A DNA stretch of 47,542 nt from Phycisphaerae bacterium. GTDB lineage: Bacteria; Planctomycetota; Phycisphaerae; Sedimentisphaerales; Anaerohalosphaeraceae. The DNA lies in NCBI GenBank assembly GCA_012517095.1, contig JAAYVQ010000289.1, positions 1 through 47,542 on the forward strand, written 5' to 3'. The translations under genes were made by a program, and so were the position numbers. Shown here piece after piece: positions 1-47,542 of the stretch. The first letter of the stretch is position 1, and each line of letters starts with the position of its first letter. Under the pieces are notes generated by a model. It ran no database searches, was not told the DNA's origin, and saw only the letters and a program-made list of their open reading frames with translations.

Positions 1-921
1 AACATCGCGGCGGCGAAAGAGGAAGGATTCGTCGGCATCACGACCTACCACGAATGGGGACGCACGATCGACGGAAGACCGGGCGGACGAAATTCATACG
101 AAACGGTCGTAACGGAAAGTCCGGCCGCGTGGCAAGATAAGGAGAAAGCCGCCGGATCGCTGAATTATTATCCGCTGGTCGATACGGGCTGGGACAGCCG
201 GCCGTGGCATGGCGACAAGGCCATGGCGATTGAAGGACGAACACCGGAGCGATTCGAAACCTTGTTGCGCCAGGCAAAGTCGTTCGCTGCTGAACACAAA
301 AAACCGTTCGTGATTTTGGGCCCGGTTAACGAATGGGGCGAGGGCAGCTATATTGAACCCTGCACGGAGTTTGGTTTCGGAATGCTCGAATCCGTGCGCC
401 GCGTCTTTGCCCAGGGCTCGCCCTCGAGCTGGCCGCAGAATGTGGCCCCCTCGGATGTCGGGCGAGGACCGTATGACTACCCGCGGTTACCTCGGATCAG
501 TCAATGGACATTCGATGAAGACTCTGGCGGATGGCAGGCGATGATGGGAATCTCCGATATTGACTGCAAGGACGGCATGATGGCCTTCCGCACAACCTCT
601 CCCGATCCAGCCCTGATCGTCTCGCTGAGGGATATTCGCGCGTCGGATTTCCGGTCCGCTGAGATTCGAATTCGCCTGTCGCCGGTTTCGCCGGGGTCGG
701 CCTCTTCGACCGGGTTGCAATTATTCTGGTCGCAGAACGCTTCGGCAATTTCCGAGGCGACCAGTATTCATTCGGCGGTTCCGGTTGATGGCCAATGGCA
801 TATCGTACAACTGGACCTTGCCGCCCATCCCCGCTGGAAAGGCAAGATCACCTCGTTTCGGCTGGACCCCTGCGACCGGGCGGACCTGACTGTGCGGATC
901 GACTCGTTCACCCTTCGTTGA
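1..921 (+). CDS. GH99/WbsX-like glycoside hydrolase, C-terminal part (5'-truncated by window edge), with C-terminal beta-sandwich-like domain
   Basis: Frame 1 is open from base 1 (NIAAAKEEGFVGITTYHEWGR...) through the listed ORF. 'FVILGPVNEWGEGSYIEP' motif is typical of WbsX/GH99-like proteins. Confidence 0.75.
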   Translation, partial: NIAAAKEEGFVGITTYHEWGRTIDGRPGGRNSYETVVTESPAAWQDKEKAAGSLNYYPLVDTGWDSRPWHGDKAMAIEGRTPERFETLLRQAKSFAAEHKKPFVILGPVNEWGEGSYIEPCTEFGFGMLESVRRVFAQGSPSSWPQNVAPSDVGRGPYDYPRLPRISQWTFDEDSGGWQAMMGISDIDCKDGMMAFRTTSPDPALIVSLRDIRASDFRSAEIRIRLSPVSPGSASSTGLQLFWSQNASAISEATSIHSAVPVDGQWHIVQLDLAAHPRWKGKITSFRLDPCDRADLTVRIDSFTLR

Positions 922-937
922 TCCTGGATAATCCGGA

Positions 938-1855
938 GTGATCAAGATTCGAACTCGAACCCTGACCAGCGAATTGCTCCTGTTGTTGGCCGCCTTTATC
1001 TGGGGCACGACCTTCGTCGCCCAGCGAACCGGAATGGACCACCTCGGACCCTTCACCTACAACGGATGTCGCTTCGGCCTTGGAGGTCTGTCCCTGCTGG
1101 CCTTTCAGATCCTCAGAAACCGTAATCGCCCCCCCAACCGGGACGGTACCGCTCGTAAAAACCTGGTTGTCGCGGGTCTCTGGGTCGGGTTGGCCCTGTT
1201 TGCCGGGGCCACATTCCAGCAGATGGGCCTGGTCACAACGACTGCCGGCAAAGGGGGTTTCATCACCGGTTTGTATGTCGTCCTGATTCCGATCATCGGC
1301 CTGTTCCTCGGACACCGAATCTCCCTGAGCATCTGGATCGGGGCGGCCCTGGCCGTGGCAGGCCTGTATTTTCTGTGCATCACCGACGAAATCAAGATTG
1401 AACGCGGAGATGGATTCGTTCTGATCGGGACCTTGTTCTGGGCGATCCATGTCCTGCTGGTGGGTCACTTCGCCCGGCGGGTCGAAACCTTTTCGCTGGC
1501 GATGATCCAGTTGTTCGTCTGCTCGGCGTGCAGTTTTGTTTGCGCATTCGGGTGGGAGACCCTCACGCTATCCGGAATCGCCGCCGCGGTCATCCCCATT
1601 CTCTACGGTGGCATTTTGTCGGCGGGCGTGGCTTTCTCCATCCAGATTTTCGGCCAGCGAACCTGCCCCGCCGCCCCGGCTGCGATCATTATGAGCATGG
1701 AAACCGTCTTTGCGGCCTTGGCTGGCTGGATTGTGTTGGGAGAACAACTCAGCGCTCGGAACCTCATCGGGTGTACGCTGATGCTGGCGGGTATGCTGGT
1801 GGTTCAACTTTTCCATCCATCCGTGGAAACAACCGGCGAAATGCATCCTTGCTGA
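938..1855 (+). CDS. DMT-family (EamA) transporter
   Basis: About 10 hydrophobic segments; 'LLAAFIWGTTFVAQ...', 'AAIIMSMETVFAALAGWIVLGEQLS' are EamA signatures. GTG start. Confidence 0.85.
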   Translation: MIKIRTRTLTSELLLLLAAFIWGTTFVAQRTGMDHLGPFTYNGCRFGLGGLSLLAFQILRNRNRPPNRDGTARKNLVVAGLWVGLALFAGATFQQMGLVTTTAGKGGFITGLYVVLIPIIGLFLGHRISLSIWIGAALAVAGLYFLCITDEIKIERGDGFVLIGTLFWAIHVLLVGHFARRVETFSLAMIQLFVCSACSFVCAFGWETLTLSGIAAAVIPILYGGILSAGVAFSIQIFGQRTCPAAPAAIIMSMETVFAALAGWIVLGEQLSARNLIGCTLMLAGMLVVQLFHPSVETTGEMHPC

Positions 1856-2008
1856 TCCGGGGCCATACGATCCGTCAGGTCGATAGTCCCCGGTTAGGGC
1901 GTCGGTCCGTTGAGAAATCCGAATTGGAAATTTATTCCGTGTAAATCCATCCTCGCCTTCTCTCTATCGAGATCCGGCCAGGTCGGATTTCGGATTAAGT
2001 GGAAAACC

Positions 2009-2037
2009 TTGCACGATTCGAAGAGTCACGATACAAT
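2009..2037 (+). promoter_or_regulatory. sigma70-like promoter for the DUF1080 gene (TTGCAC-17-TACAAT)
   Basis: TTGCAC at 2009-2014, 17-nt spacer, TACAAT at 2032-2037, about 64 nt before the ATG. Confidence 0.55.
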
Positions 2038-2100
2038 CATTTCCCAATCGTATTGTGGAGTTAAAACAGTCCGCACATTTCAGATGAAAGGTTGATCACA

Positions 2101-2976
2101 ATGAAAGCGATTTTGTCCTGGCTGTTGATCTGTGGAATGATGGTTACTGTCGGTTGTGCCTCGCATGCAAAAAAGGAAACTCAAAAAGTCGGCGGGGCCT
2201 CAACGGCCTCGGAAACCAAGAAGGCCGAGCCCACCAAGACCGCCGACGGCCAGATTATTCAGTATGTCGATACGCCGACCGGCCGGTGGATGATCCACGA
2301 CGAAAACCGGCCCGCGCCGAAGGTGATCACGCCCGGAACCTGCAGTACCCAGACCGAAGTCGGTACGGCCCCTTCCGACGCGATTGTCTTGTTTGACGGC
2401 AAGGACCTGAGCCACTGGACTCACGCAAACGGCCAGCCCGCCAAGTGGACTCTCGGCGATGGCTACATGGAGACGGTCAAGGGAGCGGGAATGCTCCAAT
2501 CCAAAGAGTCTTTCGGTTCCTGCCAGTTGCATGTCGAATTCGCCACACCCTCGACAGTCTCCGGTAGCAGCCAGGGTCGCGGCAACAGCGGCGTATTCCT
2601 GATGGACTACGAAGTACAGGTCCTGGATTCCTATGAGAACAAGACCTATCCCGACGGTCAGTGCGCCGCGCTATACGGCCGATCGGTCCCCCTGGTCAAC
2701 GCCTGCCGTAAGCCCGGAGAGTGGCAGAGTTACGACATCATCTTCCACCGGCCGATCTTCAAGGGAAAAGAAGTGGTCCGCAAACCCACCTTTACCGTCA
2801 TTCACAACGGCGTTCTTGTTCAGGACCATGTCGAGCTGACCGGCGGAACCCAATGGAACGGGCCGCACGCGATTTCTGACTTCCGGCCGCATCCGGACAA
2901 AATGCCGATCCAGTTGCAGGATCATTCCAACCCGGTCCGATTCCGCAATATCTGGGTGCGCCCGCTGGCGGATTGA
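2101..2976 (+). CDS. DUF1080 (3-keto-disaccharide hydrolase-like) lipoprotein
   Basis: MKAILSWLLICGMMVTVGCAS lipobox; 'GNSGVFLMDYEVQVLDSYENKTYPDGQCAALYG' is characteristic of DUF1080. ATG at 2101 preferred over upstream TTG at 2092. Confidence 0.85.
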   Translation: MKAILSWLLICGMMVTVGCASHAKKETQKVGGASTASETKKAEPTKTADGQIIQYVDTPTGRWMIHDENRPAPKVITPGTCSTQTEVGTAPSDAIVLFDGKDLSHWTHANGQPAKWTLGDGYMETVKGAGMLQSKESFGSCQLHVEFATPSTVSGSSQGRGNSGVFLMDYEVQVLDSYENKTYPDGQCAALYGRSVPLVNACRKPGEWQSYDIIFHRPIFKGKEVVRKPTFTVIHNGVLVQDHVELTGGTQWNGPHAISDFRPHPDKMPIQLQDHSNPVRFRNIWVRPLAD

Positions 2977-2991
2977 CGAATGACTTGGAGG

Positions 2992-5900
2992 TTAATGTAA
3001 CGGGACTACAGCCAGCCAGGCGGCCGGATCGCTGGACGATACCGCCGGATCGAGGGTAATCCGTCGGAGGGCTTTCCCCAGTCCATCCGCATCGCTCGGC
3101 CACGGGATATCGTCGTAGTACAGGACCTCATCGATCACGACCCAGGGGATGTCCGTATCGGGCAAGTCGGGGGCCAACGGTTTTTCAACCGCGATTCGGC
3201 CGGTGTCGTTGGCCAGATCGCCCACCCACGGGCCGAAGATATTGACGCCCGGAGTAAGAGTTCCGGTGGCATAGCGAGTCTGGAAAAGTTCCCGATCGCC
3301 CGGCACCCCGGGATCGAAGCCGACGACGAGAATCCGCTGGCGAGCCTGCAGCGTCACATCCTGCGGGAAAGTGTAATCAACCTGACCGTCCAGGCGCCAC
3401 GGTCCGCCCTCGGCAGTCAGTGAAACGGATTGATCGAGCGGATTGTAGAGCTCGATAAACTCCTTATCGTTGACATCCTTCGGGTGGTAATGAATCTCGC
3501 GGATCATCACATGATTGAGGGGGATTCCATTAGATGAATCCCGGCTTGCGATCATCGGAAACCAAGCAGATCCTCCATCGGGATAACGGCCCAATGAGAC
3601 CTCGTCACCGCTACCTCTGACGGTCTCATTCTCCTGGCCTTTGAAACGGATACAATCGACCACGCGGTCCTGACCGTTTCCGGGGAGATATGAAAGCACA
3701 ACCTGCTCGCCGGCCTTATCGAGGCCGAAACCCGAAGTCAGCGGGGAATGAAAGTCGTGAATCTCGTCAACGCTGATCCGTCCACCCGGATTCAGGGTCC
3801 GGTTACCGATGTGCCACTTTTTCAGATTGGAGACATCGTCGCTGAGATACCAGTTCGTGAAAGTCACGGCGCTGCCGGTCGGATTGAACAATTCGATCCA
3901 GTCATTGGAATCGTAACCGGGATATTGGGAATCGCTGAAATCGGTATGCGCACGGACCTCATTGATGACGACGGATGGGGTCGGCTCAGGATCATCCTGT
4001 CCCGGCGATCCGTTGAACAAGGCGCTGGCCCGCCACATGGCTCCATAATTCAGCGAACCCAGGTACTGGCGGCCGTACGAAATCGTCAGGGGAACCAGCG
4101 AATGACCGCTGCCGTCGGCCGCCTTGGGCCAGCCCCAGCCATCGGAGAAGGTACACGACACGACCGTTCCATACCAGTCGTCTGTAACACGGATCAACTC
4201 GCTGTTGTTGTTCAACCCCCCGGCGTATTGGCCGGCTACACGGGACAACAACGCCGTTCCATATCGGCTTTCGAAGGCCTTTTCATTCCGAACGACCAGG
4301 ACGAATTCGCCGGGTGCCAAGACTTTGATCCTGCTGGTCGTCGATCCAAAATCGAAGGTGACGCCGTCGGTGATCTGAACGGTGGAAAGATCCAGCGTCT
4401 CTTCGCCGATGTTCTTGAATTCAACAAATTCGAAATCGTCTTCATCGAAGGAACTACCCGCCGGCCGGGTGGGATTGTACATCAACTCCGTTAATCGCAG
4501 ATCTTCCAAAACCCCGGTCGCGATCGGATCGGCGGTCGTGAACTCCAGCGGCGCCGACCAGTGAGACCATCGCCCCGTCGTATCCTTCATTCGACATCGG
4601 GCCCGATAGGTTCGCCCGGACCGAAGGGCATACGGCGGGATCTGGACCGTATCGTTGAAAGCGGTCAGCTCGCCGCTTTCCCAGACGGGCTCGATTTCGA
4701 ACTTGCGTTTCTTGATCTTGTATGTGGAAACCGGCAGAGTCTGATCCGACACGCCCGTTAGCTTAAGATCGAGGAACAGGTCGCTGCTGCTGGTGTAATC
4801 GTAATTGACGATTTGCACGGCGATGATATTGGTCCCGACCGTCAGGAAATTCTGCGCGTTTGCAACTTCGTTGATCTGGTAACTATTGTCTTCCCGATAG
4901 GAATAACCGGAATAATTCCTCAGATCTCCGTTGTAGGGGATCTCTTCCCCGGGGGCGTGGTCTCGTACGACGAGTTTTTCGTTGATCCAGACCTTAAAGC
5001 CATCATCGTAGAAGGTCTCAAATCGCAGTGAATCGATGGCGGCAAGTTCCGCAGCCGAGACCTCAAACTTCATGCGAAAATATAATGTACAATATTTCCC
5101 GGTTAATCGAGTGGCCATCGTAATATCCCGATCATATCCAATGGGCGCCGGACCTTCGAGCCAATCCGTCTCTTCCGGATCGTCGTTGAAATCCGGTTTC
5201 CGCCAGTACCCCGTCTGACTGGAGGGTTCCTGAGTTCCCTTGAAATATCGCCAGGTCTGTCCCTTGTCGATCCAGACGACTTCTGTCGGCTGCGGATCTT
5301 CTCCGGGCGGAACATACGGCTCATATTCTCCGATCCGCCATTCGATCGCGCCAAAAGTGCCGCTTCCCTGAGGATCGCTGAAGCCGCTGGTCGTGAATTT
5401 TAACTGGTTACTCGGGAAGCCGGCCGTTCCGGAGTATTGAATTGTCGGGGTATTGGGAATGCTTGTCGAATCGCCTTCGGCCCCGCTGAGGTTATCCAGA
5501 TTGGTCCCGGATCCCGGCCAGTAGTTCACGCCGTTGCCCGGCCAGTCACTCCCCCCCTGCCAGGCGAACCGTTTCATATCCGCCACGCACGCTTCGAGCG
5601 TCCCGTCGTCGTGCCGGGCGGCGGTGTTGGAATCCAACCGCCAGCGGTCTCGTTCGGCCGGGAGAAATCCTTCGATCCCTTTGGCCAGCTCGTCGATCAT
5701 TCCATCGATCACCTCGGGCTGCCAGTGCAAATCGCGAAATTCCCGCAGGGCATTGCGATACTCGATTCGCAGGGGGAGCTTAGCCCCGCTGAGCGGATTG
5801 ACGACTTGTTGATTGTAATGATTGACCTCAAACACCGCGGCCTTGGCGTGGTCCACGCCGTAATTCCAGTACGGGCCCCAGGTATCGTCGGTATCAAACG

Positions 5901-8900
5901 GCATGAACCAGAGCTTTCCATACGGATTGGCCGTCGAATACGGGGGCTGGAAATACCACGACATATTCTTGAGATTTTCGGAACCGCGATCGCCGCCGGA
6001 AAAGACATCGTAATGACGGATCGCTTCGACCACGGCGTGGTATCGTGACCATTCCTGAGAATCCAGATATTTTGTAATGAAATCAGCGGTCGCGCCGGTG
6101 TTCAGATTCCAGCGGATATTCTCGAAATCGGCCGGGGGCACATTGTCGATCACTTTCAACGCATCCGGTCCCTGATAACGAAGCATTCGCCAACCGTCCC
6201 ATGTCCGCGAGGACAGTTTATAGAGATTGCCCTTGGCCAGTTCCTGGTGCTCAATGAACGCACCGTCGTAATCTTCCAGGGCGATGAACATCCCCCAGAA
6301 ATCGCCTTCATACTGGCCATTGGTCGTGGCGGGAGCTTCCTCCACTCCGTCCACAACGCGGAAGTGGAACCAGTAGAATTCCGGGGCGGGAACGCCGTTG
6401 AGATTCCAAAGTCGCATGTTCAAGACTTCGTTGAGGCCGTACCGTCCAACCTGGTGATTGCCGCGCATCTTTCCGACCACCAGCGTTTCCCACTTCCGCG
6501 GGAATTTGTCGCCGAACAAGTCACGGGCCTCCAGATAATTTCCCCGATTGAATTGGAGGGTCATCGCCCGTTTCCCGGCGTAATATCGCCCGTTGCCTCC
6601 CCGCAACCGATATCGCATGTGGTCATAGACCTTGCCTTCATAGACGAAAGCGCCTTCCCAGTTTTCGGCGCGTCGGGCGGATTCATTGTAGAAGCCCCCG
6701 TCATGCGGAATCTGATACTGGCCGGCGTACGCCATGCACTCGGTGATGTCGCTGTCCCGCGTGATCAGCGTATAGACCGGTAAGGTCGTCAGGACCGAAG
6801 CGGGGTACACATGACCGGGACCGTCGGCATGCACGGAATCCTTTGAAGCCACATAATCCGGCACGCCATCGTAGATGTAACAGGCAAAGTTCAGCGAAGG
6901 ATCGTCCGCATAGGGTACGCGGATCGAATTGCCGGGGGAATCCTGCGCCGTGATCCGATACCGCAACAGGGTTCGATTGTCCTGCTTGGCAATCAACGCC
7001 GTGTACACGCCGTCATTGGCCGTGACATCCGGAGCCACGCCATCGTCTCTCATCGACACGCTGGTCCAATTGGCGGTATTCTCAAACGCCGGATTTTTCG
7101 GCCTCGGCTGGAACGGATTGGCCATCAATTCCACCGTTGTCAGCGGAAGCTGCGCGGGAATAAAGTTCCCCGGGGCAACAATCTGGTACAACAGGGTGAC
7201 ACCCTGAACGCCGTCCGGATCGGTTACTTTGGCGGAAATTCGAATCTCCTGCTCCGAGGTCGGCTGGTGCTTATCCTGGGCCGCCGGCGCACCGACCGCC
7301 TCGTGAACCACCTGCCGAATCTGCGGCGGGACCTGGACATTGCGACAACTGTTTTCCTTGCCTGGGGTCGGAATCCCGAATGCCGCCTCAGGGTCCACTC
7401 CCGTCCGATACCCCGACGGCCGCCAACTCCCGGCCAGATCATTATCCAGCAAGGGATGAATCAGCTCCAGCGACGCCCCTTCGCCATCGGCAGCGATGGG
7501 CCACGGAAACTCATGGTCGTAATTGACCTCGTCGATCTTGTCCCCCAACGAATTCCGAAGGGTGATGGTTTCGCCTTCATTCCGCAGGGTCCCCGTGAAA
7601 ACTCCGGCCGGAGAAAATCCGAACTTCGTATGAAACGCCGTCGCATCCTGGGCAATGACATAAAAACCACCGCCGACAAGGGTCGTCCCTTCGGGAAACG
7701 CAAAGTCCACTCCGTCCTGGATTTTCCATCCCGACAGGTCCACCGCCCCGCCCCCGGCGTTGTACACTTCGATGAATTCCACCCGTTCGGTGTTTGTATC
7801 GGGGTGATAATGAATCTCATTGATGATCACCAACGGATCCCGAGTCGAATTCCAGTTGGCTGCCGCAGCCGCGAAATCCGGAAGATTCACGCGTCCGTCT
7901 TGATTGAGGTCGGGACAGTTAAAACCGATGCAATCGATCCCGGAAAGCCATTTTTGAGTTAAGAGAAACAGGTCTTCCAGATCCACCCCACAGTTTCCGT
8001 CCAGATCTCCGGGCAAGCAGGCGATCGATTTTTCAATGGTCATAAACGACCAAACCGGTCCGGCGATCACCCCCGAGGATTGCGGAACGATCGATTCGAC
8101 TCGCCAGTAATAAGTCGTCTGGGGTTGAAGGGTTGAAACGACAAACGCCGGAACCTGAAGAAACATGGCCAGGGGCTGCAGTTGCTGAGGATTCGTTCCG
8201 AAATAGACATTGTAACCGCCCGCCGCGCTGGGGGTGCTCCATTCCAGGGTCACGGGAAGGGTATCCGAAACATTTCCCGCCCGATCAATCGGGGAGATAT
8301 TCACCGGAACAAGATCGATCGTCTGAAAACTCCACACCGCACTCGAAACGGAGTTACCGCCACTGGTTGTCTCGACGATCTTCCAGTAATATACGGTCCG
8401 CATCTGGAGCGTTCCGGGATCGAAACTTCCTATCGCCGGTCCCACCGTTCCGCGATAGATACCCGTCGATGTGACCGTGGCATTCTCTACGGCTGTTTTA
8501 TCCGTGCCAAGATACACCTGATGCCCGGTGATCAAGGGTGAATCCGACGATACCCAGGATAGATTCGCGTCGGGCATTACATCCACGGCCCCATTGACCG
8601 GCGTCGGATTCGTCGGAAGATCGATCAAATCCGTCAGGGGCGAATCGGGTCCGGCCGCATACGATAGCTGAATCTGGGTATCATCCAGAGCCAGATCATA
8701 GATCCGGAATTCATTGTACACGCCGTTGAAAACAGGATCCCCCCACTGCGACCGTCCCAGCCAGTTATTCACATCCGGCAGATCCGAAAGATTGAAATGC
8801 GGTTGTCCCGTACTGAGCTTTTGTCCATTGAGATACAACCGCGTCTGCTGATTGTTCCCGTCCCAGACAAATGCGACATGAAGTTCCGTCCCCGTCGAGA

Positions 8901-9399
8901 GCGCACCCGTCCCGTCGATCACGCGCTCCTCTACCGCCCCCAGTTCGGAACCTCGACGATATCCAACCCGATAGGTTCCGCTTCCGCTGTACGGAGTCAT
9001 AAAGAAATAGGTCGAATTGGTTCCTCCATTGGAATATCCCTCGCCGGAATCTCCGGTACCGAAATCAAAAACCCTCTGCCAACTGTTAATCGGGCCCTTC
9101 CAGGTTATCCAGGCCTCAATCGTGGCATTCCTGCCGAGTGCGGAAATGATTCCATTGGGAAGATCGATATAATTGATATTGGATGCGGCTGAATTGGGCG
9201 TAGCGGGATTCTGGAGATCCAGCTTTCCCTCAGCATAGACCGCCGCCCCGGTATTGTTGATGAGAATTCCATTTGCCGAACCGATAGAATCATTGGAATT
9301 GCCATCAAATGTGTATCGATGGACAAGGCCGGAATACCCCGTAGATGCAAGGGCCAGAAATCCCCACAAAATGATAATGCCACCCGTCCCTTGTTTCAT
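2992..9399 (-). CDS. Giant secreted protein: signal peptide, LamG-like, Fn3-like regions, dockerin-like module, CotH-kinase-like domain, four lamin-tail-like (LTD) domains
   Basis: 2135-aa ORF. N-terminal hydrophobic segment; LamG-like 'VHRYTFDGNSNDSIGSANG'; dockerin-like 'GDLDGNCGVDLEDLFLLTQKWL'; CotH-like 'YRLRGGNGRYYAGKRAMTLQFNRGNY...FMPFDTDDTWG'; repeated LTD 'VIINEIHYHP...VEFIEVYNAGG'. Confidence 0.85.
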   Translation of the reverse strand: MKQGTGGIIILWGFLALASTGYSGLVHRYTFDGNSNDSIGSANGILINNTGAAVYAEGKLDLQNPATPNSAASNINYIDLPNGIISALGRNATIEAWITWKGPINSWQRVFDFGTGDSGEGYSNGGTNSTYFFMTPYSGSGTYRVGYRRGSELGAVEERVIDGTGALSTGTELHVAFVWDGNNQQTRLYLNGQKLSTGQPHFNLSDLPDVNNWLGRSQWGDPVFNGVYNEFRIYDLALDDTQIQLSYAAGPDSPLTDLIDLPTNPTPVNGAVDVMPDANLSWVSSDSPLITGHQVYLGTDKTAVENATVTSTGIYRGTVGPAIGSFDPGTLQMRTVYYWKIVETTSGGNSVSSAVWSFQTIDLVPVNISPIDRAGNVSDTLPVTLEWSTPSAAGGYNVYFGTNPQQLQPLAMFLQVPAFVVSTLQPQTTYYWRVESIVPQSSGVIAGPVWSFMTIEKSIACLPGDLDGNCGVDLEDLFLLTQKWLSGIDCIGFNCPDLNQDGRVNLPDFAAAAANWNSTRDPLVIINEIHYHPDTNTERVEFIEVYNAGGGAVDLSGWKIQDGVDFAFPEGTTLVGGGFYVIAQDATAFHTKFGFSPAGVFTGTLRNEGETITLRNSLGDKIDEVNYDHEFPWPIAADGEGASLELIHPLLDNDLAGSWRPSGYRTGVDPEAAFGIPTPGKENSCRNVQVPPQIRQVVHEAVGAPAAQDKHQPTSEQEIRISAKVTDPDGVQGVTLLYQIVAPGNFIPAQLPLTTVELMANPFQPRPKNPAFENTANWTSVSMRDDGVAPDVTANDGVYTALIAKQDNRTLLRYRITAQDSPGNSIRVPYADDPSLNFACYIYDGVPDYVASKDSVHADGPGHVYPASVLTTLPVYTLITRDSDITECMAYAGQYQIPHDGGFYNESARRAENWEGAFVYEGKVYDHMRYRLRGGNGRYYAGKRAMTLQFNRGNYLEARDLFGDKFPRKWETLVVGKMRGNHQVGRYGLNEVLNMRLWNLNGVPAPEFYWFHFRVVDGVEEAPATTNGQYEGDFWGMFIALEDYDGAFIEHQELAKGNLYKLSSRTWDGWRMLRYQGPDALKVIDNVPPADFENIRWNLNTGATADFITKYLDSQEWSRYHAVVEAIRHYDVFSGGDRGSENLKNMSWYFQPPYSTANPYGKLWFMPFDTDDTWGPYWNYGVDHAKAAVFEVNHYNQQVVNPLSGAKLPLRIEYRNALREFRDLHWQPEVIDGMIDELAKGIEGFLPAERDRWRLDSNTAARHDDGTLEACVADMKRFAWQGGSDWPGNGVNYWPGSGTNLDNLSGAEGDSTSIPNTPTIQYSGTAGFPSNQLKFTTSGFSDPQGSGTFGAIEWRIGEYEPYVPPGEDPQPTEVVWIDKGQTWRYFKGTQEPSSQTGYWRKPDFNDDPEETDWLEGPAPIGYDRDITMATRLTGKYCTLYFRMKFEVSAAELAAIDSLRFETFYDDGFKVWINEKLVVRDHAPGEEIPYNGDLRNYSGYSYREDNSYQINEVANAQNFLTVGTNIIAVQIVNYDYTSSSDLFLDLKLTGVSDQTLPVSTYKIKKRKFEIEPVWESGELTAFNDTVQIPPYALRSGRTYRARCRMKDTTGRWSHWSAPLEFTTADPIATGVLEDLRLTELMYNPTRPAGSSFDEDDFEFVEFKNIGEETLDLSTVQITDGVTFDFGSTTSRIKVLAPGEFVLVVRNEKAFESRYGTALLSRVAGQYAGGLNNNSELIRVTDDWYGTVVSCTFSDGWGWPKAADGSGHSLVPLTISYGRQYLGSLNYGAMWRASALFNGSPGQDDPEPTPSVVINEVRAHTDFSDSQYPGYDSNDWIELFNPTGSAVTFTNWYLSDDVSNLKKWHIGNRTLNPGGRISVDEIHDFHSPLTSGFGLDKAGEQVVLSYLPGNGQDRVVDCIRFKGQENETVRGSGDEVSLGRYPDGGSAWFPMIASRDSSNGIPLNHVMIREIHYHPKDVNDKEFIELYNPLDQSVSLTAEGGPWRLDGQVDYTFPQDVTLQARQRILVVGFDPGVPGDRELFQTRYATGTLTPGVNIFGPWVGDLANDTGRIAVEKPLAPDLPDTDIPWVVIDEVLYYDDIPWPSDADGLGKALRRITLDPAVSSSDPAAWLAVVPLH

Positions 9400-9449
9400 A
9401 AGCGGATCCTAAAACCATGATGTTGTCAAAACTCATTTACCCTTAAACC

Positions 9450-9478
9450 AGTATAATGATTATCGGGCCTAAAATCAA
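9450..9478 (-). promoter_or_regulatory. sigma70-like promoter for the LamG/CotH/LTD gene (TTGATT-17-TATACT)
   Basis: Minus strand TTGATT (9478-9473), 17-nt spacer, TATACT (9455-9450), about 50 nt upstream of the start codon. Confidence 0.55.
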
Positions 9479-9731
9479 CTCCCACCCCCCCAATTTCCTA
9501 TCGTCCATCCCCAAATCCGGCTATGGTTCTTTTCCCGGAATCTATCTTCTCCGGCATATTCCCTATAAAAACCGTTGCCTATCTACCAGACATCCGGATA
9601 TTCTGTCCCCTTCAGAGAACAACAAAAAATCCGCTCGAAATGATCCTTGATTCGATCCCGGATTTTTGACAGTATTACGATACGGCCGGAGTGACAGAAA
9701 CGACATTTTTGATTCGTCAAAGGTTTGGTCG

Positions 9732-10613
9732 ATGGTTCAATTACCCGTACCGGAAAGAATTCTGTTTTTGGGAATCTTGGTTGCGGCTTTCGCTGCGGCG
9801 GTTCTGGGATATCTCCTTCGGGTCCGGGAGGATGTCCGGATTCGTCGTTCTCTGAGGATCGTCGTAGCTTGGATGAGTGGGCTTGCGGGGATTCTGCTGG
9901 TCTTTCGAGCCGCTGCGATCCGCGGTTTCCCCCTGACCGGGATCTTCGAATCCATGATATTTCTCCTAATCTTGCTCGGAATTACCTTTATATGGTCTTC
10001 CCTGTTCCTTCATCACGCATGGTTCGCCTCCGGCATGGCGTGGGGATTATTGGTCTTGGTCGTGCTGGCCGCAACGGTCGCCGGACCCGCTTCCACACTC
10101 CAGAAGGAAGCCCAAACTCCCTGGATCGCCATCCATGCCCTGTCCATGATCATCGCGGGAGTCCTGATCGTTTTTTCGGCGGTGATAGCCGTATTATGGT
10201 TGTACAGTTCACGGCGTCTCAAGGATAAACGCATCTCCGCCCTGTTCGGAAAAATGCCGAGTCTGGACAAACTGGAAGCTCTCAATCTCCTTGGCCTGCA
10301 GTTCAGCTTCGTCGCCCTGTCCATCGGTCTGTTCACCGGAATCGTTCTTGCGATCGTCAAGTCGAGTTCATTGAATATGACCATCCATGACTGGATCACC
10401 GATTCCAAAATCGTAATGACCCTGCTGGCCTGGTTGATCATGCTCCTGACGCTTCTGTTGAAGTATGGGCTGGGCGTACGCGGAAAAGCCCTGGCCCGGA
10501 TGACCCTGATTGTCTGTTTCTTTCTCGTCTTTGCGTTCATCGGCAGTACCCTCCTCTGCAAATCGGGCCACGATTTTCAAGGTCCGCCCATTCTGACCCC
10601 TGAGGAGGCCTGA
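9732..10613 (+). CDS. Cytochrome c assembly protein family (CcsA/HemX-like) membrane protein
   Basis: Polytopic membrane protein; 'TPWIAIHALSMIIAGVLIVFSAVIAVLWLYSSRRLK' fits CcsA/HemX; immediately upstream of hemA. ATG 9732 preferred over TTG 9666. Confidence 0.75.
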   Translation: MVQLPVPERILFLGILVAAFAAAVLGYLLRVREDVRIRRSLRIVVAWMSGLAGILLVFRAAAIRGFPLTGIFESMIFLLILLGITFIWSSLFLHHAWFASGMAWGLLVLVVLAATVAGPASTLQKEAQTPWIAIHALSMIIAGVLIVFSAVIAVLWLYSSRRLKDKRISALFGKMPSLDKLEALNLLGLQFSFVALSIGLFTGIVLAIVKSSSLNMTIHDWITDSKIVMTLLAWLIMLLTLLLKYGLGVRGKALARMTLIVCFFLVFAFIGSTLLCKSGHDFQGPPILTPEEA

Positions 10614-10618
10614 ATGCC

Positions 10619-11935
10619 ATGCGGATCCTTCTGGTCGGAATCAACCACAAAACCGCAGGGGTCGCGATTCGCGAACGACTCGCATTCGATGCACAATCTT
10701 CGATCGAAGCCCTCCACACCCTCAAGAGCGAATTTCCGTCCGCCGAATTTGTCCTGCTGTCCACCTGCAACCGGGTGGAGTGCTATGCCGCTGTCCCCGT
10801 GGACGCCGATCCGGAGCCGGATACTCTGGTGGAGCGGCTTGCGCAACTCCGGAATGTCGAGTGTGAGGCGATCCGCCCGTTCCTATATGTCAAGCTCCGG
10901 GAGGACGCCGTACGGCACCTGTTCACCGTCGCCTCCAGTCTGGACAGCATGGTCATCGGCGAAAGCCAGATCCTCGCCCAGGTCAAGGACGGCTACAAGC
11001 GCGCCTGCGAATGCGGCACAACCGGCAAGATTCTCAATCACCTGTTCCATGTCGCTTTCCATGTCTCCAAGGAAATCTTCAGCGTCACTTCGATCGCGAA
11101 TCGTCGCGTCAGCGTCGCCGGTGTGGCCGTCGATCTGGCCGGCCAGTTGTTCTCCGACATTCGGAATGTCCCGATCACCGTTATTGGCGCCGGTCAAATG
11201 GGCGAGTTGCTGATCGAACATTTCCGCCACCTCAAATGCACGGACCTGACGGTGGTCAATCGCAGTCGCCAGCGGGCCTGCCAACTCGCCGAGCAACAAG
11301 CGATCCGTTCGGTGCCGTGGGAACAACTCGAAAACCAGATGATCGAAAGCGGAATCGTCGTCGGCGCCGCTACCGCGCAAGAGGGTTACCTGTTCTCAAA
11401 GGACGACTTCAGACGAATCATGCCCAAACGGCGAAATAAACTCTTGCTGATCCTGGATCTGGCCGTCCCGCGCAGCTTCGATCCGGCTATTCACGATCTG
11501 GATAACCTTTATTTGTACGGCATCGACGACCTCGGCAAGGTCATCGAAGACAATGTCCGCTTTCGGGAAGGCGATCTCGAACAGGCCGTGGAAATTCTCT
11601 GCCGTCATGTGGGCGAATTCATGAACTGGTTCGAGGTCCGTAGCGTCGGCCCTCTTCTGGGCGAAATCCAGGAGGCCTTCGACCGCATCCGCAACGCCGA
11701 ACTGCAGAAATTCTTTAGCGGCCCGCGGCGAGACGCCTCCTGCCGTGATCAGATGGAGGCCTCCGTTCGCGGCGTCGTGAATAAGCTCCTTCACTGCGTC
11801 GTCAAAAACATTGTCACGCTCGCCCGGGAACAAAGTCCTTCGGAGGCCGAACGCTTCGCTCGAGGCATCCTCGACCGCGCTCATGGCGTTCTCAACGACC
11901 AGCGAGACAACGATAGCCGATGCGAGGGATCGTAA
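10619..11935 (+). CDS. hemA: Glutamyl-tRNA reductase
   Basis: 'ILLVGINHKTAGVAIRERLAF', 'LLSTCNRVECY', 'DSMVIGESQILAQVKDGYK', 'VIGAGQMGELLIEHF'. Confidence 0.97.
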   Translation: MRILLVGINHKTAGVAIRERLAFDAQSSIEALHTLKSEFPSAEFVLLSTCNRVECYAAVPVDADPEPDTLVERLAQLRNVECEAIRPFLYVKLREDAVRHLFTVASSLDSMVIGESQILAQVKDGYKRACECGTTGKILNHLFHVAFHVSKEIFSVTSIANRRVSVAGVAVDLAGQLFSDIRNVPITVIGAGQMGELLIEHFRHLKCTDLTVVNRSRQRACQLAEQQAIRSVPWEQLENQMIESGIVVGAATAQEGYLFSKDDFRRIMPKRRNKLLLILDLAVPRSFDPAIHDLDNLYLYGIDDLGKVIEDNVRFREGDLEQAVEILCRHVGEFMNWFEVRSVGPLLGEIQEAFDRIRNAELQKFFSGPRRDASCRDQMEASVRGVVNKLLHCVVKNIVTLAREQSPSEAERFARGILDRAHGVLNDQRDNDSRCEGS

Positions 11936-12109
11936 ATCCGCCTTTGGTTCCTTCCCACATCCCCCATAGATTCCAAACACGACCTATCGGTTCCTCTCGA
12001 AGGGCAAGGATCAAACATGGTAGCCTGGAAGGATCCGATACAAGCACAATCGACCCCTTCGTCACCCTTCGAGGAGAAACGAAACATCCCCCCCTCGGAA
12101 TGAAATAGA

Positions 12110-12134
12110 AACCCGAGGGCCTGGCCCTCGGGTT
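12110..12134 (-). terminator. Hairpin terminator between convergent hemA and the PEP-CTERM gene
   Basis: Perfect 11-bp arms AACCCGAGGGC/GCCCTCGGGTT with 3-nt loop. T-rich TTTCTATTTC follows on the minus strand. Confidence 0.7.
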
Positions 12135-12205
12135 CCACTACGAATAGAGGAACAAATGGTTTGTTCAGGTAAGGCGGTACAATCCGGATTGTACGGCTGG
12201 ATATT

Positions 12206-12901
12206 CTACTTCCTTCGCCGCAGGGCAAGAGCTCCGATGCCCAGCAGACCCAGCGTCGTCGGTTCGGGAACGATCTGGATATTGTCAACGAACATCCAGG
12301 CCTCATCCTGATTCGGGGAGTCATAGTTGTTGATCCGGAGGAACAGTTCGCCGGACCCCGCGCTGGACAGATTAAAGGTCCACACCTCATTGATCGTCTG
12401 GCCAATGGCGACATCGATTTGCATCTTGGAGATCTGATCAATCAGCGTTACGCCGGAACCGATTGAGCTCAGAATGTCCGTGTTGGCGGCGGGGACGAAC
12501 GATCCGTCGGATTCCAGGATGCTGAAAGTAATCCCGAGGTCCTTCGGGCCATCCGCATCCAGAAAAGAACCACACTCAAAAGCCAGCATCAACGAGCTGG
12601 CGCCGCCGGCCGTGCCGATGCTCTGGTAAACATACCCATTTTGTCCCGCACCGTCCACGGAGTCGTTCGCCGCCCAGGCCGACAAGGCCAAATTCGCGGT
12701 ACCATTGGGGACTACCCGATTAATGCACCAGGCGTTTTCCCAAAACCCCCCGCCGTCATAGTCATACCAACCTTCCACATCAGCGCTGTCACCATTCACG
12801 GGCGGCGCATTGATCTCAAATGTCCCGTTGGTAATCGACAGAACGGCATTTGCCGTGCCCATGACACACAAACCCATGATTGCGATCATCACTCTCTTCA
12901 T
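12206..12901 (-). CDS. PEP-CTERM sorting-domain secreted protein
   Basis: Signal peptide MKRVMIAIMGLCVMGTANA; C-terminus 'VPEPTTLGLLGIGALALRRRK' = PEP motif + TM + basic tail. GGAGGTG precedes ATG at 12901. Confidence 0.9.
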   Translation of the reverse strand: MKRVMIAIMGLCVMGTANAVLSITNGTFEINAPPVNGDSADVEGWYDYDGGGFWENAWCINRVVPNGTANLALSAWAANDSVDGAGQNGYVYQSIGTAGGASSLMLAFECGSFLDADGPKDLGITFSILESDGSFVPAANTDILSSIGSGVTLIDQISKMQIDVAIGQTINEVWTFNLSSAGSGELFLRINNYDSPNQDEAWMFVDNIQIVPEPTTLGLLGIGALALRRRK

Positions 12902-12947
12902 CTTTTGCACCTCCACATGAATTTTCTTGCATAACTGGATACAATCT

Positions 12948-12980
12948 ATCCACTCCGACGGACGATCCGTCGGAGTGGAT
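12948..12980 (-). repeat. Perfect 15-bp inverted repeat with 3-nt loop in the LamG/PEP-CTERM intercistronic gap
   Basis: ATCCACTCCGACGGA-CGA-TCCGTCGGAGTGGAT, 24 nt past the stop codon of the upstream gene. Confidence 0.8.
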
Positions 12981-13004
12981 TAGCGCCTTTTCACGCCGGT
13001 TGCT

Positions 13005-15134
13005 TTACTTACAGGATTCTTGCGGATACAGACCGCAATCAAGCCACTTCGCCGCAAACATCGCAAAATCAGCCAGATTTTCTTTGCAGTCACCCGTGAA
13101 ATCATAGATCGGTTTTTTCCGACATAACGGGGTTCCGGAATCCGTCACATACCGATCGGCGATTTCATCGTCCGTCAGTGAGTAATTGTAGATACGGACC
13201 TCGTCCATCATTCCGGTGAAATAAGCATCGCCCCAGGCACTTTTGCCGATATAGTTATTGACTCGGGCGATGACATTCGGAATGGGTATCGTAACCTGAG
13301 GCGTATTGATCGATCCATCATTGTTGTAGTAGAAACACCGCAATCCGTTCTTGTACAATTTCGCAACGCCTGAGGAATCCAGGGTCGCAGTAAACATTTG
13401 CCATTTATTCAGTTCAATCGCAACCTGGGCGTTCAGCGCGGTATTCTGAGTCCCGCCATTGGCGGTCCGGAACTGCAGGGTCGTCGAGGTTCCGTTACGG
13501 CAGAGGAAGATATTGTCGCTGGGGGCGCCATTGGAAAACTGAATGAAGTTCGCCCAGCTTCCGGCCGCCGTCGGATAGGCCCAGAAAGTCAGGGTGATGC
13601 CGGCCCGGAAGTCCGCGAAACCATCGGGCAAATCAATGTAATTGAGATAGGTGTTGGACAAATTGACCGCTTGACCCACCTTCCCATCGACATAGCCGGG
13701 CAACACATTGTTGGGAGCCGTACCCAGCGTCGCGGGCGTTCCATCCAGACCATTGCCCGATGCGTCGGCGGCGTCTCCATTAAATGGATAATAAGCAAGC
13801 AGTTTCTTAATAATCATGCTGCCGTTGGTTGAATTGGTGGTTCCGCCCGCATTGGTCGCTTTAGCGTAATAGGATCCCTCTCGTGCGGCGGAAGCATTGT
13901 GAATCGTCAAAGTTGAAGTCGTCAGCGTTCCAGCGGTGCTTTCCACAATCGCCACTTCGGGATCGGCTGCGGTCATTTCCACATCCGGCGTGCCGACCTT
14001 AAACCATTGAATCGAACCGGACAAGTCCGACAAACTACTGCACGTGGCCGTAAAGACGGCGTCTTCGGCAGGAAATACGGCCGAAAGAGCGGGGTTCACA
14101 GTGAAAATGGGCGACGCCGGCACAGTCGTAAAGCTCCATACCGGACCTGGAATCAACAGATCCGGTCCCCCCAGACTGTTGGGTTCATACCCGTCCACCC
14201 GCCAATAATAGGTTGTGCTGAAATTCAGGGTACCGGGATCATAGGAAGTCGTCGTTGCCGGCACCTTCGATAGTTTCTTGTATGCCGGCTTAGAAGTCAG
14301 GTTGGGATCGCCTTCCGTACCGAAATACACATCGACGCTCGCAATCCGGCTACTGAGAATGGTCCACGACAGATCCTGATTGGCCAGTACGCCCGTTGCG
14401 CCGTCCGTTGGAGCCACATACAAAATACCGTCAATCATATCCGCAATAAAAGTATGGTCGCCGTCCCAGACGGTGTTCATGCTTAAGCTGTTTGTCCCGG
14501 CACTGCCGCCTGTCGTCTGGTAGGCGTTTCCGCCCAGATAGGAAGCGGCCCCATCGAGACCGGCGGTCTCGAAGAACCAGGCGATTCCATTGGTCACCGT
14601 CACATCAAAACCATACATCGTATCCGGCGACAAATGAACCGGCGTATCCAACTGGAAATAGACCCAGGTTCCGGTGCCGGTTCCCGACAATTGAGAAAAT
14701 ACGCCCGGCTCAGTCCCCGTCGTGGTATAGGTTTCCACTCTGACTTCAAATCCGGCCGTACCCGCTTTCGCAGGATCCGTAACCCGGATAATCAGCGGAG
14801 CGTTTGCGGTGGTGGTATTCGACCAGGAGACTTCTCCGGCCATATAGCTGACATGCTTGAACCAAAAACCCTGCATGTAATACCCGTCGGGATCGGAACC
14901 GGTCGTAAAGGTCTGTCCCATACCCGGCCTGTCATGCGCAATATAGGTCGCCGTATCACTGGTATAGAAATCGCCTGCAATACCTTCCACATTCGTGGCA
15001 TCCGTCGTGGATTCACCCAGAAACGCCACATCGCTGGCGCCGACCGTGGGAGCTTCCGTTTGAAAGCGGATACTTGCCGCCGGCGCCAATCCAGCCAGGC
15101 AAATTCCCATCAGTAACAACATCGTTCTTTTCAT
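13005..15134 (-). CDS. Secreted LamG-domain protein with Ig-like region and C-terminal dockerin-like module
   Basis: Signal peptide MKRTMLLLMGICLAGLAPAAS; 'LLAYYPFNGDAADASGNGLDG...DEVRIYNYSLTDDEI' LamG; C-terminal 'YDFTGDCKENLADFAMFAAKWLDC'. AAGGAG lies 8 nt before ATG 15134. Confidence 0.85.
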   Translation of the reverse strand: MKRTMLLLMGICLAGLAPAASIRFQTEAPTVGASDVAFLGESTTDATNVEGIAGDFYTSDTATYIAHDRPGMGQTFTTGSDPDGYYMQGFWFKHVSYMAGEVSWSNTTTANAPLIIRVTDPAKAGTAGFEVRVETYTTTGTEPGVFSQLSGTGTGTWVYFQLDTPVHLSPDTMYGFDVTVTNGIAWFFETAGLDGAASYLGGNAYQTTGGSAGTNSLSMNTVWDGDHTFIADMIDGILYVAPTDGATGVLANQDLSWTILSSRIASVDVYFGTEGDPNLTSKPAYKKLSKVPATTTSYDPGTLNFSTTYYWRVDGYEPNSLGGPDLLIPGPVWSFTTVPASPIFTVNPALSAVFPAEDAVFTATCSSLSDLSGSIQWFKVGTPDVEMTAADPEVAIVESTAGTLTTSTLTIHNASAAREGSYYAKATNAGGTTNSTNGSMIIKKLLAYYPFNGDAADASGNGLDGTPATLGTAPNNVLPGYVDGKVGQAVNLSNTYLNYIDLPDGFADFRAGITLTFWAYPTAAGSWANFIQFSNGAPSDNIFLCRNGTSTTLQFRTANGGTQNTALNAQVAIELNKWQMFTATLDSSGVAKLYKNGLRCFYYNNDGSINTPQVTIPIPNVIARVNNYIGKSAWGDAYFTGMMDEVRIYNYSLTDDEIADRYVTDSGTPLCRKKPIYDFTGDCKENLADFAMFAAKWLDCGLYPQESCK

Positions 15135-15569
15135 GGTCTTCACTCCTTGTAATCAATATTCGTTTATTCGCAATCAAATGAGTCCGTGACGCCCACGGTC
15201 ACATACGAAAGAAGGAGATTCGATTCCATCCTCTCTTTGTCGTCCATGTCCCATCTCCGAAAAGTGAATAACGGCGTGATTCGGATTGAATAGCGGAATG
15301 CAATGAACCAATCGACGGATTGGCCTCTCCTCCGTGACATATCGGATTGTTGCTCCCTGCCTCAAACACTTCATCACCTCTCCCAAGGCCTTCATAAATA
15401 CCCTTCGCTTTACCTGCGTCTCTCTCCTGCTCTTTCGAAATCCACCCTTCCCGTTGAATACAGTCAGGTGGACCCGTTGACTCAAACTTCCTCCGATCCC
15501 TGCGGATCAGAAATTATCCTTCGTGCCCTCGGATGCCCCCTCCGCCGAGAACCCGCCGTCGGAATGGCA

Positions 15570-16403
15570 TTACCACCAGAACCAGGGGCCCAGGGTCAGC
15601 CGATGCTTCATTTGATCGAACTGACGCCACTCGACATGGCCGTCGGCATGTCCGACACTGGCCCCTTCCGGCTCATATTCGATCGGCGAACCTCCGACAA
15701 TCGCTCGTTTGGTCAGGTGATTGGTGGAATCCGGAATGCCAAAAAAACCCGGAGCTCCGCCTTCCATAATCCTGACAAAATTGGTCGATGAGTTCGACGC
15801 GCTGATTACCGCATCCATGATCATGATGGACGAGGAAGCGTTCCTCAAGCTCGATATTTTGGATATCCAAATTGCCTTTTCTCCCGTTAGAAGATGAGTC
15901 GGAAGGATCGACTTGCCCGCGGAATTCACCCTGTCGAACATATAGACATAGGGCAATACGCGGTAAAAGTCTCGCTGTTGCTGGATTGTTAATTTCGACT
16001 CGTCGCGGTGCTGCATCGGCGAACGAAGATCGTCGCCCGCTTGCGGATATTCGGTCACCCACCAATATTGCCAGTATCGGGCATCGTCCGGATTTTTGAT
16101 TCGGTTAACGGGACAAAAGAAACATTTATAATCCACGCCGGACGCACGAGAGATTTCGTTGGTGGACCAGAAACTCATATCCCAGAACCAGTATCCGGCC
16201 GTGCTGTTTGGCACCCAGCCCTCATTCTGCTCGGAATACAGGATGGTACCCAAACATTGTTGGCGAACATTGTTCTTGCAGATCGATCGCTGAACCAGCG
16301 CCTTGGCCTTGCCAAGGCCCGGTACCAGAATCGACAACAAGATCGCGATGATCGCGATCACGACCAGCAATTCGATCAGCGTAAAACCACGAGTCTGTTT
16401 CAT
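15570..16403 (-). CDS. Type II secretion-like pseudopilin (prepilin N-terminal methylation motif, H-X9-DG-like C-terminus)
   Basis: '[29 protein letters not shown]' class III prepilin signal; C-terminal '[10 protein letters not shown]'. Confidence 0.9.
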
Positions 16404-16482
16404 CCTCGTCCTTTCTGGGATGAGTGTCCCTTGCCCAGAGATTCCATGGGTACATTCATCGTTGATATCTCATGGTCCCTGT

Positions 16483-16511
16483 ATGATATGACCGCTTGAG
16501 CGGACAATCAA
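16483..16511 (-). promoter_or_regulatory. Promoter for the pseudopilin gene (TTGATT-17-TATCAT) with palindrome in the spacer
   Basis: Minus TTGATT (16511-16506), 17-nt spacer, TATCAT (16488-16483); CCGCTCAAGCGG sits inside the spacer. Confidence 0.5.
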
Positions 16512-16566
16512 GGACGCTTCGCGTTTTTCTTTAACCATTTTGCGAATTAAAAGTAGAATTTTTTGT

Positions 16567-17079
16567 CTATTTTCCTCGATAATGCAAATGAATTCGTCGC
16601 AATTTTCTCCCACCCGGAAATAACCACCACATAAAAATCGCATTGATGAGAAACAGAACGATCGGAATCGCGATCTCTTCGCTGAAAAGCAAAGAAATCG
16701 CCTGGAAAAGCCCGGCCATTTCACAAATCGCCAGCCCGGCCATCATGGCTGGAAAAAACTTGGCCAGTGCACCACCAAAATCGTCGCATGCGGCCATCAT
16801 GCGTCCAGACAACCTCCGTATTATCACGCAAGTCATGACAGAAAAACAAGTTATGGAAACTCCGACCGCCCATAAGATTCGCCCAACTTCCGGATCCAAC
16901 GATTTCGAAACCGACGAGGTCATCCGCATAAACAGTAAAACAGCAAACGCTGTCCACAATCCGGCCTGAATCGAAAAAAACAGGATTTTCAGCGTGAATA
17001 ATCGCTGCTTAACCGATGCCCCATCACCTTCGGAAATCGCCTCGTCCTGCTTTTGTTCCATAAGTTGTTTCCTTTCCAT
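16567..17079 (-). CDS. Hypothetical membrane protein, about 4 TM helices
   Basis: 170-aa ORF with clear hydrophobic segments; TTGACT-16-TAGGAT upstream at 17093-17120. No family recognised. Confidence 0.6.
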   Translation of the reverse strand: MERKQLMEQKQDEAISEGDGASVKQRLFTLKILFFSIQAGLWTAFAVLLFMRMTSSVSKSLDPEVGRILWAVGVSITCFSVMTCVIIRRLSGRMMAACDDFGGALAKFFPAMMAGLAICEMAGLFQAISLLFSEEIAIPIVLFLINAIFMWWLFPGGRKLRRIHLHYRGK

Positions 17080-17192
17080 GTGTTATGACGCCATCCTATT
17101 GGTTTTCCTCTTTCAGTCAAGCCCGTTTCGGCGGAATTTGGATGCGAATTCCACAAGCGAACAATCCTCGGAAATCCTTTATTGATTGGCGC

Positions 17193-17220
17193 TTGCAATT
17201 TTTTTGAATCCCTTTATACT
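17193..17220 (+). promoter_or_regulatory. Promoter for the TPR-alphaCTD gene (TTGCAA-16-TATACT)
   Basis: TTGCAA 17193-17198, 16-nt spacer, TATACT 17215-17220. Confidence 0.5.
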
Positions 17221-17252
17221 ATTGTGTTTCTTTGGTTTTTCTCTCCGCGGGA

Positions 17253-18629
17253 ATGCCGGTCCCGGGTGGATCGGCCGGCGGGGAAGATGACATAATTCCG
17301 TTGGAATATCGGAAACTTTTGGAGATGATCGAGATGGCGTCATATACAGAAGCGGGAGTGGATTTGTTCGGATCCGCGATTCCGTCGCCGGAGGACCTTA
17401 AGCGGTTATGTGAAGCGATCCATAGCAGCGAAATCAACCGCAATGCTTTTTCAGAGGAACTGGAGAAGCATCTGGGAAATTCGCTGGCCGCGGGAATCGG
17501 CCTGGTCATGTTGGGCCGGTCGCGCGAAGCTATTGACTTGCTGAAGAAAGCGCCGGCCTGTACAGCCAAGTTTCTCTACCAGGCCTATGGCCTGGACGCC
17601 GTTGGGGAATATGATAAGGCCTTGGTGGCACTTGACGAAGCGGGCAAACACGGCCTGGACGCGCTGGCGGTGACGCTGGAAAAGACGGCCGTGCTGCGAC
17701 ACGCCGGACGACTCGACGACGCCGAAACCGAATTGAAAAAAGGCGCCAACTTCCAGGGTGTCAATGCCGAATATCACTTGCAGCGAGGCAAACTGTCCGA
17801 CGCTCGCGGCGACTACGAGATCGCAATGGATGAATACACCCACGCCATCGACCTGGCGCCCGATCACGCCGAGGCCTTATTCCGCCTGGCGTACGCGTAT
17901 GATCTGCGCGGCGACGAGGACGAAGCGATTCATTATTATCGCGAAACGATCCGCGTCCGGCCGAGCCATGTCAATGCCCTGCTGAATCTGGCGGTATTGT
18001 ATGAGGACGAATGTGACTACGATCGGGCCGAGCAATGCGTGGACACGGTTCTGGCCAGCCATCCCAATCACAAGCGGGCGCAGATGTTCCAGAAGGATAT
18101 CGACTATTCCCGGACGATGATCTACGACGAGGAAAAAGAGCGGAGCCGCGACCGTCGCAACAAGATCCTGGAAATTCCGATCACCGATTTTGAGTTGTCG
18201 GTCCGCAGCCGCAATTGTCTCAAGAAGATGAACATCAATACCCTGGGCGATCTGCTTCGGATCACGGAGGCCGAACTTTTATCGTACAAGAATTTCGGCG
18301 AGACTTCGCTGATGGAAATCAAGCGGATCCTGGATACCAAGAATCTTCATCTGGGTATGGCCATCGAGGATAAAGACGGCGCCTTCTCCGCGACGGTTCC
18401 GGCCGCCGAGGGGGCCAATCCGGAAATTCTGGCCAAACCGGTCGAAGATCTGGATCTTTCGGTCCGGTCGCGGCGGGCGATGGTCCGGCTGAATCTCAAG
18501 ACCATCGGCGAACTGATCGCCAAAACCGAAGCCGAGTTGCTGGGTTGCAAGAATTTCGGCGTGACCAGTCTCAACGAGGTCAAGGAACGCCTGGGGCGTT
18601 TCGGCCTGAGTCTGCGTCGTCTCGATTGA
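17253..18629 (+). CDS. TPR-repeat protein with two C-terminal RNA polymerase alpha-CTD (HhH-like) domains
   Basis: TPR units such as 'AEYHLQRGKLSDARGDYEIAMDEYTHAIDLAPDHAEALFRLAYAYDLRGD'; two alpha-CTD copies 'DFELSVRSRNCLKKMNINTLGDLLRITEAELLSYKNFGETSLMEIKRIL' and 'DLDLSVRSRRAMVRLNLKTIGELIAKTEAELLGCKNFGVTSLNEVKERL'. Start codon uncertain. Confidence 0.88.
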   Translation: MPVPGGSAGGEDDIIPLEYRKLLEMIEMASYTEAGVDLFGSAIPSPEDLKRLCEAIHSSEINRNAFSEELEKHLGNSLAAGIGLVMLGRSREAIDLLKKAPACTAKFLYQAYGLDAVGEYDKALVALDEAGKHGLDALAVTLEKTAVLRHAGRLDDAETELKKGANFQGVNAEYHLQRGKLSDARGDYEIAMDEYTHAIDLAPDHAEALFRLAYAYDLRGDEDEAIHYYRETIRVRPSHVNALLNLAVLYEDECDYDRAEQCVDTVLASHPNHKRAQMFQKDIDYSRTMIYDEEKERSRDRRNKILEIPITDFELSVRSRNCLKKMNINTLGDLLRITEAELLSYKNFGETSLMEIKRILDTKNLHLGMAIEDKDGAFSATVPAAEGANPEILAKPVEDLDLSVRSRRAMVRLNLKTIGELIAKTEAELLGCKNFGVTSLNEVKERLGRFGLSLRRLD

Positions 18630-18698
18630 GCGAACGGACGGGATCGTTGTCGCGTGCGAAAATCGCGGCCTCCACTCCCGATCCGGAAGACCAACAGG

Positions 18699-19928
18699 AT
18701 GAAGGATTCCCTGTGGGGGTGGGTGTTTTTGGTCGTGGCGGTTTTCCCGGGGGGGTGCCGACCGCGTATCGTCGTGGAACCGACTCCTCAGATGGATATC
18801 GCCGAGTCGTTTCAGATTCGTGTATTGCTCTTTGACAAGATTAACGAGTGTATCGTGTCGTCGCCAAGCGGGTTTTCCGCCCAAGCAGCCGATGTCGGAA
18901 CCGACGCGACTTTTGGACCGGCCAGTTCCGAAGTCCGGATCGAATTTTTTGACGGTCGGATTCGCGCCGGTGGCAGTGTCCTGGGACGCCGCGTTGAAAT
19001 CCGACCCCGCGAACCCTTTATTTTGCAGATCAATGGTCAGGGATATCGCGGAAACCTGACGGTTCTGGTTTCGTCGGACGGCACCGGGCTGGATGTCATC
19101 AACACCCTACCTCTGGAACCGTATCTGGCGGGCGTGATCGGGGCCGAGATGCCCAGTTACTGGGAAACCGAAGCGCTGGCCGCTCAGACGATCGTATCGC
19201 GGACTTACAGTTTGTATATCAAGAGGCGATTCGGATCCGAACGCGCATGGGATGTTCGAAAAACGCAGGCCAATCAGATGTACCGAGGATTGTCCGCGGA
19301 AACCGCGACCATCTGGGAATCCATTCGGGCCACGCAAGGCAAAGTTTTGGTCGTCCCGAATTCCGCCGGGGGCGAGGATCTGTTAGCGGCCTATTTTTCC
19401 TCAACTTGCGCGGGACATACGGAAAACAGTCAAGGCGTTTTCGGCGACCGTTCGACGGCGCTGGAAGGCGTGGCCTGCTCGTACTGTGCCACCGTCAGTC
19501 GCCGTAGCTTTCTGTCCTGGCCGAAAGTGAGTGTCCCGGTCGAACTGGTGACTCAGCGACTCACAGAGCGGTATCCTTCGCTATCGGAATTGCAGGGGAT
19601 CGCCTCGATCGAGCCCATTCGCATCAGCGAGTACGACGGATTACAACGCGTGACACAGGTTCGCCTGATCGGCGTCAATGGCAAGACCGACACCCTTCGG
19701 GCCGAAGATTTGCGGCTGGCGATCGATCCGTCGGGCAGGAAAATCAAGAGCGCGTGTTTTGTCATTCGCCGGGAGAAGAACGCGTTTGTTTTCGATCAGG
19801 GCAAAGGATTTGGACACGGGGTGGGCCTGTGCCAATACGGAGCCGAAGGGATGGCCCGAGAGGGCTTTTCCTGCGAATCGATTCTCCAATTCTACTTTCC
19901 GGGATCGCGGTTACGCAAGTTGTACTGA
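18699..19928 (+). CDS. SpoIID/LytB-domain lipoprotein
   Basis: MKDSLWGWVFLVVAVFPGGC lipobox; 'LPLEPYLAGVIGAEMPSYWETEALAAQTIVSRTYSLY', 'YFSSTCAGHTENSQGVFG', 'GHGVGLCQYGAEGMA'. Confidence 0.9.
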   Translation: MKDSLWGWVFLVVAVFPGGCRPRIVVEPTPQMDIAESFQIRVLLFDKINECIVSSPSGFSAQAADVGTDATFGPASSEVRIEFFDGRIRAGGSVLGRRVEIRPREPFILQINGQGYRGNLTVLVSSDGTGLDVINTLPLEPYLAGVIGAEMPSYWETEALAAQTIVSRTYSLYIKRRFGSERAWDVRKTQANQMYRGLSAETATIWESIRATQGKVLVVPNSAGGEDLLAAYFSSTCAGHTENSQGVFGDRSTALEGVACSYCATVSRRSFLSWPKVSVPVELVTQRLTERYPSLSELQGIASIEPIRISEYDGLQRVTQVRLIGVNGKTDTLRAEDLRLAIDPSGRKIKSACFVIRREKNAFVFDQGKGFGHGVGLCQYGAEGMAREGFSCESILQFYFPGSRLRKLY

Positions 19929-19938
19929 ATTGAATGCG

Positions 19939-21099
19939 ATGACACACGGATTTGACATTCTGGTCCACAATCCCAATAACGGCGCCCGTCGAGGTCTCCT
20001 TGCGACGGCTCACGGCACGGTGGATACCCCGGCATTCATGCCGGTAGGAACCCGCGGTTCGATCAAGGGTCTGACCCCCGAACAAGTCGAGCAGACCGGC
20101 ACGCAGATCATTCTCGGCAACACCTATCACCTTCTGCTTCGGCCGGGGGTCGAGGTGGTCGAGCGGCTTGGCGGTCTGCACGCCCTGATGGGTTGGAATG
20201 GGCCCATTCTGACCGACAGCGGGGGTTTCCAGGTGTTTTCCCTGAGTCAGCTCACCCGGATCGGTGATGATGGCGTCGAGTTTGCCAGCCACATCGACGG
20301 GGCAAGGGTGGTTCTCGATGCCGAGATCGCCACGAAGGTTCAGAATCGTCTCGGCGCCGACATCATCATGTGTTTTGACGAGTGCCCTCCGTATCCATGC
20401 GAATCGGAGCGACTGGAACGGGCCGTGGAACGGACGATCCGCTGGGCGAAGAGATGTCAGGAAGTCCATTCCAACTCCCGGCAGAAGCTCTTTGCGATCG
20501 TACAGGGGGGGGTGGATTCCGATTTGCGGCGGAGATGCGCCGAGTCATTGGTGACCATGGATTTTCCGGGATATGCGATTGGCGGCTTGAGTGTCGGAGA
20601 GGGACATGATAAGATGATGCAAACCGTGGAAAGCACGGTTGATTATTTGCCGAAGGATCGGCCGCGGTACCTGATGGGCGTCGGAATGCCGGCGGATATC
20701 GTGGCGGCCGTGCGGGCCGGGATCGACATGTTCGATTGCGTCCTGCCGACCCGGAATGGGCGTAACGCGTACGCATTTACGACGACCGGACCGCTTCGGT
20801 TGCGGAATGCGGCGCATGGTTCCGATTCCGGACCGCTCGAAGAGGGTTGCTCCTGCGTGGCGTGCCGACGATTCAGCCGCGGAGCGATCCGTCATTTTTT
20901 TCAGGTCGGCGAGATGCTCGGACCGATCTTGTTATCGCTGCATAATATCGCGTATTATCAGCGATTGATGGCCGAGATTCGCCGAAGGATCGAGGACGCC
21001 AGTTTTACGGCCTGGGCAGAAGGACAGATTCGGCTGTGGAAATCATGGACGATCTCCGATTCGAATGAACCGGAGACGCAAACGCCCCGGCACGAATGA
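19939..21099 (+). CDS. tgt: Queuine tRNA-ribosyltransferase
   Basis: 'TPAFMPVGTRGSIKGLTPEQVEQTGTQIILGNTYHL', 'LTDSGGFQVFSL', 'FDCVLPTRNGRNA'. In-frame ORF extension to 19678 overlaps the SpoIID gene; ATG 19939 is the likely start. Confidence 0.97.
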   Translation: MTHGFDILVHNPNNGARRGLLATAHGTVDTPAFMPVGTRGSIKGLTPEQVEQTGTQIILGNTYHLLLRPGVEVVERLGGLHALMGWNGPILTDSGGFQVFSLSQLTRIGDDGVEFASHIDGARVVLDAEIATKVQNRLGADIIMCFDECPPYPCESERLERAVERTIRWAKRCQEVHSNSRQKLFAIVQGGVDSDLRRRCAESLVTMDFPGYAIGGLSVGEGHDKMMQTVESTVDYLPKDRPRYLMGVGMPADIVAAVRAGIDMFDCVLPTRNGRNAYAFTTTGPLRLRNAAHGSDSGPLEEGCSCVACRRFSRGAIRHFFQVGEMLGPILLSLHNIAYYQRLMAEIRRRIEDASFTAWAEGQIRLWKSWTISDSNEPETQTPRHE

Positions 21100-21131
21100 A
21101 TGGATAAACCTTAATGCAAAGGGATAGTTGA

Positions 21132-21557
21132 ATGAATTTTGATTTGTGGATAGCAGCCGGGTTATCGGCGGCCGGCGATGAACAGCAAGGCACCGTTATC
21201 ACCAGTGACCCGGCCGAGACCGGACAAACGACGGTGACCGATTCCAAACCCGGAACGGCGGATCCGGCAAACAAACCGGCCCCCCCGCCGCCGTGGCTCC
21301 AGTGGTCCATGTGGATCCTGATCTTCATGGCGATGTATCTGTTGTTGTTCAGTCCTCGTCGCCGCCAGAAGCAACAGGAAAAGATGATCAAGGCCCTCCA
21401 GAAGAACGACCGGGTTCGAACGGTCGGCGGGATTCTCGGCACGGTGGTCGAGGTCCGCGAAAACGAGATCGTTCTGAAAGTGGACGAATCCACCAATACC
21501 AAGATCCGCGTGGTTCCCGGGGCAATCAGCAAGCTGGCCTCGGAAGACAAGAATTAA
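21132..21557 (+). CDS. yajC: Preprotein translocase subunit YajC
   Basis: Single TM followed by 'RRRQKQQEKMIKALQKNDRVRTVGGILGTVVEVRENEIVLKVDESTNTKIRVV'; sits between tgt and secDF. Confidence 0.92.
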   Translation: MNFDLWIAAGLSAAGDEQQGTVITSDPAETGQTTVTDSKPGTADPANKPAPPPPWLQWSMWILIFMAMYLLLFSPRRRQKQQEKMIKALQKNDRVRTVGGILGTVVEVRENEIVLKVDESTNTKIRVVPGAISKLASEDKN

Positions 21558-21615
21558 AACGGCAACGATGAATTCGGTATGCCGGTCTGCGACTGACTTA
21601 GAATAGGATGGACTC

Positions 21616-24600
21616 ATGAAGAAACATGTGTGGAAGATCGCGTTGATCGCGTTTATTATCGTCTGGTCGATTGTTCAGCTTCGGCCTCACTGGGATCCCG
21701 AAAGCAAGTCGATCAAGCTGAACATCAAGCCCGGTCTGGACATCGCCGGCGGCACCAGTTTGATCTACGAAATCGACACCGCGGACCTGAAACCCGTCGA
21801 GGTCAAGGGTCTGGCTACGAACATGATTCCGATCCTGATGAAGCGAATCGACCCGGGCAATGTGGCCAATGTGATGATGCGACCGCAGGGCGACCGCCGG
21901 ATCGAGATCCAGCTTCCACTGGCCAGCGCCGATACGCTTAAACGGCGAAAGGCCTATGAGGAGGCCCTGGGCGAACTGGAAGTATTCAATATCAACCTGC
22001 TCCGAATCAAACGCGCCCTGGGAGACGAACCGGCAAAACGCGAGGAGTTTTTCGCGCAGGTCGCCGGAGGTTCGACCGAGCGAAAAGCGATCCTGGACGA
22101 ATTGGCCAGGACCTACGACGCTCGCCGCGAAAAACAAACCCAGCGAAACGCCGCAACTGCGAAGATGGCCGAACTGGTCACGGCGCTGGACGCAGCCAAA
22201 CTCCAAGGCAGCTATGTCAAGGCAATGGCTTCGGCCTGGTCGAATTACGACGACGCCAAAAAGGCCGAGGAACTCCGCAAACATGTCGAGCGAATCTGCA
22301 AGGAAGATCAGGAACTTTCGGCCGACGCCGCTAAGCTGGAAGAGGCCATTCAAAAGGGCGTCGATCTGATCGGGCAGTATCTGCAGAGTTATAAATCCTG
22401 GGCGGATGCGGTCAATGAGATCACAAAGCCGGTAACCGGACGGGACGATCAGTGGGAAGCGGCCGTAGCAAAACTGGGCGAATTGAACCTCAGCGTCGAA
22501 CAGGTGACGGCGATTCTGGATATGCCGGTCCGCAGCGTCGATCGCCGTGAAGCGCTGGCTAAAATCAAGGAAAGATTCGCCGACCGTAAGGACAAAATCG
22601 AGGCGGCCGAGAAGGCCTACGCCTCGTACAAGTCCGTCGGAGGCCGATTGGACGACCCGGAAGACCTCAAGCGGATGCTCAAAGGCGCCGGCGTTCTGGA
22701 ATTCCGAATCCTTCCGACCGAAGGCGACAGTACCGGCAAGACCAATCAAACGGAAATCGCGGGATATTTGGACGCTTTGAAATCCAAGGGCCCCAAGGCC
22801 GCCTCGGTCGGCGGTTATGCCTGGTGCGAAATCGAGAATATTAATGAATTCAAACAGGTCCCCGGCTGTATCGTCGGCCAGTTCGGAAGCAAGTTCTATG
22901 TCTTGTGCAGCAACAAATCCGGCGAGACGATGCTTCGCAGCCACAACAAACCCTGGAAGCTGACCGGTTCGCGACCTTCGACGGACGACATGGGCCGCCG
23001 CGCCATTGCTTTTTCATTTGACCCGATCGCGGCCAACCTGTTTTACGACCTCACAAAGAACAATCGAGGCCGACCCCTGGCGATCCTGCTGGATGGACTG
23101 GTCCTTTCGGCCCCGAACATCGAAGAGGCGATCGGTTCCAGCGGTATCATCCGCGGAGAGTTCACGGACACGGAAGTCAAGGACATGGTCAACAAGCTCA
23201 ACGCCGGCTCGTTTCCGGCACGGCTGTCGGACATGCCGATTTCCGAAAAGACCATCGGCGCCACGATCGGCGCCGACAACCGCGACCGCAGTATCCTGGC
23301 TGGGATCATCGGACTGACTTGCACGGCCGTGTTCATGATCTTTTACTATCAGCTCGGCGGGATCATCGCGGTGATCGCCCTGGCGCTGAACTTCCTGTTC
23401 ATTCTGTCAACGATGGCCATGTCACGATCCACTTTTACACTCTCGGGTATCGCGGGTTTGCTGCTGACGGTGGGCATGAGCGTGGACGCCAATGTGCTGA
23501 TCTTCGAACGCATTCGCGAAGAACAGGAACGCGGATCGACCGTTCGCATGGCCATCGCCAACGGATACAGCCGGGCATTCTGGACGATCTTCGACTCGAA
23601 CCTGACGACCTTCTTCTCGGGTTTGATCCTGTACATGGTCGCCTCCGAAGAGCTGAAGGGTTTTGCCATCGTGTTGATGATCGGTTTGGCCTGGAGCATG
23701 TTTACAGCCCTGTTTGTCACGCGAGTCATTCTCGATGTCCTGCTGGATACTCGTATACTTCGCAGCCATCTGAGGATGTTCAAGGCGTTCAGCAAGCCGA
23801 CGATCAACTGGATGGCAATGCGTCCGGCGTTCTTTCTTTTTTCGGCGGCTTGTATCATCGCCGGGATAACGGTGTTTATTCTTCGTGACGACACCAAGAA
23901 TAACAAATACGACATCGAATTTACCGGCGGTACCAGCGTTCAGATCGACTTGAAACCCGGTACCGCATACGACCGGGCCAAGGTTGAAACGGCGATCCAG
24001 ACCATCGGGGAAAAGATGGGAAACAAGGCATTGGCATCGGTAAGCGTGTATCAAATCGGCGATACGGGTTTGCAGTATGAAATCACGACGACGGCCACCA
24101 ACCGGACCAGCGCCACGATCACCTTCCCGGCGTCGGCCCCCCCGCAGACCCTGGAGAGTATTCGATCGGCGATTGAAACAGCCACGGCGGATACCGCGGA
24201 TCGTTTGTACGGCCTGCAGATTGAGTCCACGGACAACAAGACCTTTATGATCTCGACCGGGCAGGTCAATGAAGCGATGCTTAAGCGAGTGCTGGTTGCG
24301 GCATTCGGTCGTCCCATGGCCACGCTGACCCTGACCGACGGCGGCAATCATACTCATGCCAGCATCGAGGAGACCATCACCAAGGCGCTGGAAACCGACA
24401 AGGAACAGAAAGAACAATTGGATGGTTTGCAGGTCACGGGCAGCAATCCGAACTTTGTCGTATCGGTCAATCCGGGATCCGACGCTCTGCTCAAACAGGT
24501 TCTTGAAAAGACCTTCGGCCAGCAGGTCACCAAGATCGTCGAACCGGCGGTGGTTTCCGAGCCGGTCGTCGATCCCATCGTGACCAACGCCATCCGACAG

Positions 24601-25578
24601 GCCTTCAAGGACGACCTGGCTCAGCGAGAGGACATCGGCCTGACGATGGCCGCCCCCGTCAAGATCGGAGATCAGGAAGTCGAACTGGCCGATTATATCG
24701 GCGGGGTTAAGATCGCATGCACGCTGGACAAGGCCTCGACCGGCGCCGAGATCGACCGCCGGATCAAGGATATCCGACTGAAACAGGACACCCAGCATAT
24801 CGCCTGGTATCCGTTTACGCTGTTCAAGAGCGACCTGACACCGCTGGCCCCGACCGATTCGGTGAAGGAATTTATCTTCGTCAGTTCGCTGCCGGAGGCG
24901 GGATATCGCGAGATTTCCGAGAGTGACTGGATGCGATTTGTGGAAAACGAACAGGCCCGGCTGAATCGATCGGCGCAACTTGAGACCAGCTTGGCTCGGA
25001 TCACGCAGATCGACCCGTCAATCGGGCGCGAGTCGGTGATGCGGGCATGGGTGGCCATCGTGCTGATGCTGATCGCCATTCTGTTCTACATCTGGGTGCG
25101 GTTCGGAACGGCGATGTTCGGCGCCGCGTCGGTGATCGCGATGATCCACGATGTATTGTTTACGCTGGGCGCGCTGGTATCCTGCGTGTACCTGGCCAAC
25201 ACGGTTTTGGGACGGGCGCTGCTGGTCCAGGACTTCAAGATCAACCTGCAGGCAATCGCGGCGTTTCTGACGGTGCTCGGTTATTCGCTGAACGACAAGA
25301 TCGTCGTGTTCGACCGGATTCGCGAAAACCGCGGACGCCTGAGCTCGGTGACGCCGTTTATGCTCAACGACAGCATTAACCAAACGCTGTCGCGAACATT
25401 GTTAACGGGCGTGACGACACTAACGGTGATCCTGGTGATGTACCTGTGGGGCGGCGTGGGTCTTCGCGGCTTCAATTTCATTATGTTCATCGGAATCATC
25501 ATTGGAACCTATTCGTCGATCGCGATTGCATCGCCATTGCTGCTAATCGGGCAACGCAAGGCGGAACTGAAACGCTAA
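21616..25578 (+). CDS. secDF: SecDF fusion protein-export subunit with large insertions
   Basis: SecD 'GLDIAGGTSLIYEI...GLLLTVGMSVDANVLIFERIREE' and SecF 'YDIEFTGGTSVQIDL...AAFLTVLGYSLNDKIVVFDRIREN' in one 1320-aa ORF. Confidence 0.95.
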   Translation: MKKHVWKIALIAFIIVWSIVQLRPHWDPESKSIKLNIKPGLDIAGGTSLIYEIDTADLKPVEVKGLATNMIPILMKRIDPGNVANVMMRPQGDRRIEIQLPLASADTLKRRKAYEEALGELEVFNINLLRIKRALGDEPAKREEFFAQVAGGSTERKAILDELARTYDARREKQTQRNAATAKMAELVTALDAAKLQGSYVKAMASAWSNYDDAKKAEELRKHVERICKEDQELSADAAKLEEAIQKGVDLIGQYLQSYKSWADAVNEITKPVTGRDDQWEAAVAKLGELNLSVEQVTAILDMPVRSVDRREALAKIKERFADRKDKIEAAEKAYASYKSVGGRLDDPEDLKRMLKGAGVLEFRILPTEGDSTGKTNQTEIAGYLDALKSKGPKAASVGGYAWCEIENINEFKQVPGCIVGQFGSKFYVLCSNKSGETMLRSHNKPWKLTGSRPSTDDMGRRAIAFSFDPIAANLFYDLTKNNRGRPLAILLDGLVLSAPNIEEAIGSSGIIRGEFTDTEVKDMVNKLNAGSFPARLSDMPISEKTIGATIGADNRDRSILAGIIGLTCTAVFMIFYYQLGGIIAVIALALNFLFILSTMAMSRSTFTLSGIAGLLLTVGMSVDANVLIFERIREEQERGSTVRMAIANGYSRAFWTIFDSNLTTFFSGLILYMVASEELKGFAIVLMIGLAWSMFTALFVTRVILDVLLDTRILRSHLRMFKAFSKPTINWMAMRPAFFLFSAACIIAGITVFILRDDTKNNKYDIEFTGGTSVQIDLKPGTAYDRAKVETAIQTIGEKMGNKALASVSVYQIGDTGLQYEITTTATNRTSATITFPASAPPQTLESIRSAIETATADTADRLYGLQIESTDNKTFMISTGQVNEAMLKRVLVAAFGRPMATLTLTDGGNHTHASIEETITKALETDKEQKEQLDGLQVTGSNPNFVVSVNPGSDALLKQVLEKTFGQQVTKIVEPAVVSEPVVDPIVTNAIRQAFKDDLAQREDIGLTMAAPVKIGDQEVELADYIGGVKIACTLDKASTGAEIDRRIKDIRLKQDTQHIAWYPFTLFKSDLTPLAPTDSVKEFIFVSSLPEAGYREISESDWMRFVENEQARLNRSAQLETSLARITQIDPSIGRESVMRAWVAIVLMLIAILFYIWVRFGTAMFGAASVIAMIHDVLFTLGALVSCVYLANTVLGRALLVQDFKINLQAIAAFLTVLGYSLNDKIVVFDRIRENRGRLSSVTPFMLNDSINQTLSRTLLTGVTTLTVILVMYLWGGVGLRGFNFIMFIGIIIGTYSSIAIASPLLLIGQRKAELKR

Positions 25579-25611
25579 CGGCCGGGCGAAAAGCGGCCGC
25601 CGGAAACGGTC

Positions 25612-26148
25612 ATGCGACGGGATTTAAAGATCGGAATGCTGATCGGAGTCGGTGTGGTGATTTGCGCGACGGTGGCGTTGTCGATGTGGCCGGGCGCGTC
25701 GGTGGAAGAACGGATCCGCCGAAACATGATCGAGGGCGGTTCACCTTCCGGTTACGAACCGCCAAAGCCCATCGACGCCAGGCCGGGAAACCTTGTGATT
25801 CCGGAACGAAAACCGGGCGAAATAAGCGAGCCCATCATTCGGCCTTTTGCCGGCGAAACCAAGCCCAAACCCGTCGAGACGGGCATGAAGAGCGAACCCG
25901 GCGTTACGACCGAGACGGACAAGCCCAAGCCGGCCGAGATGATCCATGTGGTCGCGCAGGATGAGACGCTGTCGAGGATCTCGCTGCGATATTACGGCAC
26001 CAGCGGTCAGTGGCAGAAAATTCTGCAGGCCAACTCGTCGATTCTAAAGGATCCGACGAAGATCAAGCCGGGAATGAAACTGGTTATTCCAAATCCGACG
26101 ACGGGCGGTTCGGCGACGGACAAGAACAAGGCAATACCGAATCGATAA
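25612..26148 (+). CDS. LysM-domain protein with N-terminal TM/signal anchor
   Basis: C-terminal 'MIHVVAQDETLSRISLRYYGTSGQWQKILQANSSILKDPTKIKPGMKLVIP' LysM; N-terminal hydrophobic segment. Confidence 0.88.
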   Translation: MRRDLKIGMLIGVGVVICATVALSMWPGASVEERIRRNMIEGGSPSGYEPPKPIDARPGNLVIPERKPGEISEPIIRPFAGETKPKPVETGMKSEPGVTTETDKPKPAEMIHVVAQDETLSRISLRYYGTSGQWQKILQANSSILKDPTKIKPGMKLVIPNPTTGGSATDKNKAIPNR

Positions 26149-26183
26149 ACGATTACTGGACTTATCCATACAGGATTGATTTC

Positions 26184-27428
26184 ATGGCAAAATCCAAAGC
26201 GGAAAAAGTGGTCTTGGCCTACAGCGGCGGACTGGACACCAGCGTCATTCTGCCGTGGCTGAAGGAAACCTACGGATATCAGGTCGTGGCGTTCGCCGCG
26301 GAACTGGGGCAGGGCGACGAACTGTCGGGAATTCAGAAGAAGGCCCTGGCCACGGGGGCCGTCAAGTGCGTGGTGATGGATCTTCGGCGGGAGTTCGTGG
26401 AAGAGTACTTGTGGCCGATGCTCAAGTCCGGTGCGACATACGAATATGACTACCTGCTGGGTACCAGCATCGCCCGTCCGCTGATCGCGGAAAAGCAGGT
26501 GGCGGTCGCGCATGCCGAGGGGGCGACGGCGGTCTCGCACGGGGCGACGGGCAAGGGCAACGACCAGGTTCGATTCGAGCTGACCTATATGGCACTGGAT
26601 CCGACCCTGCGAATCATCGCGCCGTGGAAAGACCCGAGCTTCAAATTGACCAGCCGCGAGGCGGCGGTGGAATACGCCCGAGAGCGAAAGATCCCGATCA
26701 GCCAAAGCGTCAAGAAGATTTACTCGCGGGATCGTAATCTGTGGCATATCAGCCATGAGGGCGCGGATCTGGAAGATCCATGGAACGAGCCAAAAGACGA
26801 CTTGTTCGTCATCTCCAAACCCGTTTCCAAAACGCCGAACAAAGCCGAGTATGTTGAGGTTGGATTTGAGCAGGGCGTACCGGTCAAACTTAATGGCAAG
26901 GCCATCGACGGCGTACGATTGATCGAGACCCTCAACGCCATCGGCGGCAAGCACGGCGTAGGGCAATCCGATCTGGTGGAAAACCGGCTGGTGGGGATCA
27001 AATCTCGCGGGGTGTACGAAACTCCCGGCGGCACAATCCTGACGACGGGCCACAAACTTCTGGAGAGCTTGACGCTGGAGCGTGAAACGATGCACTTCAA
27101 ACAGCAAATTGCGCTCAAATACGCGGAGATGGTATATTACGGCCAGTGGTTCAGTCCCCTGCGGACGGCGCTGGACGCTTTCATCAACGCGACCCAGCGA
27201 TTTGTTAACGGCACGGTACGGATGAAGCTGTTCAAGGGTCGTTGCACCCCGGCGGGCGTTACAAGCCCCAAGAGTCTGTATCGGGCGGATCTGGCCAGCT
27301 TCAAGATGGGAGCCGAATACAACCCGACCGACGCGACGGGTTTCATTCGGCTATTCGGCCTTCCGATGAAGGTCACCGGCATTGTCCAGGGACCGTGGGG
27401 ACGACCGTCGGGAAAACGCGGCCGCTAA
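26184..27428 (+). CDS. argG: Argininosuccinate synthase
   Basis: 'KVVLAYSGGLDTSVILPWLKETYGYQVVAFAAELGQGDE', 'GATGKGNDQVRFELTY', 'KSRGVYETPGGTIL'. ATG 26184 preferred over the ORF-track start. Confidence 0.97.
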   Translation: MAKSKAEKVVLAYSGGLDTSVILPWLKETYGYQVVAFAAELGQGDELSGIQKKALATGAVKCVVMDLRREFVEEYLWPMLKSGATYEYDYLLGTSIARPLIAEKQVAVAHAEGATAVSHGATGKGNDQVRFELTYMALDPTLRIIAPWKDPSFKLTSREAAVEYARERKIPISQSVKKIYSRDRNLWHISHEGADLEDPWNEPKDDLFVISKPVSKTPNKAEYVEVGFEQGVPVKLNGKAIDGVRLIETLNAIGGKHGVGQSDLVENRLVGIKSRGVYETPGGTILTTGHKLLESLTLERETMHFKQQIALKYAEMVYYGQWFSPLRTALDAFINATQRFVNGTVRMKLFKGRCTPAGVTSPKSLYRADLASFKMGAEYNPTDATGFIRLFGLPMKVTGIVQGPWGRPSGKRGR

Positions 27429-27451
27429 GCGGCCCGGATCGGATCCGGAAC

Positions 27452-28660
27452 ATGGTATTACCCGAATGGATTTGGTTGTTTTTCGTATTCGCTTTCGGCG
27501 CGTGCGTCGGAAGTTTTCTGAATGTCGTAATCTGGCGGCTGCCGCGGGACAAGTCCCTCGTTCGTCCTCCATCGGCCTGCCCGGGCTGTGGAAAAGCGAT
27601 TCTCTGGCACGACAATATCCCGATTCTGTCCTGGCTGCTTCTTCGCGGCCGGTGCCGCAACTGCGGAATGGGGATTTCCATCCGATATCCGGTGATTGAA
27701 CTCATCACGGCACTGCTGTTTCTGGGTTTGTATATTCTGTATTTTGATGTCGATATCCGGGGACTTGGCAGGGGCGAAGGGTACGGTTTGTCGGGATTTC
27801 TGGAGGGGGGATGGCTGTGGTTCGCCTGCCACATTCTGCTGCTTTCGGCGTTGCTGGCGGCCAGCGCGATCGATCTTGAACTGTGGGTGATACCGCTTCA
27901 CCTGTGCTGGTTCGTAACCGGAATGGGGGTATTCGGTTCGGCGGTAGCGCCGTGGATCATGGACACACAGATCGTAACCACTTTTCGACTGTTCCCCTCG
28001 GCGTCACCGGTTCTGGGGATCCTGGCACTGGGGAGCATGGGGGGTTTGGCTGCAGCCCTGGTTTTATTGAAAAAAGGGATCATCCAGCCCAGCTACCCGA
28101 ATTCGGAGGAATCTGTTCCCGAAACCGACGCGTCCGAAGTTCGACCGGACGCCCAGGACAACGATACCATTCCCCATCGGCGCGAGATTCTCAAAGAAAT
28201 CGTCTTTCTGTCGCCGATCTTTCTGGGAGGGCTACTGGCTCTGGCCGTCTATCGATTTGTCCCTGCTGCCGAACGGGAATGGAACGAGGTGATGGCCTGT
28301 CCGATGGCCGCAGGCCTGTTCGGAGGACTCTGGGGTTACCTGATTGGGTGCGGGGTGGTGTGGGCGACACGCATTCTCGGTACTCTGGCCTTCGGTCGTG
28401 AGGCAATGGGACTGGGCGATGTCCATCTGATGGGAGCCGCAGGAACGCTAATCGGAGCCGAGATGATCGTTGTGGCGTTTTTCGTCGCTCCATTTTTCGG
28501 GCTTGCATGGGCCGGTTATCAGTGGATATTTCGAAAAACTCGACAAATTCCCTATGGTCCCTTCTTGTCATTGGCCATAGCTCTGGTTATGATAGCACAT
28601 GATTGGTTCTGGAATTACTGGTTGCGGTTGTTTCGCGAACCGATGGGAATACAATTTTGA
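27452..28660 (+). CDS. pilD: Type IV prepilin peptidase (A24 family)
   Basis: 'GSFLNVVIWRLPRDKSLVRPPSACPGCGKAILWHDNIPILSWLLLRGRCRNC' with CxxC pairs; 'AIDLELWVIP' and 'AMGLGDVHLMGAAG' catalytic Asp contexts. Confidence 0.93.
   Translation: MVLPEWIWLFFVFAFGACVGSFLNVVIWRLPRDKSLVRPPSACPGCGKAILWHDNIPILSWLLLRGRCRNCGMGISIRYPVIELITALLFLGLYILYFDVDIRGLGRGEGYGLSGFLEGGWLWFACHILLLSALLAASAIDLELWVIPLHLCWFVTGMGVFGSAVAPWIMDTQIVTTFRLFPSASPVLGILALGSMGGLAAALVLLKKGIIQPSYPNSEESVPETDASEVRPDAQDNDTIPHRREILKEIVFLSPIFLGGLLALAVYRFVPAAEREWNEVMACPMAAGLFGGLWGYLIGCGVVWATRILGTLAFGREAMGLGDVHLMGAAGTLIGAEMIVVAFFVAPFFGLAWAGYQWIFRKTRQIPYGPFLSLAIALVMIAHDWFWNYWLRLFREPMGIQF
28565..28593 (+). promoter_or_regulatory. Promoter for the OmpA-like gene inside the 3' end of pilD (TTGTCA-17-TATGAT)
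   Basis: TTGTCA 28565-28570, 17-nt spacer, TATGAT 28588-28593. Confidence 0.5.
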
Positions 28661-28677
28661 CAATTTGGAGGTCGAAT

Positions 28678-29349
28678 ATGAAGAAAATGTTTTGGATCGT
28701 TGCGGCGGTGGCGGCAATAACGGCCCTGACGGGCTGCACCAATTGGGAACAGAAGTACAAAGCCCTGGATGTGGAACATCAGAACCTTAAGGGTCTGTAC
28801 GACAACTGCACGGCGTCACTGGACAGTGCTTCGGCCGAGAAGGCCCAGCTCGGCCAGCAGCTTTCGCAGAGTCAGAGAACCATCGACGAACTGCAAAAGC
28901 AGATCAGCACGGAGAAAAAGCCCGCCGACAAGGTTACCGGTTTTGAAGGCATGGATGTCAGCGTGGACGCCGCTGCCGGAACGATCACGGTGACCCTGCC
29001 CAACGAAATCCTGTTCACGCCCGGACAGGCCACCCTCCGCAAGAGCGAGATCTCGGAGCTCAACAAGATCCAGTCGGTCCTGCAGGAACGCTATGGCGGC
29101 AAGGTCATCGATGTCGTCGGCCATACGGATTCCGACCCGATCGTCAAGACCGCCAAGCTGTGGAAGGACAACTGGGAGTTATCGGCTGAACGAGCCCTGA
29201 CCGTTCTGCGGTATATGGTCTCTCACGGCACGCCCTCCAAGGAAATTCGTGCGGTGGCCTGCGGTGAAAGTCGTCCCGTAGCGCCGAATTCGTCGGCCTC
29301 CGGAAAGGCCAAAAATCGCCGCGTCGAAGTCGTCGTTCACATGCGGTAA
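28678..29349 (+). CDS. OmpA/Pal-like lipoprotein with coiled-coil region
   Basis: MKKMFWIVAAVAAITALTGC lipobox; 'DVVGHTDSDPIVKT...NWELSAERALTVLRYMVSHG...ASGKAKNRRVEVVVHMR' OmpA C-terminal domain. Confidence 0.92.
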   Translation: MKKMFWIVAAVAAITALTGCTNWEQKYKALDVEHQNLKGLYDNCTASLDSASAEKAQLGQQLSQSQRTIDELQKQISTEKKPADKVTGFEGMDVSVDAAAGTITVTLPNEILFTPGQATLRKSEISELNKIQSVLQERYGGKVIDVVGHTDSDPIVKTAKLWKDNWELSAERALTVLRYMVSHGTPSKEIRAVACGESRPVAPNSSASGKAKNRRVEVVVHMR

Positions 29350-29367
29350 CGATAGTTTTCGCGGGTG

Positions 29368-31938
29368 TTATTCCCCACGCGGGAAATCCCCGCTTGGATT
29401 GTGCGCAAAGCCGATGGTACGAAGGGTGCCATCGGCTTTTATTCTTACCGTAATAGCGCCGTCGCGGCCGGTGTACCAGGCGGTGACAGCAGAGTCGGAG
29501 GGTTTCCAAGCGGAGGTAACGCGTGAGGAAGCACAACTGGCGATGACGGTTGAAGGGGCAAGTGCCTCAAGGAACGAAGGTCGCATCGTTGTCGACGAAC
29601 CATGATGGGGGAGGACGACGACATCGGCTTTCAAATCAGGATACTGAGTCAGCAGCGAAGATTGGGCCCCCGACTCAATGTCGCTGCAGATCAAAATCCG
29701 TCGGTCCGCATATTCCACCAACAACACCTGGGATTGATCGTTGTCAGAAAGAGTCGGATCGCCTTGTTGTCCAGGCGGCGGCCAGAGGGGGCGGATCCTC
29801 GCCGGAACTTCGGGCCAGGCGGCAAATTTGATCTCTTCGATTGAATACCCATGTTTCTCCATCGATTGTCGCAGGAATCCAGCGCCCGATAGCGTTTTCG
29901 CCTTCTCACAAAACGCGGCGTTGGCCAGGAGCCGTTCGATCGGCACGACCGCCGCGATTTCCGGAAGACCGTTAAAGTGATCCGTGTCGGCATGGCTGAG
30001 AACCACTCCCTTGAGGCGATCGATACCGGCCTGCCGAAGAAACGGCAGAACCATTCGCTGGCCGATATTCGGCGATGTCTGGGAACCGGCGTCGATCAGC
30101 CACGCATCGCCGCCGGGAAGCCGCAAAACAATCGCCTGGCCGGGACCCACGGCCAGGCAGGTCATCTCCAGATCCTTTGAACGGTTCGATTTCCAAGCCA
30201 TCCCGCATAACAACAGAATCCCGAAGATTGCCAGCAGGGCTCGAAGCATTCTCGTAACCGGCCATCGCATCGGACAAAAGGCGAGCCCCCACATCAGGAG
30301 ATAGAGGACCGCGATCCATGCAAGGCCGACTCGACCGATACGGATCTGACAGAATGGAACCTTTGATAGAATTTGCGTTGCCCATGTCATCGTATCCGAC
30401 AGCGCCGCGACGATCACTCCCAGCAGCAGCGACAAAGACGGAAGCCAGCCAATGATGACCAGTTTGAGAAAACCCAGAACCGTAATGCCCAGGACCAGCG
30501 GATTGACCAGAACCGTAAAGACACTGGCCCATGGAGTAATCGTTCCGAAGTGGTAGAGCATCACGCCCGAACCGGCAAGCCAGGCCGACAATCCCATGCT
30601 GAGCATCAATACCGCAGCCATGGGGGCATCGTATAGAATCCATCGTCCAATACCGGACAAACGCGCTGCCGAAGCGGACCATTGGTCCGTGGTCACCATC
30701 AACAACCGATGTCGAATCGACCGGTCAAACAGCAGAATTCCGGCGACGGTGGAGAACGACAATTGCCATGAAATATTCATGAGATCCGTCGGGCGAATCA
30801 ACAACATGACTGTAGCCGCAAGGGCCAGCGTATTTTTGGAGTCCGGGATTCGGCGGACCAATACGGCAACACAGAAAAACCAGCAGATCACGGCCGCTCG
30901 GGTGGTGGCCGGATTGGGCGGGACAATCAGGATGTACAAAATGGATATCGCAAGGGTTATCGCCGCGCGTCCCCGCTTGTTCAATTGTATCGCGCAACCC
31001 AATTTCCAGAGAAATCCGGCCAGGATCGCCATCTGCATTCCCGACAGGCAGATGAAATGCGCCAATCCCGTTCGGCGGAAGGTCTCATAGACGGCCGGAT
31101 CGATCTGTCGTGTTTGGCCAAGAACCAGGGCGGACACCATCGCTTCGGCCGGACGACCCAACATCGAGTCATCCACGAGGGCCGAGTTGACGATTCGCTG
31201 GAGGCGAAGAAGACCGGCCCAGATCCAGCGATCCGACGGCTTGGACAGGACATGGAATCCCTGTGCCGACTTCACGGACGCGGCCAGGAAAATTCCCCGT
31301 CGAGCCAGGGCTTTCTTGAGATCGTACTGGCCCGGATTCATCGGGCCATTGATCGGGCCGATCCGGGCGGCCAGTTCGATTCGGTCACCCCCGTGGACAT
31401 GCTCGATCGTCTCCCTACAATCGACACGGATCGTTCCGGAAACCGGGAACCAACCGGTCGTCGTAAGTCCTTCGCTCAGCCGCAGGTACAGCGTGGAACC
31501 GGAACCGGACCAGGAATACCGTCCGAAAACCCAACTGTCCTTGTCGGCGGCAAACGGTTCACCAATGACTCGGCCACGAAGAGACGCGATGGATTTATCT
31601 TCGCCGAGAAATTGCCGAATGTCGTTGGGACCAGGTTGCCAGAAAACGATCAACCTCAACCCGCCGACACAGATGCAGAGCAAAAGACAGGCAATCGATA
31701 GGATTTCCGTCCGGTGTCCGGGATTCCGGCGAAACGCTATCCAGCATCCCGCCATGAAGACCAACGCAATCAGCGGCCAATATCCACTCGGGAGCGACAG
31801 TAGGTATTGAATCGCGATGCCGATCATCAGTCCGACGGCGGGAAAAACCATCGGATGCACGGAGGCCCATCGAAGAAGAAGCGGACCCGAACCGGTTTGG
31901 CCGTCGAGCCACTCCAGTTGCCGCCGAATTGGATCCAT
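29368..31938 (-). CDS. comEC: ComEC/Rec2-family DNA internalisation protein
   Basis: Polytopic competence core ('GLAHFICLSGMQMAILAGFLWKLG') plus C-terminal metallo-beta-lactamase fold ('VVLSHADTDHFNGLPEI', 'VVVLPHHGSS'). ORF track starts at TTG 31950; ATG 31938 is alternative. Confidence 0.92.
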   Translation of the reverse strand: MDPIRRQLEWLDGQTGSGPLLLRWASVHPMVFPAVGLMIGIAIQYLLSLPSGYWPLIALVFMAGCWIAFRRNPGHRTEILSIACLLLCICVGGLRLIVFWQPGPNDIRQFLGEDKSIASLRGRVIGEPFAADKDSWVFGRYSWSGSGSTLYLRLSEGLTTTGWFPVSGTIRVDCRETIEHVHGGDRIELAARIGPINGPMNPGQYDLKKALARRGIFLAASVKSAQGFHVLSKPSDRWIWAGLLRLQRIVNSALVDDSMLGRPAEAMVSALVLGQTRQIDPAVYETFRRTGLAHFICLSGMQMAILAGFLWKLGCAIQLNKRGRAAITLAISILYILIVPPNPATTRAAVICWFFCVAVLVRRIPDSKNTLALAATVMLLIRPTDLMNISWQLSFSTVAGILLFDRSIRHRLLMVTTDQWSASAARLSGIGRWILYDAPMAAVLMLSMGLSAWLAGSGVMLYHFGTITPWASVFTVLVNPLVLGITVLGFLKLVIIGWLPSLSLLLGVIVAALSDTMTWATQILSKVPFCQIRIGRVGLAWIAVLYLLMWGLAFCPMRWPVTRMLRALLAIFGILLLCGMAWKSNRSKDLEMTCLAVGPGQAIVLRLPGGDAWLIDAGSQTSPNIGQRMVLPFLRQAGIDRLKGVVLSHADTDHFNGLPEIAAVVPIERLLANAAFCEKAKTLSGAGFLRQSMEKHGYSIEEIKFAAWPEVPARIRPLWPPPGQQGDPTLSDNDQSQVLLVEYADRRILICSDIESGAQSSLLTQYPDLKADVVVLPHHGSSTTMRPSFLEALAPSTVIASCASSRVTSAWKPSDSAVTAWYTGRDGAITVRIKADGTLRTIGFAHNPSGDFPRGE

Positions 31939-31970
31939 TCCTCCTGGCAAATCCCCGGTATCCCTTCGCT

Positions 31971-33401
31971 TCAGCCCTTGATGCAGATCAACGGAACCAG
32001 TTTGGCGACCTTTCGCGCCAGGCCCTGTTTATGCGAAACCTCGACGACCTCGCTTACATCCTTGTAAGCCCCGGGCGCTTCCTCCGCCACGCCGCGGATT
32101 GACCGCGTACGGATCAGGATACCACAACCGGCCAGTTGGCGGGTGATATCCTTGCCGTTCCATTGTTTGGTCGCTGCGGTACGGCTCATGTTGCGGCCGG
32201 CACCGTGACAGGAGGAACTCAGGCCCATGTGTTCGCTTTCGGCGGTGCCGACAAGGATGTATGACGCCGTCCCCATTGTGCCCCCGATCAGAACCGGTTG
32301 GCCGACGCCAGCGTATTCGGCGGGCAAGCCCGGATGGCCCGGCCCCCAGGCCCGCGTGGCGCCTTTGCGATGGACGAACAGGCGTCGGGGCTTCTTGTCG
32401 ATGGAATGCGTCTCTTCCTGGCATGTATTATGCGAAACATCGAAGAGCAGACGGATCGACGCCGAAGATTGAAATTCGTCGAAGGCCTCGCGCACCAGAT
32501 GCGTCAGGATCTGACGGTTGGCCAGGGCACAGTTGATGCCGCTGCGCATGGCACCGAGATAACTTTGGCCAACATCGCTATTGAGCGGGGCGCAGGCCAG
32601 TTCGCGTTCAGGTAGTTCGATGCCCATTTGTTTGGCGCAGCTTCCCATGCTCTTGAGGTAGTCGGTCCCAATCTGGTGGCCCAGACCGCGCGAGCCGCAG
32701 TGAATGCTGATCTTGAGATCGCCTTCTTCGATGCCAAAGATCATAGCCGTTTTGGGATCGTAAATTTCGACGACCTGCTGGATCTCGAGGTAGTGGTTGC
32801 CGGAACCGAGAGTACCCATCTCTTCGGCCTGACGCTGTTTGGCCAGATCGGAAACTTTGGCGGGATTGGCGCCCGGGACGCGCCCATTGGATTCGATGAA
32901 ACGGAGGTCTTCCGGCAATCCATATCCATGTTCGACGGCCCAGGGTGCTCCATTGGCAAGCACTTCGTCGAGCTGGGCGGGACGAAGCTTGAGCCGGCCG
33001 GTACTGCCAACGCCGGCGGGAATTTTGCGAAAAAGTGTATCGGCCAGTTGTTCGCGTCGCCCTTCGATATCCCCGACTTTCATTCCGGTGTGCAAGGTCC
33101 GCACACCACAGGCGATATCGAAGCCAACTCCGCCAGCTGAGATAATGCCCCCGGCTTCTGGATCGAACGCTCCCACGCCACCGATACAAAAACCGTAACC
33201 CCAGTGTGCGTCGGGCATTGCGTACGATGCGCCGACGATTCCCGGGAGAGCCGCGACATTGCGGACTTGTTCGGCAACCTTATCGTCCATCCCGGCGATC
33301 AGGGCCTCGGAGGCAAAGATCACGCCATCGACTTTCATCGCGCCGGCCCGTTCGACGATCCAGCGATATTCGGATTTTTGCTTGACGAGTTTTCTATTCA
33401 T
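31971..33401 (-). CDS. rtcB: RNA-splicing ligase RtcB
   Basis: 'AMPDAHWGYGFCIGGVGAFDP', 'SAGGVGFDIACGVRTLHT', 'HCGSRGLGHQIG', 'SSSCHGAGRNMSRTAA'. ATG 33401 begins 2 nt after the archease stop. Confidence 0.97.
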   Translation of the reverse strand: MNRKLVKQKSEYRWIVERAGAMKVDGVIFASEALIAGMDDKVAEQVRNVAALPGIVGASYAMPDAHWGYGFCIGGVGAFDPEAGGIISAGGVGFDIACGVRTLHTGMKVGDIEGRREQLADTLFRKIPAGVGSTGRLKLRPAQLDEVLANGAPWAVEHGYGLPEDLRFIESNGRVPGANPAKVSDLAKQRQAEEMGTLGSGNHYLEIQQVVEIYDPKTAMIFGIEEGDLKISIHCGSRGLGHQIGTDYLKSMGSCAKQMGIELPERELACAPLNSDVGQSYLGAMRSGINCALANRQILTHLVREAFDEFQSSASIRLLFDVSHNTCQEETHSIDKKPRRLFVHRKGATRAWGPGHPGLPAEYAGVGQPVLIGGTMGTASYILVGTAESEHMGLSSSCHGAGRNMSRTAATKQWNGKDITRQLAGCGILIRTRSIRGVAEEAPGAYKDVSEVVEVSHKQGLARKVAKLVPLICIKG

Positions 33402-33403
33402 TG

Positions 33404-33832
33404 TCAGACATCCACCACACACTGTGCGATCCAGCTTTTGTCCGGCTGTTGCCGGACTTCCAACATCAGATAAGTTGCGGCCTTGGGTTCGACAGCCGTC
33501 TCGTGCCGCTCGGGGTCAATTCGTTCGCCGAATCCGGTTGCGGTCAGCACGCCATTCCGAATGGTCACGGAAAACCGCAAGAAGAATTGATGATTGGCGG
33601 CAACCTCGAAAATCAGAGCGTTGATCCAATCGACAAAGAGCTGCTCAGGATCGTTTGCCTGACAGGTGATAACGGTTTGCGTTGTCGGGCGAACCTTATC
33701 CGGTGAACCGATAACGGCCATCAAGGCCTTTCCCGCCTCCGCAAAGGCCTCGTCCATCGTGGTCCCTATCCCGCGAATCCCGATATCGGCCTGATGAGCA
33801 AAATGTTCCCACTTTGTCCGTTCCCTATCCAT
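33404..33832 (-). CDS. Archease
   Basis: 'WEHFAHQADIGIRGIGTTMDEAFAEAGKALMAVI...PEQLFVDWINALIFEVAAN...VEPKAATYLMLEVRQQPDKSWIAQCVVDV'; directly upstream of rtcB. Confidence 0.93.
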   Translation of the reverse strand: MDRERTKWEHFAHQADIGIRGIGTTMDEAFAEAGKALMAVIGSPDKVRPTTQTVITCQANDPEQLFVDWINALIFEVAANHQFFLRFSVTIRNGVLTATGFGERIDPERHETAVEPKAATYLMLEVRQQPDKSWIAQCVVDV

Positions 33833-33839
33833 AACGCCC

Positions 33840-33868
33840 ATTGTAGGCACACTTGGCCGGAAAATCAA
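33840..33868 (-). promoter_or_regulatory. Promoter for archease-rtcB-comEC (TTGATT-17-TACAAT)
   Basis: Minus TTGATT (33868-33863), 17-nt spacer, TACAAT (33845-33840); only 7 nt to the archease ATG at 33832. Confidence 0.6.
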
Positions 33869-33946
33869 TGGGCAGGATCGGCGCTTGCCAACCGACATCA
33901 ACGGCGATAGGATAACCGGGAAGTTGTCCGGATAAGGAGTTCTCGT

Positions 33947-34960
33947 ATGATACAACACAATCGTCGCCGGGTATGGAGTATTTTCGTTCTGGCCGCGTGT
34001 GGTTCGATGCCGATCTTCGCCCAGATCGGCGCCATCGAACGGGTTCACGACCCAGCCATCATCGCCGCCGATGGGGCATTCTATGTGTTCTGTACCAGCC
34101 GGGGGATTCCCATTCGTAGGTCTGTCGATTTGTATTCATGGGAACAGATTGGCCAGGTCTTTCCCGACGGCTCCCCCACTTGGGCACGCGAAGCGATCCC
34201 GGGTAGCCGGGGATTATGGGCTCCGCATATCGCATTCTTTCACGGCCACTATTACCTGTACTATTCGGCATCGACCTTTGGCAGCCAGCGGTCGGCGATT
34301 GGTGTGGCGGTCAACGAAACACTAAATCCCTCGGACGCACGGTATCGCTGGCAGGATCAGGGGATGGTGCTCGATTCGGCTCCGGGCCGGACGCCGTTTA
34401 ATGCGATCGATCCGGCGGCTTTTGAGGACAAGGACAAGCGCGTGTGGCTGGCATGGGGTTCGTTCTGGCAGGGAATTTATATGACCGAGCTGGACCCGGC
34501 CACAGGAAAGCGGAAGTCTGCCGATTCACCCCTGATTCATCTTGCCGAACGAAAAGGATATACGGCCATTGAAGCCCCCTACCTCATCGAACATGACGGA
34601 AAGTATTATCTATTCGTCTCCTTCGATCAATGCTGCAAGGGCGTACAGAGTACCTATCGAACGATGGTCGGCCGGGCTGACAGGGTAACCGGGCCGTATG
34701 TGGATGATCGGGGAAAGCCGATGCTGGAAGGCGGCGCGATGCAGGTGTTGGCCGGCCAGGATCGATGGAAAGGTCCCGGGCACAACAGCTTCATCCAGAC
34801 AGCCGCCGGGGATTTTCTGGTTCATCATACCTACGACGCCCAGCGAAATGGGACTCCAGTTCTTCAAATACGGCCGGTTATCTGGGAGAACGGCTGGCCG
34901 AAGGCGGGTGAACCGATCCAGAAGGGAATTGAAATTCCACATTCTGAACAATCGAAATGA
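33947..34960 (+). CDS. GH43-family glycoside hydrolase (arabinanase-like), secreted
   Basis: Signal peptide; 'VHDPAIIAADGAFYVFCTSRGIPIRRSVDLYSWEQIGQVF', 'GLWAPHIAFFHGHYYLYYSAST', 'FNAIDPAAFEDKDKRVWLAWGSFWQGIYM', 'IEAPYLIEHDGKYYLFVSFD'. AAGGAG 7 nt before the ATG. Confidence 0.9.
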   Translation: MIQHNRRRVWSIFVLAACGSMPIFAQIGAIERVHDPAIIAADGAFYVFCTSRGIPIRRSVDLYSWEQIGQVFPDGSPTWAREAIPGSRGLWAPHIAFFHGHYYLYYSASTFGSQRSAIGVAVNETLNPSDARYRWQDQGMVLDSAPGRTPFNAIDPAAFEDKDKRVWLAWGSFWQGIYMTELDPATGKRKSADSPLIHLAERKGYTAIEAPYLIEHDGKYYLFVSFDQCCKGVQSTYRTMVGRADRVTGPYVDDRGKPMLEGGAMQVLAGQDRWKGPGHNSFIQTAAGDFLVHHTYDAQRNGTPVLQIRPVIWENGWPKAGEPIQKGIEIPHSEQSK

Positions 34961-34980
34961 CATCCTATTCGGAGAGAACC

Positions 34981-36603
34981 ATGATGAAGAAAAACACAAT
35001 GATTCGTCTGCAACTTTTGTGTATCACCGTATTGCTGATGTGGGCTGTTTCGGCACAGGCAACCTTTCTGGACGATCTTTCCAAGCCCCAACAGGGGCGG
35101 AGCATGCGGGAAAGCTCGACACACCGTATCGGACCGGATGGAAAATTTGATCCCAACGGCAAACCCGATCCCGACAGCAACTCGGACAATAAAAGCGTCC
35201 CACCGGGTCAGACCAAGGTCCTGATGGATCGCGAAGGCCCGGGCGTCATCACGCACATCTGGGTCACTTTCCTCGGACCCGAACCGCAGGATTGGGCCAA
35301 GGAGGGCTCCGCCAATCACCAGGAAATGTTGTTGCGGATCACCTGGGACGACCAAAAGACCCCGGGGGTCGAGGCGCCTCTGGGCGATTTTTTCGCCTGC
35401 GGATTCGGAATCCGTACGGAGATTCTTTCGTTGCCGGTGGTCGTTGAAGACGCTGACTCATACAACTGCTTCTGGCGGATGCCGTTCCGAAAACATGCCA
35501 AAATCGAGATCGTCAACCAGAGCGATAAACGCCTGAGTCTGTTGTACTATAATGTCGACTGGATCAAGCTCGATTCGCTGCCGGAGGATACGCCCTACTT
35601 CTATGCCCGGTATCGCCAGGAATATCCAAATGAACAAGGGAAAGATTATGTCATTTTGGACACGCAGGGTAAAGGTCACTATGTCGGGACGGTCCTGAGC
35701 GTACGGACCCGCAGTCCTTCGTGGTTCGGCGAAGGGGACGAAAAGATTTACATCGACGGCGAAACGGACGCCTCCATCTGGGGTACCGGTACGGAGGATT
35801 ATTTCCTTTCGGCCTGGGGACTGAAAAAAACTTCCACGCCGTATTTCGGCGTCGGTTATTTCGACGAATGGGGCATCGTCGGCGGTCACACCTGTGCATA
35901 CCGCTGGCATATCCAGGATCCGATTGTTTTTTCCAAGGGCATCCGCGTTACCTTCGAGCATTATGGATGGATCTCACCGGACGAGAATCCCAAGAACATC
36001 AGCGACAGTTGGAACCAGCGACAGGATGATTATTCGTCGGTCGCTTTCTGGTATCAGACGGGAATCCCCACATTCGCCCCGCCGGTTCCCCACGCCAGGG
36101 AACGCAAGTTACCGAATCTCGATCGCATCATCTACGCCAACAGCTTTACCGATGCGGCCAATCACGGCAAGGGGAATGCGACCACACAGTCATTGGACTT
36201 CTACGATCAGCCGCAACTGTTGTATCAGCCGACGGAGCCGACGGACGCGTGGGTTGAGATTCCCTTCCAGGTCGAGAAAAAAGAGCCCAAGCGGTTGCTG
36301 GTCAAGGCCACGACCAGCGACGACTTCGGAATCTATCAGATCTCGCTGAATGGCGTCAAACTCGGCGGGCCGGTGGACCTGTATAGCGGTGGCACAAACT
36401 CGCGGGAAGTCCACCTGTTGGATTTCTGGCCGGAACCCGGAGAATACAAATTGCGTCTGGAATGCGTCGGCAAAAACGCCCTGTCGAAAGGATATTACCT
36501 CGGCCTGGAATCCGTGCGACTTCGGGAACGGCGACCTCGCGTGGCCGAATACGGCTTCGACAAGGACAAGGACTGGAAACAAAATCAGATCCTCTATCGG
36601 TAA
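34981..36603 (+). CDS. DUF2961 / GH172-family protein, secreted
   Basis: 'MDREGPGVITHIWVTF', 'MPFRKHAKIEIVNQSDKRLSLLYYNVDW', 'IYIDGETDASIWGTGTEDYFLSAWG' are DUF2961/GH172 signatures; N-terminal signal peptide. Confidence 0.9.
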   Translation: MMKKNTMIRLQLLCITVLLMWAVSAQATFLDDLSKPQQGRSMRESSTHRIGPDGKFDPNGKPDPDSNSDNKSVPPGQTKVLMDREGPGVITHIWVTFLGPEPQDWAKEGSANHQEMLLRITWDDQKTPGVEAPLGDFFACGFGIRTEILSLPVVVEDADSYNCFWRMPFRKHAKIEIVNQSDKRLSLLYYNVDWIKLDSLPEDTPYFYARYRQEYPNEQGKDYVILDTQGKGHYVGTVLSVRTRSPSWFGEGDEKIYIDGETDASIWGTGTEDYFLSAWGLKKTSTPYFGVGYFDEWGIVGGHTCAYRWHIQDPIVFSKGIRVTFEHYGWISPDENPKNISDSWNQRQDDYSSVAFWYQTGIPTFAPPVPHARERKLPNLDRIIYANSFTDAANHGKGNATTQSLDFYDQPQLLYQPTEPTDAWVEIPFQVEKKEPKRLLVKATTSDDFGIYQISLNGVKLGGPVDLYSGGTNSREVHLLDFWPEPGEYKLRLECVGKNALSKGYYLGLESVRLRERRPRVAEYGFDKDKDWKQNQILYR

Positions 36604-36617
36604 ACGGCACACCAATC

Positions 36618-36648
36618 AAAAGGGCACGCGAATCATGCGTGCCCTTTT
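36618..36648. terminator. Strong hairpin terminator between convergent GH172 and ahcY genes
   Basis: AAAAGGGCACGC-(7 nt)-GCGTGCCCTTTT, 12-bp perfect stem followed by T/CT-rich tract; A/T-flanked stem suits bidirectional use. Confidence 0.9.
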
Positions 36649-36683
36649 TCTATTCTCTATATTCTACACCCTAATTCCTGATA

Positions 36684-38123
36684 TTAATATCGGTAATGCT
36701 CCGGCTTGAATGGCCCCTCAGCCGATATGCCCAGATAGTCGGCCTGTTCTTTTGTCAAACGGGTCAGCTTGACGCCGAGCCGGCCCAGATGCAGACGGGC
36801 GACTTCCTCGTCAAGCTTTTTGGGCAGGGTATAGACGCCGGGTTTCAGGTTTTCGCGGACGAGCATCATCTGCGCCAGGCACTGGTTGGTGAAACTGTTA
36901 CTCATCACGAAACTCGGGTGGCCCATCGCGCAGCCGAGATTGACCAGCCGCCCTTCGGCCAGCAGAATGATCGAACGACCGCTTTTGAGGGTCCACTTAT
37001 CGACCTGCGGCTTGATATTTTCCCGCTTGCATTTGGGATTCTCCAGCAGGTAACTGGTTTGTACCTCGCTGTCGAAGTGGCCGATGTTACAGACGATCGC
37101 CTCGTTCTTCATCCGCTCCATGTGCTGGCCGGTGATGACATTACAGCAGCCGGTGGCCGTGACAAAAACATCGCCGATGGGTGCCGCGGCGTCCATTGTG
37201 GTCACCTGGTAACCCTCCATCGTCGCCTGCAGGGCACAGATCGGATCGATCTCGGTGATCAGCACGCGGGCGCCGAATCCCCGCATCGACTGGGCGCACC
37301 CCTTACCGACATCGCCGTAACCGCAGACGACGACAATCTTTCCGGCAACCATCAGGCCCGTGGCCCGCTTGATTCCGTCGGCCAGCGACTCGCGACATCC
37401 GTACAGATTGTCGAACTTGCTCTTGGTCACCGAATCGTTGACATTGATCGCCGGAAACGGCAATTCGCCTTTTTCCTGAAGCTGGTAGAGACGATGCACA
37501 CCCGTCGTCGTTTCCTCGGAAACGCCGGTCAGATTGCGGCCGACAGTCGTCCAACGGTCTTTGCTGGTCTTGTAACTTGCGGCCAACCGGTCCATAATAA
37601 TGGCGAATTCCTTGTTGTCGTATTTTTTCTTGAGCAGCGACGGATCTTGTTCGACCCGCATACCCTGGATCACAAACAGCGTCGCGTCACCGCCGTCATC
37701 GACGATCAGGTCCGGGCCCGAGCCGTCCGGCCAGGTCAATGCCTGCTCGGTGCACCACCAGTACTCTTCCAGGGATTCCCCCTTCCAGGCAAAGACAGCG
37801 GCACTGCCGGCCTTGGCGATTGCCGCGGCGGCGTGATCCTGCGTCGAAAAGATATTGCACGACGCCCAGCGGACATCGGCCCCCAGTTCCACCAGCGTCT
37901 CGATGAGCATGGCCGTTTGCAGGGTCATATGCAAGCTGCCCATGACTTTCTTTCCCTTGAGGGGCTTTTTCGGGCCGTATTTTTCGCGGACGGCCATCAG
38001 GCCGGGCATCTCGTTTTCCTGCAGCGCAAGCTCGCGCCGTCCCCACGCGGCAAGCGAGATATCCGAGACCTTAAACTTTAATTTTGGTTCGACTTTCGCG
38101 ACCTTCTTCAACGACTGTTTCAT
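36684..38123 (-). CDS. ahcY: Adenosylhomocysteinase
   Basis: '[42 protein letters not shown]', '[40 protein letters not shown]', C-terminal 'FKPEHYRY'. ATG 38123 has AGGA about 8 nt upstream. Confidence 0.97.
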
Positions 38124-38158
38124 TCCCATATCCTTTCGATGATGGATTTCACTGTCAT

Positions 38159-38187
38159 ACTATAGATTCAATATCGGTCGGGAACAA
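38159..38187 (-). promoter_or_regulatory. Promoter for ahcY (TTGTTC-17-TATAGT)
   Basis: Minus TTGTTC (38187-38182), 17-nt spacer, TATAGT (38164-38159). Confidence 0.55.
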
Positions 38188-38249
38188 TTCGAAGGATCAT
38201 AGAATGAACCGGCCGTTGATGGACTCAACCGAAGATTGATCCGTGCGCA

Positions 38250-38376
38250 AAAAAATAAGGGAGTCGGGCGATTTATCCAATGGGTTGTGGGCTCGACTCC
38301 CTGATTGCGATCGTGCCTTTCTGCATCTTACCGCGGTTGATGCTTTGGCAATTCATGCCGGTTTTGCACTCGCAAC
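38250..38376 (-). ncRNA. Candidate structured small RNA (about 127 nt) with own promoter and intrinsic terminator
   Basis: Minus promoter TTGCAT-17-TATAGT at 38411-38383. RNA folds as closing stem UUGCGA/UCGCAA + GUGC/GCAC, hairpins GGCA/UGCC and GCAUC/GAUGC, then terminator GGGAGUCG...CGACUCCC followed by UUAUUUUUUU. Confidence 0.6.
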
Positions 38377-38382
38377 ACTTAT

Positions 38383-38411
38383 ACTATACCACAAACGCCC
38401 TTTCGATGCAA
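38383..38411 (-). promoter_or_regulatory. Promoter of the candidate small RNA (TTGCAT-17-TATAGT)
   Basis: Minus TTGCAT (38411-38406), 17-nt spacer, TATAGT (38388-38383). Confidence 0.6.
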
Positions 38412-38430
38412 CCGGGCGGGAACAATTTTT

Positions 38431-38450
38431 CGTTTCTTGCTAAAGAAACG
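38431..38450. repeat. Perfect 8-bp inverted repeat (possible operator) between divergent promoters
   Basis: CGTTTCTT-GCTA-AAGAAACG. Confidence 0.6.
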
Positions 38451-38513
38451 AGGCGCAAATCGATATTCGGCAAGGAATTAAGACGACCGAAAATTCCGAC
38501 GAAAATCGCGAAT

Positions 38514-38542
38514 TTGACAATCTTTCACAGACCGTCTATACT
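38514..38542 (+). promoter_or_regulatory. Near-consensus sigma70-like promoter for the GH-A gene (TTGACA-17-TATACT)
   Basis: TTGACA 38514-38519, 17-nt spacer, TATACT 38537-38542, 53 nt before the ATG. Confidence 0.7.
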
Positions 38543-38595
38543 GATGGTCAATTCGATTCCGTTCAGCAAAGCTCACAAGTTGAGAGGGTTATTCG

Positions 38596-41163
38596 ATGCG
38601 CATCATCCAATGGATTTCCGGAATTCTCCTGGGTCTGAACCTTCCCGTGTTTTCGGCCCAGGAGATGGTTCCGTTTCCCATTCCCGGCCAGCCGAATCCG
38701 GAATCGCTGATTCGGATTCCCATCGAACCCATCCGCGGCGAACAGGACCGGATTGTCGTTCGAGACGGTCATTTCGTCCGCGATGGAAAGAGGATTCGGC
38801 TATGGGGTGTGAACTTGTCGTTCGGGGCCAATTTCCCTACGCACGCCGAGGCCGAGGCCGTCGCCCAGCGGTTGGCCGACGCCGGCGTCAACTCTGTGCG
38901 TTGCCACCACATGGACACCTCCAACTATCCACGCGGCCTGTGGAATCGAAACGACGGGAAAACCATCGAAGCTGAATGCCTTGATCGCCTCGATTTCTTC
39001 ATCAATGAGCTGGCCAAACGCGGGATTTATGCCGACATCAATCTCCATGTCGGCCGTAGCCATAGCCAATATCTGGGGCTGCCCAAGTCCAACAGCGATT
39101 ACGACAAGATCGTGAATCTCTTCACGCCGCAACTGATCGACGCACAGAAACAGTTCGCCCGGCAAATGCTCGACCGGGTCAATCCCTATCGCAAACTCCG
39201 GTACGCGGATGATCCTGCCGTCGCGATCGTAGAGATCACCAACGAAAACAGCTTTTTCATGTGGGATGGCGATCAGGTGCTTCCCGCCCTACCGGAATTT
39301 TACGGTAAGGTCCTGCGGGACCAATACAACGACTGGTTGAAAACCCGATATGGCAACACCGAACAACTTCGCAAGGCCTGGAATCGAAACGCCAGTCCCC
39401 TGGGGGCCAATCTGTTGAAAAACGAATCCTTTTCTTCAATCGATTCGGCTACCGGCCGACCGGTTAACTGGGCACTGGAACAACACGAAACCGCAAAGGC
39501 CTCCGCAAAACCCGGCGTCTACAAACAGAAAAGAACGATCATCCTTGAGATCGCGCAGACGGATTCGGTCGGCTGGCATTTGCAGTTCAATCAGGGCGGA
39601 CTGCCGCTGGAAAAGGGCAAGTATTATACTGTTATCCTATCCGCGGCCGCTGCGGGCAACAAGCGGGTACCACTGGTCGTTGGCCAGGCCCATGATCCCT
39701 GGCAGAACCTTGGATTGAGCCAATCAATTGAGCTGGGCGAAGGTTGGAAGGAATTCCGTTTCGGATTTACGGCCACCCAGTCGGATGCCAATGCCCGTTT
39801 GAGTCTGACCCTCGGCGAGGACAAGACCACCGTTTATCTGGCCGAGGTCCGTCTGTGTCCCGGAGGCCAGACGGGACTGCTGGACACCGAATCGATCGAG
39901 AAGGGAACCGTCGCAGTATATTCGAATACGGAAGTCCTCGAACGGATCAACGACCGACTGCGGTTTCTGGCCGAGACGGAAAAATGGTTCTTCGACGGAA
40001 TGCGTGTCTTCCTGAAAAAGGACCTGGGAACCAGGGCCCTTGTTACCGGCACAATCGCCTTTGGACCGTTGGGTATTTGGGCCCAGAGCGATATGGACTT
40101 TATCGACTCGCATTCCTACTGGCAGCACCCGCGATTCCCCCGCCGCCCGTGGGACTCCAACGACTGGTTCATCGACCAGATCGCCATGACCGACCGGCCG
40201 GAAGAGGCGCGGCTCTTTGCCATCGCCTCCGAAAAGCTCGCGGGCAAGCCCTTCACGCTGACCGAATACAATCACCCCGCGCCGTTGGACTCTCAAGCCG
40301 AGTGCGTACCGATGGTTGCCTCGTTCGCGGCCGCCCAGGATTGGGATGGCATCTGGTTGTATACTTACAGCCACAGCGGTACCGATTGGAATCGGCAAAA
40401 CTTGAGCAGCTTTTTCGACATCGACACCAATCCGGCCAAGTGGGGCTTCATGAATGCCGGGGCCATGCTCTTTCGTTTCGGTGGATTGGTGCCCTTTTCA
40501 TCGTTCCAGGCGGTTCCGTTGATTGAAGGAGATCCGATTGGAGCTCTGTCCTTCGGCTGGCTCGCTCATCGCTCGAATATGTTAAGAATTTTACGGGACA
40601 AAGGCCAGGTACGCTGGCAGAACATGCTTTTGCGGCGTATCTGTGGATCCTATCCGTCAATCCCACCGGCTGGAACGACCGTTGCGGCGACTGCTGATTC
40701 AACCCGGATCAACTGGGTCGTGGAATCCGGCAAGGGGGTGTATTTCGCTTCCGGACGATGCGGATATGTCCTGTCGGGCAACACCAGACAATTTGAATCC
40801 GTCTCCAAAGGCCAGGTCGGCCTTGCGGCCCCCGGCTTCGCGGTCGTGACCGTCACCGCGATGGACCGACAGAAACTGGCCGACAGCAATAAAATCCTGA
40901 TTGCCGCCTGCGGCCGTTGCGAGAATACCGGCATGAAGTTTTCCGCCGACCGCACGACCGTCGGTAACAACTGGGGGACCGAACCGGTCCGAATCGAGCC
41001 CGTCAGCGGTTGGATCGGATTGCCGGCTGGATCATGGAAAGCTACCGCCCTCAAACCCGACGGAACGGCCGACGCCGAAGTTCCCGTTGAACTGAGAGAC
41101 GGAAGGCCTGTCCTTCGATTCCCGGCCGAGCATCCGTCAATGTGGTATTTGCTGACACGATAA
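38596..41163 (+). CDS. Clan GH-A (GH5-like) secreted glycoside hydrolase with an inserted carbohydrate-binding-like module
   Basis: Signal peptide; 'GKRIRLWGVNLSFGANFPTHAEAEAVAQRLADAGVNSVRCHHMD', acid/base context 'VAIVEITNENSFF', candidate nucleophile context 'FTLTEYNHP'; intervening 'NLLKNESFSSIDSATGRPVNW...YLAEVRLCPGG' resembles CBM4/9-type modules. Confidence 0.8.
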   Translation: MRIIQWISGILLGLNLPVFSAQEMVPFPIPGQPNPESLIRIPIEPIRGEQDRIVVRDGHFVRDGKRIRLWGVNLSFGANFPTHAEAEAVAQRLADAGVNSVRCHHMDTSNYPRGLWNRNDGKTIEAECLDRLDFFINELAKRGIYADINLHVGRSHSQYLGLPKSNSDYDKIVNLFTPQLIDAQKQFARQMLDRVNPYRKLRYADDPAVAIVEITNENSFFMWDGDQVLPALPEFYGKVLRDQYNDWLKTRYGNTEQLRKAWNRNASPLGANLLKNESFSSIDSATGRPVNWALEQHETAKASAKPGVYKQKRTIILEIAQTDSVGWHLQFNQGGLPLEKGKYYTVILSAAAAGNKRVPLVVGQAHDPWQNLGLSQSIELGEGWKEFRFGFTATQSDANARLSLTLGEDKTTVYLAEVRLCPGGQTGLLDTESIEKGTVAVYSNTEVLERINDRLRFLAETEKWFFDGMRVFLKKDLGTRALVTGTIAFGPLGIWAQSDMDFIDSHSYWQHPRFPRRPWDSNDWFIDQIAMTDRPEEARLFAIASEKLAGKPFTLTEYNHPAPLDSQAECVPMVASFAAAQDWDGIWLYTYSHSGTDWNRQNLSSFFDIDTNPAKWGFMNAGAMLFRFGGLVPFSSFQAVPLIEGDPIGALSFGWLAHRSNMLRILRDKGQVRWQNMLLRRICGSYPSIPPAGTTVAATADSTRINWVVESGKGVYFASGRCGYVLSGNTRQFESVSKGQVGLAAPGFAVVTVTAMDRQKLADSNKILIAACGRCENTGMKFSADRTTVGNNWGTEPVRIEPVSGWIGLPAGSWKATALKPDGTADAEVPVELRDGRPVLRFPAEHPSMWYLLTR

Positions 41164-41177
41164 TTCAGGAGCTGACT

Positions 41178-44100
41178 ATGCGTTCTTTTCACTGGATCGT
41201 TTTGTTTTCGTTGTTGTTGAGTATTTCGGTCTTTGGCAAAACAATCAATGAGTCAGCCCGCGAGATTCCCGTAATCGCCGATACGGATATCGTGATTGTC
41301 GGCGGCTCGACGGCCGCAGTCAGCGCCGCCCTTGAAGCTACAAAACATGGCGCCAAGGTGTTCCTCGTCGCACCGCGACCGTATCTGGGCGAAGACTTGT
41401 GTGCCACCGGTCGGCTCTGGCTGGAATCCGGACACACGCCGCAAAGCGATCTGGAAAAGCGGCTATTCGCCCCGCCCGCTCAACCGCTGGGTCCCTCGCT
41501 GCCGTTCCAATACACCACATCGATCACTTCCTCTTCAAAACACCCCGATACCAAAACCCCCTCGCGATTGTCGGATGGTAAGGCCTCCAGTGCATCGAAT
41601 GAAAGCGTTCAGTACGACGGTGATGTCACGATCACCCTGACCCTCGACAAACCGCAACCGGTATCGCGGTTGGCAGTGCTGGCCTATCAGCGAACCAATG
41701 ACTTCGATGTCCAGTCGGTCAAGGTTTATGTCAGCGAAGATCCATCCCAGTGGAAGCCGGTCGCCGAGTTGACCAACGGCAAACTTGAACAAGGCAACTT
41801 CGAACAACAGCCGATCGAACTGGTTTGGCGGGCCGAACAAACGATCCCGCGTTATATTCGGTTGGATATTCGCAAGTCTTCGGCTGCTTCGCGTATTCTT
41901 CTGGGGGAGGTCATCCTCGAATCTCCTGCACAGAAGTCGGAATCCTCATCCAACGCTTCACCGGTGATGGTCCGGCCAATGCAGATCAAATACACGCTGG
42001 AGTCGGCCCTTTTGGATGCGGGCGTCCAGTTTTTTTACTGTTCGTTTGCCACTGACTGCCTGATCGATAATCAGGGCCGAATCGCAGGCGTCGTTCTGGC
42101 CAATCCCTCCGGCCGGCAGGCCGTCCGTGCCAAGCTTGTCATCGACGCAACGGCTCGTGGCGACCTGGCCCGTGCCTCCGGTGCCACCGCCGCCACCTAC
42201 CCCTCCGGCTCACAGGAATTTCAGCGCGTTGTCGTCCACGGAAACGGCGAACGGCCCCTGCCGGGAATGAAAGTCCGTACGATCGATACGGCGGTACCCG
42301 ACCAGCGGAATCCGGGCAAGTTCTATATAGCGTATCAATATTCTCTTTCCTTGCCAATGACCGACGGTTCGCTTGACTCTTTTGCCGCCGCTGAACAGCT
42401 CGCCCGCGACAAAACTTTCTCCCCCGCTGCCGTAGAGGGTTCCGAGATTCTCTTCCAGATCCCTCCCGACCCGATCACCTGCAAGGCCCGGCTTGTGGGC
42501 GATTGGCCCGGCGTCGATCAATTGAATCTGGCCGTCTTACAGCCGTCGGGCCTGGATGGCCTGTGGCTGCTCGGACCGGCCGCAGACATCTCCCGCAAGG
42601 CGGCGTCGGTGATGATTGAGCCCCTCAACTGCCTGCGTCTTGGCCGTCGTGTCGGGCAATCCGCGGTGCGATCGATTGCCGGCCAACCATTTCCAAAATC
42701 TGCGGCTCTTCGTGGCTCCCCCAATCCGGATTCCGTTCTCGGCGATACCCGCGAAGATCTTTCTGCCACTGCCCTGCGTAAAACGGATTCCCAAAAACTC
42801 GCCGCTCTGGCCCGTTCGTTACCGGTGCTGGGCGAATACGATGTCGTGGTCGTCGGAGGAGGAACAGGCGGCGCTCCGGCGGGCATCTCCGCCGCTCGTC
42901 ACAGAGCCAAGACCCTTGTGCTCGAATATCTTCATGGCCTCGGCGGCATCAGCACCGTCGGCCTGATCAACAAGTACTACCACGGAAACCGCGTGGGTTT
43001 CACCGCCGAGATTGACAAAGGGCTCGAACAGTTCGGCCCAGATGCCAACCGCTCGGACGGCTGGAATGTCGAATGGAAAAGCGAATGGTATCGCAAAGAA
43101 CTCCGCAAAGCCGGGGCTGAGTTGTGGTACGGCGTCCTCGGGTCCGGCGCGGTTGTCGAAAACAGCCGAGTTATCGGCGTAGTCGTCGCCTCGACCCGCG
43201 GCCGGGGCGTGGTATTGGCGAAGGTTGTCATCGATGCCACCGGTAGCGGGGCGATCGCGGCATCCGCTGGAGCCGTCATCGACTCCTCCGGGGCCGAACA
43301 TGTCGCGGTGCAGGGAGCCGGACTGCCACCGAAAGCCCTGGGTGCCGGATATACCAATACCGACTTTTCATTTATGGACAACCTCGATATTCTCGACATT
43401 TCCAGCTCCTTTGCCATTGCCCGAGAAAAGTTCAAGGATGCCTGGGACCTCGGCCAGATCCTCGACACCCGCGAACGACAACGGATCATCGGCGATTTTA
43501 TAATCACGCCATTGGATATCTGGAATCACCGGACTTATCCGGATACCATCACCGTCGCGCGCAGCAATTTCGATACCCATGGTTTCACCATCCACCCGGT
43601 CTTTCTCATCCGCCAGCCGGATCTGCTGGATATTGATGTCGATGTGCCCTACCGGGCCTTACTGCCCCGGAATCTCGATGGGATTCTCGTCACGGGCCTG
43701 GGCGTGAGTGCCCACCGCGACGCGATGCCCGTCATCCGCATGCAGCCCGACATCCAGAATCAGGGGTACGCGATGGGTTTGGCCGCGGCCATGCTGGCCA
43801 AAGACAACCTGCCGACCCGCAAGCTGGACATCCGGGCCCTGCAAAAAGAACTCATCAAGGTCGGTATTCTGCCCGAGCGAGTCCTGACCGACTCCGACTC
43901 GTTCCCGCTGCCGAAGGAAAAGGTTGTCGCGGCGATCTCTACCGTTGTGACAAACTACGACAACATCCAGGTCTTATTGGCCGATCCCGACACCGCCCTG
44001 CCGCTGTTGCGCGACGCCTACGAAAAAACCGATAATCCGAAGGCAAAATGGGTTTACGCCCAGATCCTCGGCATGTTCGGGGATGCGACCGGCTCGCCGA

Positions 44101-44630
44101 CGCTGATCGCCGAGATCGCCGCCCGACCGTGGGACAAGGGCTGGCATTATACCGGCATGGGACAATTCGGGATGAGTCTGAGCGAGTTGGACAGCTTGAT
44201 CATCGCGCTGGGACGCACTCGGGACCCGAAGGCGGTATCCATCCTGCTGGACAAAGCCCGTATGCTGAATGCCGATAGCGAATTCTCACACTTTCGTGCC
44301 ATCGCCATCGCCTTGGAAACACTGGCCGATCCGAAGGCCGCTCCAATGCTGGCCGAACTGCTGCGAAAACCCGGCATGACTGGTCATGCATGGACGGATC
44401 TGGCCGCTGTTCGAAAGACTATCGCCCCCAGCTCGACCGACACCACCGCTCGCAACCGTTCGCTCAGTGAATTATTGCTGGCCCGCGCGCTGTTCCGCTG
44501 CGGCGACGCCGAAGGTCTCGGCAAGGAAATTCTTCGCCGGTACGCTCAGGACAGCCGCGGCATTTACGCTCGCCACGCCCGGTCCGTCTTGGAGGAAAAA
44601 CCCTCACACCGCCGGCCATTTTCCGGTTGA
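41178..44630 (+). CDS. FAD-dependent oxidoreductase with two FAD/Rossmann modules, discoidin-like insert and C-terminal HEAT-like region; secreted
   Basis: Signal peptide MRSFHWIVLFSLLLSISVFG; first 'DIVIVGGSTAAVSAALEATKHGAKVFLV', second 'YDVVVVGGGTGGAPAGISAARHRAKTLVLE'; 'DGDVTITLTLDKPQPVSRLAVLAYQRTNDFDVQSVKVYVSEDPSQWKPV' F5/8-type-C-like; alpha-helical repeats after about aa 930. Confidence 0.85.
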   Translation: MRSFHWIVLFSLLLSISVFGKTINESAREIPVIADTDIVIVGGSTAAVSAALEATKHGAKVFLVAPRPYLGEDLCATGRLWLESGHTPQSDLEKRLFAPPAQPLGPSLPFQYTTSITSSSKHPDTKTPSRLSDGKASSASNESVQYDGDVTITLTLDKPQPVSRLAVLAYQRTNDFDVQSVKVYVSEDPSQWKPVAELTNGKLEQGNFEQQPIELVWRAEQTIPRYIRLDIRKSSAASRILLGEVILESPAQKSESSSNASPVMVRPMQIKYTLESALLDAGVQFFYCSFATDCLIDNQGRIAGVVLANPSGRQAVRAKLVIDATARGDLARASGATAATYPSGSQEFQRVVVHGNGERPLPGMKVRTIDTAVPDQRNPGKFYIAYQYSLSLPMTDGSLDSFAAAEQLARDKTFSPAAVEGSEILFQIPPDPITCKARLVGDWPGVDQLNLAVLQPSGLDGLWLLGPAADISRKAASVMIEPLNCLRLGRRVGQSAVRSIAGQPFPKSAALRGSPNPDSVLGDTREDLSATALRKTDSQKLAALARSLPVLGEYDVVVVGGGTGGAPAGISAARHRAKTLVLEYLHGLGGISTVGLINKYYHGNRVGFTAEIDKGLEQFGPDANRSDGWNVEWKSEWYRKELRKAGAELWYGVLGSGAVVENSRVIGVVVASTRGRGVVLAKVVIDATGSGAIAASAGAVIDSSGAEHVAVQGAGLPPKALGAGYTNTDFSFMDNLDILDISSSFAIAREKFKDAWDLGQILDTRERQRIIGDFIITPLDIWNHRTYPDTITVARSNFDTHGFTIHPVFLIRQPDLLDIDVDVPYRALLPRNLDGILVTGLGVSAHRDAMPVIRMQPDIQNQGYAMGLAAAMLAKDNLPTRKLDIRALQKELIKVGILPERVLTDSDSFPLPKEKVVAAISTVVTNYDNIQVLLADPDTALPLLRDAYEKTDNPKAKWVYAQILGMFGDATGSPTLIAEIAARPWDKGWHYTGMGQFGMSLSELDSLIIALGRTRDPKAVSILLDKARMLNADSEFSHFRAIAIALETLADPKAAPMLAELLRKPGMTGHAWTDLAAVRKTIAPSSTDTTARNRSLSELLLARALFRCGDAEGLGKEILRRYAQDSRGIYARHARSVLEEKPSHRRPFSG

Positions 44631-44634
44631 TCGT

Positions 44635-47454
44635 TCAATCCAGCGTGTACCAGTGCCTTCGGCGGTTGAGTCGCTTGACGATTTCCATGACCCAGAACGG
44701 GATGGAGGCGCAGGCCAGAACGATCAGCAGTTCCGTGGCGGTCAGCGGTTCGGTCTTGAGGACCTTGTGCAGGAACGGCAGATACAGCGCCGACATATTG
44801 AGAATGATCGACACGGTGGTCGCTCCGATCAGCTTGAGATTGGTGAGTACGCCGATCTCGAACAACGATCGAACCTGGCTGCGGCAGTTGTACGAATGGA
44901 AGTCCTGACAGAATGCCAGTACGATAAACGCCATCGTCCGGGCCCGCCCCAGCAGCATTTCCTTCTGGCTTTCGTCGATGGTCAGGATCGTTCGGATCGT
45001 CTCGAAGTCCAGGGTAAACAGCGCCCCCAGCGCCTTGAGAACGGAGTACCGCCCCTCGAGGTAATAGGCGAAGCAGAACGCCGACAGGCAACAGATCGAG
45101 ATCACAAAGCCCTGAAAGACCATCAGTCCCAGTCGTTCGTTGGTGATGACCCGCTGGAATTTGGATCGCGGCGGCCGTTTCATCGCGTCCGGGTCGATCG
45201 GATCGACGCCGAGAGCCAGGGCCGGTAATCCGTCGGTGACCAGGTTCACCCACAGCAGGTGGATCGGCAGCAACGGTACCGGAATCCCCGCCAGCGAGGC
45301 CAGCAGCATCACGAGGATTTCGCCGACATTGCACGAAAGCAGATAGTGGATAAACTTCTGTATATTGTCGTAAATTCCCCGCCCCTCGTGGACCGCCGAC
45401 ACGATCGACGCGAAATTGTCGTCGGTGATCACCATGTCCGACACTTCCTTGGTCACATCGGTCCCGGTGATCCCCATAGCCACGCCGATCTCGGCCTCCT
45501 TGACCGACGGGGCGTCGTTGACCCCGTCGCCGGTCATGGCGACGACCTGCTGCTTGTTCCGCCAGGCCTTGACGATCCGCAGCTTGTGTTCCGGCGAGAC
45601 CCGCGCATAAACCGGGGTTTGCTCGACGGCCGCGGTCAGTTGCTCGTCGGTCATCTTTTCCAGTTCCTCGCCGGTCAGGGCCTGCGAACCCTCGCGATAG
45701 AATCCCAGCTCTTTGGCGATCGCCACGGCCGTGTTTTTGTGGTCGCCGGTGATCATCACCGTGCGGATCCCGGCCGACTGGCATTCCTTCATCGCCTTTT
45801 TGACCTCCTCGCGCGGCGGATCGATCATTGCCACCAGTCCCGAGAAGATCAGATCGGTCTCGATCGTGTCGCTGTCCCGCTCCATGTTCGCATCGACCGG
45901 CCGATACGCCATCGCCAGCACCCGCATCGCCTGGTTGGCCAGTTCGTTGTTGACCCGCAGGATCTCCCGGCGATCCGCTTCCGTCATCGCCCGAACTTGA
46001 TCCCCCTGTTCCAGCCGGTTGCACCGCGACAGCAGGATATCCGGCGCCCCTTTGACATAGGCGGTCAATTCTCCCTCCGTATGCCGCAGGATCGTCATCA
46101 TCTTGCGGTCAGAGTCGAAGGGAATCTCATCGACGAACACATTCCGCTTTTCCTCGTCGGCCTTGGTCATGCCCGCCTTGGCCGCCGCCACGAGGATCGC
46201 TCCCTCGGTCGGGTCGCCCACGATCGAGCCGCTTTGTCCCGTCCAGGCGAACTCCGCCCCGTTGCACAAGACCCCCACCCGAAGCGCCTGTTCCAGGTCC
46301 GGCTCGTTTTGCGCCTGAATGGCCTTTTCGTCCAGCCGGAACTGGCCCTGCGGGCTGTAGCCGATCCCCGTCACCGGGTACTGCTTGCCCCCCGCATAAA
46401 CCACGCGGACCGTCATCTCGTTTCTCGTCAGCGTCCCGGTCTTGTCCGAGCAGATCACCGTCGTGCAGCCCAGCGTCTCCACCGAGGCCAGTTTGCGGAT
46501 CAGGACATGCCGCTTGACCATCCGCTGCACCCCCAGCGCCAAGGCGATGGTCACCACCGCCGGCAGGCCCTCCGGGATCGCCGCCACCGCCAAGCTCACC
46601 GAGGTCATAAAGACATCGATCATCTTGCCGCCGCGGATCATCTCCAGCGCGAAGACCAGCCCAACAAGGATAAAACATATATAGATAATCCACTTTCCAA
46701 ACTCCTCCAGCTTCTGTTGCAGCGGGGTGATCTCGGCCTCGACCTGCTGGATCATGTTGGCGATCTTGCCCAGTTCGGTCTTCATGGCCGTCTCGGCGAT
46801 CACCGCGCGGGCTTTTCCCGCGGCCACCGAGGTCCCCAGATAGACCATGTTTCGCCGGTCGCCCAGCGTGATCTCCCCGGCCGCCAGCGCGTCGATGCTC
46901 TTGCTGGCCGGCATCGACTCACCGGTCAAGCTGGCCTCCTGGACCGCAAAATTCGGCGTGACCCACACGACCCGCCCGTCGGCCGGCACATAGTCACCCG
47001 CCTCCAGCACCACCAGATCCCCCGGCACAAGATCCGACGAGGGAACCGTCGTCAGCGTCCCATCGCGGATCACCTTGGAATTCGGCGACGACAGCTTCTT
47101 CAACGCCGCCAGCGACTTTTCCGCCCGATATTCCTGAACAAATCCAAGGATCGCGTTGAGTACGACGATCGCCAGGATCGCCAGCGTATCGACCCATTCG
47201 CCGAGAAATCCCGACACAACGGCCGCGGCAATCAGTACCCAGATAATCGTGTTCTTGAACTGCCCCAGGAAGATCTCCCACGCCGAGGCCCCGGGTGCTT
47301 CCTGCAGGTGGTTGGGTCCGTATTGGGCCAGTCGCTGCTTGGCCTCGACCTCGGACAGACCACGATCCGCATGAGTTCCCAATCGTTCGACTGCCTCGGT
47401 TACGCTCAATTGCCACCACGCCTGACTCATTCGCCGATTCCCTTTCGCATCCAT
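44635..47454 (-). CDS. Cation-translocating P-type ATPase (Ca2+-ATPase/SERCA-PMCA-like)
   Basis: '[17 protein letters not shown]', '[47 protein letters not shown]', N-terminal cation ATPase domain. Start uncertain (47454 or 47430). Confidence 0.95.
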
Positions 47455-47480
47455 TCCGATTTCGCTCGACAATCATCCAT

Positions 47481-47509
47481 ACCATACCGCCTGACCGGAA
47501 AAATGACAA
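47481..47509 (-). promoter_or_regulatory. Promoter for the P-type ATPase gene (TTGTCA-17-TATGGT)
   Basis: Minus TTGTCA (47509-47504), 17-nt spacer, TATGGT (47486-47481). Confidence 0.5.
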
Positions 47510-47542
47510 GCAAAACCCATCCTTCCAACGAATCTTCAGCGC

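Follow-up and report, generated by a model that had tools for sequence, protein, structure and literature searches.

A small RNA appears to be encoded on the minus strand between a gene read as ahcY and a divergent glycoside hydrolase gene in the window, that is, the whole stretch of 47,542 nucleotides of planctomycete DNA that was analysed. The locus raises the question of whether this RNA is a gene of its own or a leader through which ahcY is controlled, and of the manner in which it might act. An earlier note on the same DNA had drawn a promoter, a junction of three stems and a terminator, and had left a new small RNA, a new riboswitch class and a terminated ahcY leader side by side as readings. 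The features of the locus are collected in Table 1. A further promoter-like site on the plus strand, TTGACA-17-TATACT (11/12) at 38514-38542, lies just upstream of the glycoside hydrolase gene.

Table 1. Features of the small RNA locus, in positions of the window
Feature	Position	Strand	Basis
Small RNA gene (model positions 1-133)	38245..38376	-	covariance models R1 and R2; homologues
Sigma-70-type promoter of the small RNA, TTGCAT-17-TATAGT	38383..38411	-	sequence and relatives
-35 box TTGCAT; 17-nt spacer; -10 box TATAGT	38411-38406; 38388-38383	-	
P1 closing stem, UUGCGA (38375-38370) / UCGCAA (38310-38305)	38305..38375	-	covariation
P1 continued, GUGC / GCAC, with 2-nt bulge	38369-38366 / 38316-38313; bulge 38312-38311	-	
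P2 hairpin, GGCA-UGAAU-UGCC	38347..38359	-	sequence; versions in relatives
P3 hairpin, GCAUC-AACCGCGGUAA-GAUGC	38323..38343	-	covariation
CCGCGG palindrome of the P3 loop, the proposed contact of a kissing-loop dimer	38331..38336	-	preserved self-complementarity
P4 terminator hairpin, AGGGAGUCG/CGACUCCCU, with the conserved stretch CCCACAAC...UU inside it	38258..38302	-	covariation
Terminator arms GGGAGUCG/CGACUCCC with UUAUUUUUUU		-	sequence
U-run UAUUUUUUU, predicted intrinsic termination	38249..38257	-	sequence; kept in nearly all copies
Conserved GCGC directly 3' of the U-run	38245..38248	-	comparison of copies
Promoter-like site for ahcY, TTGTTC-17-TATAGT (8/12)	38159..38187	-	consensus match only
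ahcY (S-adenosylhomocysteine hydrolase), chance neighbour	36684..38129	-	open reading frame; name from the earlier note, unconfirmed by domain search

No known RNA class had been recognised by eye, and the database searches agree. At the gathering score, no Rfam 15 family was returned for the window, and none for the RNA of 20 relatives; cmscan of the region at E ≤ 10 gave no relevant family and no aptamer of the SAM or SAH riboswitch type. The 6S RNA model (RF00013) does not match 38245-38376. Separate 6S RNA genes were found in 38 of 40 relatives, the host's own copy being at G000:C150:355-533, and the presence of such a copy in the same genomes led to rejection of a 6S identity. A strong conserved promoter, together with the single main copy that is usual in genomes of family f1, would suit a housekeeping RNA in a lineage-specific form of 6S, SRP or tmRNA. 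This reading is nevertheless very improbable given the 6S genes found elsewhere, the empty Rfam result and the failure to detect the RNA in several families of the order, where it is thus presumably non-essential.

The distribution of the RNA was followed with covariance models. A DNA search of 98 relatives turned up roughly a dozen clear homologues, from two families within the host's order; model R1 was built from 14 of these homologues and R2 from 100 members. The host copy scores E 5.7e-26 with R1 and 2.0e-24 with R2. Of the order's 161 genomes, 104 have the RNA according to R1 (E ≤ 0.1), including 33 of the 39 in the host's own family, with E-values mostly between 1e-17 and 1e-31; R2 likewise detects it in 104 of 161 (E ≤ 0.01). 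Two of the six genomes of the family in which no copy was detected are at least 90% complete. When the class was sampled evenly, a single genome outside the order, G174, was found to carry the RNA (E 1e-24). This copy, L099 at G174:C94:24049-24180, is the sole clear class A copy outside the order, and could be explained by horizontal transfer, misbinning or taxonomy. When 392 genomes sampled from the phylum were searched, every match fell in the host's own family. An exact-pattern scan of genome contigs gave 22 stretches, 17 of which, all in planctomycete records, the model confirms as real; the remaining five, including stretches from Bacteroidales, Rhodococcoides, Alphaproteobacteria and Myxococcales, were dismissed by the model as chance. 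The named records that bear the RNA are metagenome bins of Phycisphaerae, Phycisphaerales, Planctomycetota and Sedimentisphaerales, so that the host most probably belongs in or near Sedimentisphaerales.

The copies share the signals of a transcription unit. The best sigma-70 match reaches at least 9/12 upstream of 102 of the 109 copies (about 3% for shuffled upstream sequences), the promoter spacer is 17 nt in 91 of 109, the -10 box stands 6 nt from the RNA start in 102 of 109, and relatives carry TTGAC(A/T/C)-17-TATA(C/A/G)T at the equivalent site. The host's own promoter matches the consensus at 8/12 and was not listed by a promoter scan of the window alone. Transcription is predicted to start at G38376 and to stop within the U-run, near 38249; the RNA would thus extend from about 38376 to about 38249-38245, a length of some 128-132 nt (about 130), the median across copies being 133 bases. 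The GCGC that follows the U-run is found in 72 of 110 copies and at 4 of 77 other terminator-like sites of the same loci. A pairing of this GCGC with GUGCA of P1 was considered and found unsupported, GUGCA being kept in members without GCGC. The longest open reading frames of the RNA copies do not exceed those of shuffled sequences, and a coding small RNA was therefore rejected. Because the promoter boxes and their spacing are conserved, the terminator hairpin covaries and is followed by a U-run, and the reading frames resemble those of shuffles, the sequences indicate that the RNA is almost certainly an independent gene, transcribed from its own promoter, terminated and non-coding.

The fold was judged by comparison. 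Folded alone, the host sequence gives a minimum free energy of -42.6 kcal/mol with a z-score of -1.5, and 17 of 200 shuffles do equally well; as this is not significant, single-sequence folding was dropped as proof, and the RNA is judged real on its homologues, covariation and conserved promoter. Covariation among the copies shows that P1, P2 and P3 meet in a three-way junction and that the terminator hairpin P4 comes after it. In 99 distinct sequences, standard pairs fill 94.6% of cells, a figure favoured by the fitting of the alignment to the model, and two-sided changes are seen at 24 of 26 pairs. Cells with two-sided changes number 262 as compared to 66 in shuffles, and the signal is lost when the partners are slid. 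P1 is paired in 96.4% of cells with two-sided changes at 10 of 11 pairs, and its pairs 6/121 and 7/120 rank first and second among 8515 column pairs in class A. All five pairs of P3 show two-sided changes, three of them significant against a tree-aware null, and the lower stem of P4 is paired in 98.1% of cells, with pairs 132/218 and 141/208 significant. The tree-aware null keeps the events on a FastTree phylogeny and reassigns the columns, using a G-statistic with average-product correction. When the test is restricted to the named structure, following the two-set test of R-scape, 7 of the 26 pairs (in P1, P3 and P4) pass E ≤ 0.05, and all seven lie within the top 12 of the 8515 column pairs; with no structure named, over all 8515, only two pass, both of them structural.

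P2 varies between genera in sequence and length. It changes rapidly in family f1, unlike in family f7, where it is nearly invariant (for example in L060, L072 and L079): the sequence there is GGAGAUCAGUKGGUCUC, in which a U-G pair is constant and the tetraloop is AGUN. In f7, P2 may serve for the binding of a protein or a target.

The observation of the earlier note is thus confirmed, and its interpretation is supported in part. Its positions for the promoter, the RNA start, P1, P2, P3, the terminator and a separate ahcY promoter-like site all agree with the sequence. Conservation beyond close relatives and compensatory changes in the stems, both of which it had marked for checking, were looked for and found (104 of the order's 161 genomes carry the RNA; 24 of 26 pairs show such changes, seven of them significant). 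Its independent, structured and terminated small RNA is upheld by the homologues, the covariation and the conserved promoter.

The same cannot be said of the cis-acting alternatives it had kept, in which the RNA is a leader of ahcY, either a riboswitch or an attenuator sensing S-adenosylhomocysteine, SAM, adenosine or homocysteine, with read-through of the terminator. The arrangement in the host invites this reading, as ahcY lies on the same strand as the RNA, with its start 116 nt further downstream, and the RNA ends in a terminator. However, ahcY adjoins the RNA in this genome only: the homologous copies of other genomes are flanked by no ahcY homologue, nor by the glycoside hydrolase seen here. 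The genes that lie closest downstream of the RNA in 105 copies fall into 67 clusters and about 42 of the 105 are oppositely oriented, so that neither the identity nor the strand of the neighbour is fixed, and a conserved site upstream of a methyl-cycle gene, as would be expected of a riboswitch, is not seen. The Rfam SAM and SAH families, moreover, go unmatched even at the permissive threshold given above, and the terminator stem is clear of P1 and P3, so that no alternation of junction and terminator can be made out. A leader or riboswitch was therefore rejected on synteny and is exceedingly improbable. Shared synteny is lineage-specific only, with what we read from the translations as ligA-ribD upstream in part of family f7, and a presumed AmmeMemoRadiSam-like gene downstream of the RNA in one genus of f1. 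The varied neighbours, with ahcY beside the RNA only here, point to an independent gene, most likely trans-acting; given such a gene, action in trans is very probable.

The copies fall into two classes. In class A, which includes the copy in the window, the P3 loop is 11 nt long and the P4 loop contains GGCCYACAAY. Class B has P1, P4 and the promoter in common with class A, lacks the palindrome and often the whole of P3, and carries GGGUGA...UCGCC inside P4; its loci (L103-L104, L106, L108, L111, L113-L117, L119-L130 and others) are diverged paralogues. Some genomes hold several copies with both classes together (G044, for instance), and G101 has up to six copies of the family by R2; the genomes of f1 usually have one main copy.

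The P3 loop carries the feature that bears most directly on a mechanism. A self-complementary hexamer, CCGCGG, occupies this apical loop in 70 members, including the 11-nt loop of the host, and being nearly fixed leaves most members uninformative about pairing. The informative members are the eight with loops of 11-12 nt that have departed from CCGCGG, all of which retain a self-complementary hexamer. Six are perfect palindromes (CCUAGG in L003 and L121, CCAUGG in L096 and L098, UCGCGA in L118, ACAUGU in L109), and two need G-U pairs (CCUGGG in L112, UUGCGA in L090). Shuffling of the loops gives P 1.7e-4 for 8/8 with G-U allowed and P 1.5e-5 for 6/8 with Watson-Crick pairs, values that are only indicative because the test was framed and the 11-12-nt filter picked after the loops were seen, L137 (class B, 12-nt loop) was excluded, and one genus supplies two of the eight departures, the lineages not being fully independent. 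Before the size filter was introduced, the test gave 6/9 self-complementary (P 0.004). Self-complementarity is not kept in class B and in shorter P3 loops. Paralogues within one genome can differ, as in G101 (CCGCGG in L065, ACAUGU in L109) and G135 (CCGCGG in L102, UCGCGA in L118), which is what self-recognition predicts. A kissing homodimer is proposed because self-complementarity is retained when the loop changes, and the chances are somewhat in favour of the RNA homodimerising through this loop. Dimerisation would be dispensable for whatever role P1 and P4 serve, since class B keeps both and loses the palindrome.

Other explanations of the conserved loop and of the RNA as a whole have been weighed against this. 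A trans-acting RNA that stays monomeric, its palindrome binding a symmetric protein dimer or a target site, accounts for all the evidence for an independent gene and for a class B without palindrome. It is less probable, yet a serious competitor, and the differing palindromes among lineages and among paralogues are better explained by self-pairing than by a fixed site for a protein or target. The P3 loop also contains, at 38328-38336, the sequence CCGCGGUAA, which we take to be the universally conserved 530 loop of 16S rRNA (E. coli 525-533), and the loop might on that account mimic or pair with the 530 loop and act on ribosomes, IF1 or the methyltransferase RsmG. The loops of most members, with CCGCGGUA(A), are nearly identical to the rRNA loop, whose hexamer is the same palindrome and could equally pair with the RNA loop, and the rRNA motif is present in the host genome as well as in two others whose RNA loops are variant. 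In those two, G044 (CCUAGG) and G137 (CCAUGG), the RNA loop has nonetheless changed while the 16S motif is normal, and the changes preserve self-complementarity, not the match to rRNA. The likeness was, besides, spotted only in hindsight, and no more than eight palindromic hexamers, CCGCGG among them, consist wholly of G and C. An action through the 530 loop is accordingly improbable, and the match is probably a coincidence, as the variant loops drift and the rRNA does not where its motif could be found.

A protein-titrating RNA, such as a sponge for CsrA, would find its protein in 33 of 40 relatives, and one A(N)GGA stands at the foot of P4 in nearly every member. CsrA sponges, though, carry several GGA motifs, in loops. 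Here the motifs are few (one GGA in 58 of 110 RNAs, two in 42 of 110) and the conserved GGA forms part of the paired P4 stem, while CsrA occurs also in families without the RNA and was not found in the host genome, which is 93.5% complete. Several GGA in exposed loops are thus not seen, and this reading too is quite improbable. Dependence on Hfq finds no partner either: Hfq (PF17209) was detected in none of 40 relatives of the order by a search that was positive in five control genomes.

The reading preferred here, which we hold to be probable, is a free-standing trans-acting regulatory RNA built on a three-way junction, most likely a kissing homodimer. In the mechanism proposed, the sigma-70-type promoter and the intrinsic terminator would deliver the transcript described above, which would fold into the P1/P2/P3 junction, as the covariation indicates, and then into P4. 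Two molecules would dock by their P3 loops, most likely as the homodimer, and the dimer or the monomer would act, without Hfq, on targets encoded elsewhere. Targets would probably be recognised by base pairing with conserved stretches left unpaired in the RNA, for instance CCYACAAY in the loop of P4. There is an even chance that the members form a new family of about 130 nt in this planctomycete order, Hfq-free and acting as kissing-loop homodimers, with paralogues separated by their palindromes.

Several known systems offer comparisons. Reviews cover palindromic dimers joined by kissing loops, the retroviral dimer initiation site among them (PMC7357161, PMC4066764); that site resembles the present loop in its GC-rich self-complementary hexamer, its unpaired flanks and a palindrome kept through change, and differs in having a 9-nt loop (11 nt here) and in belonging to a viral leader, not to a bacterial small RNA of about 130 nt whose dimer is proposed. 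GOLLD, ROOL and OLE are large bacterial RNA homo-oligomers (PMC12286853). They are likewise free-standing structured bacterial RNAs, with homo-oligomers demonstrated where ours is a proposal, but are much larger with ornate folds, and the present RNA, without a match in Rfam, has no sequence relation to them. Searches of the open literature on small RNAs of Phycisphaerae, Sedimentisphaerales and Planctomycetes yielded no description of this RNA, subscription papers lying outside the search and a report there being possible; the main text of two surveys of structured RNAs does not mention the phylum, and a 2010 survey names it once, for another motif. With independent trans-acting bacterial small RNAs the present RNA shares a sigma-70 promoter, a Rho-independent terminator, an intergenic site, the lack of a fixed neighbour and the occurrence of paralogues; unlike them it is specific to one order, belongs to a lineage in which Hfq was not found and has a covarying three-way junction. 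It resembles 6S RNA in being small and structured, with a sigma-70 promoter and a housekeeping-like conservation, and differs from it in fold and in coexisting with separate 6S copies.

To our knowledge, very little is known of the small RNAs of Planctomycetota, and conserved homodimerisation is rarely seen in small bacterial RNAs. The family is absent from Rfam and could be added to it using the present alignment. The evolution of the sequences itself points to homodimerisation of a small bacterial RNA. Given how little is known of such RNAs in the phylum, and that Hfq was not found in the order, a conserved and strongly promoted small RNA family with paralogues provides a concrete entry to riboregulation in the planctomycetes.
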